A stretch of DNA of 64,000 bases from Capillimicrobium parvum (GTDB lineage Bacteria; Actinomycetota; Thermoleophilia; Solirubrobacterales; Solirubrobacteraceae). The stretch is taken from NCBI RefSeq assembly GCF_021172045.1, contig NZ_CP087164.1, positions 3,906,001-3,970,000 on the forward strand. Direction: 5' to 3'. Of the stretch, positions 1-64,000 are shown piece by piece (the first letter of the stretch is position 1; each line of letters starts with the position of its first letter). The notes beneath the pieces are model-generated. The model did not search any database, was not told where the DNA came from, and saw only the letters and a program-made list of their open reading frames with translations. The translations under genes were made by a program, and so were the position numbers.

Positions 1-79
1 CGAGGGCGGAGATGATGCGAATGCGCAGTGGATGGGCGATCGACCGCGCCAACTGCGGCGCCCGGTCCGTGGTGGACAT
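1..79 (-). CDS. ArsR-type HTH regulator, N-terminus only
   Basis: The reverse strand from 79 opens with ATG and stays open to the window edge (26 codons). It reads into a helix ending in HPLRIRIISAL, the usual first helix of ArsR/winged-helix repressors. An AAAGGA Shine-Dalgarno element lies about 6 bases upstream of the ATG. The recognition helix and any metal or ligand residues are outside the window, so the inducer cannot be named. Family assignment rests on this short segment and is inference. Confidence 0.55.
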   Translation of the reverse strand, partial: MSTTDRAPQLARSIAHPLRIRIISAL

Positions 80-189
80 CTCGATCCTTTCTTCGTGCGA
101 CCGGTCAGAGGCCGGCGATTGCTTGATGCTTCTAGCAGACTTCACGTGCCGTGGCGAGCCGAGGACCGGCGCCCGGTAGGCCGAATGAC

Positions 190-219
190 AAGGAGGTGCC
201 CATGATCCTGAAGCCGTAA
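190..219 (+). CDS. Possible five-codon minicistron (leader peptide) with strong SD
   Basis: A near-perfect Shine-Dalgarno AAGGAGG (190-196) sits 5 bases before ATG (202-204). That start opens a frame of only five codons (MILKP) ending in TAA at 217-219. A GC-rich hairpin follows at 235-269 and the XRE regulator gene at 294. The arrangement resembles a leader peptide with an attenuator, but no run of regulatory codons is visible. It could also be chance, or the dead start of a lost gene. Confidence 0.25.
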   Translation, partial: KEVPMILKP

Positions 220-234
220 TACCCCCATCGGACC

Positions 235-269
235 GACGGGGGTCGGAAGCCTGGCTTCCGGCCCCCGTC
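235..269 (+). terminator. GC-rich hairpin upstream of XRE gene
   Basis: GACGGGGGTCGGAAGCC (235-251) pairs with GGCTTCCGGCCCCCGTC (253-269) with one G:U-type mismatch and a one-base centre, giving a 17-bp arm. No T-run follows. It could terminate transcription from the left or act as an attenuator for the gene at 294. Confidence 0.4.
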
Positions 270-281
270 TACCGTAGGTAG
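269..281. promoter_or_regulatory. Short inverted repeat before XRE start
   Basis: CTACC-GTA-GGTAG is an exact 5-bp inverted repeat ending 12 bases before the XRE ATG. XRE regulators commonly autoregulate through such sites. That this is an operator is inference from position only. Confidence 0.25.
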
Positions 282-293
282 CGTCCGGCGCGC

Positions 294-545
294 ATGTCAG
301 AGGACGCCCCCTCCCTCGAGGCGCTCGGCCGCGCGGTCCGGCTCCTGCGCCAATCGCGCCGGCTTGCGCAGGACGAGCTTGCCGTGCGCACGGGGCTGCA
401 CCGCACCTACCTGGGGGGAATCGAACGGGGCGAGCGCAACCCGACGTGGAAGACCCTCGCCACCATCGCGGCCGGCCTCGGCGTGTCGCTGTCGCAGCTC
501 GTCAAGCGCGCCGAGGACGAAGCGCGCAACGGCGACGCCCCCTGA
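294..545 (+). CDS. XRE-family HTH transcriptional regulator
   Basis: An 83-aa protein that is almost entirely one Cro/C1-type helix-turn-helix (about residues 10-70): LGRAVRLLRQ, then LAQDELAVRTGL, then the recognition helix region HRTYLGGIERGERNP and LATIAAGLGVSLSQL. No ligand-binding or toxin-antitoxin partner domain is attached. No toxin gene is adjacent, so this is more likely a stand-alone DNA-binding regulator than an antitoxin. There is no clear SD before ATG 294. A short inverted repeat lies just upstream (269-281). Its targets are unknown. Confidence 0.85.
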   Translation: MSEDAPSLEALGRAVRLLRQSRRLAQDELAVRTGLHRTYLGGIERGERNPTWKTLATIAAGLGVSLSQLVKRAEDEARNGDAP

Positions 546-671
546 CGACCCGCGCGCGGCCGGTGGTCGCGCGTGCCGGGGCGGAGGGCGAACTGGACGG
601 ATGATCGAGGTGTCTGCGACGCAATTTGGCGCGTATCCGCTCGTATCAGGCGACCTGACGTGGGCGAGGGG

Positions 672-701
672 TTGAAATACTCACCTTCTTCCGACGATAC
701 T
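672..701 (+). promoter_or_regulatory. Candidate promoter of the diguanylate cyclase gene
   Basis: TTGAAA (672-677) and GATACT (696-701) are separated by 18 bp in an unusually AT-rich patch of an otherwise GC-rich sequence, 61 bp upstream of the start at 763. The rest of 546-762 holds no gene I can support. Confidence 0.4.
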
Positions 702-762
702 CATAGTCATCAAATGGATACGGATAGTCGTCACCGGATGACGCGCCGTCTCCACGAGCCCC

Positions 763-1863
763 ATGAGCACACCCCGCCGCTTCACCCTCGTCACGTCAGC
801 GACCGAGCTGCCGCCCGTCCCCCTGGTGCCCGCCGAGCGCGACGAGCGCGCGACGATGGCGCGCTGGGGCGGGGCGCTCTGGCTGCTCGCCGCCGCGGTC
901 GCCGGCGCCGGCCAGCTGGTGCCGGGCGTCCCGCACGACCACAGCGGCCTCGTCTGGGCGCTCGTCGCGGGCCTGGGTGCGTACGGCGCCGCCTGCCTGT
1001 GGGGCGTCATCCCCTGGGCGAGGCTGTCGATCAACTGGCACGTCGCGGCGGTCCTCGCCTTCCAGCCGCTCCTCGCCCTTGGCCTGTGGGCCACCGGCGG
1101 GATCAACTCCTACGTCACCCCGATCCTGCCGCTGGCGATGCTCTACATCGCCTACTTCTTCCCGACCCGGATGGCGTGGATCGGGATCAGCGCGCTCGTG
1201 CTCGCCGCTGCGAGCCCGCTCATCTACACGCCGATCGACGAGGACCTGGCGCTGGCGCGGGTCCTCGCGTTCGCGCTCGCATGCGAGGGCTTCACGCTGA
1301 CGCTGCAGGCGCTCAAGGGCCGGCTCATCTCCGCGGAGCGCCGCCAGCGCGAGCTCGCGCACGTCGACCCGCTCACCGGGCTCGCCAACCGCCGCGGCTT
1401 CGACCTCGCGCTGACGAACGCGCTCCGGGCCGCCGGGGCCCCCACCCAGGGCCGGCGCTCGAGCGACACCGCCCCGCGCGTCGCGCTCCTCATCGTCGAC
1501 GTCGACGACTTCAAGCTCGTCAACGACCGCTACGGCCACACCGCCGGCGACGCCGTGCTGCGCCAGCTCGCCCTCCGCGCGGGCATCGCCATCCGGCCGG
1601 GCGACTGCCTGGCGCGCATCGGCGGCGACGAGCTCGCCCTGGTCGCTCCGGGCGCGGGCGAGCGCGGGGCGCTGCGGCTGTCCTCGGCGCTCCTGCGCGC
1701 GGCCTCGGAGGTGCGCCCCGCACCCGACGCGCCGCCCCTCTCGCTCACCGTGGCCTGGGCGCTCTACCCGCGCGACGGGCACGACGAGGACGCGCTGTTC
1801 CAGGTCGCCGACCAGCGCCTGCACGCGAGCAAGGGCCACCGGCCCGCACACCGCTCCCGCTGA
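763..1863 (+). CDS. Membrane-anchored GGDEF-domain diguanylate cyclase
   Basis: A 366-aa protein. Residues about 35-190 hold five or six hydrophobic segments (membrane sensor). A GGDEF domain follows, with LTGLANRR near residue 204, VDVDDFKLVNDRYGH and the active-site loop at residues 287-291. The loop reads GGDEL rather than GGDEF/GGEEF. The substrate-binding Asp and Asn of the DDFKxxND motif are present, so cyclic-di-GMP synthesis from two GTP is likely but not assured. No EAL domain and no clear RxxD inhibitory site are seen. It is monocistronic: the convergent alcohol dehydrogenase gene follows, and a hairpin covers both stop codons. Confidence 0.85.
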   Translation: MSTPRRFTLVTSATELPPVPLVPAERDERATMARWGGALWLLAAAVAGAGQLVPGVPHDHSGLVWALVAGLGAYGAACLWGVIPWARLSINWHVAAVLAFQPLLALGLWATGGINSYVTPILPLAMLYIAYFFPTRMAWIGISALVLAAASPLIYTPIDEDLALARVLAFALACEGFTLTLQALKGRLISAERRQRELAHVDPLTGLANRRGFDLALTNALRAAGAPTQGRRSSDTAPRVALLIVDVDDFKLVNDRYGHTAGDAVLRQLALRAGIAIRPGDCLARIGGDELALVAPGAGERGALRLSSALLRAASEVRPAPDAPPLSLTVAWALYPRDGHDEDALFQVADQRLHASKGHRPAHRSR

Positions 1864-1894
1864 GCGCGGGAACGACGTCCCTCGTTCCCGCTCA
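1861..1894. terminator. Bidirectional hairpin over two stop codons
   Basis: CGGGAACGA (1867-1875) pairs exactly with TCGTTCCCG (1882-1890). TGAG (1861-1864) and CTCA (1891-1894) extend the stem across a two-base bulge. The hairpin contains both the TGA of the diguanylate cyclase gene and the stop of the convergent dehydrogenase gene. It lacks a long T-run. Position between convergent genes supports a shared terminator. Confidence 0.55.
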
Positions 1895-3079
1895 GTCGAA
1901 CACGACGGCCTGGCGCACGGCTTCGCCGCGTGCGAGCCGGTCGAAGCCCTCGTTGATCTCGTCGAGCGTGAGCCGGTGGGTCAGGAGCCGGTCCACGGGC
2001 AGGCGGCCTGCGGCGTAGAGATCGACGAAGCGGGGCACGTCGCGGGCGGGCACGCTCGAGCCCAGGTATGAGCCGCGCAGCGTGCGCTCCTCGGTGACGA
2101 GCGAGACCGCCGGGATCGTGAGCATGCGGCTCGGATCGGGCAGGCCGACGGTGACCGTGGTGCCGCCGCGGCGGGTCGCGGCGTAGGCGTCGGCGAGCAC
2201 CCGCTCGTTGCCGACCGTCTCGATCGCCTTGTGGGCGCCGCCGCCGGTGAGCTCGCGGACCTGCGCCACCGCGGCTTCGCCCGCGGGCACGGCGTGCGTC
2301 GCGCCCAGCTCGCGCGCGAGGTCCAGCTTCGACGCGATGGTGTCGACCGCCACGATCGTCGTGGCGCCCGCGGCGACGGCGCCGAGCAGCGCGGCCAGGC
2401 CGACCCCGCCGAGCCCGAAGACCGCGACGCTCTCCCCCACGCCGACCTCGGCGCTGTGCAGCGCGGCGCCGGCGCCGGTGAGCACCGCGCAGCCGAACAC
2501 GGCGGCGACCTCGAACGGCAGGTCGGGCCCCACGCGCACGGCGGAGCGCGCCGAGACGACGACATGGTCGGCGAACGCCGAGACGCCGAGATGGTGGTGG
2601 AGCGGATGGCCGTCGAGGTCGCCCCAGCGCCGGCCGCCGCCGAGCAGCTCGCCGGCGGTGTTCGCGACCGCGCCCGGCTCGCAGAGCGCGGCGCGGCCGT
2701 CGAGGCACGCCGGGCAGTGCCCGCACGACGGCACGAACGTGAGCACGACGCGGTCGCCGGCCGCGAAGTCGCCGACCCCCTCGCCCGTCCCGACGACCTC
2801 GCCGCTGGCCTCGTGGCCGAGCACCATCGGCATCACGCGCGGGCGCGAGCCATCGATCACCGACAGGTCGGAGTGGCACAGGCCGGCCGCCCGGATGCGG
2901 ACGAGCAGCTCGCCCGGGCCCGGACCAGCGAGCTCCAGCTCGCAGATCTCGAGCGGGCGCGACCGCGCGTAGGGCGCGGCGCGTCCCATCTCGCGAAGCA
3001 CCGCGCCACGGACCTTGAGGCGTCCGGCGGTGAGCGGATCGCCGCTGGCGGCGCCGTGCAGGAAGGGCTCGGAGGGCAT
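1892..3079 (-). CDS. Zinc-dependent alcohol dehydrogenase (MDR family)
   Basis: A 395-aa medium-chain dehydrogenase/reductase. Catalytic-zinc ligands are visible as Cys68 (GLCHSD) and the GHE motif at 88-90. The structural zinc lobe has Cys119, Cys122, Cys125 and Cys133. A Rossmann motif GLGGVGLAALLG binds NAD(P). It should oxidise an alcohol or formaldehyde-type adduct to an aldehyde; the substrate cannot be read from sequence. The ATG at 3079 adds about 20 residues before the usual family start. A TAGCTT box (3092-3087) lies only 7 nt upstream, which suits a leaderless start at this ATG. 3080-3265 holds no other gene. Confidence 0.85.
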   Translation of the reverse strand: MPSEPFLHGAASGDPLTAGRLKVRGAVLREMGRAAPYARSRPLEICELELAGPGPGELLVRIRAAGLCHSDLSVIDGSRPRVMPMVLGHEASGEVVGTGEGVGDFAAGDRVVLTFVPSCGHCPACLDGRAALCEPGAVANTAGELLGGGRRWGDLDGHPLHHHLGVSAFADHVVVSARSAVRVGPDLPFEVAAVFGCAVLTGAGAALHSAEVGVGESVAVFGLGGVGLAALLGAVAAGATTIVAVDTIASKLDLARELGATHAVPAGEAAVAQVRELTGGGAHKAIETVGNERVLADAYAATRRGGTTVTVGLPDPSRMLTIPAVSLVTEERTLRGSYLGSSVPARDVPRFVDLYAAGRLPVDRLLTHRLTLDEINEGFDRLARGEAVRQAVVFD

Positions 3080-3265
3080 GGTGTCGAAGCTATCCGAGCG
3101 ACGACCTTCAAGCCGTCGCCCCCGGTGCCGATCATCGGGGCAAGCCCCAGGTCGGAAGGGGCGCCGGGCCGCGACACGTTCGGCCGGGCCGGGGAGATCG
3201 ACGCCCCCGGACGCACGCCGCGAGGGCCCCTGTGCAGGCCACGGGGACCCTCGTGTCGTCCTCTC

Positions 3266-4522
3266 TCACGCCCACGCGCGGCGCCGCCCGATCCTCCGGA
3301 CGAGCTCCACGGCCGCGAGCGCGGCCAGCACCACGAGCGGGATCTCCGCCGCGGCGCGGAAGCGCGAGGCGCCATATGTCACCGCCGTGAAGGCGACGAC
3401 GAGCACGATCGGCGCGGCGAGGACGGCGAGCTCGGCCCGGGAGCGCCGCCACAGCAGCACGGCGCCATACCCCGCGAGCGCCAGGACGACCCACGTGCTC
3501 GCGAGCGTCCACCATCCCCACCGCAGCGGCTGGCCGAAGACGAACGCGTCGAGGCGGATCGAGTCGCGCGGCTTCCAGAGGCTCCAGGTGCGCAGCTCGC
3601 GGACGACGACGACGACCGCGACGCGTCCGGCGTGATCGCGCGCGTAGTCGACGGCCTCGCGGCGCCAGCGCTCGGACTGCACGGCCTCGTTGGGCGAGAG
3701 CGCGCGGCGCTGCCCGGAGGCCAGCAGGCAGCCGAGATCCCAGGAGCCCTGCAGCGGCCCGGAGCCGTACGTCGACCGGCAGTTGGCCCCCGCGAGCGCC
3801 GAGCCGACGTTCGTCGAGAGCAGCACCGGCCGGTCCATCGCGGCGCTCGAGTGGATCGCCCAGGGCGCCACGACGATCGCGCAGGCGCCCAGCGTCGCCG
3901 CGACCCGGGCGCCCGTCCCCGGCCCGCCGCGCCGGCACAGGGGCAGCGCGAGGAGGATGAGCGCGAGCCCCTCGCCCCGGGTCAGCGCGGCGAGGGCCAC
4001 CGCGACCCCGAGGAGCGCGGCATGCGCGACGGTCGGCCGTTCGAGCACCCGCAGCGCGGCGAGCAGCACCCCGACGATGGTGAGCCCGTACAGCGCCTCG
4101 CTGAACAGCGTGCTCGAGTCGCCGATGAGCGGCAGGTAGATCGCCGCCATCCCAGCCGCGGTGGCGCCCGCGACCTCGCCGGCCAGGCGCCGTGCGATGA
4201 GGCCGATGCCGCCGACCGTCAGCGCGCCGAGCAGGCACCCGATCGCCTGGTGCTGGCGGAAGCTGTCGAGGCCGAGCTCCGAGCCCGCCGCCAGCAGGAG
4301 CGGGAACAGCGGCGGGTGGAAGGCGGTCGGCGCGCCCACGCGTGCGCCGGTCCGCGGCGGGCTCGTGAAGCCGAGGCCGTCGGCGAGGCGGTTGGCGACG
4401 CCGTGGTACCAGGCGGGGTCGCCGCCCGTGCCCACGATCGGCGACGCCGACGCGTACCACAGGCGCAGCGCGAAGGCGAGCGCCATGAACCCGAGGATCG
4501 CGACGACGAAGCGCCGCGTCAT
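3266..4522 (-). CDS. GT-C membrane glycosyltransferase (GT39/PMT-like)
   Basis: A 418-aa polytopic protein with about 10-11 hydrophobic segments. An early acidic loop (GGDPAWYHGVANRLADG) has the position of the catalytic Asp in GT-C enzymes using polyprenyl-phosphate sugars. A luminal-type segment LLSTNVGSALAGANCRSTY recurs almost unchanged in the paralogue at 54044-55336. It likely adds a sugar to a lipid or protein acceptor on the outer face of the membrane. Its ATG overlaps the TGA of the decarboxylase gene upstream (ATGA), so the two are translationally coupled. Donor and acceptor are unknown. Confidence 0.75.
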   Translation of the reverse strand: MTRRFVVAILGFMALAFALRLWYASASPIVGTGGDPAWYHGVANRLADGLGFTSPPRTGARVGAPTAFHPPLFPLLLAAGSELGLDSFRQHQAIGCLLGALTVGGIGLIARRLAGEVAGATAAGMAAIYLPLIGDSSTLFSEALYGLTIVGVLLAALRVLERPTVAHAALLGVAVALAALTRGEGLALILLALPLCRRGGPGTGARVAATLGACAIVVAPWAIHSSAAMDRPVLLSTNVGSALAGANCRSTYGSGPLQGSWDLGCLLASGQRRALSPNEAVQSERWRREAVDYARDHAGRVAVVVVVRELRTWSLWKPRDSIRLDAFVFGQPLRWGWWTLASTWVVLALAGYGAVLLWRRSRAELAVLAAPIVLVVAFTAVTYGASRFRAAAEIPLVVLAALAAVELVRRIGRRRAWA

Positions 4523-5847
4523 CGGGTGTCGAGCACCGCCCGCACGCAGCGCCGGACGTCGTCGTCGGTCGTCGACCAGTTCGAGAACGACAGGCGCAGC
4601 GCCTCGCGCCCGCGCCAGACGGTGCCGCCGAGCCAGCACGTCCCGTCCGCCTGGATGCGCGCGACGTGGTCGGGCGGACCGGCGACGAGGACCTGGTTGA
4701 GCACGACCTCGTTGAGGACGTCCATCCCGCCGTCGCGCAGCAGCCGCGCCGCGAGCGCGGCCTGATCGCAGCAGCGCTCGACGAGCTCGGCGACCCCGCG
4801 CCGGCCCAGCGCCCGCAGCGCTGCGTACACCGGCACGGATCGGGCGCGGCGCGACGCCTCGGGCACGAAGTGCGCGGGCTCGCGCCGGGCGCCGGCCGCC
4901 TGGAGATACGGCGCGGCGACGACCATGGCCTGCGAGTGCGCGACCGGGTCGGACACGACGGCCAGCGCGCAGTCGTAGGGCACGTTGAGCCACTTGTGCG
5001 CATCGACCGCCCACGAGTCCGCGCGCTCGCGTCCGGCCACGAGGCCCGAGAAGCGCGGCGACGCCGCCGCCCACAGGCCGAACGCACCGTCGACGTGCAG
5101 CCAGGCGCCGTGCGCCGCGGTCAGGCGCGCGATCGGCTCGAGCGGGTCGCATGCGCCCGTGTTGACGTTGCCGGCCTGCGCGCAGACGATCGCCGGCCCG
5201 TCGCGCCCGTCGAGCGCCGCGGCCAGCGCGTCCGGGTCCATCGCCCCGTCGGCGTCCGCGGCGACCCGAGCGACGCGCTCCTCCCCGAGCCCGAGCATGC
5301 GCAGGGCGTTGAGCACCGTGACGTGGACCTCGTCGCCGACGACGACGTCGATCTCCGGAGCGGCGAACAGGCCGCGACGCTCGACGTCCCACCCCTCCTG
5401 CGCGAGCACCGCGTGGCGGGCCGCAGCCAGGCAGGTGAAGTTCGCCATCTGCGCACCGGTCGTGAAGCCGACGCTCGCGCTCGCCGGCAGCCCGAGCAGT
5501 TCGAGCGCCCACCCGGCCGCGACCTCCTCGGCGGCGGCGACCGCCGGCGAGCTGACCTGCAGGCCGGCCATCTGGTCCCACGCGGACACGAGCCAGTCGG
5601 CGCCGAGGGCGACCGGCAGGGAGCCGCCGGTGACGAAGCCGAGGTAGCGCGGTCCGGCGGACGCCACGATCCCGGGATCGGCGTCCGCGGCGAGCTCCTC
5701 GAGGACGGTGAGCGGGTCCTCACCCTCGTCGGTCAGGGCCCGGCGCAGCGCGGGCGCCTCGCGGCCGCCGACCGGCCGCTCGCGAAGCCCATCGAGGAAC
5801 CCTCGCGCGAGCGCGTATGCGCGACCCAGGACGTCGTCGCCGACCAC
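4519..5847 (-). CDS. PLP-dependent group II amino acid decarboxylase
   Basis: About 442 aa with the fold-type I signature: HVDGAFG (Asp pairs with the PLP nitrogen) and DAHKWLN with the Schiff-base lysine (Lys285 from this start). It belongs to the aromatic-L-amino-acid/glutamate decarboxylase family, releasing CO2 from an amino acid to give an amine; substrate unknown. I chose the GTG at 5847 because an upstream ATG (5886) lies inside the palindromic operator. A TACGGT box (5859-5854) sits exactly 6 nt before this GTG, as in leaderless actinobacterial mRNAs. It is coupled to the GT-C gene downstream and divergent from the MhqO-like operon. Confidence 0.8.
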   Translation of the reverse strand: MVGDDVLGRAYALARGFLDGLRERPVGGREAPALRRALTDEGEDPLTVLEELAADADPGIVASAGPRYLGFVTGGSLPVALGADWLVSAWDQMAGLQVSSPAVAAAEEVAAGWALELLGLPASASVGFTTGAQMANFTCLAAARHAVLAQEGWDVERRGLFAAPEIDVVVGDEVHVTVLNALRMLGLGEERVARVAADADGAMDPDALAAALDGRDGPAIVCAQAGNVNTGACDPLEPIARLTAAHGAWLHVDGAFGLWAAASPRFSGLVAGRERADSWAVDAHKWLNVPYDCALAVVSDPVAHSQAMVVAAPYLQAAGARREPAHFVPEASRRARSVPVYAALRALGRRGVAELVERCCDQAALAARLLRDGGMDVLNEVVLNQVLVAGPPDHVARIQADGTCWLGGTVWRGREALRLSFSNWSTTDDDVRRCVRAVLDTR

Positions 5848-5868
5848 GGCGCCACCGTACCGGCACGC

Positions 5869-5892
5869 AAGTAGTTGCAGACGCAACTACTT
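5869..5892. promoter_or_regulatory. Perfect 10-bp palindromic operator (MarR-type)
   Basis: AAGTAGTTGC (5869-5878) and GCAACTACTT (5883-5892) form an exact inverted repeat with spacer AGAC. It overlaps the -35 box of the rightward promoter and lies just upstream of the leftward -10. The core TAGTTG-N6-CAACTA resembles sites bound by MarR-family repressors. A related copy lies at 19321-19339. No MarR gene is adjacent, so the regulator is elsewhere. Confidence 0.65.
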
Positions 5893-5903
5893 CTCGCTAT
5901 CAT
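5875..5903 (+). promoter_or_regulatory. Promoter of the mhqO/mhqD-like operon
   Basis: TTGCAG (5875-5880) and TATCAT (5898-5903) have 17-bp spacing. The -35 lies inside the palindrome, so bound repressor would block polymerase. A GAGGGAGGA Shine-Dalgarno precedes the ATG at 5938. Confidence 0.6.
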
Positions 5904-5937
5904 CTCCTTGAAGAGAGACGAGACGAGGGAGGATCCG

Positions 5938-6876
5938 ATGAAGCTCGAGGGACTGCACCACATCACGATGATCACGGGCGACGCCCAGCGGAACGTCGAC
6001 TTCTACGCCGACACGCTCGGATTACGGCTTGTCAAGACGACCGTCAACTTCGACCAGCCGAGCGCGTACCACCTCTACTTCGGCGACGAACAGGGCTCGC
6101 CCGGGTCGATCCTCACCTGGTTCGAGTTCGACGGCGCCCAGCCCGGCGAGGCCGGCATCGGCATGATCCACACGCTGCAGCTCGGGGTCCCGTCCGAGGC
6201 CGCGGTGGACTTCTGGGCCGAGCGCCTCGACGCCCGCGGCGTCGCGAGCGTCCGCACCGCCGACCGCCTGCGCTTCGCCGACCCCGACGGCCTGGCGCTC
6301 GAGCTCGTCGCCGCCGACGACGGCAACCCGCCCCTGCGCGCCGAGCATCCCGACGTCCCCGCCGAGCACGCGATCACCGGCGTCGAGGGCGCCCGCGCCT
6401 ACAGCGCGTTCGCGCCGGTCGAGGAGAAGCTGCTCACCGACGTCCTCGGGTTCACCTACCTCGGCGACGGCGAGTACCGGCTCGCGGGCCGGGAGCGCCA
6501 TTTCCACTGGGCCTACGACCAGGCCGACCGCAGCGGCGAGCAGGGCGCGGGCACCGTGCACCACATCGCCTGGGCGTCGCAGGACGACGATCACCTGAAG
6601 TGGCAGGGGCGCGTCCGCGAGGCCGGCGGCTTCGTCACCGACGTGCGCGACCGCGACTACTTCGACGCGATCTACTTCCGCGAGCCGCGCGGGATCCTGT
6701 TCGAGATCGCCACGCTCGGCCCGGGCTTCGCGGTCGACGAGGACCCCGAGCGCCTCGGCGAGGCGCTGCGCCTGCCCAAGCAGCACGAGCACCTGCGCGA
6801 GCGTCTCGAGCAGACGCTGACGCCGCTGGTCAACCCCCGCGCCGCCCGGCGCGGGGCTGCCGCGAGCGCGGCATGA
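5938..6876 (+). CDS. MhqO-like ring-cleaving dioxygenase (two VOC domains)
   Basis: A 312-aa protein with tandem vicinal-oxygen-chelate modules. The N-terminal one has LEGLHHITMITGDAQ and FYADTLGLRLVKTTVNFD; the C-terminal one has HHIAW followed by YFREPRGILFEIAT. The His and Glu positions fit a mononuclear metal site. In Bacillus, MhqO-type proteins act in quinone and catechol detoxification under a MarR-type repressor. Here the gene has a MarR-type operator and overlaps an MhqD-like esterase gene by ATGA, which supports the same role. ATG 5938 is chosen over an in-frame ATG at 5875 because of its strong SD and because 5875 lies within the promoter. Confidence 0.85.
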   Translation: MKLEGLHHITMITGDAQRNVDFYADTLGLRLVKTTVNFDQPSAYHLYFGDEQGSPGSILTWFEFDGAQPGEAGIGMIHTLQLGVPSEAAVDFWAERLDARGVASVRTADRLRFADPDGLALELVAADDGNPPLRAEHPDVPAEHAITGVEGARAYSAFAPVEEKLLTDVLGFTYLGDGEYRLAGRERHFHWAYDQADRSGEQGAGTVHHIAWASQDDDHLKWQGRVREAGGFVTDVRDRDYFDAIYFREPRGILFEIATLGPGFAVDEDPERLGEALRLPKQHEHLRERLEQTLTPLVNPRAARRGAAASAA

Positions 6877-7526
6877 GCCCGCTCGCCCACCGCGAGCGCC
6901 CGGCCGCCGGCGAGCCGGCCGGGCTGCTCGTCCTGCACCACGGTCGCGGCGCCGACGAGCACGACCTGCTCGGCCTTGCCGACGTCCTCGACCCCGACCA
7001 GCGGCTGCACGTCGTCACGCCGCGCGCGCCGCTGACCCTGCCGGGCTCCCCCGGGCACCACTGGTACGTCGTGCCGCGCGTCGGCTTCCCCGACCACGAC
7101 ACGTTCCACGCCGCCTACCGCGAGCTCGCGGGCTTCCACGACGATCTGTGGCAGCGCACCGGCCTGACCCCCGGGCAGACCATGTTCGGCGGGTTCTCCA
7201 TGGGCTCGGTGATGAGCTACGCGCTGGGACTCGGGCCCGACCGCCCCGCGCCGGCCGGGATCCTCGCGTTCGCCGGGTTCGTCCCGGTGGTCGACGACTG
7301 GCAGCCGGACCTGGCGGGCCGGCCCGACCTGCGGGCGTTCATCGCCCACGGGCGCCGCGATCCGGTGATGGACGTCGCGTTCGCCCGGGCGGCGCGCGAT
7401 CTGCTCGAGGCCGGACGGATCGCCGTCGAGTACCACGAGTCCGACGCCGGCCACTTCATCGACCCGGCGCACATCGGGCCCGCGGCGCGCTGGCTCGGCG
7501 CGACGCTCAGCGAGCCGGCCGCGTAG
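6873..7526 (+). CDS. MhqD-like carboxylesterase (alpha/beta hydrolase)
   Basis: A 217-aa alpha/beta hydrolase of the phospholipase/carboxylesterase family. The nucleophile is in GFSMGS, the acid is Asp in HGRRDPVM, and the catalytic His is in AGHFID. LVLHHGRGADEHDL supplies the oxyanion-hole region. It is coupled to the dioxygenase (ATGA at 6873-6876) and is probably expressed under the same operator to hydrolyse ester or lactone products of aromatic or quinone stress chemistry. Its last 20 bp overlap the end of the convergent GH2 gene. Confidence 0.8.
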   Translation: MSPLAHRERPAAGEPAGLLVLHHGRGADEHDLLGLADVLDPDQRLHVVTPRAPLTLPGSPGHHWYVVPRVGFPDHDTFHAAYRELAGFHDDLWQRTGLTPGQTMFGGFSMGSVMSYALGLGPDRPAPAGILAFAGFVPVVDDWQPDLAGRPDLRAFIAHGRRDPVMDVAFARAARDLLEAGRIAVEYHESDAGHFIDPAHIGPAARWLGATLSEPAA

Positions 7527-9282
7527 CCGCGAACGCGGCGCGCACGTACGCGACCGCCGGCTTCGGCGTGCCGTCGAGGCGGAACAGGCCCTTCTCGTTG
7601 AACGGCGGATGCGGGCGCGGGTTGCCGCCGTCCCAACCGGGCCGGACCGCGAAGTCGCGCAGCGCCCAGACGAGCGACCCGCCGAGCACGCCGCTGCGCG
7701 CGAAGGCGTCGAGCGATCGGCGCAGAAACCGGGTCTGGAACGCGTACGTGCCCTTGCGCGCGGCGGGACCACGCCGGTTGGCCTCGGCGCCGAACTCGGT
7801 GACGAACAGCGCCTGCGCGGGGAAGCGGGCGCGCAGCCGGCGCAGGTCGGCGAGCAGGTCCCCCGGCAGCGAGCCGCCGTACCAGCCGACGTAGTCGTTG
7901 ATCCCGATCGCGTCGAGGCCGCGCAGCGCGCCCGGAACGGCGTCGAGGGGGCGCAGCGGGACGTCGGCGGCGACGAGCCGCGTCGCGTCGAGCCGGCGCA
8001 CGAGCGCGGCGGCCGCGGCCAGGTAGCGGGCCTCGGCCGACCCGCCGCGCAGCGTCTCGTTCTCGACGCTCCAGGCCATCACCGAGGCGTGGTTGCGGTC
8101 GCGGCGCACGAGCGCGTCGAGGTCGCCCAGCGCCCGGGCGCGCAGCGGGCCGGCGAGCTCGCGCCCGCTCAGCCGCCACACCGGGACCTGATCCCAGACC
8201 ACGATCCCGAGCCGGTCGAACGCCTCCAGCAGCGCCGGGTGCAGCGGGTAGTGGGCGCGGGTGAAGGTCGCGCCGAGCGAGGTCAGCTCCTTGACGAGCC
8301 GCCGGCGGTCGGCCGGCGTGAGCGCGGCCCCGTGTGCGGCGGTCTGCTCGTGCAGGCTCGCGCCACGCAGGTCCAGCGGCCGGCCGTTGAGCAGCGCGCG
8401 CCCGGCCTCGACGCTCCAGCGCCGCACCCCGAAGTGCGCGACGGTCTCCTGCCCGCCGGTCAGCGTCAGGCGCGCCTCGTAGAGCGCGGGAGCGCCGGGC
8501 TCCCAGACGCGGGCGCCGGGGATCGACAGGGCCGCGGCGATCGGGGCGCTCGCGCCGGGCGCGACGGTGCCGAGGTCGCCGGAGACCGTCGTCGCGAAGC
8601 CGCCCGGGCCCGTGACGTCGAGCGTGTAGGAGAGCGGCGCGGCGGCGCCCGTCGTGTTGACCGCCCGCGCCTCGACGCGAACGGGCGCGGGCGAGCCCGG
8701 CGTCGCGACGACCCGGAGATCGCGGGCGTCGAAGGTCGTCAACCGCCGCAGGTAGACCTCGCGCAGGATGCCGCCGGAGTTCCACCACCCCGTAGGCCGT
8801 CCGGCCGGCGGCAGCGCCGTCCGGCTCATCCGCCCGTCGACGCGGACGACGAGCTCGTTGCGCCCCGGCCGGATGCCGGTCGCGGGCAGCTCGAAGGCGA
8901 GGAACGCGCCGTCGTGGCGGCCGAGCCGGCGTCCGTTGAGCCAGACGTCCGCGCGCCGGTTGACCGACTCGAAGCGCAGGACCCAGCCGGTGGCGCCGGC
9001 GGCGGGCGGCAGCGTGAAGGCGTCGCGGTACCAGCGCACCCCCGAGCGAAAGCCCCGGTCGCTGAGATCGCGGGGGCGGATCGCGTTCGGGATGCGGACG
9101 GGACGGTAGGGCCCGGCGCCGTCGCGATAGCTCCAGCCCGAGTTCAGCAGGTAGCGCCCGCCGGGGCCGTCGGCGTACAGCGCCCGCTCGGCCGGCACCG
9201 CCCCCGCCGGCACGCCCGCCGACACGCCCGGCGCGAGCACGGCGACCAGCGCGACGGCCACGGCGACGGCGATCCGCTTCAC
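7507..9282 (-). CDS. Secreted glycoside hydrolase family 2 enzyme
   Basis: A 591-aa protein. An N-terminal signal peptide ends near residue 25 (hydrophobic AVAVALVAVLAP core, then SAG). A sugar-binding jelly roll (WYRDAFTLP, RADVWLNGRRLG, GRNELVVRVDG), an Ig-like domain and a TIM barrel follow. The acid/base Glu is in HASVMAWSVENE and the nucleophile Glu in LFVTEFGAE. Members include beta-glucuronidases, beta-galactosidases and beta-mannosidases; the specificity here is not clear. The GTG start overlaps the TGA of the transporter gene (GTGA), an odd partner for a glycosidase. Confidence 0.85.
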   Translation of the reverse strand: MKRIAVAVAVALVAVLAPGVSAGVPAGAVPAERALYADGPGGRYLLNSGWSYRDGAGPYRPVRIPNAIRPRDLSDRGFRSGVRWYRDAFTLPPAAGATGWVLRFESVNRRADVWLNGRRLGRHDGAFLAFELPATGIRPGRNELVVRVDGRMSRTALPPAGRPTGWWNSGGILREVYLRRLTTFDARDLRVVATPGSPAPVRVEARAVNTTGAAAPLSYTLDVTGPGGFATTVSGDLGTVAPGASAPIAAALSIPGARVWEPGAPALYEARLTLTGGQETVAHFGVRRWSVEAGRALLNGRPLDLRGASLHEQTAAHGAALTPADRRRLVKELTSLGATFTRAHYPLHPALLEAFDRLGIVVWDQVPVWRLSGRELAGPLRARALGDLDALVRRDRNHASVMAWSVENETLRGGSAEARYLAAAAALVRRLDATRLVAADVPLRPLDAVPGALRGLDAIGINDYVGWYGGSLPGDLLADLRRLRARFPAQALFVTEFGAEANRRGPAARKGTYAFQTRFLRRSLDAFARSGVLGGSLVWALRDFAVRPGWDGGNPRPHPPFNEKGLFRLDGTPKPAVAYVRAAFAATRPAR

Positions 9283-10325
9283 ATGCGGTCCAACCCCGCC
9301 CAGCGCTCCTCGATGCGGCCCAGCCGCCAGACGGCGAGCGCGACGGCCCAGGTCACGACGAACAGGCCCACGATGAAGTACCCCACGACGTTGAGGTCCA
9401 CGTTGGAGACCCAGGACCAGAAGCCGCCTTCCAGGCGGAGGCGCTCGGCCGCGATCGACAGCAGCTCGATCGTGCCGACGATGAACGCCACCACCACCGA
9501 CAGCCCGGTGATCGTGAGGTTGTAGTAGACCTTGCGCACCGGGTTGGAGAACGCCCAGCCGTACGCGAAGTTCATGAACGAGCCGTCGATCGTGTCCAGC
9601 AGCGACATGCCCGCGGCGAAGAGGATCGGCAGGCAGAGGATCGCGTAGAACGGCAGCCCGCTCGACGCGGCGCCGGCGGCCAGGAACAGCAGTGCGACCT
9701 CGGTGGCCGTGTCGAAGCCGAGGCCGAACAACACGCCGAGCGGGTACATCTTCCAGGAGCGGTCGATGCGCCGCGAGCAGCGGCCGAGGATGCGGTTCAT
9801 GAGCCCGCGCGACTCGAGCTGCTGCTCGAGACGGTCCTCGTCGAACTCGCCGCGGCGCATGCGCCGGAAGATCCCGAAGATGCCGAGCAGGATCACGACG
9901 TTGATCGCCGCGATGACGTAGAGGAACAGACCCGAAACGCTCGTGCCGACCAGGCCCGCGACGTCGTGCAGCGTCGAGCCGTCCTCGGAGACCTGGCCTC
10001 CGAGCGCGCGCACGCCGAGCGCGAACAGGAAGGCGAGCACGAACACGACGGTCGAGTGGCCCAGCGAGAAGAAGAAGCCGACGCCCAGGGGCCGCTGGCC
10101 GTCGGCCATGAGCTTGCGGGTCGTGTTGTCGATCGCCGTGATGTGATCGGCGTCGAAGGCGTGGCGCAGGCCGAGCGTGTACGCGGTGATGCCGAGGCCG
10201 AGCCCGAACACCGCGCCGTCCCCCAGGTCGAAGTGGCGCGGCACGACGAGCAGCAGCAGGATCCCGAACCCCGCCACGTGCAAACCCGCCACCACCGCGG
10301 TCAGCCCCCGCCCGCCCGACGCCAT
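9279..10325 (-). CDS. NixA/HoxN-family nickel/cobalt permease
   Basis: A 348-aa protein with about eight membrane segments and both family signatures: RHAFDADHITAIDN in helix 2 and GLGFDTATEVALL later. The His/Asp residues of the first motif bind Ni2+ or Co2+. It imports the metal for enzymes such as urease or hydrogenase, or for cobalamin; none of these is nearby. The ATG at 10325 has no SD. A better start with GGAGG lies upstream in another frame (see 10301-10402), so this frame may be missing its first residues through a one-base change in a G-tract. No cobalamin or NiCo riboswitch motif is evident upstream. Confidence 0.85.
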   Translation of the reverse strand: MASGGRGLTAVVAGLHVAGFGILLLLVVPRHFDLGDGAVFGLGLGITAYTLGLRHAFDADHITAIDNTTRKLMADGQRPLGVGFFFSLGHSTVVFVLAFLFALGVRALGGQVSEDGSTLHDVAGLVGTSVSGLFLYVIAAINVVILLGIFGIFRRMRRGEFDEDRLEQQLESRGLMNRILGRCSRRIDRSWKMYPLGVLFGLGFDTATEVALLFLAAGAASSGLPFYAILCLPILFAAGMSLLDTIDGSFMNFAYGWAFSNPVRKVYYNLTITGLSVVVAFIVGTIELLSIAAERLRLEGGFWSWVSNVDLNVVGYFIVGLFVVTWAVALAVWRLGRIEERWAGLDRM

Positions 10326-10402
10326 TCCGCGGGCGTCAGCGCCCCGCGGGCGCGCCCGAGCCGGGACGTGCGAGGACCTGCAGGACCGGACGACGCTCCC
10401 AT
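10301..10402 (-). other. Out-of-frame N-terminus of the Ni/Co permease
   Basis: GGAGG (10413-10409) sits 6 nt before ATG 10402. It opens a 33-codon frame ending LTPAEWRRAGGG then TGA. The LTPAEWRR stretch looks like a permease N-terminus, and the permease frame continues directly after it. One extra G in the GGGGG tract near 10304-10308 would fuse the two into one protein. Causes to separate are an assembly error, a real mutation, phase variation, or a translationally coupled leader. 10403-10644 otherwise holds no gene I can support. Confidence 0.45.
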
Positions 10403-10644
10403 GATCGACCTCCGTGGTCTTGACGCCGGCCGAGGGGGTGGTGCCGGCCGCGAGGATGACTCGGCAGCATTTCGCGCGACGCGTCCGCGCGGATCACTAC
10501 GAGCCGCGAATGGGCGTGCCCGCGCGCCCGCGGATGTGGGCGGCGGCGCCGATCGACCTTGGTCAGCGGCCGCTTCACGGCGCCGGCGCCGGCGGCCCGC
10601 TCACGGAGCTCGCGGCCCGGGCCGGGCATAGACTCGCTGGCCCC

Positions 10645-12003
10645 ATGCCCGTCTCGTTCTGGATGCGCCGGCTCGAGCCGCTGCCGCCCCCGCGGCCGCC
10701 GCTCGACGGCGACCGCGACGCGGACGTCTGCATCGTCGGCGCCGGCTACACCGGCCTGTGGACCGCGTACGAGCTCAAGCGCGCGCAGCCGGACCTCGAC
10801 GTGGTCGTGCTCGAGTCGCGCTTCGCCGGGTTCGGCGCGTCCGGGCGCAACGGCGGGTGGGTGCTCGGGGACCTGGCCGGCTCGCGCGAGCGCTGGGCGC
10901 GCGGCCCGGCGGGGAGGGCCGGGGTGACGGCGCTGCTGCACGCGGTCCAGGCGGCGGTCGACGAGGTCGGCGCGGCCGTCGACCGCGAGGGCATCGCATG
11001 CGACTTCGTCAAGGACGGCTCGCTGCAGGTGGCGCAGTCGGAGCTCGAGCTCGAGCGCGTGAGGGGCATCGTCGAGGAGGAGCGCCGCTGGGGGCGTGAC
11101 ACCGAGCTGCTCGACGGGCCGGACGCGACGAAGCGGGTCGCCGTCGACGGCGTGCTCGGCGCCGCGTTCACGGCGCACTGCGCGCGCGTGCAGCCGGCGA
11201 AGCTCGTGCGCGGGCTCGCGGACGCGGTGCAGCGCGCCGGCGCGACCATCCACGAGAGCACCCGGGTGACCTCCATCGCCCCGGGTGCGGCACACACCGC
11301 GGCGGGCGTCGTGCGGGCCCGCCACGTCGTCCGCGCGACCGAGGGCTACAGCGCGCGCCTCGACGGCCACCGCCGCGTCCTGCTGCCGATGAACAGCGCG
11401 ATGATCGTCACGGAGCCGCTGGACGCCGGCGTCTGGGAGCAGGTCGGCTGGGCGGGCGCCGAGACGCTCTCCGACGCGCGCCACCGCTTCGTCTACCTGC
11501 AGCGCACCGCCGACGGCCGCGTCGCGATCGGCGGGCGCGGCGTCCCCTACCGCTTCGGCTCGGGCACCGCCCGCGAGGGACCGGTGCCGGCGCGCACGAT
11601 CGACGAGCTGCGCACCCGGCTCGCCGAGCTGTTCCCGGTGCTACGGGACGCGCCGATCGACGACGCCTGGCACGGCATCCTCGGCGTGCCGCGCAACTGG
11701 TCGCCGTCGGTGGGCCTCGACCCGACGACCGGGATCGCCTGGGCCGGCGGCTACGTCGGCGAGGGCGTCGCGGCGGCGAACCTCGCGGGCCGCACGCTTC
11801 GCGACCTGCTGCTGGGGCGCGACACCGAGCTGACACGCCTGCCGTGGGTCGGCCCCGCGGCGCGCCGCTGGGAGCCCGAGCCCCTGCGCTTCGCCGGCGT
11901 CCAGGCCGTCTACGCGCTGTACGCGGCCGCCGACCGGCGCGAGCGCGGGACCGGCCGCCCGTCGCTGACCGGCCGCCTCGGCCACGCGATCGCGGGGCAC
12001 TGA
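10645..12003 (+). CDS. FAD-dependent oxidoreductase (DAO family)
   Basis: A 452-aa flavoprotein. The ADP-binding motif VCIVGAGYTGLWTAYELK starts near residue 29, followed by an acidic strand end VVVLESRFAGFGASGRNGG. The C-terminus has the FAD-contact region GYVGEGVAAANLAGRTL. The family includes gamma-glutamylputrescine oxidase, sarcosine oxidase and glycine oxidase, which oxidise amines or amino acids and make H2O2 or feed electrons onward. The substrate is not determined. ATG 10645 gives the glycine-rich loop its usual distance from the N-terminus. The stop abuts the GTG of the pabBC gene, so they may be co-transcribed. Confidence 0.8.
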   Translation: MPVSFWMRRLEPLPPPRPPLDGDRDADVCIVGAGYTGLWTAYELKRAQPDLDVVVLESRFAGFGASGRNGGWVLGDLAGSRERWARGPAGRAGVTALLHAVQAAVDEVGAAVDREGIACDFVKDGSLQVAQSELELERVRGIVEEERRWGRDTELLDGPDATKRVAVDGVLGAAFTAHCARVQPAKLVRGLADAVQRAGATIHESTRVTSIAPGAAHTAAGVVRARHVVRATEGYSARLDGHRRVLLPMNSAMIVTEPLDAGVWEQVGWAGAETLSDARHRFVYLQRTADGRVAIGGRGVPYRFGSGTAREGPVPARTIDELRTRLAELFPVLRDAPIDDAWHGILGVPRNWSPSVGLDPTTGIAWAGGYVGEGVAAANLAGRTLRDLLLGRDTELTRLPWVGPAARRWEPEPLRFAGVQAVYALYAAADRRERGTGRPSLTGRLGHAIAGH

Positions 12004-14061
12004 GTGGGCCGGACGGGCGCGCGGCTCGTCGCCGAGCCGCTCGACGTCGACTGGACGCCCGCCGAGGCGGTGCTCGCGCTGCGCGGCGACGACCGCCCGT
12101 TCGCCCTGACCGGCGCGTGGGCCGGCAGCCGCGCCGTGCTCGGCTCGCAGCCCATCCGGGTCGCCGGGCCGGACGAGGACCCCTTCGCGGTCCTCGACGA
12201 GCAGCCCGCGGTCACCGGCGCCGGGGAGCACCGCGGCGCGGTCGGTGGCGGCTGGTTCGGCCATCTCGGCTTCGCGCTCGGCCACCTCGTCGAGCGCCTG
12301 GCGCCCGCGCCGCCCGCGCGCACCGCGCTGCCGCCGTTCGCCCTGGCGTTCTACGACCACGTCCTGCGCCTCGACGCCGACGGCCGCTGGTGGTTCGAGG
12401 CGCTCGAGACCCCGGAGCGCGCCGAGGCGCTGGTCGAGCGGCGCGCGCGGCTCGCGGCGCGCCGGCCCGGCGCGCCGCGCCCGTTCCGCGCCGGCCCGTT
12501 CGTCCCGGCGCCGCCCGGCGCGGCGGGGCTGCGGGCGGGCGTGGCGGAGTGCGTGGAGCGCATCCACGGCGGCGAGCTCTTCCAGGCGAACCTCACGATG
12601 CGCATCGAGGGCCCGTTCGCGGGCGACCCGCTCGACGCGTTCGCCGCCGGCCTCGCCCTGGAGCCCCGCCACGGCGCGCTGTTCGCCGGCCCCTGGGGCG
12701 CGACGGTCGGCCTCTCCCCCGAGCTGTTCCTGCGCCGCCGCGGGCGCGAGGTGGTCACGCGGCCGATCAAGGGCACGATCCGCCGCGACGCCGACGAGGA
12801 CGGGGCCCGCCGCGCGCTCGTCGGCTCGGCGAAGGACCGTGCCGAGAACGTGATGATCGTCGACCTGATGCGCAACGACCTCGGCCGCGTCTGCGCGTAC
12901 GGCAGCGTGCATGCCGGCGGCGCGCCGGTGGCCGAGGCGCACCCCGGCGTCTGGCACCTCGTCTCCGAGGTCCGCGGCCGGCTGCGCGACGGCGTCGGCG
13001 ACGGCGAGCTGCTGCGGGCGACCTTCCCCCCGGGGTCGGTGACCGGCGCGCCGAAGGTGCAGGCGCTGCACGTGATCGCCGAGCTCGAGGGCGCCGCGCG
13101 CCACGTCTACACCGGCGCGGTCGGGTTCGCGAGCCCGGTCGCGGGGCTCGAGCTCAACGTCGCCATCCGGACGTTCGAGGTGCGCGACGGGGTCGCCTGG
13201 ATCGGCGCGGGCGGCGGGATCGTGGCGGACTCCGACCCGGACGCCGAGGTCGCGGAGGCGCTCGGCAAGGCGCGCCCGCTCATCGCGGCGCTCGGCACCG
13301 AGCTGCGGCCGGGCCCGCTGCGGGGTGGGCGTGTGCCGGCGCCGCGGGCGCTGGCGGGGGGGCGGCGACGGCCCGACGCGGCGCTCGGCGTGATCGAGAC
13401 GCTCGCGGTGCTGGACGGCCGGCCGGTCGAGCCGGAGGCGCACCTGGCCCGGCTGCGCGCGAGCGTGGAGGAGCTGTACGCGGCGGCGCTGCCCGGCGAC
13501 CTCGCCGAGCGGACCGCGAGCTCCGCCGCCGGCGCGGGCGACGGCTACGCCCGCCTGCGCATCGACGTCGTGCCCGGCCGGCTGGGATCGGTGGACGTGG
13601 AGGTCGCCGTGGCGGGCGCCGCCCACCCGGCCGCGGGCGCGGCGCCGGTGCGCGTCGAGCCGGTGCGGCTGCCCGGCGGCCTGGGGCCGCACAAGTGGCG
13701 CGACCGGCGCCTCGTCCAGGCGCTGCAGGCCGAGCTCGGCGCGATCGCGCTGCTCGTCGACGCCGACGGCGCCGTGCTCGAGGCGGCGATGGCGAACGTC
13801 TGGCTCGTCGAGGGCGACGAGCTCGTGACGCCCCCGGCGGACGGGCGCATCCTGGCCGGCTGCACGCGCGCCCGCGCGCTCGCCCTCCCGCAGGCGCGCG
13901 AGGAGGCGTTCGGCCTGGACCGCCTCGAAGCGGCCGACGGCGTCCTGCTGACGTCGTCGATCGCCCTGGTGCGGGTGGTCGACTCCGGGCGCGCCGCGCC
14001 GCCCCTCCAGCCGGTCGCGGCGCTGCGCGACGCGGTCGGCGCGGCGGTCTTCGCGGGGTAG
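12004..14061 (+). CDS. Fused aminodeoxychorismate synthase I / ADC lyase (PabB-PabC)
   Basis: A 685-aa two-enzyme fusion. Residues 1 to about 440 are a chorismate-binding PabB domain with PIKGT at 254-258. The Lys256 in this motif marks aminodeoxychorismate synthase rather than anthranilate synthase (PIAGT). DRAENVMIVDLMRNDLGR and PPGSVTGAPK follow. Residues from about 460 form a class IV aminotransferase fold with the PLP lysine at about 564 (GPHKWRD) and LLTSSIALVR, matching 4-amino-4-deoxychorismate lyase. Together they convert chorismate to p-aminobenzoate for folate. The glutaminase PabA is not in the window. The GTG start follows the upstream stop with no gap. Confidence 0.9.
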   Translation: MGRTGARLVAEPLDVDWTPAEAVLALRGDDRPFALTGAWAGSRAVLGSQPIRVAGPDEDPFAVLDEQPAVTGAGEHRGAVGGGWFGHLGFALGHLVERLAPAPPARTALPPFALAFYDHVLRLDADGRWWFEALETPERAEALVERRARLAARRPGAPRPFRAGPFVPAPPGAAGLRAGVAECVERIHGGELFQANLTMRIEGPFAGDPLDAFAAGLALEPRHGALFAGPWGATVGLSPELFLRRRGREVVTRPIKGTIRRDADEDGARRALVGSAKDRAENVMIVDLMRNDLGRVCAYGSVHAGGAPVAEAHPGVWHLVSEVRGRLRDGVGDGELLRATFPPGSVTGAPKVQALHVIAELEGAARHVYTGAVGFASPVAGLELNVAIRTFEVRDGVAWIGAGGGIVADSDPDAEVAEALGKARPLIAALGTELRPGPLRGGRVPAPRALAGGRRRPDAALGVIETLAVLDGRPVEPEAHLARLRASVEELYAAALPGDLAERTASSAAGAGDGYARLRIDVVPGRLGSVDVEVAVAGAAHPAAGAAPVRVEPVRLPGGLGPHKWRDRRLVQALQAELGAIALLVDADGAVLEAAMANVWLVEGDELVTPPADGRILAGCTRARALALPQAREEAFGLDRLEAADGVLLTSSIALVRVVDSGRAAPPLQPVAALRDAVGAAVFAG

Positions 14062-14074
14062 GCCGCGCGCCGCG

Positions 14075-15964
14075 TCAACCCGTGCGCACGACCTCCTGGA
14101 CCGCGCCCCGCACGGAGCGCGCCGGCAGGTGCACGCGGCGGCCGCCGAGCCGGCCGGTCATGCCCCGGCGGCGGTCGAAGCGCAGGACGCCGTCCATGCG
14201 CCCGGGGCCACTGACGCGCACCGCGCCCCGGTACCGGCCGAGCTGGGAGTCGATGCGCCCGCTCACGCGCACGCCGGGCACCCAGCTCACGCCCCGCAGG
14301 ACGAAGCCGGTGCGGCCGGCGATGCGCCAGCTCCCGGCGCGCAGCCCGCCGCCGCGCCGGTCGGGGAGGCCCGACGCCTCGAGCTCGAGGTCGGCCTCGC
14401 GCGCGTCATGGATCGCGCCGACCGCCGCGGTCAGGACGCGCCCGCGCAGGCCGCCGGCGCGAGGTGCCGCCGGGGTCACGGCGAGCGAGGCCGGCGCGAT
14501 CGGCTGCGGCGGCACGCCGTACCACGATCGCGCGCACGGGTCGCCGACCCGGTGGCCGGCGAAGAAGCGGGTCAGCGCGCGGCGCACGCAGCCGTCCACG
14601 TCGCTGTCGATCTCGTCGTGTCCCGAGCCCGGGACCACCACGAGCTGGGCGCGCGGGATCTGGGCGGCGAGCGCCCGGTCGTTCTCCAGCGGCGTGCGCA
14701 CGTCGAGGGAACCGCCGAGGATGAGCGCCGGCACGTCCGGGAGCGGCGCGGCGACCGGGCCGGCGACGCGGCCGACCGGCCAGCGCAGGCACTGCCGGTC
14801 GACGCTCATGGCGGCGACCAGCGGCCGGCTGAACGGCCCGAGCCGCGCCTCGGGGGCGGCGGCGACCGCGGCGTCCACGAGCGCGGGACGGTCGGCGAGC
14901 GGCGTGGTCAGCGCGTAGGCCAGCCGGGTGTCGGCGCAGGTCGTCGCGACGTTGAGGCCGAGGCTGAGCTCCCGCGTGCCGAACGGCGCTCCGATCGCCG
15001 GGCGGATCAGCCGCAGCAGCGGAGCGGCGTCGCCGGCGAGGCCCGACCGCACGGCCGCGGGCATGGCGGCCTGCAGGTGCCCGTTGAGGTCGCCGGCCAC
15101 GATCAGCGCGGCCAGCCCCGGGGCGGTGAGCGTGCGTGCGACGCGGCGGCCGCGCCCGTCCACGACGAAGCCGCGCAGCGGGGCGGCCTCCAGGCGCGCC
15201 GCGAGCGCGCGGACGTCGCCGAGCGGGTCGTCGGTGATGCCGCGGCAGCGCCCGTCCGAGCACTGGTCGGCGAGGATCCGGGGCAGCGGGCCCCACGAGT
15301 CCAGCAGCAGCGCGTCGACGCCCTGGGGCCCGACGGAGGAGTCGAGGACCAGGCGGTCGACCCGCGCCGGGTAGCGCCGCGCGAACTCGGCGGCGACGTA
15401 CGTGCCGTACGACGTCCCCTGGATCGAGAGGCGCGGGGCGCCGAGCGCCCGGCGGAACGCCTCGATGTCGTCAACCGTGTCGGTCGTCGAGTAGAAGTCG
15501 CGGCGCGGCCCGAGATGGCGCGCGCAGGATGCGCTCAGCGACCGGTAGTCGGGCACCAGCGCGCGGGTGCGCTGCAGGACCGGGCAGCGCAGCACGCCCG
15601 AGTCTCCGGTGCCGCGCTGGTCCATCAGCACGAGCCGGCGGCTGCGCAGGGCGGGTGCGAGCGTCTGCTCGTAGGCGGGCCCGAACGCCACCGCGCTCTG
15701 CCCCGGGCCGCCGGACAGCGCGAGGAGCACCCCGGCGCCGCGCCGCGGCGCCGACCGCTGGCGCGCCACCCGCAGCGCGACCGTCCCCTTCACGACCCCC
15801 GTGCGGTCCAGCGGGACCTGCAGGCGCGCGCACTGAAAGCCCGCGAGCGCCGGCCGGCAGCCGTGCCACCGCAGGCCCGCCGCCGGGGCGGCGGGCGCGA
15901 GCGCGAGCGATCCTGCGAGCGCGAGCGCGGCCACGGCGGCACCCGCCGCGACCGCCCGCCTCAC
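14075..15964 (-). CDS. Secreted S33-type aminopeptidase-like alpha/beta hydrolase
   Basis: A 629-aa protein with an N-terminal export signal (AVAALALAGSLALAPAAPAAG). The hydrolase core has an oxyanion turn LSGGPGQS, MDQRGTGDSG, nucleophile GTSYGT, acid GGSLDVRTP and histidine GSGHDE, matching tripeptidyl/prolyl aminopeptidases (S33). Several extra Cys may form disulfides. About 130 C-terminal residues are a beta-rich tail outside the core. The GTG at 15964 overlaps the TGA of the upstream Tim44-domain gene, which fixes the start. Substrate peptide or ester is unknown. Confidence 0.8.
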   Translation of the reverse strand: MRRAVAAGAAVAALALAGSLALAPAAPAAGLRWHGCRPALAGFQCARLQVPLDRTGVVKGTVALRVARQRSAPRRGAGVLLALSGGPGQSAVAFGPAYEQTLAPALRSRRLVLMDQRGTGDSGVLRCPVLQRTRALVPDYRSLSASCARHLGPRRDFYSTTDTVDDIEAFRRALGAPRLSIQGTSYGTYVAAEFARRYPARVDRLVLDSSVGPQGVDALLLDSWGPLPRILADQCSDGRCRGITDDPLGDVRALAARLEAAPLRGFVVDGRGRRVARTLTAPGLAALIVAGDLNGHLQAAMPAAVRSGLAGDAAPLLRLIRPAIGAPFGTRELSLGLNVATTCADTRLAYALTTPLADRPALVDAAVAAAPEARLGPFSRPLVAAMSVDRQCLRWPVGRVAGPVAAPLPDVPALILGGSLDVRTPLENDRALAAQIPRAQLVVVPGSGHDEIDSDVDGCVRRALTRFFAGHRVGDPCARSWYGVPPQPIAPASLAVTPAAPRAGGLRGRVLTAAVGAIHDAREADLELEASGLPDRRGGGLRAGSWRIAGRTGFVLRGVSWVPGVRVSGRIDSQLGRYRGAVRVSGPGRMDGVLRFDRRRGMTGRLGGRRVHLPARSVRGAVQEVVRTG

Positions 15965-17301
15965 ACCGCTCCGCTGATCGTGCTCTGGGTCGCGCCGACC
16001 ACGCGCCAGGGCGTGGCGTCCGCGCCGTCGAGGGCGAACGTCCAGCGCTCGGTCCAGCGCGAGACCCCCTCGCGGGAGCCCTCCAGGACGGCGACCGTGT
16101 TGCGGTCCTCGACGTACCGGCGACCGGAGAGCGCGATCTCGACGACCATCCGCGGCGGCTTGGCGTCGCCGTCGAGGGTGACGAGCGTCATGCGCTCGAG
16201 CTTCGGGCCACGTACGACGAGGCGGGCGGTCTGGCCGCCGCGCGGGTACAGCAGCTCGCTCGTCGCCTCGGCCGACGCCACCGCCAGCAGCGCGTCGTCC
16301 TCGCCGTCGACCGCCTCGGCCCACGCCGCGAGCGCGCGGCGCGCGGAGGTCTCGAGCACGTCGGGTGCGAAGCGTCCGTCCACGAGGCTCAGGTCGAGCG
16401 CCGCCTTGCGTCCGTCGCCGGCGTAGTCGAGATCAACGAGCGAGGCGATGTCGACGCCGTCCGGCGCCGCGTCCGCGCTCGCCCGTTCGATGACCGCGTC
16501 CTCGCGCAGCCGGTCGTCGCCCCACGGCGAGGCGACGAGGTCCGACGAGAGGTTGTGCTCGCCCTCCGCGAGCTGCTCGATCGACAGCAGCGCCCACCGG
16601 CCGTCGCGCTTGCCGAGCGTCCAGTACTCGCGCAGCGTCGTCGTCTCGCTGCCGGACTGCTTGCGCTTGATGTGGTTGCCGTGGCGGTCGACGACGATGT
16701 CGACCAGGGTCGCCTCGACGAGCACGCAGACGCGGTCCTCGGCGTCGCTCTCGCGGTTGACCAGGCCGACGTAGTGGATGCCGGGCTCGCCGGCGACCGT
16801 GACCTGGTTGTGCCAGCCCTTGCGGTCGAAGTCGTCCAGGCGCAGCCCCCACTCGGTCATGAGCGACTTGCTGACCATGCCGTTCAGCGCCTCGCGGTTG
16901 CGCGCGGTCCAGGCCGCCTGGATCGCCGTGAACAGCTCGCGCGCGTCGCGCTCGACGGTCTCGGAGTCGAAGGCGGCGTCGTCGGCGGCGGCTTCCGCGG
17001 CGGCGAGGCGGACCTGCCGCACGCGGGCGTCGCGGCGGCGCCGGCGGCGCCGCTCGCCGACGACGCCGAGGATGATCGTCCCCGCGAAGAACAGGACGAC
17101 GAGCAGGATGATCACCAGGCTCATCCCGCCGCTGACCGAGCCGGAGCCGCTGCTGCCGCCGCCGCCCGAGAACCCTCCGCCGCCACCGCCGCCGCCCCCG
17201 CCGCCGAAGCCGGACGAGCCGCCGCCCGCCGCGCCGAGGGCGGCGGGCGCGAGGACGAGCAGAGCGGACAAGGACGTTGAAGCGGCAATCAGGCGGCGCA
17301 C
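15961..17301 (-). CDS. Tim44-like domain membrane protein
   Basis: A 446-aa protein with a signal-like N-terminus, a Gly/Ser-rich linker (about residues 26-58), one transmembrane helix (LVIILLVVLFFAGTIILGVV), a basic stop-transfer RRRRRRR, and a Tim44-like ligand-binding fold. The fold begins VERDARELFTAIQAAW and includes GWHNQVTVAG and REYWTLGKRDGRWALLSIEQ. Bacterial Tim44-like proteins are poorly characterised. The glycine-rich export and single TM suggest a soluble domain on one side of the membrane. GTG start; coupled to the hydrolase gene downstream (GTGA). Confidence 0.7.
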   Translation of the reverse strand: MRRLIAASTSLSALLVLAPAALGAAGGGSSGFGGGGGGGGGGGFSGGGGSSGSGSVSGGMSLVIILLVVLFFAGTIILGVVGERRRRRRRDARVRQVRLAAAEAAADDAAFDSETVERDARELFTAIQAAWTARNREALNGMVSKSLMTEWGLRLDDFDRKGWHNQVTVAGEPGIHYVGLVNRESDAEDRVCVLVEATLVDIVVDRHGNHIKRKQSGSETTTLREYWTLGKRDGRWALLSIEQLAEGEHNLSSDLVASPWGDDRLREDAVIERASADAAPDGVDIASLVDLDYAGDGRKAALDLSLVDGRFAPDVLETSARRALAAWAEAVDGEDDALLAVASAEATSELLYPRGGQTARLVVRGPKLERMTLVTLDGDAKPPRMVVEIALSGRRYVEDRNTVAVLEGSREGVSRWTERWTFALDGADATPWRVVGATQSTISGAV

Positions 17302-17392
17302 GATGTGGCACCATTGCAGGCCTTGCGGCCGGGAACAAGCCGGGCCGGTTCATGGACGAACGTCTGACTCCAGAAGGCCCCCGAAGCTGTCG

Positions 17393-18277
17393 ATGCGATC
17401 CCCGATGCCCGCCCGCCTGACCGCCGCGCTCTGCGCGCTCACCGCCGCCGTCGCGCTCGCGATCGCCGCCGCCCCCGCCTCCGCCGACACGGATGGCGGC
17501 GACTTCGTCATCGAGTACGGGCACTTCAACAAGGCCAACCGCAAGGCGGCGAGCATCCTGCGCCGCTCGGGCGCCATGGAGGCGGTCGCCGCCGAGATCA
17601 ACGCCCGCTGGGCGCTCCCGGCCGACGTCCCGATCTACATCTCCGACGAGATCCCGGTCGGCCCCGCGTTCATCCCCGACCTCACGCTCGACGACGGGAC
17701 CGTCGTGCCCGACTTCATCGCGGTCCCGGGCAAGTTCCTCACCCTCGAGCTCAAGGAGATGCGCCGCCAGCTCAAGGGCGTGCGCGGGATCACCCCCGCC
17801 GAGGCGATGATCGCGGCCAACGAGTTCGTCGTGGCCCACGAGATGGGCCATGCCCTCGTTCATTCGCTGACCCTGCCGGTGACCGGCAAGGAGGAGGACG
17901 CGGTCGACGGCTTCGCCGCGTACCTGCTCGCCGACAACCCGAAGTTCGGACCGTTCACCGCGTTCAGCGCCGCCATGTTCTTCGACGCGATCGCCCGGCT
18001 GCGCGGCCGGCTCACCGCCGCCGACTTCGCCGACGAGCACTCGATCCTCGAGCAGCGCGTCTACCAGTTCCTGTGCTGGATCTACGGCAGCGACCAGCGG
18101 CGCTTCAAGTCCCTCGTCACCACGAAGCTGCTGCCGCGCGCCCGCGCGGTGCGCTGCGGGGACGAATGGAAGCAGGTGACCACCTCGTGGGGCACGCTGC
18201 TCGCGCCGCACGCCCTCGCTCCCGCACCCCCCGCGGCGCCCCCCGCGCCCGCGCCTGCGCCCGCGCCCACGCGCTGA
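17393..18277 (+). CDS. Secreted HExxH protein (DUF4344-like), copy 1
   Basis: About 294 aa. A signal peptide ends near ASADT. The mature domain carries a zinc-metallopeptidase signature at about residues 149-157 (HEMGHALVH), followed by GKEEDAVDGFAAYLL, whose acidic residues could supply the third ligand. The C-terminus is a Pro/Ala tail. This matches the DUF4344 putative metallopeptidases; activity is unproven. ATG 17405 is an alternative start four codons in. It is tandem with a clear paralogue 29 bp downstream, which points to a local duplication. Confidence 0.75.
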   Translation: MRSPMPARLTAALCALTAAVALAIAAAPASADTDGGDFVIEYGHFNKANRKAASILRRSGAMEAVAAEINARWALPADVPIYISDEIPVGPAFIPDLTLDDGTVVPDFIAVPGKFLTLELKEMRRQLKGVRGITPAEAMIAANEFVVAHEMGHALVHSLTLPVTGKEEDAVDGFAAYLLADNPKFGPFTAFSAAMFFDAIARLRGRLTAADFADEHSILEQRVYQFLCWIYGSDQRRFKSLVTTKLLPRARAVRCGDEWKQVTTSWGTLLAPHALAPAPPAAPPAPAPAPAPTR

Positions 18278-18306
18278 ACCGCCCCGACTCGAAGGAACCG
18301 CCTCAC

Positions 18307-19143
18307 ATGCGTACCCGTGTCGCTGCCGTCGCCTGCACGCTCGTCGCCGGAGCGGCCGCCGCGTTCGCCGCCGCCCCCGCGTCAGCCGCGGACGAGCCCG
18401 CCGGCTTCGTCGTCGAGTTCGGCCGGTTCGAGAAGGCCAACCGCCATGCGGCGGGCATCGTCCGGCGGTCGGGCGCGATGCAGGCGGTGGCCGACGAGGT
18501 CAACGCCCGGTGGAGCCTCCCGTTCACCATGCCGGTGCTCTTCTCGGACCAGATCGCCGACGGGCCGGTCTTCCTCACCGGTCTCGACATCACGGGCGAC
18601 GACGGGGCGAAGATCACGTCGCTGATCAACTTCCCCGGCCCGTTTCTCAACATCCAGCTCGAGAACGTCCGCAAGCAGCTGAAGGGCGTGAAGGGCGTGA
18701 CGGTCCGCCGGGGCGTCGTGTCGGCCGTGCAGTTCGTGCTCGCCCACGAGATCGGGCACGCGATCATCCACGAGTTCCGGCTCCCGGTGCTCGGCAAGGA
18801 GGAGGACGCGGCGGACGGCTTCGCCGCGTACCTGCTGACCGCGAACCCGAAGTTCGGTCCGCTCACGGCGATCAGCGCCGCCGCGGTGTGGGACTCGCTC
18901 GCGCCGATGAGCCGCCGGCTCGACGAGTCGGACTTCTCCGACGAGCACTCGTTCCCGCGCCAGCGGATGTACCAGTTCCTGTGCTGGGTCTACGGCAGCG
19001 ACACCAAGCGCTTCAGGGCGATCGTCGGCCGGGACGGGCTGCCGAGGCAGCGCGCCGCGCGCTGCGGCCGCGAGTGGCGGGAGATCAACGCGGCGTGGGA
19101 CACGGTGCTCGCGCCCCACGTCAGGACGCCGGCGGCGAGCTGA
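18307..19143 (+). CDS. Secreted HExxH protein (DUF4344-like), copy 2
   Basis: A 278-aa paralogue of the preceding gene, sharing signal peptide style, the GFVVEFGRFEKANRHAAGI opening, HEIGHAIIH at about 147-155 and GKEEDAADGFAAYLL. Both copies keep the pair YQFLCW(V/I)YGSD and a late Cys (AARCG), possibly a disulfide. It lacks the Pro/Ala tail of copy 1. AAGGA at 18291-18295 precedes ATG 18307. Probably co-transcribed with copy 1. Its last 23 bp overlap the convergent small CxxC gene. Confidence 0.75.
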   Translation: MRTRVAAVACTLVAGAAAAFAAAPASAADEPAGFVVEFGRFEKANRHAAGIVRRSGAMQAVADEVNARWSLPFTMPVLFSDQIADGPVFLTGLDITGDDGAKITSLINFPGPFLNIQLENVRKQLKGVKGVTVRRGVVSAVQFVLAHEIGHAIIHEFRLPVLGKEEDAADGFAAYLLTANPKFGPLTAISAAAVWDSLAPMSRRLDESDFSDEHSFPRQRMYQFLCWVYGSDTKRFRAIVGRDGLPRQRAARCGREWREINAAWDTVLAPHVRTPAAS

Positions 19144-19309
19144 GGCGCCGCTCGTAGCCCGGGCACGACCCCACGGGGATGCGCGGGTACTTCGGGAACG
19201 CCGGGTCGGTCCTCGCGCGCAGGCACATCGAGAACACCGAGCCGCGCGTGGTGCCGATCAGCTTCTGATGGCGGCAGGAGTCGCACAGGCCGGCGGGCGG
19301 GTTGGGCAC
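19121..19309 (-). CDS. Small CxxC (zinc-ribbon-like) protein
   Basis: About 62 aa from the GTG at 19309. It has CDSCRHQ near the N-terminus, a mid Cys (SVFSMCLRA) and a final Cys in GSCPGYE, with the aromatic/proline run FPKYPRIP between. The four cysteines could bind zinc. An in-frame ATG at 19336 would overlap the ABC exporter operator, so I prefer GTG. Short cysteine-rich proteins of this look occur in actinobacteria; I do not know a function. Confidence 0.6.
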   Translation of the reverse strand: MPNPPAGLCDSCRHQKLIGTTRGSVFSMCLRARTDPAFPKYPRIPVGSCPGYERRLSSPPAS

Positions 19310-19320
19310 AGGCCGGAGAA

Positions 19321-19343
19321 TAGTTGAAGCAGTCAACTACAAT
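19321..19343 (+). promoter_or_regulatory. Operator and -10 box of the ABC exporter operon
   Basis: TAGTTGA (19321-19327) and TCAACTA (19333-19339) form an exact inverted repeat with spacer AGCAG. TACAAT (19338-19343), a strong -10, overlaps its right arm and lies 6 nt before the GTG at 19350. This predicts a leaderless mRNA repressed by a MarR-type protein. The core TAGTTG...CAACTA matches the site at 5869-5892. Confidence 0.6.
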
Positions 19344-19349
19344 CCCCGC

Positions 19350-21179
19350 GTGCGCACCTTCTGGCGACTTCTCGGCTTCCTGCGGCCCTACCGCCGCGCC
19401 GTCGCGCTGTCGCTCGTGCTGGCGGCCGTGGCGATGCTCGCCACGGTGGCCATCCCGTACCTGACCGGCCAGGCCGTCAACGCCATCCGCGACGACGACC
19501 GCGATGCGCTGCTGCGCAACGGCCTGCTCATCGCGGGCGCCGGCGTCATCCGGCTGTCGCTCACGGTCGCGCGCCGCCTCGTCGCCGGCCGGGTCTCGCT
19601 GGGGGTCGAGCTCGACCTGCGCGACACGCTCTACACGCACTTCCAGTCGCTCGAGCTGGCGTTCTTCGACCGCCAGCAGACCGGCCAGCTCATGTCGCGC
19701 GCGACCGTCGACCTGCAGTCAGTGCGGTTCTTCCTGGGCTACGGCCTCGTGTTCGTCATGCAGTCGGTGCTGACGATCGTGCTCGCCGCGGTGGCGATGT
19801 TCGCGCTGCAGCCCGGGCTGGCCGCGATCTCGCTGGCCCCCGTGCCGTTCGTCGTCTGGGTCGCCTTCCGGTATGGCACGCGCGCGCGGCCGGCGGCCCA
19901 GGAGGTCCAGCAGCGGATCGCCGAGCTGACCGCCGAGGCGGAGGAGAACGTCTCCGGCGTGCGCGTCGTCAAGGCGTTCTCGCGCGAGCAGCGCCAGCTC
20001 GAGCGCTTCCGGCACCGCACGAACCGCGTCTTCGACCAGGCGATGGTGTCCTCGCGGCTGCAGGCCTTCTACCAGCCGTTCATCGGCTTCCTGCCGCAGC
20101 TCGGCCTCGCCGCGATCCTGTTCTTCGGCGGCCGCCAGGTCATCAACGGCAGCATGTCGCTCGGCGCGTTCACCGCCTTCTACGCCTACCTGCTGATGCT
20201 GCTGTCGCCGATGCGGATGCTCGGCATGGTGTTGGGCATGGCCCAGCGCGCGACGGCCTCGGGCGCGCGCCTGTTCGAGATCCTCGACCGCACGCCGACC
20301 GTGGCCTCGCCGCCACAGCCGCTGCCGCTGCCGGACGGGTCGGGCCGCGTGGAGCTGCGCCACGTCACCCTGCAGTACGAGGGCGCGGCCGTGCCCTCGC
20401 TGCGCGACGTCTCGCTCGACGTGGCCGGCGGCACGACCATCGCGCTCGTCGGGGCGACGGGATCGGGCAAGACGACGCTCGTGCAGCTCATCGGGCGCCT
20501 CTACGACCCGGACTCCGGGCAGGTGCTGCTCGACGGCGCCGACGTGCGCGATCTCGCGCTCTCCGAGCTGCGCCACGCCGTCGCGACGGTGGACGACGAC
20601 CCGTTCCTGTTCTCCGCGACCGTGGCGCAGAACATCGCCTACGCGCGACCGGACGCCGAGGCCTCGGAGATCGAGGCGGCGGCGCGGCGCGCGCAGGCGC
20701 ACGAGTTCATCACACGGCTGCCGGACGGCTACGAGACCCGCGTCGGCGAGCGCGGGCTGACGCTCAGCGGCGGCCAGCGCCAGCGGCTGGCGATCGCGCG
20801 GGCGCTCCTGGCCGACCCGCGCGTGCTGATCCTCGACGACGCCACCTCGTCGGTCGACGCCTCGACCGAGCGGCTCATCAAGGCCGCGCTGCGGGAGGCG
20901 GGCACCGGAGGCCACGCCAAGGCCCGGGCCCTCGCAGAGGACGGCGCCGGCCCGCCGGTCGGTGAGGGGCGCACGACGTTCGTCATCGCCCACCGGCTGT
21001 CGACGATCGCCCTGGCCGACGAGATCGCGGTGCTCGAGCGCGGCGAGCTGGTCGCGCGCGGGACGCACGAGGAGCTGCTCGAGGTCAACGACCTCTACCG
21101 GGAGATCGTGGAGAAGGGGCTGCCCGACCAGGTCTTCCTCACGCGCAAGCCGGTCGAGCGGGAGGCGGCGGGACTGTGA
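19350..21179 (+). CDS. ABC exporter half-transporter, degenerate-site subunit
   Basis: A 609-aa type IV (multidrug/lipid) exporter subunit. Six TM helices (about residues 15-300) are followed by an ATPase domain with Walker A GATGSGKTT (about 368), LSGGQRQ, and Walker B ending in Asp496-Asp497, where the catalytic base is normally Glu. The switch His (IAHRLS) is kept. An unusual insertion (about 25 residues rich in Gly/Ala) lies before the H-loop. It pairs with the next gene as a heterodimer. GTG 19350 is chosen because upstream in-frame codons lie within the operator. Confidence 0.85.
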   Translation: MRTFWRLLGFLRPYRRAVALSLVLAAVAMLATVAIPYLTGQAVNAIRDDDRDALLRNGLLIAGAGVIRLSLTVARRLVAGRVSLGVELDLRDTLYTHFQSLELAFFDRQQTGQLMSRATVDLQSVRFFLGYGLVFVMQSVLTIVLAAVAMFALQPGLAAISLAPVPFVVWVAFRYGTRARPAAQEVQQRIAELTAEAEENVSGVRVVKAFSREQRQLERFRHRTNRVFDQAMVSSRLQAFYQPFIGFLPQLGLAAILFFGGRQVINGSMSLGAFTAFYAYLLMLLSPMRMLGMVLGMAQRATASGARLFEILDRTPTVASPPQPLPLPDGSGRVELRHVTLQYEGAAVPSLRDVSLDVAGGTTIALVGATGSGKTTLVQLIGRLYDPDSGQVLLDGADVRDLALSELRHAVATVDDDPFLFSATVAQNIAYARPDAEASEIEAAARRAQAHEFITRLPDGYETRVGERGLTLSGGQRQRLAIARALLADPRVLILDDATSSVDASTERLIKAALREAGTGGHAKARALAEDGAGPPVGEGRTTFVIAHRLSTIALADEIAVLERGELVARGTHEELLEVNDLYREIVEKGLPDQVFLTRKPVEREAAGL

Positions 21180-22987
21180 GCGACGCGCCGCGATCGGAGA
21201 CCCGTCTGCAGGACATCCGCCGCCGGCTGCGCGGGACGAGCGGCCGCGGGCGCAAGGTGCGCGGGCTCGTGGTCCTGCTGCGCCCGTACCGGTGGCGCGT
21301 CATCGCGATGGCCGTCGCGCTCGTCGCGGGCACGGCGGCATCGCTGGCGCCGGCGCCGCTGGCGACCCGGGCCATCGACGACGGCATCGTCCCGGGCGAC
21401 CTCGGCGCGCTGAACCTGACCGTCGCGCTGTTCCTGCTGTCGGCCCTCGTCTACTGGGGCGCGAGCTACGCGCAGACGTTCCTCGTCAACTGGGTCGGGC
21501 AGCGGGCGCTGCAGGACCTGCGCGAGCAGATGTTCCGCCACCTGCAGTCCCAGCCCGTCGGCTTCTACGAGCGCAACCGGTCGGGCGTGCTGCTGTCGCG
21601 GATGACGAACGACGTCGAGGCGCTCGACTCGCTCGTCACCGACACCATCATCACGCTGTTCCAGGCGTCGCTGACCCTGCTGGGGACGATCGGGATCCTG
21701 CTCTGGCTCGATGTCAAGCTCGCGCTGCTGACGTTCTGCATCTTCCCGGTGATGGCGCTCGGGTCGCTGATCTTCCGGATCGCGTCCGCGGACGCCTACC
21801 GGCGCACGCGCGAGACGATCGGCGCGATCACCGGCTACCTGCAGGAGACGCTGTCGGGCATCCGGGTGGTGCGATCCTTCGGGCAGGAGCCGGCGCACCT
21901 GCGCCGCTTCTCGGAGCTCAACACGCACAACCGCGACGCGAACATGGTCACGGTCAACCTCAACGCGACCTACTTCCCGACGGTCGAGCTGCTCAGCGCC
22001 CTCGCCACGGTCGGGATCCTGCTGTTCGGCGGCTACCAGGTGCTCGACGGCAAGACCGAGATCGGCGTCCTCGTCGGGTTCATCGCCGCGCTGAACGGCT
22101 TCTTCGACCCGATCAACCAGCTCTCGCAGGTCTACACGACCTACCAGAGCGGCATGGCGGCGCTCGACAAGATCTTCGAGCTGCTCGACCAGGATCCGGA
22201 GCTCGTCGACGCGCCGGACGCGATCGACCTGCCGCCGATCCGCGGCGAGATCCGCTTCGACCACGTGACCTTCAGCTACCGGACCGCGGAGGAGACGGTC
22301 AACGCGCTCACCGACGTCGACCTCGTCATCCCGCCGGGGCAGACGGTCGCTCTGGTGGGCGCGACGGGCGCGGGCAAGTCGACGTTCGCCAAGCTCGTGG
22401 CGCGGTTCTACGATCCGACGTCCGGACGGGTCGAGGTCGACGGGCACGACCTGCGCGACGTCCGCCAGGCGTCGCTGCGCGCCCAGATGGGGATCGTGCC
22501 GCAGGAGGGCTTCCTGTTCAGCGGGACGATCCGCGACAACATCGCCTTCGGGCGGCCGGACGCCACCGACGACGAGCTGTGGCGGGCGTGCGAGGCGGTC
22601 GGCGCGGCGGAGTTCATCCGCGCGTACACCGAGGGCCTGGGCACGGAGGTCGGCGAGCGCGGCGTGCAGCTCTCCGCCGGGCAGCGCCAGCTCGTGGCGT
22701 TCGCCCGGGCCCTGGTCGCCGACCCGCGCATCCTGGTGCTCGACGAGGCCACGTCGAACGTCGACCTGCACACCGAGTCGCGCATCGAGGAGGGCCTGCG
22801 GCGGCTGCTCGCGGGCCGCACGGCGATCGTCATCGCCCACCGGCTCTCGACGATCCGCCAGGCGGGCCGCATCATCGTGCTCGAGCACGGCCGGATCGTC
22901 GAGCAGGGAACGCACGACGAGCTCATCGCGGCGCAGGGCCGCTACTGGGACCTGTACCGCGACTGGGCGGCGCAGGCCGCGGCGTAG
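21176..22987 (+). CDS. ABC exporter half-transporter, catalytic subunit
   Basis: A 603-aa partner of the preceding gene, coupled by GTGA at 21176-21179. Six TM helices, then Walker A GATGAGKST, a variant signature LSAGQRQ, and Walker B LVLDEAT with the catalytic Glu524. In the dimer, this LSAGQ faces the partner's Asp-bearing Walker B, so both deviations fall in one composite ATP site while the other is canonical. That is the pattern of TM287/288- and BmrCD-type exporters. Likely exports drugs or lipophilic compounds. Confidence 0.85.
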   Translation: MSDAPRSETRLQDIRRRLRGTSGRGRKVRGLVVLLRPYRWRVIAMAVALVAGTAASLAPAPLATRAIDDGIVPGDLGALNLTVALFLLSALVYWGASYAQTFLVNWVGQRALQDLREQMFRHLQSQPVGFYERNRSGVLLSRMTNDVEALDSLVTDTIITLFQASLTLLGTIGILLWLDVKLALLTFCIFPVMALGSLIFRIASADAYRRTRETIGAITGYLQETLSGIRVVRSFGQEPAHLRRFSELNTHNRDANMVTVNLNATYFPTVELLSALATVGILLFGGYQVLDGKTEIGVLVGFIAALNGFFDPINQLSQVYTTYQSGMAALDKIFELLDQDPELVDAPDAIDLPPIRGEIRFDHVTFSYRTAEETVNALTDVDLVIPPGQTVALVGATGAGKSTFAKLVARFYDPTSGRVEVDGHDLRDVRQASLRAQMGIVPQEGFLFSGTIRDNIAFGRPDATDDELWRACEAVGAAEFIRAYTEGLGTEVGERGVQLSAGQRQLVAFARALVADPRILVLDEATSNVDLHTESRIEEGLRRLLAGRTAIVIAHRLSTIRQAGRIIVLEHGRIVEQGTHDELIAAQGRYWDLYRDWAAQAAA

Positions 22988-23063
22988 GCCGGCGCGACCG
23001 CACGCCGGGCCGGGCTCGCAGGGTCCTCACAACGGCGGCTTGGCTATCCTCCGTGCTGCCCGT

Positions 23064-23134
23064 TGCGGGGTCGTCTAACGGCAAGACGCCTGCCTCTGGA
23101 GCAGGTTATCGGGGTTCGAATCCCTGCCCCGCAG
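23064..23134 (+). tRNA. tRNA-Gln (anticodon CUG)
   Basis: A 71-nt cloverleaf. Acceptor TGCGGGG (23064-23070) pairs with CCCCGCA (23127-23133), with G as discriminator base. The D-arm is GTCT...AGAC. The anticodon stem CCTGC/GCAGG encloses loop CTCTGGA, giving anticodon CTG at 23096-23098. The T-loop is TTCGAAT. CCA is not encoded. It reads CAG codons. Confidence 0.95.
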
Positions 23135-23142
23135 CCTCGGCG

Positions 23143-23177
23143 AGAGCCCCGTGTTCGATCATCGGATGCGGGGCTTT
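23143..23177 (+). terminator. Terminator after tRNA-Gln
   Basis: AGAGCCCCG (23143-23151) pairs with CGGGGCTTT (23169-23177), with one G:U and a 17-nt loop, ending in TTT. It begins 9 nt after the tRNA. Confidence 0.55.
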
Positions 23178-23230
23178 CGCGTCCTCCGAGTGGTGTGCAG
23201 CGTTGGCGTGACGGGTCGGCGACGGCGCGG

Positions 23231-23570
23231 TCACCCGCGCCGGCGCGCGACGCGGGCATCAACCGGCCGCGCGAGCAGCGCCGCGAGGCCATCCTCTCCG
23301 GGGTCGGGGATGGCGCAGGCGCCCGCCGGTCCGTGGAGGTCGAGCGCGAGGGGTCGCGGCCGGGCCGCCGGGCGATCGCGGCGAGGGGGGTCGCGGCCGG
23401 TCCGCCGGGCGATCGCGGCGAGCGGCCGGAAGAGCGCGGCCTGGACGGCGGCGGGCGGCTTGATGAAGCGAATCGCGTCGCGGTACTCGCGCGCGATCGC
23501 CGCCAGCCACACGGCGTCGAGCACACCCTGAGCGTTGACGCGACCGAGGGCGCCGAGCGACCACACGACG
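23231..23570 (-). pseudogene. Remnant of a cupin-type protein C-terminus
   Basis: The reverse frame from about 23568 reads GALGRVNAQGVLDAVW, LAAIAREYRDAIRFIKPP and AVQAALFRPLAAIARR. From memory of the family, this resembles the helical tail of some actinobacterial cupin-domain proteins. The cupin barrel that should precede it is absent, and no start codon with an SD is in frame. A 37-bp tandem duplication (23351-23422) then shifts the frame. It is best read as a decayed fragment; a genuine small gene is the alternative. The rest of 23178-23696 holds nothing else I can support. Confidence 0.35.
23351..23422. repeat. Two-copy 37-bp tandem repeat
   Basis: Copies at 23351-23385 and 23388-23422 are identical over 35 bp except one base, with a two-base joint (period 37). 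The period is not a multiple of three and disrupts the cupin-tail frame. Confidence 0.8.
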
Positions 23571-23696
23571 ACAGCCTGACCAGAGCCTCGCGGCGCGCCA
23601 TGCGCGGCGGCGCGGTGCGGCGAGCGGCTCGCGGGCGGCGACGTGATCGGAGCTGTGCGCGGGAGGCGATGACTCCGGCGGTGGCCTCGAGGGTTG

Positions 23697-24935
23697 CTAG
23701 TGCTGGCCGCGACCGCTCGCGCCGTTGGCGTTGCCGTTGCCGTTGGCGTTGCCGTTGGCGTTGCCGTTGCCGTTGCCGTTGGCGTTGGCGTTGGCGTTGG
23801 CGTTGCCCTGCCCGTTGCCGTTGCCCAGCCCGTTGCCGTTGCCTTGGATCGGCGACGGCGCGGGCGCCGGAGCAGCCGGTGGGGGAGCCGGCGGAGCGCT
23901 CGAGGCGCCCTGCGGCGGCGGGGCGGGGCGGGGCGGCCCGTCGTTGCCGGTGCGCTGTGCTTGGGCGGGCCGCCGCGGCCCGTCGTTGCCGGTGCGCTGT
24001 GCTTGGGCGGGGTGCCCGCGTTCCGGCTTGCCGGTGCGCTGTGCTGGGGCGGGGTGCCCGCGTTCCGGCTTGCCGGTGCGCTGTGCGGGTGCGGGGTGCC
24101 CGCGTTCCGGCTTGCCGGTGCTGCGCTGGGGCGCGGCGACCGGCGGTGCCGCGTGGCTCGCCGCGCTCCGCTGTGGCGATCCCGCATGGGTGGACTGCCG
24201 CTGCGATCCACGGTTCGGCGAGGACCGCCGGTGATCGGCTTCGGATGTGGTGCGGCGCTCGCCCCGCGGTCGTGGCGCCGCGACCTCCGGGGTGGACACC
24301 GTTCGGTGCGCCCTCGCGGGCGAGCCCGTCGTACTGGTCCGCTGCGGGCTCGCCGTCGCACGAGCCGGCTCGCTGCCCGTCGCCGTCGGTGCCGCGGCCG
24401 GGGCCGCGGCGACGACGGCGGCGGCGGGCGCGGTCGGAGCGGTCGCGGGCGGCGTGCTCGGTGCCTGCGGTACCGGCGTGGTCTTGCGGGTGCCCGATCG
24501 GCGGCTTCGCTCGGCGCGGTCGATCCCGCGGGCGCCGGCGGCCGGGTGCAGACGATCCTCGCCGGCGGCCCGGGACCCGGCGCCGCGCGTCGCATCGGCC
24601 CCCGCGGCGGCCGGACCGAGCGGGCCGGTCACGCCGATCCGTCCGGTCACGGGTGCCGGGATCGCTCCTGCGGCGCGGTCAACGCCGGCGGAACCGCTCG
24701 CCGACGCGATAGCGGCGGGCGGCGGAAGCACCAGCGTTCCCTCGTCGCCCGCGGCACCACCGGACCAGCCGTCGGTCAGGGCGAAGAAGCCGCCGACGAA
24801 CAGCAGCAGTCCGGCGACGCCGCTCAGGGCGATCGCGGTCAGGCCGCCGGAAGCGAGAAAGGCGCGGGTTCCGTGCACGCCCCCGCGGTCGGCAGCAGCC
24901 GCGCGATCTTGAACTCGAACGATGGTCCACCGCAC
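23697..24935 (-). CDS. Repeat-built single-pass membrane protein of unknown function
   Basis: A 412-aa protein from GTG 24935. One hydrophobic helix (LTAIALSGVAGLLLFVGGFFAL, about residues 31-52) precedes a long, disordered Ala/Pro/Thr/Ser region. Five near-identical 14-residue repeats follow: three of RTGKPERGHPA(P/Q)AQ and two of RTGNDGPxRPAxxx. A Pro/Ala spacer and a terminal run of Gly-Asn/Ala-Asn dipeptides (about 55 residues) close the protein. No catalytic domain is visible. The layout suggests an anchored, extended surface protein. Both repeat arrays keep the reading frame (42- and 6-bp units), which argues for selection on the protein. Confidence 0.55.
   Translation of the reverse strand: MRWTIVRVQDRAAAADRGGVHGTRAFLASGGLTAIALSGVAGLLLFVGGFFALTDGWSGGAAGDEGTLVLPPPAAIASASGSAGVDRAAGAIPAPVTGRIGVTGPLGPAAAGADATRGAGSRAAGEDRLHPAAGARGIDRAERSRRSGTRKTTPVPQAPSTPPATAPTAPAAAVVAAAPAAAPTATGSEPARATASPQRTSTTGSPARAHRTVSTPEVAAPRPRGERRTTSEADHRRSSPNRGSQRQSTHAGSPQRSAASHAAPPVAAPQRSTGKPERGHPAPAQRTGKPERGHPAPAQRTGKPERGHPAQAQRTGNDGPRRPAQAQRTGNDGPPRPAPPPQGASSAPPAPPPAAPAPAPSPIQGNGNGLGNGNGQGNANANANANGNGNGNANGNANGNGNANGASGRGQH
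23722..23846. repeat. Hexanucleotide array (GTTGCC/GTTGGC)
   Basis: A run of 6-bp units, plus-strand CGTTGC or CGTTGG variants, encodes the Gly-Asn/Ala-Asn tail of the protein at 23697-24935. The array is in frame and likely length-variable by slippage. Confidence 0.8.
23935..24129. repeat. 42-bp in-frame tandem repeats
   Basis: Units such as GTGCCCGCGTTCCGGCTTGC recur every 42 bp and encode the 14-residue repeats of the same protein. Three units are near identical; two are a diverged variant. Confidence 0.75.
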
Positions 24936-25009
24936 GATGCATCCGCCCAGGCGATTCCGATCGACGTGTGGCTATTGATGCCCGCTCAGCGGGCACAGAC
25001 GACCACACG

Positions 25010-25255
25010 TGCCGCCGCCGCCGGGTGTGGGGTGGACCGTACCGCACCACCGGACCATACGTGCCGCCGCCGCCCGGTCCGGGGGTGGACCGCACCGCAC
25101 CGCCTCCGGGGGTGGACCGCACCGCACCGCGTTCGGGGGTGCACCGCACCGCACCGCCTCCGGACGTGCACCACACCGCACCGCCGCCGGTCCGGGGGTG
25201 CACCACACCGCACCGCCGCCCGTCCGGGGGTGGACCGCACCGCACCGCGCTGGTC
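25010..25255. repeat. Intergenic minisatellite, 27/32-bp units
   Basis: Between the genes ending at 24935 and 25275 lies a tandem array. Units begin at 25081, 25108, 25135, 25162, 25194 and 25226, each starting G(G)GGGTGGACCGCACCGC or a one- to three-base variant; the first three are 27 bp and the next two 32 bp. A diverged unit starts near 25028, and GTGCCGCCGCC recurs at 25010 and 25061. There are no unique spacers. 24936-25009 and 25256-25274 hold nothing I can support. Confidence 0.8.
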
Positions 25256-25274
25256 GGCCCGGCCCGCAGAACGC

Positions 25275-26495
25275 CTACGGGCGCTCGAGATCCTGGGGCG
25301 TGACGCGCTCGCCCGACGCGATCAGCCGCCGGGCCTCGTCGAGGTCGTCGCCGCGACGGACCGACAACGCGCCGACCAGCCGTTCGCCCCGCAGGTACCA
25401 CATCGAGAAGGCGCCGGACTCGAACGAGCCGCGCAGCGCCTCGCGATCCCAACCCTCCGGCCCCACCACGCCGACGTACTCCGACGTCACCCAGTCGGCG
25501 ACGTCGGACCAGAAGTACGGGACCTCGGCGTGCTCGACGGGCTCGCCGCACATCCCGGCGGCGGCGGTCCGGCCGTGGCCCGCCGCGACCTCCCAGTGCT
25601 CGACGCGCGCCGGCCCGCCATGCAGCGGCGACTCCCACTCGCACATGTCCCCGGCCGCCCACAGCCCCTCGGCGCCGATCACGCGCAGCGACGCATCGCA
25701 GCGAACCCCGCCCATCGGCCCGATCTCCAGCCCCGCCGCCTTCGCCACCATCACGTCGGGCACGGCGCCCGCGGCCACCACGACCATCCGCGCCGGCAGC
25801 GACCTCCCGCCCGAGGTCAGCACCTCGGTCACCCGCTCCTCGTCGTCGCCCGCGAAGCCGGCCAGCGACTCACCGCCGACGAAGGTCACGCCCTCGCGCT
25901 CCAGCCGCGCCTGGAACCACTCCCCCGCGCGCCGGCCGTACGCCCGCTCGAGCGGCACGTCCTCCTGCATGAGCACCGTCACGCGCTTGCCCATGAGCGT
26001 CAGCGACGCGGCCAGCTCGGTGCCCAGATAGGACCCCCCGACGACGACCGCTTCCCGGCGGGCGGGACCGAGTCCCTCGGCGTCCTCGCGGATCGCGTCG
26101 GCGTTGCCCAGCGCGCGCAGGTAGTGGACGCCGTCGAGCTGCGCGCCGTCCACGGGCAGGCGCCGCACGTTCGCGCCGGTCGCCAGCAGCGCGCACCCGT
26201 ACGACACCTCCTCCTTCGTCGACAACCGCGCCACGCGCGCCGCCGCGTCGAGCTTCATGACGCTCGTCCGCGTGAGCACGTCGACGTCACCGGGCAGCGA
26301 GAGGTAGGTCGCGGGCCGCTCCCGTTCGCCGCGCAGGTACTCCTTCGAGCACGGCGGCCGGTCGTACGGCGGGTCGAGCTCGCGGCCCACGAGCAGCACC
26401 GACCCCGAGAATCCCCGCTCGCGCAGGGCGACGGCGCACGCGTGCGACGCCGCGCCGCCGCCGATCAGCAGCGCGTCTGCGTGCCGGTCAGCCAC
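25275..26495 (-). CDS. Ferredoxin-reductase-like FAD/NAD(P) oxidoreductase
   Basis: A 406-aa two-dinucleotide-domain flavoprotein. FAD motif LLIGGGAASHACAVAL at the N-terminus, NAD(P) motif VVVGGSYLGTELAASL near residue 150, ATGAN and the later GLWAAGDMCEWES (FAD contact), then a small C-terminal reductase domain. The family includes rhodocoxin/putidaredoxin reductases and AIF-like proteins. No ferredoxin or P450 gene is adjacent. The GTG start overlaps the end of the TrkA-like gene by 8 bp, so it is the last gene of the transporter operon. A redox link to that system is inference. Confidence 0.8.
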   Translation of the reverse strand: MADRHADALLIGGGAASHACAVALRERGFSGSVLLVGRELDPPYDRPPCSKEYLRGERERPATYLSLPGDVDVLTRTSVMKLDAAARVARLSTKEEVSYGCALLATGANVRRLPVDGAQLDGVHYLRALGNADAIREDAEGLGPARREAVVVGGSYLGTELAASLTLMGKRVTVLMQEDVPLERAYGRRAGEWFQARLEREGVTFVGGESLAGFAGDDEERVTEVLTSGGRSLPARMVVVAAGAVPDVMVAKAAGLEIGPMGGVRCDASLRVIGAEGLWAAGDMCEWESPLHGGPARVEHWEVAAGHGRTAAAGMCGEPVEHAEVPYFWSDVADWVTSEYVGVVGPEGWDREALRGSFESGAFSMWYLRGERLVGALSVRRGDDLDEARRLIASGERVTPQDLERP

Positions 26496-27159
26496 GGCGC
26501 ACGGGCGACGCGAACTGCGGCGTGATCGCCTCCTCCAGCCCCGGGTCGAGCACGAGCAGCACCTCGTCGCCGCCCTCGATCACGGTGTCGGCCTTGGGGA
26601 CGAAGCCGTCGCCGCCCCGCAGCACCGAGATGATCAGGCAGCCGTCGGGCAGCTCCACGTTCTGGACCTGCCGCCCCGCCGCCGGCGAGTCCACGGCCAC
26701 CTCGAGCTCGATGATCTCCAGCCGCTCCTCCTCGAGGGCGAGCAGGTGCACGAGCCCGTAGCGCGGCACCTCGTGCTCGATGAGGCGCAGGATGAGGTCC
26801 GTCGCGCTGACCGCCGGCTGGATGCCGAGCAGCTTGAAGTGCTGGAGGTTGCGGGGGTTGTTGACCCGGGCGATGATCCGGTCGACGAGGTACTTCTCCT
26901 TGGCGACCTGGCAGACGAGCATGTTGTCCTCGTCGTCGCCGGTGACCGCGATGACGAGGTCCGCCCGCTGGACGCCCGCCCGGTCGAGGACCCACAGCTC
27001 GGTCGCGTCGCCGTACTGCACGGCGTGCTCGAGCTCCTGCTCGATGACGAGGTAGCGGCGGCGGTCGCTCTCGATGAGCGTGACCTCCTCGCCCTTGTCC
27101 ATCAGCTCGCGCGCGAGGTTCCACCCGACCTTGCCGCCGCCCACCACGATGACGTACAT
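26488..27159 (-). CDS. TrkA-type RCK protein with N and C domains
   Basis: A 223-aa K+-channel/transporter regulatory protein. RCK-N Rossmann fold begins MYVIVVGGGKVGWNLAREL with the acidic end of strand 2 (LIESD), then GDATELWVLDRAGVQRAD. An RCK-C (TrkA-C) domain covers about 135-218. Such proteins bind NAD(H) or ATP and gate TrkH/KtrB-type channels from the cytosol. No TrkH or KtrB is present; the membrane proteins upstream are APC-type. ATG 27159 shares a base with the stop of the upstream RCK gene (TGATG). Confidence 0.85.
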   Translation of the reverse strand: MYVIVVGGGKVGWNLARELMDKGEEVTLIESDRRRYLVIEQELEHAVQYGDATELWVLDRAGVQRADLVIAVTGDDEDNMLVCQVAKEKYLVDRIIARVNNPRNLQHFKLLGIQPAVSATDLILRLIEHEVPRYGLVHLLALEEERLEIIELEVAVDSPAAGRQVQNVELPDGCLIISVLRGGDGFVPKADTVIEGGDEVLLVLDPGLEEAITPQFASPVRRG

Positions 27160-27581
27160 CAGTCGAGCCCCAGGGCCTTCTCGAACATGTCGATCGCGTG
27201 CGCGGTCGGCGAGATCGTCTCGAGCCCCTGCTCCGCGTACCAGGCGGCGCGCAGCGGGTCCATCACACGCACGATGACGCGCTCGACCTGGAAGCGGCGC
27301 GCCGCGATCTGCGCGATCACGAGGTTCGTGTTGTCGCCGTCGGTCGCGGCGATGAAGGCATCGGCATCCTCGACGCCGGCTTCGAGCAGCGCGTCGATCT
27401 CGAGCGCGGTGCCGACCGTGAAGCGCCCGCCCCGGTCCTCCCACGTCCCCTCCTCGCCCACGTCGAGACGTTCATGCGACAGAGGATCCTCGTCGAGGAC
27501 CGACACTTGATGGCCGGCGGCGAGCGCGGTCTTGGCTACCGCTGAGCCGACCCGCCCGGCCCCCACGATCAGGACGAACAC
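27159..27581 (-). CDS. TrkA-N-only RCK protein
   Basis: A 140-aa stand-alone RCK-N domain: MFVLIVGAGRVGSAVAKTAL, LDEDPLSH, then DADAFIAATDGDNTNLVIAQ. It lacks the C-terminal RCK-C domain of its neighbour, with which it probably forms a hetero-oligomer. GTG 27581 follows the transporter gene by 20 bp and the stop overlaps the next start, so the two RCK proteins are made together. Confidence 0.8.
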   Translation of the reverse strand: MFVLIVGAGRVGSAVAKTALAAGHQVSVLDEDPLSHERLDVGEEGTWEDRGGRFTVGTALEIDALLEAGVEDADAFIAATDGDNTNLVIAQIAARRFQVERVIVRVMDPLRAAWYAEQGLETISPTAHAIDMFEKALGLD

Positions 27582-27601
27582 GAGGCGGCACGGTAGCGCA
27601 A

Positions 27602-29584
27602 TCAGATCGCCGGCCGAGCCTCCTCCGCGGCGGGCGGGGCCGTGAGGATCACCGGGCACGGCGCCTTCGAGACCACGTACTTCGTGACCTCGCCCAGGAA
27701 GTTGTCGCGCGGCCCGGCCCGCCCGCCGAGCAGCGCGCCGCCGCGGATCCGGCTCGGCTCCTCCGCCGCCATGACGATCGCCTCGACGCCGCGGCGGCGC
27801 GCCTCCTCCACGATCGCCTGCCCGGCCCGCCGTGCGCGGACGGTGGCCGTGGCGACCTCGACGCCCTCGTACTCCTCCCCGACCGCCTTGGCCCGGGCGA
27901 GTGCGCCGCGCGCCCGCTTGAGCTGCTCGTCCGGCAGCCGCGCGTCGATCGGCAGCGCCATCGGCACCTCGAAGACCCACAGCGCCTCGATCGTCGCGCC
28001 CTCGCCCTCCGCCTCGTCGACGCCCTCCGCCGCGGCGAGGCGCCCGGCCGTCTGGACGATGTCGTCGTCGAGCGCGCCGCCGAGGATCGGCACGAGGATC
28101 GAGCCGTACTCGGCCTCGGTCGGCTCCGCGCGCAGGGCCGACTCGGGCACCGTGACCCGGGCGAACACGGGCTTCTCGTCGAGCTTGCGGTAGACGACGT
28201 AGAGCAGGACGCCGCCCACCATCCAGCCGAGGCCGACGTACCGAGCCGCATCGTGCAGGACGAGCACGCTGATGAACAGGGCGAACGAGATCACCGCGCC
28301 CGCGGCGGCCGGCACGGGAATGCGCCCGACGGTGAGCGGCATGCGGTAGGGGCGCTTGCGGTCGGGCTCGGTGATCCGCAGGCGCACGACCGAGAGGTGG
28401 GCGATGGTGAACGCGAGCGTCGCGCCGAACGCGTAGATGCCGACGAGAAAGTCGAGGTCGGCAGGGATGACCAGCGCGATCGCGAGGAGGGCGGCGATGG
28501 TGATGACGACGTACGGCGTCGCCCGCGTCGGGTGCAGGCGGCCGACCATGCTCGGGATCTGCCGGTTCGTGCCGAGCTGGTAGGCCAGGCGCGACAGGCC
28601 CAGCATCGCCGACTCGGCGGCCGCGATCAGCGTCACCGTCGCCACCACCGCGACGACGTAGCGCAGCCCGTCCGCCAGCCACGCCGGGTCCATCTGGCGG
28701 ACGAGGCCGAGCACCGGGGCTTCCTCGAACCGCGTCGAGAGCCGCGTCTCGCCGTTGACGACCGGCAGCGCAGTGATGGCGACGAGCGCGATGCCGAAGT
28801 ACACCAGCGTCACGGTGGCGCTCGCGCTCGTCACCAACTGCTTGAGGCCGCGGCGGCGGACGCCCACCTCCCCCGCGAGCCCTGAGGCCGACTCGAGGCT
28901 CGTGAACGCGACGGTCGCCAGCGTGAGGGCGAAGACGAGATCCGACCAGGTCGGCGCGGTGCCGAGATCGATCTGCGCGATCAGCAGGTCCGGGTCGAAG
29001 AACATCGCCAGGCCGAGGACGATGAGCAGCCCCTGCAGCAGGAGGTCGGCGATGACGATGATCAGCACGCCCTGCGCCCGCCTCGCCGAGAAGCCGCGCA
29101 CGTTGCGCACCGCGACCCAGGCGATGATCGCCGCGGCGACGAGGATCTCCGCGCCGCCGTTGGCCAGCGGCCGCCAGAACGCCTGCAGGTAGTTCGTCGC
29201 CGACAGCGCGCAGACCGCGATGAGGATCACGTAGTCGAGCAGCACGGCCCAGCCGGCGACGAAGCTCGTCAGCTCGTCGAACGCGTAGCGGGCGAACACC
29301 GTCGCGCCGCCGCGGTCCTGGTGCAGCGACGCCCCCTCGACGTACGTCATCGCGGTCAGCGCGAAGTACAGGCCGGCGGCGAGGAAGACGAACGGCGTCA
29401 TCCCCAGCGCGTAGGTGGCGACCACGCCGAGCGAGAAGTAGATCGCGCTGGCGATCGGCGTGTAGATGATCCCGAACAGGCGCGGCGAGCCGAGGGAGCG
29501 CCGGAAGAAGACGTCGCCGCGGTCGCTCAGGCGGCGGTCGCCGATCCGGTCGGTGAGGCGGTCGCTGAACCGGCGGTCGGCCAT
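27602..29584 (-). CDS. APC-superfamily transporter with C-terminal UspA domain (second)
   Basis: A 660-aa protein. Residues about 25-470 hold 12 TM segments of the amino acid-polyamine-organocation fold (SLGSPRLFGIIYTPIASAIYFSLG; TFTSLESASGLAGE). About 500-650 is a cytosolic universal-stress-protein fold (YGSILVPILGGALDDD ... ARRRGVEAIVMAAEEPSR ... VVSKAPCPVIL). APC-plus-USP architecture is shared by amino acid permeases and by the KimA K+ importer. Adjacent RCK genes make cation transport plausible (inference). ATG 29584 is taken because it overlaps the TGA of the 64-aa gene; an in-frame start 24 bp upstream is possible. Confidence 0.8.
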   Translation of the reverse strand: MADRRFSDRLTDRIGDRRLSDRGDVFFRRSLGSPRLFGIIYTPIASAIYFSLGVVATYALGMTPFVFLAAGLYFALTAMTYVEGASLHQDRGGATVFARYAFDELTSFVAGWAVLLDYVILIAVCALSATNYLQAFWRPLANGGAEILVAAAIIAWVAVRNVRGFSARRAQGVLIIVIADLLLQGLLIVLGLAMFFDPDLLIAQIDLGTAPTWSDLVFALTLATVAFTSLESASGLAGEVGVRRRGLKQLVTSASATVTLVYFGIALVAITALPVVNGETRLSTRFEEAPVLGLVRQMDPAWLADGLRYVVAVVATVTLIAAAESAMLGLSRLAYQLGTNRQIPSMVGRLHPTRATPYVVITIAALLAIALVIPADLDFLVGIYAFGATLAFTIAHLSVVRLRITEPDRKRPYRMPLTVGRIPVPAAAGAVISFALFISVLVLHDAARYVGLGWMVGGVLLYVVYRKLDEKPVFARVTVPESALRAEPTEAEYGSILVPILGGALDDDIVQTAGRLAAAEGVDEAEGEGATIEALWVFEVPMALPIDARLPDEQLKRARGALARAKAVGEEYEGVEVATATVRARRAGQAIVEEARRRGVEAIVMAAEEPSRIRGGALLGGRAGPRDNFLGEVTKYVVSKAPCPVILTAPPAAEEARPAI

Positions 29585-29778
29585 CAGCGCTGCCTCCGCG
29601 CGACCCACAGCCGCCCGGCGCCGGCGAGGACGAAGAGCACGCCGAGCAGGATGCCCAGCGCCCCGGGTCCGCCGCCGGCCGCGATCGTCCGCACGATCAG
29701 CGCGACGCCGATCACCACCAGCACCACCGACAGCACCTGCGTCCCGCCCCGGTGGACGTCGCGCCCTCTGGGAGCCAT
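29584..29778 (-). CDS. 64-aa two-helix membrane protein
   Basis: A short protein with two hydrophobic segments (VLSVVLVVIGVALIVRTIA and ALGILLGVLFVLAGAGRLWV) and basic ends (RGRD, RRQR). It is wedged between two transporter genes with one-base TGATG overlaps on both sides, so translation is coupled. Position suggests an accessory subunit, but I recognise no family. Confidence 0.6.
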   Translation of the reverse strand: MAPRGRDVHRGGTQVLSVVLVVIGVALIVRTIAAGGGPGALGILLGVLFVLAGAGRLWVARRQR

Positions 29779-31688
29779 CACGTCACCGCCGTGACGACGA
29801 GGTCGTCGTGACGGCTCGCCGAGCCCGGCGCGGAGACGACGATGACGCGGCACGGGCGCTGGGAGAGCACGGTCTCGACCGTGCGGCTGAACAGCGTCGC
29901 ACCGCCGCGGGGCGCGAGGGCCATGACGATCGCCTGCGCGCGCAGCGAGCGCGCCTCCTTGACGATCGTCGAGCCGGCCTGGCCGGCGCGCACCTTGACC
30001 CAGCGGCCGGTGACCCGCCGGCCGCCGTGCACCTTGGCCTGCTCGATCAGCTCCTGGGCGGCACGCTCCTGCGCGGGCAGCGAGGCGCCGATCGGCGAGG
30101 AGGCGGGGACGACGATGGTGACGAGCACGTGGATGCCGCGGCGGCGCCGGGCGGCGAGGCGCTTGGCCGTCGCCACGGCGGCGGCGTTGAAGTCGGTGGA
30201 GTCGAAGGCGACGAGGATGGACTCGTACTCGGCCTCGTGGTCGACGACCGGGCGCGGCACCGCGACCTTCTTCGTGGAGGTCAGGTCCAGGCCCTGGCTG
30301 CGGCGGTAGACGATGTAGACGCCGATTCCGAAGACGAGCCAGCCGATGCCGAAGGCCGAGACGACCGGGTTGCGCACGGCGAGCACGATCAGCGCGACGA
30401 GCGTGGCGCTGCCGCCGACCACGGCGAACAGCGGCACGTCGTAGCCGCGGATCGTGATGTTCCCCGGCCCCCGCCACGGCCGCTCCTCCCCGCTCGCCTT
30501 CCCGCGCAGCCTGATCACCGAGGCGTGGGCGATCGTGAACGACAGCATCGCGCCGAACGCGTACACGTTGCCCAGGAAGGCCGCCTGCCCGGGGATGAGG
30601 ACGATGCAGGCGATCGTGCCGAAGATCGCGATGCCGATCCAGGGCGTCCCGTAGCGCGGGTGCAGGCGGCGCAGGCCGTCGGGCATCTGGCGATGCAGCC
30701 CCATCGAGTAGACGAGCCGCGACACGCCGATGATGCCCGCGTTCGTCGCGATGAACAGGATGGTGGCGGCGAGGATGCCGACGTAGACCTCGATCGGCTG
30801 CTGGAAGATGCCGAGGTCGAGCTGCTTGACGACGCCGAGCACCGGATCGCCGGCGAAGCCCCCTTGGCTCTCCGGCTCGCCGAGCAGCGTCGAGTACGAG
30901 CCGTCGGCCTGCTGGGTGACCGGGAGCGCCGACAGGGCGATGGACGGCAGGACCGCGTAGATCGCGATGACGGCGATGACCACGCGCTTGATGGCGGCCG
31001 GGATGGTCTTGCGCTCGTCGCGCGCCTCCTCGGCCATGTTCGAGATCGTCTCGATCCCCGTGTAGGCGAGCATGCAGAGCGGAATCGCCACGAGGAAGTT
31101 CGACCACGTGGGCGCGATGCCGAACTTGACGTTGTCGACCAGCGTCTGGGGCGACAGGATCAGGAAGATCCCGACCAGCACCAGCAGCAGCTGCGTCATG
31201 AAGTCGATGATCGCCAGCGCGATGTTCACGCTCGCGGACTCCTGCACGCCGCGGACGTTGATGACGCTGAGGACGATGATCACGCCGATGCCGAAGAAGA
31301 TGTCGCCCGGCGAGTGGCGCAGCGGCTCCCAGAACAGTCCGCCGAGGTAGTGCGGGACGAAGAACGCCGACGTGGCGATCGTCATCGTGTAGGTGAGCAT
31401 CGAGCCCCAGGCCGCGAAGAAGGACCAGAACTCGTTGAACGCACGGCGGGCGAACGAGCTCGAGCCGCCCGCCTCCGGGTACATCGCCGTCGCCTCGGCG
31501 TAGGTCGACGCCGTCAGGAAGAAGATGAAGCCGCTGATGATGAAGACGATCGGCGTGAGGCCGAGCGCCAGCGACGCGACGAGACCGAGGGCGTAGTAGA
31601 TCGACGAGCCGACGTTGCCGTAGGCGGTCGAGAAGAGCGCGTTGACGCCAAGCACGCGCTGGAGACCATGAAGCCGGCGTTCGGCCAT
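29778..31688 (-). CDS. APC-superfamily transporter with C-terminal UspA domain (first)
   Basis: A 636-aa protein. It starts HGLQRVLGVNALFSTAYGNVGSSIYYALG, with the unwound TM1 glycine motif, then 12 TM segments with YTGIETISNMAEEARD in the TM6 region. A UspA-like domain (about 490-625) carries EYESILVAFDSTDF and SQRPCRVIVVSAPG. It is a paralogue of the transporter at 27602-29584, and the first gene of a six-gene minus-strand operon ending at 25275. Substrate could be amino acids or, by analogy with KimA, K+. 31689-31923 upstream holds its promoter region and nothing else I can support. Confidence 0.8.
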   Translation of the reverse strand: MAERRLHGLQRVLGVNALFSTAYGNVGSSIYYALGLVASLALGLTPIVFIISGFIFFLTASTYAEATAMYPEAGGSSSFARRAFNEFWSFFAAWGSMLTYTMTIATSAFFVPHYLGGLFWEPLRHSPGDIFFGIGVIIVLSVINVRGVQESASVNIALAIIDFMTQLLLVLVGIFLILSPQTLVDNVKFGIAPTWSNFLVAIPLCMLAYTGIETISNMAEEARDERKTIPAAIKRVVIAVIAIYAVLPSIALSALPVTQQADGSYSTLLGEPESQGGFAGDPVLGVVKQLDLGIFQQPIEVYVGILAATILFIATNAGIIGVSRLVYSMGLHRQMPDGLRRLHPRYGTPWIGIAIFGTIACIVLIPGQAAFLGNVYAFGAMLSFTIAHASVIRLRGKASGEERPWRGPGNITIRGYDVPLFAVVGGSATLVALIVLAVRNPVVSAFGIGWLVFGIGVYIVYRRSQGLDLTSTKKVAVPRPVVDHEAEYESILVAFDSTDFNAAAVATAKRLAARRRRGIHVLVTIVVPASSPIGASLPAQERAAQELIEQAKVHGGRRVTGRWVKVRAGQAGSTIVKEARSLRAQAIVMALAPRGGATLFSRTVETVLSQRPCRVIVVSAPGSASRHDDLVVTAVT

Positions 31689-31923
31689 ATGCGTTGGCCG
31701 ATGCTAGCCCTGATCCGCGACGACGATGTGCCGGGATCCGGCGGGGGTCAGCCGGGCAGGTCGACCGCGGTGCACGGCGACGATCGCCGAGCCGTCGAGC
31801 GGGTCGCACGGCGCGCCGGCAAGAGCCGGTCCGGCCGCCGTCGCGAGGGCCGGGACGATGGTGGTCAGGAGCGGGCGAGCCTCCCGAGGGGCGGGACCGT
31901 ACACCCGCCGTCCGACGGCGCGA

Positions 31924-31953
31924 TACAGTCGACATGTGAGCGGCTCACATGTC
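31924..31953 (+). promoter_or_regulatory. -10 box and palindrome at the MarR start
   Basis: TACAGT (31924-31929) lies 6 nt before GTG 31936. GACATGTGAG (31931-31940) and CTCACATGTC (31944-31953) form an exact 10-bp inverted repeat with spacer CGG that covers the start codon. This fits autorepression of a leaderless transcript. Confidence 0.6.
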
Positions 31954-32640
31954 CGCGCGGCGAACGTCCTCGGAGCGCTGGCGCTCACCATGGCCGAGCG
32001 GATCGCGGCCGCCGGCGAGGCCGCCAGCGGGCAGTCGGCGGCGGCCCCGGCGGCCCTCAGCGCCCTGCACGAGTACGCGGGCGGGTCCCCCGTCGACACG
32101 CTGCGCGCCATCACCGGTCTGACGCCGTCAGGCACCGTGCGGCTCGTCGACCGGCTGGAGGCGGCGGGGCTCGCGCAGCGCGGTCCCGGGCCCGATGGGC
32201 GGACGCTCAGCGTCGGGCTGACCGCGGCGGGCACGGCGGCGGCGCAGCGCATCCGCGACGCGCGGGCCGCGGCCCTGGGCGAGGTGCTCGGTGTGCTCGA
32301 CGGCGAGGAGGCGGAGAGCCTGGCCGATCTGGCCGGGCGCCTGCTGGCCGGGATGACCGGGGGCCGCGCCGACGCGTGGCGGATCTGCCGGCTGTGCGAT
32401 CCGGCAGCATGCGGGCACTTCGACGGCCGCTGCCCGGTGACGATCGCGGCGAGAGCAGCCGAAACGGCGCGCGCAGCCGAAGCGGCGCGCGCAGCCGAAG
32501 CGGCGCGCGCAGCCGAGCCGGCCGGTACCGCCGAGCCGGCACGCTCGGTCGAGCCGGCCGGCACCGCCCAGCCGGCGCGCGCAGGCGAACCGGCCGGCGG
32601 GAGCTCGCCGCCCGCCCACCTCGCCGGAGGCGCCGGGTGA
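31936..32640 (+). CDS. MarR-family regulator with C-terminal Cys cluster
   Basis: About 234 aa. Winged-helix core about residues 10-140: alpha-rich start, recognition region DTLRAITGLTPSGTVRLVDRLEAAG, wing GPDGRTLSVGLT. A Cys cluster follows (ICRLCDPAACGHFDGRCPV; four Cys), which could bind metal or sense redox. The tail of about 60 residues is built of AARAAE-type repeats. It sits first in an operon with an ABC permease and ATPase, which it probably controls. The GTG at 31936 is chosen from the -10 spacing. Confidence 0.75.
   Translation: MSGSHVRAANVLGALALTMAERIAAAGEAASGQSAAAPAALSALHEYAGGSPVDTLRAITGLTPSGTVRLVDRLEAAGLAQRGPGPDGRTLSVGLTAAGTAAAQRIRDARAAALGEVLGVLDGEEAESLADLAGRLLAGMTGGRADAWRICRLCDPAACGHFDGRCPVTIAARAAETARAAEAARAAEAARAAEPAGTAEPARSVEPAGTAQPARAGEPAGGSSPPAHLAGGAG
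32455..32517. repeat. 18-bp in-frame tandem repeat
   Basis: GCAGCCGAAGCGGCGCGC repeats three and a half times (one base differs in the first) and encodes AAEAAR units in the MarR tail. Confidence 0.85.
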
Positions 32641-35600
32641 GCCGGCGCCTGCGAGCGGCGGCCGCGCCGGTCGGGCTGGCGCTCGCCCGCATGCGCGCGT
32701 CACCCGCGCGGGCCCTGCTCGCGGCCGCCGGCATCGCCGTGGCCGTCGGGCTGCTCGGCGTCGCCGTGGGCGGCGGAGCCGTCGCGGGCGAGCAGGCCGC
32801 GCAGCGGTTGGTCCGCGCGCTCCCGGCCGCGGACGGGCGCGTCCAGATCACGTGGTCCGGCGGCGTGACGGCGCGCCAGGAGGGTCGGGCCCGGCGGGCG
32901 CTGACGCGGATGACCGGCACCCCGCAGACGAGCGACGTGCTGCTGCGCCCGACCCGCCTCGCCACCGGCGGCCCGCTCGTGCAGGTCGCCGCCATCGCCC
33001 CCGCGCGCCAGTGGCTGGCCCTCGAGTCCGGTCGCCTGCCCCAGCGCTGCACGCCCGCACGCTGCGAGGTCGTCCAGGTCTCCGGCCGGCCGACGGCTCG
33101 CGCCGGCAGCGATGGGGGCCCGCGGCTCGTCGTCGTCGGACGCGGCCGCCTGACGTCGCCCGTCCCGCTCGGCTTCGTCCCCCACCCGCAACCACCCGGG
33201 CTCGCGGAGCAGCAGCGGCGGCCGGCCCTGCTCGTCGCGGGCGACCCGCGCGGCCTCGAGGAGCTGCCCGCGCTCGGCGCGGTGTACCGCACCCACGGCT
33301 GGAGCGCGCCGCTCGACGCCGAGGGCACCCCGTCCTGGCGGCTCGACCGCATCGCCGGGCGCATCCGCACCGCCCGCGCCGCGCTGGAGTCCTCCGATGC
33401 GGGCTGGACCGTCAGCGCCCCGCTCGGCGCGCTCGCCGCGGCCCGCGGGCGCGCGACGACCGCCGGCGAGCGCGTCAGCCTCGTCGCGTCCGGCGCCGCG
33501 GTCCTGCTCGCCGCGTTCCTCCTCCTCGCCGCCGGCGCGCTGGGCCGCGACCTGCGGGCCGAGCGCGGGCGGCTCGAGCGCCGGGGCGCCCGCCGCAGCC
33601 AGCTCGCGCTGCTCGCCGCCGCCGAGGCCGCCGTGCCCGCCGCCGCCGGCGTCGTCGCCGGCGCCGCCGTCGCCCTCGCCGTGACACGGCTGCGCGCCCG
33701 GACCGCGGACCTCGACGCGGGCGCGCTCGTCGCCCACTCGCTGCTCACCCCGCGCGCGCTCGCGGGGGCCGCCGTCGCCTGGGCGGTCGCCACCCTGCTG
33801 CTCACCGGCGGGGCCGTCGTGGACAGCCGGGTGGCGAGCCGCGCCGCCGACGTCGCCGCGCTGGTCGCCGGCGCCGCCGTCGTGGTGGCGCTCGCCCGCG
33901 GCGGGGTGAGCGCGGGCGACGTGGCCGGCGGCGCCGACCCGCTGCCCGTCCTCCTGCCGGCACTCGTGTGCCTCGCCGCCGGGCTCGTCGTCCTGCGCAC
34001 CGCCGGCCCCCTCCTGCGCGCGGGCGCCCGGGCGAGCCGGCGCGCGCCCGCCGCCCTGCGCACCGCAGCGCTCGGCCTCGCCCGTTCGCCCGCGCAGGCC
34101 GCCCTGACCGTCGCGTTCGTCGCGGTCGCCGGAGGACTGGCGCTGTTCGCCGCCGGCTACCGGGCGACGCTGTCCGACGGCCAGCGCGACGAGGCCGCCT
34201 TCCGCGTGCCGGTCGACGTGACCGTCGCGGCGGGCGCGGACTTCGTCTCGCCGCTGCGGCTCGACACGCCGGCCGAGTGGCGGGACCGCGCGGGCGGCGG
34301 GACCGCGCTCGCCGTCGTGCGCCAGAGCGGCTCCGTGCCGCGCGGCAGCAGCCGCGTGACGCTGCCCGTCCTCGGCATCCCCGCCTCCGGCCTGCGCGAC
34401 CTGCGCGGCTGGTCGCGGACGGGCGGGTCCGCGTCGGTCGCCGCACTCGCGGCACGCCTCGCGCCGCCCGCGCCGGCCGGCGGCCGGGCCGCCCCCCGGC
34501 TGCCCGCCGGGGCCCGCACCGTGGCCGTCCGCGCGCGTACCGACGGCGACGCGCTGCGACTCACGCTCCACGTTCGCGCCGCGACGGGCATCGTCTCGAT
34601 CCCGCTCGGCCTGACCGGCCCGCAGCCCGCCACGCTGCGCGGCCGAATCCCGCGGGTCGCCCGGGGCGGCGTCCTCGTCGGGCTCGAAGCGCAGCCCGAC
34701 ACGGGGCTGCTCGCGACGCAGGGCCACGCGCTCGCCGAGAACCCGGCCTCGCCGGCCGTGGTCGGCGGCGACCTGGTCCTCGGGCCGCTGACCGCCGGCG
34801 CGACGACGCTCGACACGTCGCGGTGGCCGGCGCAGGGAGCGCTGCGCGACCCCGTCGTGCGCGGCGCGTCCACCACCATCCCCTACGCGTTCGACCGCCC
34901 CGGCGCAGCGCTGCTGCGCCCGCCCGCGCCGACCGACGGCCGGCCGCTCGCGGTCCTCACCGACCACGCCACCGCCGCGGCCGCGGGTCCCGGGCGCCGC
35001 CTGCCCCTGACCGTCGACGGGGTCCCCGTCGCCGCCCGCGTCGCCGGCACGCTCGAGCGGCTGCCGGGCATCCCCGTCACCGCGGCTGGGTTCGTCGTCG
35101 CCGACGCCGCGACGCTCACCACCGCCCTCGACGCGGGGCGCCCCGGCGCGGGCAGCCCGACCGAGCTGTGGCTCGCCGTCTCGCGGGCCCAGGAGGCGCG
35201 GCTCGACACGGCGCTCGCGCGCCCGCGGCTCGCCGGGCTCACCGTCACGTCCCGGCGCGCGATCGAGCGCCGCCTGCACGGCGACCCGCTCGCCCGCGAG
35301 CTCGTGCGCGTCCTGGCCGCAGCGGCGATCGCCGGCGGCGTCCTGGCCGTCGCCGGCCTGCTGCTCGCCACGGCCGTCGCGCTGCGCGACGACGCCGCCG
35401 AGCTCTACGACCTCGAGGCGCAGGGCACGCCGCCCGCCGCGCTGCGCCGCACGCTGTGGCTCCGTGGCGTCCTGCTCGCGGTCCTCGGCGCGGCGGGGGC
35501 GGTCGCCCTCGCGCTGATCCTCAACGCGCTCGTCGTGGACACGATCCGCGCCACCGCCGCCACGGCCGTCCCCCATCCTCCGCTTGCCGCCGCCACCCCG

Positions 35601-35723
35601 TGGGCGCAGTGGGCGCTCGGCGCGGCGGCGTTCGTCGTGGTCGCCGCGCTCGCCGTGCGCCTCGCGCTGGCCCGCAGCTTCGCCGGCCCCACCCCGCGCC
35701 GGCCCCGGAGCGCCGCGCCGTGA
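32637..35723 (+). CDS. FtsX-like ABC permease
   Basis: A 1028-aa membrane protein with an N-terminal TM (ALLAAAGIAVAVGLLGVAVGGG), a large extracytoplasmic domain, a multi-TM middle block and a C-terminal FtsX/MacB-type block (three TM). The latter includes a cytosolic EAQGTPPAALRRTLWLRG segment resembling the coupling region. Such permeases act in mechanotransmission or lipid/peptide extrusion rather than uptake. The GTG at 32637 overlaps the MarR stop (GTGA) and the 3' end overlaps the ATPase start (GTGA). Expression is probably controlled by the MarR. Substrate unknown. Confidence 0.75.
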   Translation: MSRRLRAAAAPVGLALARMRASPARALLAAAGIAVAVGLLGVAVGGGAVAGEQAAQRLVRALPAADGRVQITWSGGVTARQEGRARRALTRMTGTPQTSDVLLRPTRLATGGPLVQVAAIAPARQWLALESGRLPQRCTPARCEVVQVSGRPTARAGSDGGPRLVVVGRGRLTSPVPLGFVPHPQPPGLAEQQRRPALLVAGDPRGLEELPALGAVYRTHGWSAPLDAEGTPSWRLDRIAGRIRTARAALESSDAGWTVSAPLGALAAARGRATTAGERVSLVASGAAVLLAAFLLLAAGALGRDLRAERGRLERRGARRSQLALLAAAEAAVPAAAGVVAGAAVALAVTRLRARTADLDAGALVAHSLLTPRALAGAAVAWAVATLLLTGGAVVDSRVASRAADVAALVAGAAVVVALARGGVSAGDVAGGADPLPVLLPALVCLAAGLVVLRTAGPLLRAGARASRRAPAALRTAALGLARSPAQAALTVAFVAVAGGLALFAAGYRATLSDGQRDEAAFRVPVDVTVAAGADFVSPLRLDTPAEWRDRAGGGTALAVVRQSGSVPRGSSRVTLPVLGIPASGLRDLRGWSRTGGSASVAALAARLAPPAPAGGRAAPRLPAGARTVAVRARTDGDALRLTLHVRAATGIVSIPLGLTGPQPATLRGRIPRVARGGVLVGLEAQPDTGLLATQGHALAENPASPAVVGGDLVLGPLTAGATTLDTSRWPAQGALRDPVVRGASTTIPYAFDRPGAALLRPPAPTDGRPLAVLTDHATAAAAGPGRRLPLTVDGVPVAARVAGTLERLPGIPVTAAGFVVADAATLTTALDAGRPGAGSPTELWLAVSRAQEARLDTALARPRLAGLTVTSRRAIERRLHGDPLARELVRVLAAAAIAGGVLAVAGLLLATAVALRDDAAELYDLEAQGTPPAALRRTLWLRGVLLAVLGAAGAVALALILNALVVDTIRATAATAVPHPPLAAATPWAQWALGAAAFVVVAALAVRLALARSFAGPTPRRPRSAAP

Positions 35724-37264
35724 CCGACGCCATCGCCGCCCGGGAGCTCTTCCGGGTCCACCGCACGGCCGAGGGCGACGCCGCCGCGCTGCAGGGCCTG
35801 AGCCTGCGCGTCGCCCCGGGCGAGCGGATCGTCGTGCTCGGCCCGAGCGGGGCGGGCAAGACGACGCTGCTGCGCGTGCTCGCCGGCCTGGAGCCGCCGT
35901 CGGCGGGGAGCGTCGAGGTGCTCGGCGCGGACCTCGGCCGCCTGCCGGCGCGCCGGCGCGCGGCGTTCCGCCAGGACCACGTCGGCCTCGTCGACCAGCA
36001 CCACGACCGCGCGCTGCCGCCGGCGCTGCGCTGCGCCGACGTCGTCGGGCTGCCGCTGGCGTTGCGCGGCGCGCCGCGGCCGCAGCGCACGGCGCGCGCC
36101 GGCGAGCTGCTCGAGCGGGTCGGCCTCGGAGACCGAGCGCGGGCTCGCCCGCACGAGCTCTCCGGCGGCGAGCGCCAGCGCCTTGCGGTCTGCGCCGCCG
36201 TCGCCCACCGGCCCGGCCTCCTGCTGGCCGACGAGCCGGGCGGCGAGCTCGACGCCGCTTCCGCCCAAGCCGTCTACGCGCTCATCGCCGAGCTCGCCCG
36301 CGACGAGGGGACGACCGTCGTCATGGTCAGCCACGACCCAGCGGCGGCCGAGACGGCCGACCGGACGCTGCGCCTGCGCGACGGTCGCATCACCGGCGAG
36401 GCGGCCGGGAGCGCCGCGGAGGAGGCGATCGTGGTGGGGCGCGGCGGCTGGGTGCGCCTGCCCGACGAGCTGCTGCGCGAGGCGGGCGTCGGCGGCCGGC
36501 TGCTCGCCCGCGCGCGCCCCGGCACCGTGGAGCTGCGCGCGGCGCCCGACTCGGCGCCCGGCGCCCACCCCGAGCCGCTCCCTCCCGTCCCCGCCGCACG
36601 GGCGGCCGCGCGTCCCCGGCGTCCCGGCCTCACCGCCGTGCTGCGCGCCGTCGACAAGGCCTACGGCGAGCGCGCGGTCCTCGCCGCCTTCGACGCGCGC
36701 TTCACCGCCGGGCGCCTCACCGCGCTCAGCGGCCGTTCCGGCAGCGGCAAGAGCACGATCCTGCGGCTGCTTGCCGGCCTCGAGCGTCCGGATGCCGGCA
36801 CGATCCTGGTCGGCGCCGAGGACCTCGCGGGACGCTCGCGCACGGAGCTCGCCGCTTTCCGCCGCGACCACGTCGCGCTCGTCGCCCAGGATGTCGGCCT
36901 CGTCGACTTCCTGAGCGCGCAGGAGAACGTCGCGTTCGCCCTGGCCCAGCGAGGCGTCGCCGAGGACGAGGCCGAGCGCCGTGCCCACACCTGGCTCACC
37001 GAGGTCGGCCTGGCCGAGCGCACCCGGCAGCGAGTCGGCCGGCTGTCGGGCGGCGAGCGCCAGCGGGTCGCGCTCGCCCGCGCGCTCGCCGCCGAGCCGG
37101 GCCTGCTGCTCGCCGACGAGCCCACATCGCGCCTCGACGAGGCCAACGCGGCCGCCGTCGCGCAGCTGCTCGCGGCGATCGCGGAGCGTCACGGCACCAC
37201 GATCGTCTGTGCGACGCACGAGCCGCTACTGATCGCGCACGCGCACGAGCAGGTCGCGCTCTAG
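35720..37264 (+). CDS. Double ABC ATPase (two fused nucleotide-binding domains)
   Basis: A 514-aa protein with two complete ABC ATPases. Domain 1 (about 1-225) has GPSGAGKTT, LSGGERQRLAV and LLADEPGGELD. Domain 2 (about 300-514) has GRSGSGKST, LSGGERQRVAL and LLADEPTSRLD. Both keep the catalytic Glu and a switch His (VSHD, ATHE). Both are of the MacB/LolD type that pairs with FtsX-like permeases, which usually have single-NBD partners. The upstream permease carries two halves in one chain, so one permease plus one double ATPase would make a 1:1 transporter (inference). Confidence 0.85.
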   Translation: MTDAIAARELFRVHRTAEGDAAALQGLSLRVAPGERIVVLGPSGAGKTTLLRVLAGLEPPSAGSVEVLGADLGRLPARRRAAFRQDHVGLVDQHHDRALPPALRCADVVGLPLALRGAPRPQRTARAGELLERVGLGDRARARPHELSGGERQRLAVCAAVAHRPGLLLADEPGGELDAASAQAVYALIAELARDEGTTVVMVSHDPAAAETADRTLRLRDGRITGEAAGSAAEEAIVVGRGGWVRLPDELLREAGVGGRLLARARPGTVELRAAPDSAPGAHPEPLPPVPAARAAARPRRPGLTAVLRAVDKAYGERAVLAAFDARFTAGRLTALSGRSGSGKSTILRLLAGLERPDAGTILVGAEDLAGRSRTELAAFRRDHVALVAQDVGLVDFLSAQENVAFALAQRGVAEDEAERRAHTWLTEVGLAERTRQRVGRLSGGERQRVALARALAAEPGLLLADEPTSRLDEANAAAVAQLLAAIAERHGTTIVCATHEPLLIAHAHEQVAL

Positions 37265-37298
37265 GTTGGACGTCAGCCCCCGAGACGACGGAGAACGA

Positions 37299-37326
37299 CG
37301 GAGGGCGGCCCGCAGGCCGCCCTCCG
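37299..37326. terminator. Bidirectional terminator hairpin
   Basis: CGGAGGGCGGCC (37299-37310) pairs exactly with GGCCGCCCTCCG (37315-37326) around CGCA. It lies between the convergent ATPase and pyrophosphatase genes. No T-run on either side. Confidence 0.7.
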
Positions 37327-37356
37327 CTCAGACCCGGATGCGCCGAGGCGCGCCGA

Positions 37357-39408
37357 TCAGGTGATGATCGGGATGATGAGGATCGCCACGATGTTGGCGA
37401 CCTTGATCATCGGGTTGATGGCCGGGCCGGCCGTGTCCTTGAACGGGTCGCCGACCGTGTCGCCGGTGACCGATGCGGCATGGGCCTCGGAGCCCTTGCC
37501 GCCGAACGCCCCGTCCTCGATCAGCTTCTTCGCGTTGTCCCATGCGCCGCCGCCGGCGGTCATGAGGACGGCGAAGAAGAAGCCGACGATGATCACGCCG
37601 ATGAGCAGGCCGCCCAGCGCCTTGACGCTGATGAGGCCCACGACAACCGTGAACACGATCGGGATGAGCGACGGGATGATCATCTCCCGCTGCGCGGCGG
37701 CGGTCACCAGGGCGACCGAGCGCTCGTAGTCGGGCTGCTCCGTGCCGTCCATGATGCCCGGCTTCTCGCGGAACTGCCGGCGGACCTCCTCGACGACGGC
37801 GCCGGCCGCGCGGCCGACCGCCTCCATCGACATGGACGCGAACAACGTGACCATCAGGCCGCCGATCAGCAGGCCCATGAGGACCGGCGGGTCGTCGATG
37901 CCGAACAGCACGTCCTCGCCCTCGGCCGCCAGCTCGAAGCGGAACGCCGCGAACAGCACGACCGCCGCGAGCACGGCCGAGCCGATCGCGTAGCCCTTCG
38001 TCACGGCCTTCGTCGTGTTGCCGACCGCGTCGAGCGGGTCCGTCACGTTGCGGACGTCCTCGGGCAGGTCGGCCATCTCCGCGATGCCGCCCGCGTTGTC
38101 GGTGATCGGCCCGAAGGCGTCGAGCGCCACGATGAGGCCGGTCAGCGACAGCTGACCCATGACGGCCACGCCGACGCCGTAGACGCCGGCCAGCTCCCAG
38201 GCGCCCCAGATGCCCAGCACCAGCACGAGCGCGGGCAGCGCCGTGGCCTGCAGGCCGGACGCGAGCCCCTGGATGATGTTCGTCGCGTGGCCGGTCTGCG
38301 ACGCGGCCGCCGTCTTCTTGACCGGTCCGAAGCGCGTCGAGGTGTAGTAGTCGGTGATCACGAACAGCAGCGCGGTGACCGCGATGCCGATCAGCGAGCA
38401 CAGGTACAGATCGCTCACCGACGGCGAGTCGCCGGGGTTGGCGGCGGCCTTCAGCGTGACGCCGTCCATGATCCAGTGCGTGACCGGGTAGAACGCCGCG
38501 GCGGCGATGACGCCGGACACGATGAGCCCCTGGTAGAGGGCGCGCTCGACGTTGGAGCCCTTGACGGCGAACGTGCCGATGATCGAGGCGACGATCGCCA
38601 CGGCGCCGAGGATCAGCGGGTACATCGCGACCGCGGTCTGGTCGCTGAACGTCAGGACGCCCAGGAGCATCACCGCCACGGCGGTGACCGCGTAGGTCTC
38701 GAACAGGTCGGCCGCCATGCCGGCGCAGTCGCCGACGTTGTCGCCCACGTTGTCGGCGATCACGGCCGGGTTGCGCGGGTCGTCCTCCGGGATGCCCGCC
38801 TCGACCTTGCCGACGAGGTCGGCGCCGACGTCGGCCGCCTTCGTGAAGATGCCGCCGCCCAGTCGGGCGAAGACGGAGATCAGCGAACCGCCGAAGCCCA
38901 GGCCGATCAGCGCGTCCACCGCCTCCTTGTCCGTCTTGTCGAACAGCGCCGTGAGGATGCCGAAGTAGCCGGCCACGCCCAGCAGCGCGAGGCCGACGAC
39001 GAGCAGGCCGGTGATCGCGCCGCCGCGGAAGGCGACGTCGAGGGCCTTGGGCACGCCGCCGCGGGCGGCCTCGGCCACACGTGCGTTGGCGCGCACCGAC
39101 ACGTTCATGCCGATGAAGCCCGCCGCGCCGGACAGGATGCCGCCGATCGCGAAGCCGACAGCGACCGAGAAGTCCTGGACGAAGATCAGCGCCACGAACA
39201 GGACGACGCCGACGACCGCGATGATCGAGTATTGCCGGTTGAGATACGCACGAGCGCCCTTCTGGACGGCGCCCGAGATGAACTGCATTCGCTCGTTGCC
39301 CGGGGACAGGGCCAGCAGCGCCCGCGTCGTCAACAACCCGTAGAGCACCGCCAGTCCGGCGCACACGAGCGCGACCACGACCCCATGGTCGATCAGGAAG
39401 TCACTCAA
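37357..39408 (-). CDS. hppA: Membrane H+-translocating pyrophosphatase
   Basis: A 683-aa integral membrane pyrophosphatase with about 16 TM helices. The PPi/Mg site motifs are present: [38 protein letters not shown] and [16 protein letters not shown]. The GNTTKA motif has Lys467 where K+-dependent enzymes have Ala, so this is predicted K+-independent. It couples PPi hydrolysis to proton export. The start is TTG at 39408 with GGAGG 8 nt upstream, giving MSDFL. A 109-bp gap separates it from the DUF1844-like gene. Confidence 0.95.
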
Positions 39409-39517
39409 GGAAGAATCCTCCGAAGATTTTTTGACGGAGCATGCGCTCGGCGAGCACGCCGAGACAGGCCCCGGTCGGGAAGCGCGCGGAGTCTACCCCG
39501 TGATGCGGACCGGACGC

Positions 39518-39964
39518 CTACTGCCCGGGAACCCAGAGCCGCCCGGAGGCCTGAGCGGGCCCCGGGCCGCCCGGCTGGTCGCCCGGCTTCTCCTCGGCGC
39601 CGGGGCCGCCCTCGCCGCCGCCCTCCGGCGCGCTCGGAGCGCCGCCCGGCCGGCCGCCGAGCTGCTGCGCGTAGGCCATCTGCAGCTGGCTCAGCGCGTC
39701 GCGGATCCGGTCCGCGTCGGGGCCGAGCTGCGCCTCGACGAGCGGCAGCGTCGCGCGCACCGCCTCGATCGCCAGACGCACCTGGTCGAGGTCGCGCTCG
39801 TCCTCGGTCCCGGGCGCGAGCCCCGCCTTGCGCCCGCCGAGATTGACGAGCGAGACGATCGTCTGCACGACGACGTCGTCGACCGTCACGCGCTTCAGCT
39901 CGGCCTCGTAGGCGGCGCGCAGCTCCTCCTCGGTCGGCTGGCGTCCTGGGTCCTGTTCGCTCAT
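39518..39964 (-). CDS. DUF1844-like protein
   Basis: A 148-aa cytosolic protein. Residues about 15-100 are helical with VDDVVVQTIVSLVNLGGRKAGL and DLDQVRLAIEAVRATLPLVEAQLG, matching DUF1844-type proteins of unknown function. The C-terminus is Gly/Pro-rich and likely disordered. ATG 39964. It lies between the GCS2-type ligase and hppA, possibly in one transcript. Confidence 0.65.
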   Translation of the reverse strand: MSEQDPGRQPTEEELRAAYEAELKRVTVDDVVVQTIVSLVNLGGRKAGLAPGTEDERDLDQVRLAIEAVRATLPLVEAQLGPDADRIRDALSQLQMAYAQQLGGRPGGAPSAPEGGGEGGPGAEEKPGDQPGGPGPAQASGRLWVPGQ

Positions 39965-40000
39965 GGCCGATGGTCCTCCCTCGGGTCAATCAACATCGTG

Positions 40001-41143
40001 TCACCGTCGCGCGCCCGTCGCGGGCGACCCGGCGTACGTCGCGCGCGTCTCGCCGACGACCTCCGCGAAGACGTCGCGCATCGGCGCGCCCGCGTCGATG
40101 AGCCGCCGCTGGCGCTGGGCGCCGTTGAGCTCCGGGAACGTCACGTCGCAGCCGGTCCACGCGACGAGCCGCTCGACCGCGGCGCGCGCCGGCTCCACGC
40201 GGCCGGTCTCGAGGTCGATCAGCTCGCCGTCCATGCCGCGGCGGATGGCCCGCCACGTGTTCTCCTCGATCAGGCGGGGCGGCGGATCGGCGAACGGGAC
40301 GCCCTCGTCGACGTCGCGGGCCGCCGCGAGCACGCAGCCGGAGATCAGCGCGGCCAGCGCCTCGGACTCCGCCGCCGTCGGCTGGGCGTCGCACACGCGC
40401 ACCTCCACGGTGCCGAAGCTCAGATGGGGGCGCACCGACCACCACACCTGCGTGTACTCGACGATCGAGCCGGTCCGGATCAGGAGCTCGAGGTACTCGC
40501 GGAAGCCGCCGTGTCCGCTCCAGCCCCCGAACGCGTCCGGCACGCCGCAGCGCGGGAAGCTCTTCGTGAACGTCTGCGTGCGGGCGGAGTGCAGCCCGGA
40601 GTCGCGGGCGTCGACGTACGGCGACGACGCGCTGAGCGCCAGCAGGGTGGGCAGCACCGGGCGCAGGCGGTCGCACACCCGCACCGCACGGTCCGCGTCG
40701 CGCACCCCGACGTGCACGTGCAGCGAGAAGGTGTTGTTGCGCTTGGCCACGTACTGCAGCGAGTCGGCGACCCGGCGGTAGTGCTCGGTGTCGATGAAGC
40801 GCTGCTCGCGGTAGTCCGACCACGGGTGCGTCCCGGTCGCTCCGAGCGCGACGCCGCGGCCGGCGGCGTGGGCGAACAGCCGGCGGCGCGCGTCGCGCTG
40901 CTGCTCGAGCGCCTCGGTCAGCCCCTCCCCCCGGCCGGAGACGATCTCGATCTCGCTCATGATCAGCTCGCCGGTGATGTGGCTCCGGAGCTCGGGCTCG
41001 GCGGTGTCGCGCAGCTCCTCGAAGCGGGGCGCCAGATCGAGCGTGTCCGGATCGAGGATGGCGAACTCCTCCTCGAGGCCGACCGTCCCGTCGACGCTCT
41101 CGGCGAAGATCTCCTCCGCCCGGTCCAGGTCGATGGCGCTCAC
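40001..41143 (-). CDS. GCS2-type carboxylate-amine ligase (YbdK family)
   Basis: A 380-aa ATP-dependent ligase of the glutamate-cysteine ligase 2 family. Signatures are VGLEEEFAILDPDTL, SEIEIVSGRG, HVHVGV (metal/ATP) and FGTVEVRVCDAQPT. It may join glutamate and cysteine or a related pair. Actinobacteria normally use mycothiol, so the true substrate is open. GTG 41143; 31 bp downstream of rex. Confidence 0.85.
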   Translation of the reverse strand: MSAIDLDRAEEIFAESVDGTVGLEEEFAILDPDTLDLAPRFEELRDTAEPELRSHITGELIMSEIEIVSGRGEGLTEALEQQRDARRRLFAHAAGRGVALGATGTHPWSDYREQRFIDTEHYRRVADSLQYVAKRNNTFSLHVHVGVRDADRAVRVCDRLRPVLPTLLALSASSPYVDARDSGLHSARTQTFTKSFPRCGVPDAFGGWSGHGGFREYLELLIRTGSIVEYTQVWWSVRPHLSFGTVEVRVCDAQPTAAESEALAALISGCVLAAARDVDEGVPFADPPPRLIEENTWRAIRRGMDGELIDLETGRVEPARAAVERLVAWTGCDVTFPELNGAQRQRRLIDAGAPMRDVFAEVVGETRATYAGSPATGARR

Positions 41144-41174
41144 GATGAACGAATGGTCTCGGTGGGACCCGGAG

Positions 41175-41801
41175 TCACGTCAGGTAGAAGTACAGCGCGT
41201 ACAGCAGGTCCACGGCGGGGCTGGAGGTGTGGACCGTGACCTCCGGCGGCACCTGCAGCAGCGCCTCGGAGTAGTTGAAGATGATCTTCACGCCGGCGTC
41301 GACGAGGCGGTCCGCGAGCTGCTGCGCCGAGCCGCCCGGCACCGCGAGGACGCCCACGACGATGTCCTCGTCCTCGACCGCCTGCTTGAGGTCCTCGATG
41401 GCGCGGACCGTGACGGTGCCGACCTTCTCGCCGATCTTCTCGGGGTCGTTGTCGAAGATCGCCACGACGGTGAAGCCGTGGTCGGCGAAGATGTGGCTCG
41501 AGGCGATCGCCCGCCCGAGGTGGCCGGCGCCGAACAGGGCGATGTTGTGCTGGCCGGCGGTGCGCAGGATCTTGCGGATCTGCGAGACGAGCGAGTCGAC
41601 GTTGTAGCCCACGCCGCGCTTGCCGAACTTGCCGAAGCCGGACAGGTCGCGGCGGATCTGCGTCGAGTTGACGTGGGTCCACTCGGAGAGCTCCTGCGAG
41701 GAGATCGTCTCCTTGCCCTCCTTCTTGGCCTGCGTGAGCACCTGCAGGTAGCGCGCGAGGCGCGCGGCGACGCCGAGGGAGAGGCGCTCGGGCTGGGTCA
41801 T
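41175..41801 (-). CDS. rex: Redox-sensing repressor Rex
   Basis: A 208-aa protein. The N-terminal winged helix (SSQELSEWTHVNSTQIRRDLSGFG) binds DNA, and GVGYNV leads into a Rossmann domain with GAGHLGRAI for NADH. It represses respiration and fermentation genes when NAD+ is high and releases DNA on NADH binding. An alternative GTG at 41816 overlaps the stop of the glutaredoxin-like gene (GTGA) and would add five residues. I see no TTGTGAA/TTCACAA-type Rex site in the intergenic regions here. Confidence 0.9.
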   Translation of the reverse strand: MTQPERLSLGVAARLARYLQVLTQAKKEGKETISSQELSEWTHVNSTQIRRDLSGFGKFGKRGVGYNVDSLVSQIRKILRTAGQHNIALFGAGHLGRAIASSHIFADHGFTVVAIFDNDPEKIGEKVGTVTVRAIEDLKQAVEDEDIVVGVLAVPGGSAQQLADRLVDAGVKIIFNYSEALLQVPPEVTVHTSSPAVDLLYALYFYLT

Positions 41802-41812
41802 GACGTCCGGTG

Positions 41813-42061
41813 TCACGGGTGCGCTGACGATAGCGCCGAGACCAGCGCCTGCTCGTCGACGAACAGCTCTGCATGATCGCGCCCGTCGATCGTCACGACG
41901 GGGATGCGCTCGAGCATGCGCCTGAAGAGCTCGTCGTCGCCCTCGATGTCGACCTCGACGAGCTCGAAGGCCACGCGGGCGCGAGCCCGCTGTACGACGA
42001 CGAGCGCCTCCTCGCACAGGTGGCACCCGGGCCGGCCGTAGAGCGTGACGACGGCGCTCAC
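41813..42061 (-). CDS. Glutaredoxin-like thiol protein
   Basis: An 82-aa thioredoxin-fold protein: VVTLYGRPGCHLCEEAL with active-site CHLC, EVDIEGDDELF, the cis-Pro region RIPVVTIDG, and a final helix. It belongs to the glutaredoxin-like family with PxCxLC. GTG 42061 overlaps the tsaD stop (GTGA). Placement next to rex suggests a redox theme. Electron donor unknown. Confidence 0.75.
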   Translation of the reverse strand: MSAVVTLYGRPGCHLCEEALVVVQRARARVAFELVEVDIEGDDELFRRMLERIPVVTIDGRDHAELFVDEQALVSALSSAHP

Positions 42062-43044
42062 GGGCGGGCGGGGGCGGATTCCCCGGTCGCGTAGGCATCG
42101 AGGCCGAGGTACTCCTCCGGACGCAGCGGGGTGACGAAGCGCGCCGCGCTGGCGATCATCGCGGCGTTGTCGGTGCACAGCTCGGGCGGCGGCACGTGCA
42201 GCGCGTCGACGCCGAGCTCGGCCAGCCGGGCGCGCAGGAGCCGGTTGGCCGCCACGCCGCCGCCGATCGCGAGGCGCCGCAGCCCGGTGTCGCGCAGGGC
42301 GCGCTCGGTGCGCACCGCGAGCTGCTCGACGATCGCGTGCTCATACGAGGCCGCGAGATCGGCCCGCTCCGCGTGCGGATCGTCTCTCAGCGCGTACAGC
42401 AGCGCGGTCTTGACGCCGGCGAACGAGAAGTCCAGGCCGGCGACGCCGTCCGCGGTGGGAAACGCCACGGCGCGCGGGTCGCCGCCCTCCGCCAGCCGGC
42501 TGAGCGCCGGCCCGCCCGGGAAGCCGAGGCCGAGCATGCGCGCGCCCTTGTCGAACGCCTCCCCCGCGGCATCGTCGAGCGTCGCTCCCAGCACGGCGAA
42601 GCCCTCGTGGTCCTCGACGCGCGCCAGCAGCGTGTGGCCGCCGGACGCGATCAGGCACAGGAACGGCGGCTCGAACGGGTCCGGGGCGAGGAAGTTCGCG
42701 GCGACATGGCCCTGCAGGTGGTCGACCGGCGCGAGCGGCAGGCCCCGGGCGGCGGCGAGCGCCTTGGCCTCGCTGACGCCGATGAGCAGCGCGCCCACGA
42801 GCCCCGGGCCCTGGGTGACCGCCACGAGGTCGACGTCGTCGAGCCCGGCGCCGGCCTGGGCGAGCGCGTCCTCCACCGCCACGTCGACGAGCTCGAGGTG
42901 ATGGCGGGCGGCGATCTCGGGCACGACGCCGCCGTAGCGGTCGTGGATGCCCTGCGACGAGATGACGTTCGCGCGGATGACGCCGCCGCGGTCGACGACG
43001 GCCGCGCACGTGTCGTCGCAGCTCGTCTCGATGGCGAGGATCAT
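42058..43044 (-). CDS. tsaD: tRNA t6A threonylcarbamoyltransferase TsaD
   Basis: A 328-aa ASKHA-fold protein. Opens LAIETSCDDTCAAVV, has PEIAARHHLE with the two metal-binding His, IASGGHTLL, and LAIGGGVAANRLLR. It transfers threonylcarbamoyl to A37 of ANN-decoding tRNAs with TsaB and TsaE, both encoded just upstream. ATG 43044, 4 bp after rimI. Confidence 0.95.
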   Translation of the reverse strand: MILAIETSCDDTCAAVVDRGGVIRANVISSQGIHDRYGGVVPEIAARHHLELVDVAVEDALAQAGAGLDDVDLVAVTQGPGLVGALLIGVSEAKALAAARGLPLAPVDHLQGHVAANFLAPDPFEPPFLCLIASGGHTLLARVEDHEGFAVLGATLDDAAGEAFDKGARMLGLGFPGGPALSRLAEGGDPRAVAFPTADGVAGLDFSFAGVKTALLYALRDDPHAERADLAASYEHAIVEQLAVRTERALRDTGLRRLAIGGGVAANRLLRARLAELGVDALHVPPPELCTDNAAMIASAARFVTPLRPEEYLGLDAYATGESAPARP

Positions 43045-43048
43045 CCGC

Positions 43049-43582
43049 TCAACCCAGCCCGCCCCTGGCGTTCGGGACGTCGTCGAGGGTGCCGGCCAGC
43101 GTCCCCCGCGTGCGCCACATGATGAGCGCGTCCTCGCCGTTGTCCTGGTAGTAGCGGCGGCGCAGGCCGGCGGCGCGGAAGCCGAACGACTCGTACAGCG
43201 CGATGGCGCCGGCGTTCGACCGGCGCACCTCGAGCGTCACCCGCGAGTCCTCCTCGCCGACGCGGTGCAGCAGCTCGCGCAGCAGCGCGCTGGCGAGGCC
43301 CTGGCGCTGGTGGGCCGGGTCGACCGCGATGTTCATGAGGTGCCAGATCCGGTCGTAGCGCGAGCAGATGCAGTACGCGGCGATCCGGCCGCCGCCCTCG
43401 CCGGGCGCGCGCGCATCCTTCACCGCGGCCAGGCAGACGCCGCCGGGCTTGGACAGCTCGAGGACGAACATCGCCAGCGACCAGGGCGTCGGGAAGGCGC
43501 GCCGCTCGATCGCGATGACCTGCGGAAGGTCCGAGTAGGCGAGGCGGCGGATCTGCAGCGCGGTGGTGGCCATGGAGCTCAC
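43049..43582 (-). CDS. rimI: Ribosomal-protein S18 alanine acetyltransferase-like GNAT
   Basis: A 177-aa GNAT with IRRLAYSDLPQVIAIERRAF, the acetyl-CoA loop VDPAHQRQGLASALL and ALYESFGFRAAGLRRRYYQDNGEDALIM, which is the RimI pattern. It should N-acetylate ribosomal protein S18 or another protein N-terminus. The GTG start overlaps the tsaB stop (GTGA). Confidence 0.85.
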   Translation of the reverse strand: MSSMATTALQIRRLAYSDLPQVIAIERRAFPTPWSLAMFVLELSKPGGVCLAAVKDARAPGEGGGRIAAYCICSRYDRIWHLMNIAVDPAHQRQGLASALLRELLHRVGEEDSRVTLEVRRSNAGAIALYESFGFRAAGLRRRYYQDNGEDALIMWRTRGTLAGTLDDVPNARGGLG

Positions 43583-44280
43583 GACGACGTCCTGGCCCGG
43601 AGCGAGACCTCGGCGTCAGGCAGTCGAAGATAGTCCGGTAGCGCGTCGGTCCTGAGCACCGCTGCCGCCCGCGCACCGAGCGCGAGCAGCGCGGGCGCGC
43701 CCAGGCGGTGCAGCGGGGAGCCGTCGCCGGGGATCGCCACCCCCGCCGCCTCGAGCACCGATCGGTAGCGCACGGCGCCGTCGCCGACGGCTGTCCAGCC
43801 CGCGGCGGCCACGTCAGCGGCGCGCTCGGGCGCGAGCGCCTGCGCCGCGACGACGCGCACGCCGTCGCGCCACGCGGCGAGGAACACCTCGCCGCGCCGC
43901 GCGTCGAGGACGGCGGCGACGGTCGCCCCGGCGGGCTGCTCGCGGGCGGCGGGCAGGGCGAGTGCCTCGAGCGTCGACACGCCCGCGAGCTCGGCGCCGG
44001 ATCCGAGCGACAGCGCCCGCGCCGTGGCCAGCCCGATCCGCAGCCCGGTGAACGATCCGGGCCCGAGCCCGACGGCGATGCGCCCGACGTCGCCGAAGCC
44101 GAGGCCGGCGTGCGCGAGCGCCGCGCGGGCCAGCGGCAGCAGCTGCTGGGCGTGGCGCGGCCGCTGCTCGGGGCCGGGGTCGTCGCGCAGCTCGAGCGGG
44201 TCGGCCAGCGCGCCGCCGGCGAGCCCCACCACCGTGGCCGGGGTCGCGGTATCGAAGGCGAGGACGACCGGCTCAGCCAC
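43579..44280 (-). CDS. tsaB: t6A synthesis protein TsaB
   Basis: A 233-aa TsaD homologue that lacks the metal His pair: VVLAFDTATPATVVGL, then GLGPGSFTGLRIGLATARAL, typical of TsaB. It forms the heterodimer platform for TsaD. GTG 44280 overlaps the tsaE end by 8 bp. The C-terminal half is diverged, as is usual. Confidence 0.9.
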   Translation of the reverse strand: MAEPVVLAFDTATPATVVGLAGGALADPLELRDDPGPEQRPRHAQQLLPLARAALAHAGLGFGDVGRIAVGLGPGSFTGLRIGLATARALSLGSGAELAGVSTLEALALPAAREQPAGATVAAVLDARRGEVFLAAWRDGVRVVAAQALAPERAADVAAAGWTAVGDGAVRYRSVLEAAGVAIPGDGSPLHRLGAPALLALGARAAAVLRTDALPDYLRLPDAEVSLRARTSS

Positions 44281-44731
44281 GGCCGCCTCCGGTGCGTGCG
44301 ATCTCGATCTCGCGCGCGTCGCCGCCCGCGTGGCGCAGCTCGACGCGCACGGCGACCGGCCCCAGCTCGGCGACCGCGGCCTCCGGCCATTCGACGAACA
44401 CGATCCGGTCCCCGGCCAGCTCCTCCTCGAGGAGCGCCGGGTCCTCCTCGTCGAGGCCCGCCGCACCGAGGCGGTAGAGGTCGAGGTGCGACACCGGCAC
44501 GCGACCGCCCGCGTAGCGGTTGACGAGCGTGAACGTCGGGCTCGTCACCCGGCCGGGATGGCCGAGCTCGCGGACCGCGCCGCGCACGAGCGTCGTCTTG
44601 CCGGCGCCGAGGTCGCCGCAGAGCAGCACGATGGCGCCGGGGTGCAGCTCGCGCACGAGGCGGGCGCCGACGCGCTCGGTGTCCTGCGGTCCGGCGGAGC
44701 GGACGACCTCGGGCGGCTCAGCGGCGGCCAT
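44273..44731 (-). CDS. tsaE: t6A synthesis ATPase TsaE
   Basis: A 152-aa P-loop protein. Walker A GDLGAGKTT, then TSPTFTLVNRY, HLDLYRLG and VFVEWPE, all TsaE signatures. It drives turnover of the TsaBD complex. Its first 14 bp overlap the end of the LPXTG gene. Confidence 0.9.
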   Translation of the reverse strand: MAAAEPPEVVRSAGPQDTERVGARLVRELHPGAIVLLCGDLGAGKTTLVRGAVRELGHPGRVTSPTFTLVNRYAGGRVPVSHLDLYRLGAAGLDEEDPALLEEELAGDRIVFVEWPEAAVAELGPVAVRVELRHAGGDAREIEIARTGGGRG

Positions 44732-45197
44732 CGACCGTGCGCAGCCTCAGGCGCAGGCCGACGCCGGCGGCCAGCAGGCCGAGTCCCAGCAGAGCGATGA
44801 CGGGCGCGTCCAGGCCCGTACGGGGAAGCTCCTGCCGCGGCCCCGAGCTCGTGGCGGCCGGCGCGGCGGTGGTCCCGCTGCTCGACGACGAGGCGGTCGT
44901 GCTCGACGACGTCGCGGGGGCCGCCGTCGTGCCCGAGCTCGTCGAGCCCGAGCTGCCGGTGGTGCCGCTCGAGCCGGTCGACGACGAGCCGGTGGACGAG
45001 CCGCTCGTCGAGCCGCTGGTCGACGAGCCCGAGCCCGAGCCCTTCGAGCCGCCGGCCTTCTTGCCGCCGCTCGTGGCGCCGCCGAACGGGTCCTGGTACT
45101 GGTCGTCGCCGGCGCTGCCCTGGGCATGGGCGACGGCCGGCGCCCCGGCCAGGAGCGCGATGGCGAGCAGTGCTGCGATGCGCCGGGACAGGTGCAT
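44718..45197 (-). CDS. LPXTG-type Ser/Thr-rich surface protein
   Basis: A 159-aa protein. Signal peptide (IAALLAIALLAGAPAVAHA), a Ser/Gly/Thr-rich stalk of about 90 residues, then ELPRTG followed by a hydrophobic helix and a basic tail RLRLRTVDGRR. This is the complete sortase sorting signal, so it is predicted to be covalently attached to the cell wall. No sortase gene is in the window. A TAAGGT box lies 10 nt before ATG 45197. Its tail overlaps tsaE by 14 bp, so it heads the tsa operon. Confidence 0.75.
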   Translation of the reverse strand: MHLSRRIAALLAIALLAGAPAVAHAQGSAGDDQYQDPFGGATSGGKKAGGSKGSGSGSSTSGSTSGSSTGSSSTGSSGTTGSSGSTSSGTTAAPATSSSTTASSSSSGTTAAPAATSSGPRQELPRTGLDAPVIALLGLGLLAAGVGLRLRLRTVDGRR

Positions 45198-45207
45198 GCG
45201 GTCCCGC

Positions 45208-45242
45208 ACCTTAGCGAGGCCGGCGGCGCGCTGCGGTACCTT
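45208..45242. promoter_or_regulatory. Divergent -10 boxes between LPXTG and GT4-flippase genes
   Basis: Leftward TAAGGT (45213-45208) is 10 nt from ATG 45197. Rightward TACCTT (45237-45242) is 9 nt from GTG 45252. Neither start has an SD. Both mRNAs may be leaderless. Confidence 0.4.
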
Positions 45243-45251
45243 CGCGTCCGC

Positions 45252-47639
45252 GTGGCGCACCCCCGCAAGCTCCACATCCTCCTGCTCACCGACCGCGACT
45301 GGACGCATCCCCAGGGCGGCGGCACCGGCACGAATCTCTACGGCCAGGTCGCCCGCTGGCTGGATTGGGGCCACCGCGTGACGGTGATCGCGGGCGACTA
45401 CCCGGGCGCCGCGAGGGTCGAGGAGCCGGCGCCGGGGCTGACGATCCACCGGATGGGCACGCGCCTGACCGTCTTCCCGCGCGCGGCGCGGGCGGTGGCG
45501 CGCGGCGTGGGCGCCGACGCCGACGTCGTGCTCGAGGTCATCAACGGCATCGCGTTCTTCACGCCGCTGTGGTGGTGGTGCAAGAAGCCGCGCGTCGCGC
45601 TCGTCCACCACGTCCACCAGGACCACTACGTCGCGGAGCTCGGGCGCCGGGGCAGGCTCGCCGCGCTGCTGCTCGAGTACCTGCCGCTGCGCTTCCTCTA
45701 CCAGGGCACGCAGGTCCTGACGATCTCCCAGGCCGCCCACGACGACCTCGTCGAACGCATCCACATCGACCCCGAGCTCATCCACGTCGCCTACCTCGGC
45801 GTGGAGCCGTCCCAGTTCCATCCCGGTCAGCGCTCGGAGCAGCCGACGCTGCTCTATCTCGGCCGCCTGAAGCAATACAAGCGCCTCGAGGTCACGTTGG
45901 ACGTGCTCGAGGGCGTCCCCGGCGCCCGCCTGGAGATCGCCGGCACGGGCGACTGGGGACCGGTCATCGAGCGCGAGATCGAGGAGCGCGGCCTGCAGGA
46001 CCGCGTGACGATGCACGGGTTCGTCCCCGAGGACGAGAAGACCGACCTCTACGGCCGCGCGTGGCTGAACCTCACCGCGTCCTCGGCCGAGGGCTGGTGC
46101 CTGACGGTCATGGAGGCCGCCGCCTGCGGAACGCCGAGCGCGGCGCTGCGCGTCGGCGGGCTGGCGGAGTCGATCGTGGACGGCGAGACCGGCGTGCTGG
46201 CCGCGACGCCCGAGGAGCTGACCGAGAGGGTGCGCGCAGTCGTCGAGGACCCGGAGCGCCGCGACGAGCTCGGCGCGGCCGCCCAGGCGCGGGCGCGCGG
46301 GTTCACGTGGGAGAACACGGCGACCGCGAACCTGGCGGTGCTCGACAAGGCCGCTGCGGAGCCGAGGCTGTCGCTGCGGCGCGGCCTGCGTCAGTCGGAG
46401 TCGGTCAAGGCCGGCGGACTGGCCGCCGCGACGCTGCTGTCCAACGGCATCCAGCTGATCTTCACGGTCGTCTTCACGCGCCTGCTCGGCGCCGACGGCT
46501 ACGGCTCGCTGGCCGCGCTCGTCTCGACCTTCCTGATCCTGATGGTGGGCGGGCAGGCGATCCAGGTCGCCGCCGCGCGCGAGACCGCGCTGCACCACCT
46601 CGGCGACGGCCAGCGGCTGGCCGCCACGCTGAACGGCTGGACGCGGCAGCTGCTGATCGCGTTCGTCATCGTCACCGCACTGAGCATCGCGCTGCAGGAT
46701 CCGCTGGCGCACCTCGTCGGCGTGCCCGAGCACCCGCTCGCGGCGGCGGCGATCCTCCCGACCGGCGTCCTGTGGCTGCTGCTGTCGCTGCAGCGCGGAG
46801 CGCTGCAGGGCATGCACACGTTCTTCCCGGTCGGCGTGTCGCTGCTGGTCGAGGCGTTCGGCCGCCTGTTGTGCGGCCTCGTGCTCGTGCTCGCCGGCGC
46901 CGAGGTGACGGGCGCGTTCCTCGGCACGCCGCTCGCGTTCGCGCTGACCGCGATCTGGCTCGGGTGGGAGATCCACAAGCGCCTCGGGGGCGCGGCGAAC
47001 GCCAAGACCGCGCGGACGCTGCGGTCGCTGCTGGCCGGCGCGTGGGCGCCGATCGGCGGCCTCGCGCTGCTGGCGATCCTCCAGAACGTCGACGTGATCG
47101 TCGTCAAGCACCAGATCGGCGGCGACGAGGCCGGCTCGTACGCGGCCGCGGCCGTCGCGGCCAAGGCCGTCGTGTGGGTGGCGATCGGCATCGCCCTGCA
47201 CCTGCTGCCCGAAGCGACCCGCAGAGCCGCGGCGGGCCTCGATCCCCTGCCCGTGCTGCGCCGGTCGTTCGTGATCCTGGCGATCATCGCCGTCCCCGCG
47301 CTGGCGATCTTCGCCGTCGCGTCCGAGCCGCTGATGCGCATCGCGTTCGGCGCGGACCTCACGCAGGCCGCCGACGCGCTGCCCGTGCTGGGCCTGGCGA
47401 TGACGGTCCTCGCGGTCGCCTACCTGACCGTGCAGTACATGCTGGCGCTCGGCCGTACGAGCTTCCTCTGGGTGCTCGGCGTCGTGGCCGTGATCGAGCC
47501 GTTCCTGCTCAGCATGGGCACGTTCACGATCATGTCCTACGCCGCCGTCGTGCTGGCGCTTCAGTGCGTCGCCGCGGTGGGCGTGCTGGCGCTCGGCCTG
47601 CGGGCGCGGTCGGCCTTCGCGCCGGCCAGCGTGCGGTAG
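45252..47639 (+). CDS. Fusion of GT4 glycosyltransferase and Wzx-like flippase
   Basis: A 795-aa protein. Residues 1 to about 375 are a GT-B/GT4 transferase (GGGTGTNLYGQVARWL; LLYLGRLKQYKRLEVTLDVL; SSAEGWCLTVMEAAACGTPSAAL with the donor-binding Glu). About 385-795 are a polysaccharide flippase of the MOP superfamily (LLSNGIQLIFTVVFTRLLGADGYGSL and about 12 TM helices). The frame is continuous. It would build a lipid-linked glycan in the cytosol and flip it, which makes physical sense but is inference. GTG 45252. Its last 79 bp overlap the end of the convergent AftD-like gene. Confidence 0.8.
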   Translation: MAHPRKLHILLLTDRDWTHPQGGGTGTNLYGQVARWLDWGHRVTVIAGDYPGAARVEEPAPGLTIHRMGTRLTVFPRAARAVARGVGADADVVLEVINGIAFFTPLWWWCKKPRVALVHHVHQDHYVAELGRRGRLAALLLEYLPLRFLYQGTQVLTISQAAHDDLVERIHIDPELIHVAYLGVEPSQFHPGQRSEQPTLLYLGRLKQYKRLEVTLDVLEGVPGARLEIAGTGDWGPVIEREIEERGLQDRVTMHGFVPEDEKTDLYGRAWLNLTASSAEGWCLTVMEAAACGTPSAALRVGGLAESIVDGETGVLAATPEELTERVRAVVEDPERRDELGAAAQARARGFTWENTATANLAVLDKAAAEPRLSLRRGLRQSESVKAGGLAAATLLSNGIQLIFTVVFTRLLGADGYGSLAALVSTFLILMVGGQAIQVAAARETALHHLGDGQRLAATLNGWTRQLLIAFVIVTALSIALQDPLAHLVGVPEHPLAAAAILPTGVLWLLLSLQRGALQGMHTFFPVGVSLLVEAFGRLLCGLVLVLAGAEVTGAFLGTPLAFALTAIWLGWEIHKRLGGAANAKTARTLRSLLAGAWAPIGGLALLAILQNVDVIVVKHQIGGDEAGSYAAAAVAAKAVVWVAIGIALHLLPEATRRAAAGLDPLPVLRRSFVILAIIAVPALAIFAVASEPLMRIAFGADLTQAADALPVLGLAMTVLAVAYLTVQYMLALGRTSFLWVLGVVAVIEPFLLSMGTFTIMSYAAVVLALQCVAAVGVLALGLRARSAFAPASVR

Positions 47640-50600
47640 AGCGCGAGGATCAGCAGGACGATCGCCGCCACCGCGACCCAGTGCGCGGCGATGCGGTCCA
47701 TCGGCGCGCTCGTCGAGTAGCCGCCGCGGTCGCGGATCGGGACGACCAGGTACAGGATCGGCACGACGATCGCCAGCAGCCCGCCGGCCCAGACCGAGAG
47801 CGTGCGCGCCCCGATCCCCCGCCAGAGCACGAACGCGACGAGCGGGCCGATCACGACGCCGGCCCGCAGGGCGAACACGAACCCGCCCACGAGCGCCGCG
47901 GCGACGCCCCAGGCCAGCGCGCGCTGCCAGCTCAGGCGCGCGGCCGGCGGGTCGGGCAGCAGCTCCGCATCGCTCTTGGGCACCGGCCGCTCGCCCCGCC
48001 GCCGGAATGCCACGAACGCGATCAGCCCGAGCAGGACCAGCGAGGCGGCCAGCGAGATCAGCGCGGACGCCGAGACGAGCCGGTTGCCGGCGAAGACGAT
48101 GTCGGCGTTCGAGCAGCCGGGCTCGACCGGCCAGGCCACCGCGTAGCCCTCCAGGGCGACGGGCGCGCCGAGCGAGCGGCCGTCGCAGGAGGCGCGCCAG
48201 CCCGTGGAGTAGCTCTCGCCGAGGACGAGCCAGGCGGGTTGCGCCACGTCGAGGCGGATGTCCGAGCGCTCGCCGCGGCCGGGCGTGCCGGCGTCGAGCA
48301 CGCGGCCCGGAGTCACCGCGGCGTGGACGACGGGGTCCGGCGCGGGCGAGTCGAGCTCCAGCAGGTCGACGCGAAACGCGCCGCGGGGCGGCGCGGCGAC
48401 GAGCTGCTCGCCCGCCTCCAGCGCGACCGGAGCGCCACAGGCGGTCGCGCGCGGCGGACGCCCGGCGTCGAAGGCCCGGATGCTGCCCCGCGGGCGCAGC
48501 GTCAGCGTCCGCGCGCCCGCGGTGAGGGTGACGTCGCAGCCCGCGCGCAGCGGGCCGTCACGGCGCGGGGCCGTCCTCGGGACGCCCGCGCCGGCGATGC
48601 TGCCGATGCCCACCGCCGCCCGTTCGCGGTCCGCGCGCGACGTGCCCGCCGGGAACGCGGCGTCGAGGATCTCGAGGCGGAACCGCGTTCCGGCCACCGG
48701 CTCGGGCAGCGCCACCTCGCCCGCCGGGCCGACCGCGACGGCGGGCCCGGCGCGCCCGTCGACCACCAGGCGGACGCGGGTCGGCTCGCGCACGCGCAGC
48801 CGGGAGGCCAGCAGGGTGAACCGCTCGACCGTCGCGGGCCGCGGCGTCGTCCATGACAGCCAGGCCCGGTCCCCCGCCGACTCGCCCCAGCCGCCGATCC
48901 AGGCGGTCGCGGGATCGGCGTCGAAGGCGCTCGAGGCGCGGCGCCCGGGCAGCCCCTCGTAGCGCATGGACGAGTCGAAGCGGCCGTCCACGCGTCCGCC
49001 GGCCAGCTCGTCGAGGACGTGGTCGGGGGTGGTGCCGGCGACCGAGACCCAGGCCCGCGCGGTCCAGTCGCGGGCGGCGGGCGCGTCGATGAGCCGCTCG
49101 ATCCCCGCCTCGCCGTCGCCCGCGTCGTCCAGGTCGCCGGCGGACCACGGCCCGTGCAGCGCGTCGCGGTGGTACGGGTCGGCGCCGCGCGTGCGCTCGA
49201 AGACGTAGGTGAGCGGCGCCCTGGATACGTCGGTGCTGCGCAGTGCGTCGGCCGCCACGACGGGCGGGCGCAGCGCCTCGCGGACCCGGACGCCCGGGAT
49301 GCGCAGCTCGCGGATCCCGCCGGCGCCGCCGTCCTGACCGTCGGGCGGGTCGGTCACGTCGACCATCGCGACGCTGATCGCGTCGACGTCGCGCAGGTTC
49401 ACCCTCAGCCGGTTCCAGCCGGGGTGCACCGCGTAGCGCGTGCCGTTGACCGCCACCGCCGTGACCTGGCCCCGCTCGTCGCCGTAGGGCATCAGGTCGA
49501 TGAACGGCACGTCACGCCGCCCGTCGTGACCTGCGGAAATCCCGCGCGCGCCGTCCGAACCCGGTGCGCCGCCGCTCGCGGGGAGGCCCACGTCGAGGTG
49601 CCAGCGGTCGGCGGTCAGCGTGCGGTCCGCGATCCATGCCGTCGCGGGGTCGCCGTCGAGCGCGGCGAACGGCCGGTGCTCGGGGAACTGCGGCACCTGC
49701 GGCGAGAACGGGGCGCGGGCGTAGCGCACGCCGCTCAGCCGCGCGACGGTCTGCACGTCGGTCGAGCGCTCCGGCCACGGGTCGAGCTGGTGGCCGTCCT
49801 CGGAGATCGGGTCCTCCGCCGCGAGCGTGGCGCCCAGGTTCGCCCGCATCTGCGACGGCACGAAGACGCGCCGCCGGTTGGAGTCGGTGATGACGATGCG
49901 ACTGCCGTTGCGCGCCAGGGCGCGCAGCTCGTCCGCGGTCAGGTCGGCGGCGTAGCGCAGCGGCTCGTCGCGGGGCAGCGCCCCGAACGCCGCGAGGCCG
50001 ACCACGCCGCCGGCGGACCCGTCGACGACGGTCGCCCGGTCGCGGGGCAGCAGGCGCACGAGCGGCTCGGCGCCCGGCGTGTCGTACCGGCGCACCTGCG
50101 GCAGCCGCAGCGGCGCCGCCGCCGCGCCGCCCTGCGCGCGCTTCGTGCGCCGTGGGCCGTAGACGGCGTCGGGGGTCGTCAGCCCGGAGCGCGCGAGCTC
50201 GCGCGCCGCCGCGTTGGCGTCCAGGGCGCCCGAGCGGTCGATGTCGTCGTCGGCGCCGGTCACGACGGAGCCGACCGACTGGAGGTCCAGCAGCCGCCTC
50301 AGCTGGCCGGGCACGCCGCGCCGCTGGCTGATCAGCGCGTCCGTCGACCACTGCAGGTCGACGGAGCGCAGGTCGGCGAACGGCACGACCTGGCGCACCG
50401 CCACGGGCCTGCGCGAGAGCGTCGGCAGGATCGGGTCGATCGTCCCGCCCCACGTGTAGTAGCTGAACAGCTGGCCCGGGAGCACCATCGCCCGGCGGTC
50501 GTCGCCGAGGCCGCCGTCGAGGTCGCGGGCGACGTCCTGCCACGCCGACGGGATCGCCTTCCAGGTGATCTGGTCCTCGACCGCGCGGCCGCGGACGAGC

Positions 50601-51880
50601 GGCCACGCCGAGAACGCCAGCACGATCGCGATGCCGGCGACCAGCGCGGGCCGGGCCCAGCCCTGCCAGCCGCGGGTCGCCACCCACCGCCACGCCAGGT
50701 GCGCCGCCATCCCGCCGAGCACCGCGAGCCCGAGCGCCGGCAGCGGCCCCGCCTTGTAGGTCGTGCGCAGGGTCTGCAGCGAGACGAGCCGGTTGTAGGC
50801 GAAGTTCATCCCGCTGCGCAGCGGCGTGCCCTCGGGGAAGCCGGCGATCATCACCAGCACGCCGATGAGCGTCATGGCCAGGAAGAACGACGCGTAGCGC
50901 CAGCGGCGCGTCCACGCGAACCCGCCCAGCGCGAGCGCGGGCACCAGCAGCGAGCCGACGATCGCCGGCCACCAGAAGATCATCGTCCCGGCGCTGCTGG
51001 TGTACGGATGCAGCACGTCGCCGTAGCCGACGCCCGCGTAGGACAGCCAGAAGCCGAGCAGGCGCAGCGACTCGCTGGCGCTCGTCGAGCCCCAGATCGT
51101 GCCCGGCTGCTCGGTGTACGGCAGGAACGGCAGCCCCCACTTCGACTGCACCGCGAGCGGCACCACCCACCACAGCGACGTGATCGCGCCCAGCAGCGCC
51201 GTGCGCCACGTGAAGGTCCAGGCCGCGCGCCAGGGCGCCAGGCGCAGCGCCGGCTCGTAGAGCAGCAGCAGGAGCGGGCCGGCGAGCGCCCAGGCGGTGA
51301 CCGCGGCGTTGATGCCGCCCCCGGACGACGTGACGACGAGCGCGAACGCCGCGGGCCACACCCAGGAGCGCGCGCGGAGCCCCCGGTGCACGATCAGCAG
51401 CAGCCAGGGCAGCGCGGCGTAGGCGAGCAGCGAGACGCTGACGCGGCTCGTGTAGGTGACGACGTACGGGTTCAGGACGAACGCGGCCGCGGCGACGACG
51501 TGCAGGACGCCTCGGGGGTGGGTGGGACGGGTAGCCGCGAGCGCGTCGAGGAGCCGCACGACCCCCCACGCGGCGACGAACAGCAGCGTCCCCAGCCACA
51601 GCCGCTGGACGACCCACGGCGACAGCCCGATCTCACGCAGCAGCGCGAAGAACGGCCCCATCGGCCAGATGTAGCCGCCGTACTGCCCGCTCTGCACGTG
51701 CCCGAGCGAGATGTCGCTCGACCACGGCGACGCCGCGTCAGCGAGGAAGCGGACCGGGTCGACGTGCAGGTCGATCTTCGTGTCCGACACCGCCCAGCCC
51801 GGCCGCTGCAGCAGCGCCAGCGCGTAGCAGGCGACCGCGAGCAGAGCCACGAGAAGTCGGTCGCGATGACGCACGTCCAC
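47561..51880 (-). CDS. AftD-like alpha-(1-3)-arabinofuranosyltransferase
   Basis: A 1439-aa GT-C protein. The N-terminal membrane half (DUF3367-type) begins WAVSDTKIDLHVDPVRFL, the motif seen in mycobacterial AftD, where an Asp of the first loop is catalytic. The soluble C-terminal half has two discoidin-like segments (LDGDPATAWIA and FDADPATAWIG) that may bind glycan. It ends with several TM helices. AftD transfers arabinofuranose from decaprenyl-phospho-arabinose to arabinan. Whether this organism makes arabinan is unknown; another pentose or hexose is possible. GTG 51880. Confidence 0.75.
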   Translation of the reverse strand: MDVRHRDRLLVALLAVACYALALLQRPGWAVSDTKIDLHVDPVRFLADAASPWSSDISLGHVQSGQYGGYIWPMGPFFALLREIGLSPWVVQRLWLGTLLFVAAWGVVRLLDALAATRPTHPRGVLHVVAAAAFVLNPYVVTYTSRVSVSLLAYAALPWLLLIVHRGLRARSWVWPAAFALVVTSSGGGINAAVTAWALAGPLLLLLYEPALRLAPWRAAWTFTWRTALLGAITSLWWVVPLAVQSKWGLPFLPYTEQPGTIWGSTSASESLRLLGFWLSYAGVGYGDVLHPYTSSAGTMIFWWPAIVGSLLVPALALGGFAWTRRWRYASFFLAMTLIGVLVMIAGFPEGTPLRSGMNFAYNRLVSLQTLRTTYKAGPLPALGLAVLGGMAAHLAWRWVATRGWQGWARPALVAGIAIVLAFSAWPLVRGRAVEDQITWKAIPSAWQDVARDLDGGLGDDRRAMVLPGQLFSYYTWGGTIDPILPTLSRRPVAVRQVVPFADLRSVDLQWSTDALISQRRGVPGQLRRLLDLQSVGSVVTGADDDIDRSGALDANAAARELARSGLTTPDAVYGPRRTKRAQGGAAAAPLRLPQVRRYDTPGAEPLVRLLPRDRATVVDGSAGGVVGLAAFGALPRDEPLRYAADLTADELRALARNGSRIVITDSNRRRVFVPSQMRANLGATLAAEDPISEDGHQLDPWPERSTDVQTVARLSGVRYARAPFSPQVPQFPEHRPFAALDGDPATAWIADRTLTADRWHLDVGLPASGGAPGSDGARGISAGHDGRRDVPFIDLMPYGDERGQVTAVAVNGTRYAVHPGWNRLRVNLRDVDAISVAMVDVTDPPDGQDGGAGGIRELRIPGVRVREALRPPVVAADALRSTDVSRAPLTYVFERTRGADPYHRDALHGPWSAGDLDDAGDGEAGIERLIDAPAARDWTARAWVSVAGTTPDHVLDELAGGRVDGRFDSSMRYEGLPGRRASSAFDADPATAWIGGWGESAGDRAWLSWTTPRPATVERFTLLASRLRVREPTRVRLVVDGRAGPAVAVGPAGEVALPEPVAGTRFRLEILDAAFPAGTSRADRERAAVGIGSIAGAGVPRTAPRRDGPLRAGCDVTLTAGARTLTLRPRGSIRAFDAGRPPRATACGAPVALEAGEQLVAAPPRGAFRVDLLELDSPAPDPVVHAAVTPGRVLDAGTPGRGERSDIRLDVAQPAWLVLGESYSTGWRASCDGRSLGAPVALEGYAVAWPVEPGCSNADIVFAGNRLVSASALISLAASLVLLGLIAFVAFRRRGERPVPKSDAELLPDPPAARLSWQRALAWGVAAALVGGFVFALRAGVVIGPLVAFVLWRGIGARTLSVWAGGLLAIVVPILYLVVPIRDRGGYSTSAPMDRIAAHWVAVAAIVLLILALYRTLAGAKADRARRPSASTPTAATH

Positions 51881-51889
51881 GGCGGCGGC

Positions 51890-51899
51890 AGGCTACTGT
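51890..51899. promoter_or_regulatory. Overlapping divergent -10 boxes
   Basis: Only 27 bp separate two divergent GTG starts. Leftward TAGCCT (51895-51890) is 9 nt from 51880 and rightward TACTGT (51894-51899) is 8 nt from 51908. They share two bases, so the two genes may compete for polymerase. Confidence 0.4.
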
Positions 51900-51907
51900 G
51901 CCCCGCC

Positions 51908-52657
51908 GTGAGCGCCGCCGCACGTACGGAGCCGCCCGTCGAGCACGGGCTCGCCCGGATCCGCCAGCTGTGGACGTTGTTCCGCAACGAGCAGACGGAC
52001 CCCGAGCCGTTCTACACGGTGCTCGCCCGCGAGGCGGTCGCCGACCTGGACCGCCGCTACGGGCCGCTGCGCGGCCAGCGCATCGTCGACCTGGGCAGCG
52101 GCCCCGGCTTCTACGCCCGCGCGTTCCGCAACGCCGGCGCCGACTGCATCCCGGTCGACAACTCGCGCGACGAGCTCGAGCTGGCCGGCGCGGCGCCCGA
52201 GAACCACGTGCTCGCCGACGCGGCCGACCTGCCCTTCGAGGACGAGTCGGTCGACGGCGTGTTCGCGTCGAACCTGCTCGAGCACGCGCCGGACACGGCG
52301 GGCATCATCGGCGAGATCGAGCGGGTGCTCAAGCCCGGCGGCTGGGCCTACGTGTCCTGGACGAACTGGTACTCGCCGTGGGGCGGCCACGACATGTCGC
52401 CGTACCACCTCCTCGGGCCGGAGCGCGGCCCCGCCCTCTACGAGCGCCGGCACGGCGAGCCGCGCAAGAACACCTACGGCGAGGGCCTCTTCGCGGTGCA
52501 CATCGGGCCGACGCTGCGGCTCGTCCGGCAGTTCCCGCGCCTGCGGATCGAGCGCGTCGAGCCGCGCTACTGGCCGAAGCTGCGCTTCATCGTCGCCATC
52601 CCCGGGCTGCGCGAGGTCGCCACGTGGAACTGCGTGATCCGCCTGCGCAAGCGCTGA
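51908..52657 (+). CDS. SAM-dependent class I methyltransferase
   Basis: A 249-aa Methyltransf_11-type enzyme: IVDLGSGPGFYARAF (SAM loop), VDNSR, DLPFEDESVDGVFASNLLEHAP and LKPGGWAYVSWTNW. The C-terminal region may hold the acceptor site. Placed between glycan genes it could O-methylate a sugar or lipid carrier (inference). GTG 51908 is supported by -10 spacing. Confidence 0.75.
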   Translation: MSAAARTEPPVEHGLARIRQLWTLFRNEQTDPEPFYTVLAREAVADLDRRYGPLRGQRIVDLGSGPGFYARAFRNAGADCIPVDNSRDELELAGAAPENHVLADAADLPFEDESVDGVFASNLLEHAPDTAGIIGEIERVLKPGGWAYVSWTNWYSPWGGHDMSPYHLLGPERGPALYERRHGEPRKNTYGEGLFAVHIGPTLRLVRQFPRLRIERVEPRYWPKLRFIVAIPGLREVATWNCVIRLRKR

Positions 52658-54156
52658 GGCGGGGGCTGGCCGGGGCCGCGCGCGTCGCGCTGCTCGCCGG
52701 GCCCACCGTCATCGCCTTCCGCGCCGGCGGGTACTTCGAGGAGACCACCCAGGTCGCCGGGATCGTCGCGTGGATCGTCCTCGCGATCCTGGCGGTGGTC
52801 GTCGACGGCCACATCGTCCCGCGAACCCTGGCCGCCCGGCTGGCGCTCGGCGGGATCGCCGCGTTCTCGCTGTGGGTCCTGCTCTCGCGGTTGACGTGGG
52901 CGCCGCTGGACGGCCCCGCGGGTGAGGACGTCCAGCGCGACGCGCTCTACGTCGCCGTGCTCGTCGCGGGCGCGCTCGCGTGGCGGCCCCGGGAATGGGC
53001 GCGCAGCGTCGAGGCGGTGCTGGCGCTCGGCATCCTCGTCGTCGTCGGCTATGGCGTGCTCGGCCGCGTGCTCCCCGGGCTCGTCGAGCTGCACCCGTCG
53101 CGCCGGGCCGGTGGGCGTCTCGACCAGCCGCTGACGTACTGGAACGCCATGGGCGCGCTGGCCGCGATGGGCGTCGTGCTGTGCGCGCGCATGGCCGGCG
53201 ACCGCCTGCGCGAGCTGCCGATCCGCGCGGCGGCAGCGGCCGCCGCGGCTCCGCTCGGCCTGGGCCTCTACCTCACGTACTCGCGGGGCGCGCTGGCGGC
53301 CGTCGGCTGCGGGCTGATCGTCCTCGGCCTGCTCGCGCCCACCCGGCCGCAGCTGCGGGGCATCGTCGTCGTCCTGGGCGCCGCGTTCGCGGCCAGCCTC
53401 GCCGGCAGCCTGCTCGACGGCGTCGCGTCGGTGAAGGGCTCGCTCTCGCACCAGGAGAAGCAGGGCCTGGTCATGCTCGTCGTGCTCGTCGTGGTGATGG
53501 CGGCCGCCGCCGGGCTGCAGGCGTGGGTGGCTCGCCGCGAGACGGCGCAGCGGCTGCGCGACGGGCGCCTGCCCCTCCCGCGCTGGGCCCTCGCCGCGGG
53601 CTGGGCGGCGGCGATCGCCCTCGCGCTGTTCCCCTATGCCGCCGCCGTCGTCAGCGAGCGCGGCGAGGAGAACCCCAGCTTCGGCGCCACCGCCGCGCGG
53701 CTGAGCTCGGTCGGCTCGAACCGGTACGCCTACTGGCGCGTGGCGTTCCGCGAGTTCGTCGACCATCCGCTGAAGGGCACCGGCGCGGCGTCGTTCCGCG
53801 TCGACTGGCTGCAGGAGCGCCCGTTCCGCGAGTCCGTCCGCGACGCGCACTCCCTCTACTTCGAGACGCTGGCGGAGCTCGGGATCGTCGGGTTCGGCCT
53901 GCTCTGCGCCCTGCTCGCCGGCGTGCTGATCGCCATCCGGCGGGTGATGGCCGAGGATGCGGCGCTGGCCGTCGGCCCCGCCGCCGCGCTGGCGGTCTGG
54001 GCGGTGCACGCGGGCGTCGACTGGGACTGGGAGATGCCGGCGGTCACGCTCGTGGCGCTGACGCTGGCGGGGATGCTGCTGGCTCGGTGCGAGGCGCTCC
54101 CGCGCTCGCGAGCAGCCGCTGGGCCGCCGCCACCAGCGTCACCGCCGCCAGGATGA
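52624..54156 (+). CDS. O-antigen ligase-like (Wzy_C) membrane protein
   Basis: A 510-aa protein with about 11 TM segments and the Wzy_C block (LGLYLTYSRGALAAVGCGL). A large loop (FPYAAAVVSERGEENPSF ... RYAYWRVAFREFVDHPLKGTG) and a conserved HSLYFETLAELGIVG follow. Such enzymes ligate or polymerise lipid-linked glycans outside the membrane. GTG 52624 lies inside the methyltransferase end (34-bp overlap) and has GAGG about 8 nt upstream. The last 113 bp overlap the convergent GT-C gene. Confidence 0.7.
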   Translation: MELRDPPAQALRRGLAGAARVALLAGPTVIAFRAGGYFEETTQVAGIVAWIVLAILAVVVDGHIVPRTLAARLALGGIAAFSLWVLLSRLTWAPLDGPAGEDVQRDALYVAVLVAGALAWRPREWARSVEAVLALGILVVVGYGVLGRVLPGLVELHPSRRAGGRLDQPLTYWNAMGALAAMGVVLCARMAGDRLRELPIRAAAAAAAAPLGLGLYLTYSRGALAAVGCGLIVLGLLAPTRPQLRGIVVVLGAAFAASLAGSLLDGVASVKGSLSHQEKQGLVMLVVLVVVMAAAAGLQAWVARRETAQRLRDGRLPLPRWALAAGWAAAIALALFPYAAAVVSERGEENPSFGATAARLSSVGSNRYAYWRVAFREFVDHPLKGTGAASFRVDWLQERPFRESVRDAHSLYFETLAELGIVGFGLLCALLAGVLIAIRRVMAEDAALAVGPAAALAVWAVHAGVDWDWEMPAVTLVALTLAGMLLARCEALPRSRAAAGPPPPASPPPG

Positions 54157-55336
54157 CGAGCGACGGCTCCGCGGCGTAGCGAAAGCGCGTGCCGCCGTAG
54201 GTCACGGTCGCGACGCAGACGACCATGACGATCGGCGCGAGCAGGACGACGAGGCCGAACGTGCGCCTTCGCGCGAGCAGCACGATGCCGGCCAGCGCGA
54301 GCAGCGCCACGACCCAGTACATGCGGATGCCCCACCGCACCGGGTTCGCCGGCCGGCCCTCGGCGGTGTTGAAGAAGACGGACTGGTCGAAGCGGTAGAC
54401 GTCGGCCAGGCGCCCGAGCCGCGCGCCGACGACGGCCGGCCAGCGCCCCTTGTGGTCGAGCGCGAAGTCGATGCCGATCCTGCGCTGGCGGGCGAAGTAC
54501 TGCGCCTCGTCCTCGTTCGCCCGGCGCTTCGTGTAGCACTGGAATCGCCACGCGCCGATCAGCTCGCCGTGGTAGGTGTCACGGCAGTTGGCGCCGACGA
54601 ACAGGCCGTTGGAGTTCGTCGAGATCAGCACGGGCGAGTCGAACCGCGTGAGGTTGAAGATCGTCCACGGCGCGAGCACGAGGACGAAGGCGGCCAGCGT
54701 CGCCGCCCAGAGCGCGGCGCGCGAGCTCCACGTGGGTCTCGACGCGATCGCCACCGGGATCGCCAGGAGCACGATCAGCGCGAGCGCCTCGCCGCGGGTC
54801 AGTGCCGCCAGCGCGATCAGCGCGCCCAGCGCGGCGGCGCGCCGCCACGACGGCGCGTCGCGGACCCACAGCGCGCACAGCAGCGCGGAGACGAGGAAGA
54901 ACCCGTAGAGCGTCTCGCTCATCAGCGACGCGTCGGCGAGCCAGAGCATCGGGTAGACCGCCGCGATCGCGGCCGCGGTGAGGCCGACCCGGTCGCCGGC
55001 GACGCGCCGCGCCAGGAGGCCGATGAGCACGACGGTGCCGGTGCCGACCGCGCCGAGGATGATCCGGTGCGCGAGGAAGCCGTTGGCGCCGAGCTTGTCC
55101 CAGAAGGCGAGGAAGACCTCGAGGCCGGGCGGGTGCTCCGCGGTCGGCCCGCCGGGCGGAAAGGCCTCGACGAAGCCCTTGCCGTCGGCGAGCCCTTGTC
55201 CCACGAGGTGGAACGTCATCGCGTCCCCGAGCACCTGGAAGTCGCGGTGCTGGATCGCGTTGATCGTGCGCACGGCGAGCGCGAGCAGGGCGATGACGCC
55301 GAGGCCCTTCGTGAACGGGGTCACTGTGTGTCTCAC
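54044..55336 (-). CDS. GT-C membrane glycosyltransferase (GT39/PMT-like)
   Basis: A 430-aa paralogue of the protein at 3266-4522. It shares LISTNSNGLFVGANCRDTYHG and the preceding APWTIFNLTRFDSPV, as well as VTYGGTRFRYAAEPSLVILA near the C-terminus. About 10 TM helices, with a first-loop QVLGDAMTFHLVGQGLADGKGF that contains the presumed catalytic Asp. GTG 55336 has a TACGCT box 10 nt upstream. The acceptor is unknown. Confidence 0.75.
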   Translation of the reverse strand: MRHTVTPFTKGLGVIALLALAVRTINAIQHRDFQVLGDAMTFHLVGQGLADGKGFVEAFPPGGPTAEHPPGLEVFLAFWDKLGANGFLAHRIILGAVGTGTVVLIGLLARRVAGDRVGLTAAAIAAVYPMLWLADASLMSETLYGFFLVSALLCALWVRDAPSWRRAAALGALIALAALTRGEALALIVLLAIPVAIASRPTWSSRAALWAATLAAFVLVLAPWTIFNLTRFDSPVLISTNSNGLFVGANCRDTYHGELIGAWRFQCYTKRRANEDEAQYFARQRRIGIDFALDHKGRWPAVVGARLGRLADVYRFDQSVFFNTAEGRPANPVRWGIRMYWVVALLALAGIVLLARRRTFGLVVLLAPIVMVVCVATVTYGGTRFRYAAEPSLVILAAVTLVAAAQRLLASAGAPRTEPAASPPASAPRA

Positions 55337-55346
55337 GCGGTTGGGG

Positions 55347-55381
55347 AGCGTAGATCAGAGCGGTCCGGCGCCCCCTAAGCT
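55347..55381. promoter_or_regulatory. Divergent -10 boxes between GT-C and acyltransferase genes
   Basis: Leftward TACGCT (55352-55347) is 10 nt from GTG 55336; rightward TAAGCT (55376-55381) is 9 nt from ATG 55391. No SD is seen for either gene. Confidence 0.4.
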
Positions 55382-55390
55382 CCCACCCAC

Positions 55391-56620
55391 ATGGCCGCCG
55401 ACGTCGACGACGCCCTCCGGCCGCCGCCAGGCAACCCGCGCTTCCCGCTGCTGGATGCGATGCGCGCGGTGGCGGCGATCTCGATCGTGGTCACGCACGC
55501 TTCGGGCGTCTCGAACTTCAACACCGACAACGTGCTGGGCGCCTACACGGCGCGGCTGAACTTCGGCGTCTGCATCTTCTTCCTGCTGTCGGGCTTCCTG
55601 CTCTACCGCCCGTTCGTCGCCGCGCGCCGCGAGGGCCGGCCGCCGATCGGCATCCGCGCCTTCGTCCGCCGCCGCGTGCTGCGCATCGTGCCCGCCTACT
55701 GGGTCGCGCTCATCCTGCTGGCGATCTACCCGGGCCTGCTCGGCTTCTCCGACCACTGGTGGCGGTTCTTCACCTTCACGCAGATCTACTGGACCGACTC
55801 GGTCGTGCAGGGCATCGGCCCGGCGTGGACGCTCGCGATCGAGGCGTCGTTCTACGTGATCCTCCCCTTCCTCGCGGCCGGGATCGCGCGGCTGCGGCCG
55901 AGCGTCGGCGGCGAGATCGGCATCCTCGTCGGGATCGCGATCGCCACGCTGGCGTTCCGGTACGCGATCCAGGAGTGGACCGCGCCGTTCAGCGAATGGC
56001 GGGTCCTGCACAACACGCTGCTGAGCTACATGGACTGGTTCTGCTACGGCATGATCCTGGCCGTCGTCAGCGTCGCGATGCACGGCCGCGAGGCGGGATC
56101 GCGCGTCATGCGATTCATCATCAGGCGGCCGTGGGCACCCTGGCTCGCGGCGGCGGTCGTCTTCTGGCTGGTCGCCACGCAGCTCGATCTCAGCCGGGGC
56201 TTCTACGTCGTCTACACCCAGGCGAACTTCCTCGGCGAGCACGTCGGCTACGCGCTGTGCGCCGCGCTCCTGCTGCTGCCCGCGGTGTTCGGGGACTGGG
56301 CCGGCGGCTGGCCGCGCAGGCTGCTCGCCCTGTCATGGATGGGCTGGCTCGGCCTCATCTCCTACGGGATCTTCCTCTGGCACTCGACGATCATGCTCGA
56401 GATCAACGACCACGGCGCCCAGGGCTGGCTGCCGGGCTCGGGCTTCCTGTCGCTGCTGCTCGTGACGCTGGCGATCGTCATCCCGATCGCGACGCTGAGC
56501 TACTACGTCGTCGAGCGCCCGGCGCTGAAGCTCAAGGACCCGAAGCGCCGCCGAGGGACACCGGCGGCGGGTCGAGCGGACTCAACGCCACCGCGCGTCG
56601 CGCAGCACGCCGAGCCGTGA
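55391..56620 (+). CDS. Acyltransferase family 3 membrane protein
   Basis: A 409-aa protein with about 10 TM helices. FPLLDAMRAVAAISIVVTHASG carries the family's active-site His, followed by FFLLSGFLLYRPF, RRVLRIVPAYW and SYGIFLWHSTI. This family (OafA/NodX type) O-acetylates or succinylates sugars of surface polysaccharides. It is most likely a modifier of the local glycan. Its last 89 bp overlap the convergent TPR gene. Confidence 0.85.
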   Translation: MAADVDDALRPPPGNPRFPLLDAMRAVAAISIVVTHASGVSNFNTDNVLGAYTARLNFGVCIFFLLSGFLLYRPFVAARREGRPPIGIRAFVRRRVLRIVPAYWVALILLAIYPGLLGFSDHWWRFFTFTQIYWTDSVVQGIGPAWTLAIEASFYVILPFLAAGIARLRPSVGGEIGILVGIAIATLAFRYAIQEWTAPFSEWRVLHNTLLSYMDWFCYGMILAVVSVAMHGREAGSRVMRFIIRRPWAPWLAAAVVFWLVATQLDLSRGFYVVYTQANFLGEHVGYALCAALLLLPAVFGDWAGGWPRRLLALSWMGWLGLISYGIFLWHSTIMLEINDHGAQGWLPGSGFLSLLLVTLAIVIPIATLSYYVVERPALKLKDPKRRRGTPAAGRADSTPPRVAQHAEP

Positions 56621-56957
56621 CCGGGTCCCCGGCGGCGTCCGCGGTGATGGCCAGGCCGACCCAGGCGGTCGCGTTGCGCGGCTCCTCGTCGACGGCCTCC
56701 TGGGCGATGCGCTGCGCCTCCCGGTCGCGGCCCTCCGCATGCAGGACCCCGGCGACCGCGACGAGCCCCGCGGCGCCCCGGCAGTGCTCGCGGACGGCCG
56801 CGATGGCGCCGGGCCGGTCGGACATCGGCAGGACCTTCCCCGACGTCCTGAGGACGTCGAAGCGGGCGGTCTGGCAGGCCTGCGCGTCGTGACGGCTCAG
56901 CACGAGGAGCACCACCACGACGGCGGCGACGGCGACGAGCAGCAGTCGGGCGATCAC
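56532..56957 (-). CDS. Small TPR protein with N-terminal membrane anchor
   Basis: A 141-aa protein: an N-terminal hydrophobic helix (IARLLLVAVAAVVVVLLVLS), two Cys, then one or two tetratricopeptide repeats (AGVLHAEGRDREAQRIAQEA; NATAWVGLAITADAAGDP; ARRAARRAVALSPLDP). It is likely an extracytoplasmic protein-interaction module. GTG 56957 starts 21 bp from the divergent GT2 gene. Confidence 0.6.
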   Translation of the reverse strand: MIARLLLVAVAAVVVVLLVLSRHDAQACQTARFDVLRTSGKVLPMSDRPGAIAAVREHCRGAAGLVAVAGVLHAEGRDREAQRIAQEAVDEEPRNATAWVGLAITADAAGDPVTARRAARRAVALSPLDPPPVSLGGASGP

Positions 56958-56963
56958 GCCGGG

Positions 56964-56970
56964 TACGATG
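56964..56970. promoter_or_regulatory. Near-palindromic shared -10 (bidirectional)
   Basis: TACGAT (56964-56969) faces right, 9 nt from TTG 56979. Its complement reads CATCGT (56970-56965) facing left, 7 nt from GTG 56957. One duplex segment may serve both directions. Confidence 0.35.
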
Positions 56971-56978
56971 CCACGCCT

Positions 56979-57674
56979 TTGCCGATCACCGACCCCATCG
57001 TCTCCATCATCGTCCCCGCCAAGGATGAGGCGCGCACCATCGAGCAGGTCCTCGCGCGGCTCGCGGCCCTGCCGTGGCGGCTCGAGGTCATCGTCGTCGA
57101 CGACGGCTCGACCGACGACACGGCGGCGATCGTGGAGCAGGCCGGCGGCGCCCGGCTGCTGCGCCACGAGCGCAACCGGGGCAAGGGCGCGGCGGTCCGG
57201 ACGGGCATCGCGGCGTCGACCGGCGACATCGTCGTCATCCAGGACGCCGACCTCGAGTACGACCCGGGCGACCTGCCCAAGCTGCTCGACCCGCTGCTGC
57301 AGGGCGTCGCCGACGTCGTCTACGGCACGCGGCTGCGCGGCGGCGAGCCGCAGCGGGCCCACCTCTTCTGGCACTACCTCGGCAACCGCTTCCTCTCGCT
57401 GCTGACGAACGTCCTCTACAACACGACGATCAGCGACATGGAGGTCGGCTACAAGGCGTTCCGCGGCGACCTCGTCCGCTCGATCGACCTCGTGTCGAAC
57501 GACTTCCGCTTCGAGCCGGAGATCACCGCGAAGGTGCTGCGCCGCGGCGTGCGGCTCTACGAGGTGCCGATCTCGTACTACGGCCGCACGTACGAGGAGG
57601 GCAAGAAGATCACGTGGCGTGACGGCATCCATGCCGTCGGCGCGCTCGTGCGGTTCCGCTTCGGCCCGCAGTAG
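56979..57674 (+). CDS. GT2 family glycosyltransferase (DPM1-like, soluble)
   Basis: A 231-aa GT-A enzyme: VSIIVPAKDEARTIEQVL, VVDDGSTDDTAA, GKGAAVRTGIAAS, the metal site VIQDADLEYDPGDL, and NRFLSLLTNVLYNTTISDMEVGYK. It resembles dolichol-phosphate mannosyltransferase-like proteins, so it may make polyprenyl-phosphate sugars, the donor for the GT-C enzymes nearby. The start is TTG 56979; an ATG at 56968 is in another frame. Its last three codons and stop are duplicated downstream (57663-57736). Confidence 0.8.
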   Translation: MPITDPIVSIIVPAKDEARTIEQVLARLAALPWRLEVIVVDDGSTDDTAAIVEQAGGARLLRHERNRGKGAAVRTGIAASTGDIVVIQDADLEYDPGDLPKLLDPLLQGVADVVYGTRLRGGEPQRAHLFWHYLGNRFLSLLTNVLYNTTISDMEVGYKAFRGDLVRSIDLVSNDFRFEPEITAKVLRRGVRLYEVPISYYGRTYEEGKKITWRDGIHAVGALVRFRFGPQ

Positions 57675-57736
57675 GCCCGCGACCCGCCTGCGATCGCCGG
57701 CGGCCCGCAGTAGGCCCGCGACCAGCCTGCGATCGC
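57663..57736. repeat. Two-copy 35-bp direct repeat at the end of the GT2 gene
   Basis: Copy 1 (57663-57697) includes the GT2 stop codon. Copy 2 (57702-57736) repeats it with one mismatch, period 39. It starts GGCCCGCAGTAGGCCCGCGA. Confidence 0.85.
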
Positions 57737-57793
57737 AGAAAGTTAGCGCTGCTACCTTGTTTGGTGGAGGAGAGGTCATGAAGGAGATACGAG

Positions 57794-57976
57794 ATGACCA
57801 AGGACACCCTCCAGACCCCCACCATCGAGCGTCGGCTGCGCCGCCTGTTCAGCGAGCGGCGCGAGTTCCGCAAGCAGCAGCGCGAGCACGACCTGGCGAT
57901 GTCGATCCCGAGCGTCGCCGCCGAGCACGACGCGATGGCGCGCCGCTCCGGCAACAGCTGCCCGTACTGCAGCTGA
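57794..57976 (+). CDS. 60-aa peptide ending in CPYCS
   Basis: ATG 57794 has AAGGAG 8 nt upstream. The peptide is a basic/acidic helix (IERRLRRLFSERREFRKQQREHDLAM), then a short linker and a C-terminal CPYCS. The CxxC at the extreme C-terminus could bind metal or be modified. An out-of-frame ATG at 57778 with its own GGAGG opens a longer, Pro/Arg-rich frame (to 58008) that looks like a shadow. Upstream TACCTT (57753-57758) may be the -10. No family recognised. Confidence 0.55.
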   Translation: MTKDTLQTPTIERRLRRLFSERREFRKQQREHDLAMSIPSVAAEHDAMARRSGNSCPYCS

Positions 57977-58064
57977 TCTGCTCGGCACCCCTCCCCCTCA
58001 GCCCATAGCGCCGCCCGCCGGCGCGGGCGGGGGGAGCGGATGCCGCCCGTCCGGCCGCGGCCGT

Positions 58065-58133
58065 GCGCCACGCGCCCGCGCCCCGCGCCCCGCGCCCCGC
58101 GCCCCGCGCCCCGCGCCACGGGCCACGCGCCAC
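58065..58133. repeat. Heptanucleotide array upstream of ilvD
   Basis: About ten 7-bp units G(C/G)GCC(A/C)C: GCGCCAC, a 6-bp GCGCCC, five GCGCCCC, then GCGCCAC, GGGCCAC and GCGCCAC. The array ends 46 bp before the ilvD start. It is compared with the array at 60318-60457 in the findings. Confidence 0.85.
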
Positions 58134-58179
58134 GTAGGATCCGCTCCACCGGATCCGTTCGCAGAGAGCAAGGAATCGC

Positions 58180-60054
58180 ATGCCGCAGCTGAGGTCGCAC
58201 ACCGTCACCCATGGGCGCAACATGGCCGGTGCCCGCGCGCTCCTGCGCGCCACCGGCGTGGAGCGCGAGGACTTCGGCAAGCCGATCGTGGCGGTCGCCA
58301 ACAGCTTCACGCAGTTCGTCCCCGGCCACACGCACCTGCAGCCCGTCGGCGCGATCGTCGCCGCGGCGGTCAAGGAGGCCGGCGGGATCGCCCGCGAGTT
58401 CAACACGATCGCGGTCGACGACGGCATCGCGATGGGCCACGGCGGGATGCTCTACTCGCTGCCCTCGCGCGACCTGATCGCCGACTCGGTCGAGTACATG
58501 GTCAACGCCCACTGCGCCGACGCGCTGGTGTGCATCTCCAACTGCGACAAGATCACGCCGGGCATGCTCAACGCCGCGCTGCGGCTCAACGTGCCCACGG
58601 TGTTCGTCTCCGGCGGACCGATGGAGGGCGGCCGCGCCGTGCTCGTCGACGGCACGGTGCGCAGCCGGGTCAACCTCATCACCGCGATGGCCGACGCCGT
58701 GTCGGAGACGATCGGCGACGACGACCTGCTGCGCCTCGAGGAGGCCGCCTGCCCGACCTGCGGCTCGTGCTCGGGCATGTTCACCGCCAACTCGATGAAC
58801 TGCCTCGTCGAGGCGCTCGGCCTGGCGCTGCCGGGCAACGGCACGACGCTCGCCACCCACACGGCCCGCCGCGACCTCTACGAGGCGGCGGGCGCAACCG
58901 TGGTGGACCTCTGCCGGCGCTTCTACGACGAGGACGACGAGAGCATCCTGCCGCGCAGCATCGCGACGCGCCCCGCGTTCGAGAACGTGATGACGCTCGA
59001 CATCGCGATGGGCGGCTCGACGAACACCGTGCTGCACCTCCTCGCCGCCGCCCAGGAGGCGGGCGTCGACTTCGCCATGGCCGACATCGACGCGCTCTCG
59101 CGCCGCGTGCCGTGCCTGTGCAAGGTGGCGCCCAACGGCGACTTCCTCGTCGAGGACGTCCACCGCGCGGGCGGCATCCCGGCGATCCTCGGCGAGCTGC
59201 GCCGCGCCGGCCTGCTCGACGACGAGGTCTCGAGCGTCCACGCCGGCTCGCTGGACGAGTGGCTCGGCGCCTGGGACGCGCGCGGCGGCTCGGCCTCGCC
59301 CAAGGCGGTCGAGCTGTTCCACGCCGCCCCCGGATGCGTGCGGTCGGCCACCGCGTTCTCGCAGTCCGAGCGCTGGGAGTCGCTGGACACCGATCCGGCC
59401 GACGGCTGCATCCGCGACGTCGAGCACGCGCACAGCACGGACGGCGGGCTGGCGATCCTGTTCGGCAACATCGCCGAGGACGGCTGCGTCGTCAAGACGG
59501 CAGGCGTCGACGCCACGCTGTGGTCGTTCACCGGCCCGGCGGTGGTCGTGGAGTCCCAGGAGGAGGCGGTCGAGGCGATCCTCGGCGGGCGCATCGACCC
59601 CGGCGACGTGGTCGTGGTGCGCTACGAGGGCCCGCGCGGCGGCCCGGGCATGCAGGAGATGCTCTACCCGACGACCTACATCAAGGCGCGAGGGCTGGGC
59701 GCGAGCTGCGCGCTCGTCACCGACGGGCGCTTCTCGGGCGGCACGTCGGGGCTGTCGATCGGGCACGTCTCCCCGGAGGCGGCGGCGGGCGGCGCGATCG
59801 CGCTCGTCCAGGACGGCGACCTCATCGCCATCGACATCCCGGCGCGGTCCATCGAGCTGCAGGTCTCCGCGGCGGAGCTCGCGGAGCGCCGCGCGCAACT
59901 CGAGGCGGCGGCCGGCTACGCGCCGGTGGGACGCGAGCGGCCGGTGAGCGCCGCGCTGCGGGCGTACGCGGCGATGGTCACGTCGGCCGACCGGGGCGCG
60001 GTGCGCGACGTCGACCGGCTGGGCGCGCCGGTCAGCGCGCCATCCCCCACATGA
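58180..60054 (+). CDS. ilvD: Dihydroxy-acid dehydratase
   Basis: A 624-aa IlvD/Edd enzyme, close to the length of the E. coli protein. It has [24 protein letters not shown] (Fe-S Cys), [20 protein letters not shown] (Fe-S Cys), [10 protein letters not shown] and [16 protein letters not shown]. It makes 2-keto acids for valine and isoleucine. AAGGAA precedes ATG 58180. No other ilv gene is near. GGATCC occurs twice (58137-58156) in the promoter region. Confidence 0.95.
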
Positions 60055-60267
60055 TCGGGTCGCCGCAGCTCGGCGCGGGCGCGCCGAGCTCGGCGAGCAT
60101 CTCGCGCCGGACCACGCCGTAGGTGAGGACCGTGTGGGACGACGCCGCCGTAGGGGCCGCTCGAGCGCGGCGGCGGTCAGCGTCGCCGCGGCGGCGAGCA
60201 GCCCGCGCGTCCGGTCGAGGGCGGTGTGCGGCGGTGGGAGCGGACGTGAGGCGCGCGCCCGCCGCAT
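60032..60267 (-). pseudogene. Small frameshifted gene or remnant
   Basis: From ATG 60267 the reverse frame gives a plausible helix (HTALDRTRGLLAAAATLTAAALERP). A second frame gives SSHTVLTYGVVRREMLAELG, then [16 protein letters not shown] and TGA at 60032. One extra C in the CCCC tract near 60160 would join them into about 79 aa. The end overlaps the ilvD 3' end by 23 bp. I do not recognise the family. It may be chance coding-like sequence. Confidence 0.3.
60067..60090. terminator. Hairpin after ilvD
   Basis: AGCTCGGCGC (60067-60076) pairs exactly with GCGCCGAGCT (60081-60090) around GGGC, 12 nt after the ilvD stop. No T-run. The hairpin also falls in the possible reverse coding remnant. Confidence 0.4.
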
Positions 60268-60317
60268 CGAGCGTCGAGTTCCTCCGCGTGAGGCTGAGGA
60301 ACTCGACGCTCGGTGGA

Positions 60318-60457
60318 GCGCGGAGCGCGGAGCCCGGTGCGCGGAGCCCGGCGCGCGGTGCGCGGTGCGCGGAGCCCGGCGCGCGGTGCGCGGAGCGCGG
60401 AGCCCGGAGCCCGGTGCGCGGAGCCCGGTGCGCGGCGCGCGGTGCGCGGTGCGCGGC
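60318..60457. repeat. 20-unit heptanucleotide array
   Basis: Twenty consecutive 7-bp units GC(G/C)CGG(A/T/C) with no break in phase, for example GCGCGGA, GCCCGGT, GCGCGGC. It lies between ilvD and the convergent GNAT gene. 60268-60317 and 60458-60475 hold nothing else I can support. Confidence 0.95.
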
Positions 60458-60475
60458 GGGCGCGGGCCCGCCGCG

Positions 60476-60916
60476 TCAGACCGGGCGCGAGAAGTGATGC
60501 GACGTGATGCGCATCCGGGCGTTGAGGTAGAGCCGGTGGGCATCCGCTCGGGTGTCCCCGACGCCGGAGTCGAGGTGCAGCTCGTCGCACCCCAGCCGCC
60601 GCGCCTCCTCCAGCAGCCAGTCGAGGAGCGCGCGGGCGTGGCCGCGGCGGCGGGCGTCCGGGCGCGTCGAGAGGTCGTCGACGTAGACGTAGCGGCCCCA
60701 CGCGAGGTTGTGGCCGGCGCGGAAGCCGGCAACGGCGGACGCCCGCGCGCCGGGCTCGCCGGAGTCGAACGCACCGACGAGGCGATAGCCCTCGGGCCGC
60801 TGGAGCTCGTCGACGCGGGCGGCGAAGCTCCCGGCATCGGTGAGGTGGGTGCGCAGCTCGCGCATGGCCTCGAAGGCGAGGGCGGTGTCGGGCGGCAGGA
60901 TCTCGCGGACGGTCAT
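60476..60916 (-). CDS. GNAT-family N-acetyltransferase
   Basis: A 146-aa GNAT: VYVDDLSTRPDARRRGHARALLDWLLEEAR is the acetyl-CoA motif A, followed by LHLDSGVGDTRADAHRLYLNARM and a C-terminal SHHF. Acceptor unknown. ATG 60916 overlaps the upstream stop (ATGA), so it is coupled to the GT-C-like gene. Confidence 0.8.
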   Translation of the reverse strand: MTVREILPPDTALAFEAMRELRTHLTDAGSFAARVDELQRPEGYRLVGAFDSGEPGARASAVAGFRAGHNLAWGRYVYVDDLSTRPDARRRGHARALLDWLLEEARRLGCDELHLDSGVGDTRADAHRLYLNARMRITSHHFSRPV

Positions 60917-62421
60917 GGACCGGGAGCTTGGCGCACGCAGGCCGCCGGCGGCCGGCCGGCCGCGACGTGGAGCGCATACGCCCCGAACCGCTGCGGCGGC
61001 CCGTAGCGCGAGGCGAGGTACCGGTCGAGGATGCGCACCCCGCTGGAGCGCGACGACCCGTTCGGCTCGTCGGCGATCGCGCGCGGGTCGAGCCAGCGCA
61101 CCAGCACGGCGGGCCGCGCGCGCTCGAGGTCGCGGACGATCTCGCGCTGCACCTTCGCCGTCGTCGCGACCCCCGGCTGGATGACGTCGTAGCGCGTCGG
61201 GTTCGGCCGCTGGGCGAGCACGTAGAGCAGCGGGTCGCCGACCGACACCTTGTCGAAGTGCGGCGGCGCGACGAAGATCGGGCACCCCGGTGGGGTCAGC
61301 GCGTGGATGCGCGGCAGCAGCCGGGCCAGCGCGGCGGCGTCGCCCGGCGAGGTCTTCACCCCGTCGGCGACGGGCGACGGCACGTCCGCCAGCGCGGGCG
61401 GGTGCAGGAGCTGGCCCGCCCGCCGCTCGAGCCCGTGCAGCGCGACGAGCCCGAGCCCCACGATCAGCGCCGTCCGCCACGCGACCGACCGTTCTCCGGC
61501 GGCCGCCACGGCGAGCGCGACCGACAGTGCGACGGACAGCGGCACGAGGTGGAACTCGTCGGGGCGGCCGGCGAGGTACAGGACGCCGACGGCGAGCAGC
61601 GGCACCGCGGAGAGCGCCCAGCGCGGCCGGCGCACCGCCGCCCACACCGCCCACAGCGCGGATCCCGCCAGCAGGATCAGCGGCAGGTAGAACTCGAGCA
61701 GCTTGTTCGGATCGACGCCGCCTCGGTAGTGGGTCGGCAGCGGCAGGCGCTGCAGGTGCTGGACGCCGAGGAAGCCGACGGTGTCGTCGAGCATGTCGCC
61801 GGGCGCGACGACGAAGAACGGCAGCAGCGCCGCCAGCGCCATCCCGGCCGCGGCACCGAGCGCCGGCAGCCCGCCGCCGAGCAGCGCGACCGAGACCGCC
61901 CCCGCCGCTCCGATCTCCGGCCGGAACGCGACGGCGACCCCGCACAGCGCGCCGGCGAGCAGCGGCTGCCGGCGCGCCAGCAGCAGGGCGACGCCGACGA
62001 GCAGCAGGGCGGTCGGGTTCGGCCCCGGGCCGGTCGGCCACGCCATCGCGCCCGCCACCGCCAGCCAGGAGAGCAGCGCGAGCCACTCGGGCGTGCCCGC
62101 GCGCCGCACGAGGCGATAGGCGAGCAGCGCGACCACCGTGTCGATCGCGACGCGCAGGATCCGCCACCACAGCAGCGACGTGCCGAACAGCTTCTCCGGG
62201 GCGGCGAGCAGCAGCGGCTGCCCCGGGCCGTAGTTCCACCAGAAGTCACGGTACGGCCACTGCCCGTCGGCGAGGCGGCCGGCGGCCTGGAGCATCAGCC
62301 CCTCGTCGTGCGGGCCGATCTCGCGCAGGATCGTGAAGCCCGACAGCACGGCGCCCGCGATCAGCAGGAGCGGCGTGCGCCAGCGCTCCCAGCGCGCGCG
62401 CCAGGACGCAGGACCGTCCAC
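60913..62421 (-). CDS. Polytopic GT-C-like membrane protein
   Basis: A 502-aa protein with about 10 TM helices. The first loop EIGPHDEGLMLQAAGRLADG has the acidic position of GT-C catalysts, followed by WWNYGPGQ. A C-terminal soluble part (IFVAPPHFDKVSVGDPLLYV ... FGAYALHVA) resembles the periplasmic domain of such proteins. It likely transfers a sugar from a polyprenyl carrier. GTG 62421, one base after the GT2 stop. Confidence 0.65.
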   Translation of the reverse strand: MDGPASWRARWERWRTPLLLIAGAVLSGFTILREIGPHDEGLMLQAAGRLADGQWPYRDFWWNYGPGQPLLLAAPEKLFGTSLLWWRILRVAIDTVVALLAYRLVRRAGTPEWLALLSWLAVAGAMAWPTGPGPNPTALLLVGVALLLARRQPLLAGALCGVAVAFRPEIGAAGAVSVALLGGGLPALGAAAGMALAALLPFFVVAPGDMLDDTVGFLGVQHLQRLPLPTHYRGGVDPNKLLEFYLPLILLAGSALWAVWAAVRRPRWALSAVPLLAVGVLYLAGRPDEFHLVPLSVALSVALAVAAAGERSVAWRTALIVGLGLVALHGLERRAGQLLHPPALADVPSPVADGVKTSPGDAAALARLLPRIHALTPPGCPIFVAPPHFDKVSVGDPLLYVLAQRPNPTRYDVIQPGVATTAKVQREIVRDLERARPAVLVRWLDPRAIADEPNGSSRSSGVRILDRYLASRYGPPQRFGAYALHVAAGRPPAACVRQAPGP

Positions 62422-62422
62422 C

Positions 62423-63376
62423 TCAGAACCCCGCCCGCGGGTGCCCGCCCGCCCGCGGCCCGCGCCACGGCCGGTCGTCGACGACGGCCTCGATCGGGAC
62501 CACCGCCCCCGCGCGCAGGGCCTGCCGCTCGCGCAGCATGGCCGGCAGCAGCGCCAGCGCCGACGCCAGCCCGCTCAGGTGCGCGCGCAGCGCGCCGCCC
62601 CGCGCCGCCGCCACGAGCCACGCCGCCTGCCGGTAGAGCACCGGCCCGGCCCAGCGCGCCGGAAACGCCTTCGCCACGATCAGCAGCGTGTTGCGCGCCA
62701 CCCAGCCGCCCACCGGCCGTTCGAGCTGATGGGCCGAGCCGCCGCCCGCATGCCGCGCCACCGCGGGCTCGTAGCGCACGCGCCAGCCCGCGAGCCGCAG
62801 CCGCAGACCCAGGTCGACGTCCTCGAGGTAGGAGAACAGCCGCTCGTCGAATCCGCCCACGCCGAGGACCGCGGCCCGCCGGTACAGCGCCGCCCCCGCG
62901 CACGCCGCGAACACCTCGCCCGGCGCGTCCCAGCGGCCGTCGTCGCGCCGGCCGCGGCCGCGCTGCTCGCAGACCCCGTCGCGGCGCAGGAAGTCCCCGG
63001 TGTCGTCGAGCAGCCCCGGATCGTCCAACGCCACCATCTTGCTCGCGACGGCCGCCACGCCGTCGCCCAGCGCCCCCGCCGTCCGCGCCAGCCAATCCGG
63101 CGCGAGCACGACGTCGGAGTTCACGAGCGCGACCGCATCGCAGTCCACGGCCGCGTCGATCCCCCGGTTCGCCGCGACCGCGAACCCGCGGTTCTCACCG
63201 AGGCGCACGACGCGGACGTCCGCCCCGAGCCCGTCGGCCGACTCGTCGACCGAGCCGTTGTCGACGACGACGATCGCGTCGAACGGCCGCTCCTGAGCGC
63301 GCAGGGCGGCGAGGCAGCCGGGCAGCCACCGCGCGCCGTTCCAGTTCGGAACGACCGCGGCGACGCGCAGCGTCAC
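62423..63376 (-). CDS. GT2 family glycosyltransferase (rhamnosyltransferase-like)
   Basis: A 317-aa GT-A enzyme: AAVVPNWNGARWLPGCLAAL, VVDNGSVDESADGL, ENRGFAVAANRGI, then the DXD-like LVNSDVVLAPDWL, FSYLEDVDLGLRLRLAGW and an H-rich end AVARHAGGGSA. This pattern is of WbbL/GlfT1-like rhamnosyl/galactofuranosyl transferases. GTG 63376 overlaps the GT4 stop (GTGA). Confidence 0.8.
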   Translation of the reverse strand: MTLRVAAVVPNWNGARWLPGCLAALRAQERPFDAIVVVDNGSVDESADGLGADVRVVRLGENRGFAVAANRGIDAAVDCDAVALVNSDVVLAPDWLARTAGALGDGVAAVASKMVALDDPGLLDDTGDFLRRDGVCEQRGRGRRDDGRWDAPGEVFAACAGAALYRRAAVLGVGGFDERLFSYLEDVDLGLRLRLAGWRVRYEPAVARHAGGGSAHQLERPVGGWVARNTLLIVAKAFPARWAGPVLYRQAAWLVAAARGGALRAHLSGLASALALLPAMLRERQALRAGAVVPIEAVVDDRPWRGPRAGGHPRAGF

Positions 63377-64000
63377 GCTCCGGGCGCCGCCATGCGGGCG
63401 CCGAGACCGCGGGGGCGGACGCGGCGCGGATCGGCGCGAGGGGGGCGCTCCTCGGTGCACGCCTCGGCCACCACGCGGCGGATGCCGTGGCGGAAATGCG
63501 CGACGTCGAAGCGGTCGGCGTTCGCCACGCAGAGCTCCGGGTCGACGCCGAGCGCGTCGAAGCGCAGCACCGCCTCGGCGAGCGCGGCGGGATCCGGCGT
63601 GTCGTAGAAGGCGCCGGTCAGGCCCTCCTGGACCGTCTCGCGCACGCCGCCCTCGGCCAGCGCGATGACCGGCCGGCCGGCGGCCTGGGCCTCGACCGCG
63701 GCGATGCCGAACTCCTCGGTCGCCGTGACGACGAGCGCCCGGGACGCCGACAGCAGCTCGGCCGCTCGCTCGTCGGAGACCCGGCCGGTGAACGAGATCG
63801 TCGGTCCGGCCATCCGCCGCAGGCGCCGCGCGTCGGGCCCGTTGCCGACGACGACGAGCGGCAGGCGCAGGCGGTTGAACGCCTCGACCGCATGGTGGAT
63901 GCGCTTGTGCGGCATCAGCTCCGACAGGACGAGGTAGAAGTCGCCGACCGGCCCGGGCGTGAACCGCGAGGTCTCCACGGGCGGATAGATGACGTCGGAC
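63373..64000 (-). CDS. GT4 family glycosyltransferase, C-terminal part
   Basis: The gene enters from the right edge; 208 codons are visible. SDVIYPPVETSRF, LVLSELMPHKRIHHAVEAF, LVVVGNGPDARRL and ATEEFGIAAVEAQAAGRPVIAL show the GT-B C-terminal donor domain with the EX7E motif. The N-terminal acceptor domain is outside the window. It is coupled to the GT2 gene downstream. Confidence 0.85.
   Translation of the reverse strand, partial: SDVIYPPVETSRFTPGPVGDFYLVLSELMPHKRIHHAVEAFNRLRLPLVVVGNGPDARRLRRMAGPTISFTGRVSDERAAELLSASRALVVTATEEFGIAAVEAQAAGRPVIALAEGGVRETVQEGLTGAFYDTPDPAALAEAVLRFDALGVDPELCVANADRFDVAHFRHGIRRVVAEACTEERPPRADPRRVRPRGLGARMAAPGA

What the first reader, a model, noticed from the sequence alone, without database searches (positions are those of the whole stretch)
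25275..31688. Coupled operon of two APC-UspA transporters, a 64-aa membrane protein and two RCK proteins
Six minus-strand genes lie at most 20 bp apart, five joints being one- to eight-base overlaps or a 20-bp gap. RCK proteins normally gate K+ channels, and KimA is a K+ importer with APC-plus-USP architecture, so this may be a previously undescribed two-transporter/two-RCK cation system with a small subunit and a redox partner.
Basis: partly seen in the sequence, partly recalled or inferred. Interest (0 to 1): 0.55.

Follow-up and report, generated by a model that had tools for sequence, protein, structure and literature searches.

The report
RCK-linked twin potassium-transporter operon
A bacterium of the order Solirubrobacterales carries a conserved operon in which two related membrane transporters, a tiny membrane protein and a two-part potassium-sensing regulator probably work together as one regulated potassium uptake system; the function is inferred from sequence comparison and has not been tested.

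Summary
In detail: six intact minus-strand genes with joints of -1, -1, +20, -1 and -8 bp. It is a conserved operon: 62 of 80 named relatives' loci keep APC1-APC2-RCK1-RCK2 in order, 58 with the small protein between the transporters. RCK1/RCK2 resemble the two-subunit TrkA ring TM1088A/B, but the genome shows no TrkH and no KimA.

APC1 is not KimA by sequence. Yet it keeps eight of ten KimA K+/H+-site residues in 110 or more of 114 sequences, lacks the essential TM1 aspartate D36, and has an aspartate (D162) in TM5 where three of four solved amino-acid APCs checked have lysine. Elsewhere in the phylum RCK pairs lie beside true KimA. In one related genome KimA stands beside an RCK pair of the APC type.

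Best explanation: an RCK-gated, proton-coupled K+ importer of a new APC-USP subfamily, perhaps an APC1/APC2 heterodimer. Substrate, gating and heterodimer are inferred. The reductase is a weak part (25 of 63 loci).

The parts
29778..31688 (-). APC1: LeuT-fold transporter domain plus C-terminal USP domain (636 aa); probable K+ carrying subunit
   Evidence: Pfam PF13520 and PF00582; 114-sequence alignment with 8 of 10 KimA site residues kept; AlphaFold model mean pLDDT 85.4, pTM 0.72; KimA 8b71 Z 42.6, rmsd 12.6, 513 aligned, about level with ApcT 3gia Z 41.6, rmsd 2.5, 412 aligned
29584..29778 (-). 64-aa small membrane protein, two hydrophobic stretches joined by a GGG loop (read from the alignment)
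   Evidence: no Pfam hit above cut-off, no NCBIfam hit; family profile finds it within 300 bp of APC1 or APC2 in 25 of 36 class APC loci, four of these with weak scores, and before RCK1 in 4 of 4 pyrophosphatase-type loci; BLAST-detected on the same strand in 67 of 75 complete loci
27602..29584 (-). APC2: diverged APC-USP paralogue (660 aa), site partly altered (KimA T121 equivalent is L, V or I in 81 of 81)
   Evidence: Pfam PF13520 and PF00582; 81-sequence alignment; clade with APC1
27159..27581 (-). RCK1: TrkA_N domain without TrkA_C (140 aa), GxGxxG nucleotide-binding motif
   Evidence: Pfam; best PDB match TM1088A, E 2.1e-19; alignment A2
26488..27159 (-). RCK2: TrkA_N plus TrkA_C (223 aa)
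   Evidence: Pfam; PDB matches TrkA (E 2e-38) and TM1088B (E 4.1e-28); APC-type clade in the RCK2 tree
25275..26495 (-). FAD/NAD(P)-dependent ferredoxin-reductase-type oxidoreductase (406 aa); optional member
   Evidence: Pfam PF07992, PF14759; within 400 bp of RCK2 in 25 of 63 complete loci with room for it; stays with RCK1-RCK2 in L084

Best explanation
The operon encodes one regulated K+ import system. APC1 and APC2, LeuT-fold transporters with USP tails, sit in the membrane. APC1 carries K+ together with protons through a site built like that of KimA (Y23, Y100, T103, S107, T210, E213, N217, Y376), with the missing TM1 carboxylate D36 made good by D162 in TM5. APC2 is a diverged partner, possibly a heterodimer mate. 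RCK1 and RCK2 form a two-subunit nucleotide-sensing ring of the TM1088A/B type under the membrane that opens or shuts the transporter according to NAD(H) or ATP/ADP state (ligands recalled from TrkA/Ktr work, not tested), and the 64-aa protein is an accessory subunit. Shown here: gene order, conservation, residue pattern, no TrkH or KimA match in the genome, exchange with KimA in one relative. Inferred: K+ as substrate, proton coupling, ring formation, gating, heterodimer, role of the small protein.
For: Order conserved in 62 of 80 named loci. In 61 class genomes 32 of 34 with an APC match have RCK2 (E 1e-50), 2 of 27 without (not corrected for kinship); RCK lies beside APC in 27 of 34. Own genome: no TrkH match, no KimA match at E 1e-30. 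Of 34 APC genomes 18 lack both TrkH and KimA and 14 of these also lack KdpA. KimA occurs in 3 of 34 APC genomes against 13 of 27 others. Site: APC1 keeps 8 of 10 KimA residues in 110 or more of 114 sequences; four solved permeases, two haloarchaeal APC-USP proteins and two other permeases keep 0 to 2 of the eight. A KimA homologue lies beside the RCK pair in 15 of 40 loci that I chose from other classes. In G021 (L082) a KimA with all ten residues stands beside an RCK2 that nests among APC-linked RCK2 (97/96*). In three relatives a histidine kinase with DUF4118 lies between two APC1 genes (that DUF4118 is the KdpD membrane domain is recalled).
Against: By profile score KimA ranks 28th of 49 PDB matches, behind amino-acid transporters, and APC2 finds no KimA at E 0.001. 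D36, essential in KimA (PMC6994465, passages), is N, P or G in 101 of 114 APC1. Five relatives of one family keep APC1 on another contig than the RCK pair, and in four of them the pair follows a pyrophosphatase gene; L173 and seven other named loci with room show no RCK pair next to APC. Other RCK pairs of the phylum lie beside TrkH or P-type ATPases, so linkage alone does not name the partner. 13 of 34 APC genomes do have TrkH. The own genome has KdpA; Kup was not searched. No c-di-AMP riboswitch at Rfam cut-offs in five sources; the c-di-AMP signature is in 0 of 14 RCK2 rows, in 2 of 14 with two mismatches allowed.
Confidence: 0.62

Rival explanations
1. APC1/APC2 transport another cation or a charged organic solute (for example ammonium/methylammonium, Na+-coupled osmolyte or polyamine) and the RCK ring adjusts this transport to the energy or K+ state of the cell.
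For: The transporter clade is neither KimA nor the amino-acid permeases tested; D36 is lost and a TM5 aspartate is family-specific, so selectivity may differ; KdpA exists in the own genome.
Against: Eight of ten KimA site residues are kept; 14 of 34 APC genomes show no TrkH, KimA or KdpA, so they would need another K+ importer (Kup not searched); KimA stands in for the pair beside an APC-type RCK pair in G021.
Confidence: 0.18
2. APC1/APC2 are ordinary amino-acid permeases and the RCK genes only lie beside them by history; the RCK ring serves a K+ channel or transporter elsewhere in the genome.
For: Profile searches rank amino-acid transporters first; fold comparison puts KimA about level with ApcT; five relatives of one family have APC1 and RCK unlinked.
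Against: Site residues unlike those of GkApcT, CAT4, BasC and xCT, with the TM5 lysine of three of them replaced by aspartate; APC and RCK2 co-occur in 32 of 34 genomes, the five unlinked ones included; no TrkH match in 21 of 34 APC genomes.
Confidence: 0.12
3. APC1/APC2 act as K+ sensors or receptors (transceptors) for the RCK/USP module and carry little flux themselves.
For: USP tails, diverged APC2 site, DUF4118 kinase between two APC1 genes in three relatives.
Against: In APC1 both putative coupling acids are nearly invariant (E213 in 111 and D162 in 112 of 114), as expected of a working carrier; 14 of 34 APC genomes show none of the three other importers searched.
Confidence: 0.08

Closest known systems
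KimA (YdaO) K+/H+ symporter of the KUP family, B. subtilis (PDB 6s3k, 8b70, 8b71)
   Same: LeuT fold plus cytosolic domain matched over the whole length (8b71 Z 42.6, rmsd 12.6, 513 aligned); eight of ten K+/H+ site residues; KimA homologues elsewhere in the phylum also lie beside an RCK pair
   Different: D36 absent, TM5 D162 present; Usp tail by Pfam where KimA has a PPAT-like domain; separate clade; two tandem paralogues and a small protein
CeoB/CeoC 'Trk' system of M. tuberculosis with adjacent Rv2690c
   Different: RCK1 here has no TrkA_C, while the RCK1-type protein of L253 has one; there the transporter gene is divergent and single in L253. That Rv2690c itself is KimA-like is recalled, not tested
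TM1088A/TM1088B two-subunit TrkA ring of Thermotoga maritima
   Same: One TrkA_N-only and one TrkA_N+TrkA_C subunit with overlapping start and stop codons (PMC4380455, passages; PDB matches)
   Different: Its membrane partner is a TrkH (TM1089); the window genome shows none
Haloarchaeal APC-USP 'amino acid permeases' (e.g. Natronorubrum daqingense plasmid, L269)
   Same: APC domain followed by Usp domains; in L269 TrkH, TrkA and two USP genes lie close by
   Different: 22-25% identity (L269 and L268); one of the eight KimA-type residues kept; branch with other permeases
KhtTU / KefC: RCK-regulated K+/H+ antiporters
   Same: Work-like precedent: an RCK domain regulating a secondary K+ transporter (KhtTU: PMC10117811, passages; KefC recalled)
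   Different: K+/H+ antiporter for efflux, not an APC-fold importer

Membership tests
KimA subfamily of KUP K+/H+ symporters | K+-binding aspartate D36 in TM1 | tested here: not met
   N 64, P 20, G 17 of 114 APC1 sequences at the aligned position
KimA subfamily of KUP K+/H+ symporters | other K+ site and proton-coupling residues (Y43, T121, S125, T230, E233, Y377; tunnel Y118, N237) | tested here: met
   APC1: 112, 113, 113, 114, 111, 113; 110, 113 of 114. APC2 meets them only in part: T121 equivalent 0 of 81, E233 equivalent 72 of 81. D117 equivalent is D in 14 of 114 APC1 and 81 of 81 APC2
KimA subfamily of KUP K+/H+ symporters | clusters with KimA sequences | tested here: not met
   KimA one clade (100*), APC1+APC2 another (92); tree unrooted and flagged for long branches
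KimA subfamily of KUP K+/H+ symporters | PPAT-like cytosolic domain, domain-swapped homodimer | tested here: inconclusive
   Pfam Usp in both transporters; fold match runs through the KimA cytosolic domain at high rmsd; oligomer not testable
KimA subfamily of KUP K+/H+ symporters | K+/H+ symport | not testable with these tools
   needs uptake assay
Characterised amino-acid APC transporters (CAT, LAT, ApcT) | APC/LeuT fold with AA_permease domain | tested here: met
   PF13520/PF00324; ApcT 3gia Z 41.6, rmsd 2.5, 412 aligned
Characterised amino-acid APC transporters (CAT, LAT, ApcT) | clusters with them and shares site residues, e.g. TM5 lysine | tested here: not met
   separate clade from GkApcT, CAT4, BasC, xCT; K in GkApcT, xCT, BasC and N in CAT4, D in 112 of 114 APC1
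Two-subunit TrkA (TM1088A/B type) ring | adjacent TrkA_N-only and TrkA_N+TrkA_C subunits with GxGxxG | tested here: met
Two-subunit TrkA (TM1088A/B type) ring | partner TrkH channel | tested here: not met
   no PF02386 match in the genome; none in 21 of 34 APC genomes
Two-subunit TrkA (TM1088A/B type) ring | octameric ring and nucleotide-dependent gating | not testable with these tools
   needs biochemistry
c-di-AMP-regulated RCK_C proteins | RCK_C c-di-AMP signature (as printed in PMC10117811) | tested here: not met
   0 of 14 RCK2 rows; 2 of 14 with two mismatches allowed

The most novel reading that the evidence does not exclude
RCK rings, known as gates of K+ channels and antiporters, also regulate LeuT-fold K+ importers: in many Actinomycetota a two-subunit RCK ring works with KimA, and in Thermoleophilia with a new APC-USP pair whose K+ site has moved its carboxylate from TM1 (D36) to TM5 (D162). 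This would give the orphan CeoB/CeoC 'Trk' proteins of mycobacteria their missing membrane partner.
Probability: 0.5. Interest if true: 0.78.

Novelty: new variant of a known kind. Interest (0 to 1): 0.6.

Why it matters
If right, it names a K+ importer for bacteria in which searches for TrkH, KimA and KdpA found none (14 of 34 APC genomes), extends RCK control to a transporter fold not linked with it in the papers found, and makes a clear prediction for the unexplained TrkA pairs of actinobacteria (the mycobacterial Trk system is described as two TrkA proteins). The D36-to-D162 exchange is a directly testable case of a binding-site carboxylate that moved to another helix.

Tried and rejected
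c-di-AMP riboswitch as K+ evidence: at gathering score the window and four relatives gave only tRNAs. c-di-AMP signature in RCK2: 0 of 14 rows. Fold search to decide KimA versus permease: KimA and ApcT come out about level (Z 42.6 and 41.6), so not decisive. Extending the APC-USP family beyond the class: no match outside the class at E 1e-40 or 1e-70 in a 296-genome phylum sample, but at most four candidates per genome were scored, so this is a weak negative. Rooting APC1/2 against KimA: not possible on an unrooted tree with three separate groups; that tree also warns of long branches (own-genome permeases L003, L004, and BasC). Promoter/terminator scan: nothing found, uninformative at this G+C. 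Divergent MarR-like neighbour as a conserved regulator: my script read the wrong frame, so no conclusion. The second structure job was not used.

Rows dropped or chosen: the RCK2 tree (first with 60 rows, then with 59 rows and the careful method, which I quote) uses loci to which I gave one partner label, plus the window. Left out: loci with mixed or no recognised partner (L228-L230, L239, L240, L245, L248, L251, L264-L267), several further class loci with APC and RCK (L047, L050, L076, L078, L079), truncated or unlinked ones (L083, L084, L087, L089, L090), and L093 (its ATPase is only a fragment at the contig end). Some TrkH-labelled loci also hold a pyrophosphatase or ATPase gene further off. 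The 40 phylum loci were chosen by me from 226 genomes with a match, not drawn at random. One own-genome permease (L003) did not align.
Full report
Observation. The window carries six intact minus-strand genes from 31688 to 25275 with joints of -1, -1, +20, -1 and -8 bp. Families: APC1 and APC2 are AA_permease_2 plus Usp, RCK1 has TrkA_N without TrkA_C, the last gene is a ferredoxin-reductase-type flavoprotein; RCK2 is TrkA_N plus TrkA_C, and the 64-aa protein reaches no family. APC1 and APC2 are 37% identical. The genome is one 5.95-Mb contig; its nearest named relatives are Solirubrobacterales.

Conservation. A scan of named genomes kept the best 80 of 540 confirmed matches. In 62 of 80 loci APC1, APC2, RCK1 and RCK2 follow each other on one strand, in 58 with the small protein detected. 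Of the other 18, ten stop within about 80 bp of the end of the fetched DNA inside the operon; L173 has APC1-small-APC2 but no RCK in the 5.8 kb beyond; L177, L178 and L188 have APC1 alone; L187, L194, L200 and L224 carry a second APC1-like gene without RCK, and in L194, L200 and L224 a histidine kinase with DUF4118 lies between the two copies. Some of these records are the same genomes as in the class sample, so the sets are not independent. Over both sets (116 loci) 75 have all four genes on one strand, 67 of them with the small gene by BLAST on that strand; of 63 with at least 1.3 kb beyond RCK2, 25 have the reductase within 400 bp. With a profile, the small protein lies within 300 bp of APC1 or APC2 in 25 of 36 class APC loci (not counting one spurious hit in L055): between the transporters in tandem loci, just upstream of APC1 in single-transporter loci such as L070, L077 and L080; four of these hits (L074, L076, L079, L081) are weak and rest on position. 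It is also found just before RCK1 in L085, L086, L088 and L089, where the transporter is unlinked.

Co-occurrence in the class. In 61 genomes 34 have an APC-type match at E 1e-40 or better and 34 an RCK2-type match at E 1e-50 or better. 32 of the 34 APC genomes have RCK2 against 2 of 27 others (kinship not corrected). The two APC genomes without RCK2 (G008, G041) have the APC locus near a contig end, G041 with RCK1 still present. RCK lies beside APC in 27 of 34; the exceptions are G005, G008 and five genomes of one family in which the two are on different contigs. The two RCK2 genomes without APC are G021, which has KimA beside the RCK pair, and G051, where a pyrophosphatase gene and a TrkH lie nearby.

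K+ inventory. TrkH (PF02386) has no match in the own genome nor in 21 of 34 APC genomes; 13 have it. KimA (E 1e-30) has no match in the own genome nor in the ten order relatives of the sample; it occurs in 3 of 34 APC genomes and 13 of 27 others. 18 of 34 APC genomes lack both, and 14 of those also lack KdpA; the own genome has KdpA. Kup and simple K+ channels were not searched.

The RCK pair. RCK1 matches TM1088A (E 2.1e-19); RCK2 matches TrkA (E 2e-38) and TM1088B (E 4.1e-28). TM1088A/B form a two-subunit octameric ring whose membrane partner is the TrkH TM1089 (PMC4380455, passages). In the phylum sample 226 of 296 genomes have an RCK2-profile match at E 1e-30. In 40 loci that I chose, 15 have a KimA homologue beside the pair (L241, L244, L246, L249, L250, L252-L259, L262, L263), 11 have TrkH beside it without KimA (some with a pyrophosphatase or ATPase gene further off), six have a P-type ATPase beside it (two of them with TrkH as well), and the rest show mixtures, fragments or nothing recognised. 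The 17 KimA-like ORFs are 35-44% identical to the printed parts of B. subtilis KimA and all keep D36 (the L258 alignment stops before TM6, and one ORF of L244 has A at D117). The RCK2 tree groups sequences by partner: five label changes where four is the least possible and shuffles average 32.2. Taxonomy is confounded with partner, so the telling row is L082 (G021): its partner is a KimA with all ten site residues, but its RCK2 sits inside a starred seven-row set (97/96) whose other six rows are APC-linked, within the 25-row APC-type clade (100/99). This reads as an exchange of transporter on the same kind of regulator; synteny of the surrounding genes was not compared.

The transport site. 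KimA residues are taken from PMC6994465 (passages): D36, Y43, T121 and Y377 at the K+, E233 for proton coupling, T230 and S125 nearby, Y118, N237 and D117 in the tunnel. APC1, 114 sequences: Y23 112, Y100 110, T103 113, S107 113, T210 114, E213 111, N217 113, Y376 113; the D117 position is N 84, D 14, T 10; the D36 position is N 64, P 20, G 17. TM5 has D162 in 112 and Q166 in 113 of 114, where GkApcT, xCT and BasC have lysine, CAT4 asparagine and KimA phenylalanine. That this lysine replaces the Na+ of LeuT in ApcT is recalled. The four solved permeases, two haloarchaeal APC-USP proteins, a permease of G016 and one of the own genome share 0 to 1 of the eight residues; in the alignment xCT shares 2. 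APC2, 81 sequences: D117 equivalent 81, T121 equivalent never T, T230 equivalent 65, E233 equivalent 72, TM5 aspartate 68. So APC1 looks like a KimA-type site with its carboxylate moved, and APC2 like a modified partner.

Against. Profile scores put KimA 28th of 49 PDB matches, and the tree keeps APC1/2, KimA and permeases as separate groups, with long-branch warnings, so APC1/2 are not members of KimA. Fold comparison does not separate KimA (8b71 Z 42.6, rmsd 12.6, 513 aligned) from ApcT (3gia Z 41.6, rmsd 2.5, 412 aligned). RCK pairs with other partners show that linkage alone does not prove regulation.

Mechanism. Most likely APC1, perhaps with APC2 as a heterodimer, imports K+ with H+, and the RCK1/RCK2 ring under the membrane couples its activity to the nucleotide state; the USP tails may bind nucleotide as well; the small two-helix protein is an accessory subunit; the reductase is optional and its role is open. 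Only the anatomy and the comparative pattern are shown here.

Literature. CeoB and CeoC are described as the Trk system of M. tuberculosis (PMC8358298, passages). Searching the text of three CeoBC papers found no mention of Rv2690 (PMC12136442, PMC6375644, PMC13163235); PMC12216072 names ceoB and the adjacent Rv2690 together (passages); two further papers that hold the term Rv2690c (PMC11878324, PMC13308281) were seen in a listing only. In S. venezuelae a KimA-like protein Vnz_27465 and an RCK_C protein Vnz_27460 bear neighbouring numbers but are not linked in the passages seen; there, of six RCK_C domains only CpeA and Vnz_28520 are said to bind c-di-AMP (PMC10117811, passages). Among the rows listed by searches I saw no paper that describes an RCK pair working with KimA or an APC-USP transporter; these lists are capped and the library lacks most subscription papers.

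Noticed in passing
L091, L092, L094, L095, L096, L097 (whole ATPase), L093 (fragment); L237, L239, L240, L245, L248, L261: An RCK1/RCK2 pair lies beside a P-type cation ATPase gene in several Actinomycetota (Pfam checked for L091, L092, L095; the others by BLAST); an RCK-regulated P-type pump would be unexpected.
   Followed up: partly
L085:1992-5441, L086:5769-9239, L088, L089: In one genus the order is membrane pyrophosphatase - small protein - RCK1 - RCK2, while APC1 sits on another contig (Pfam for L085; 89-91% identical pyrophosphatase in the other three).
   Followed up: partly
L194, L200, L224: Two APC1-like genes flank a histidine kinase with DUF4118; no RCK pair was detected in the fetched DNA.
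   Followed up: partly
L244, L246: Two KimA-like genes lie on the same side of one RCK pair, so tandem transporter pairs also arise with KimA.
   Followed up: no
L269:2176-8940: Haloarchaeal APC-USP 'amino acid permease' on a plasmid close to TrkH, TrkA and two USP genes.
   Followed up: no
window 25078-25248 and 23921-24142: GC-rich tandem arrays (27-bp and 42-bp units) just past the operon and inside a low-complexity minus-strand ORF 24935-23697.
   Followed up: no
window 23064-23134: A tRNA gene lies about 2 kb beyond the operon; the four relatives scanned (L159, L164, L180, L189) also have one within about 2.5 kb of the operon's end.
   Followed up: no
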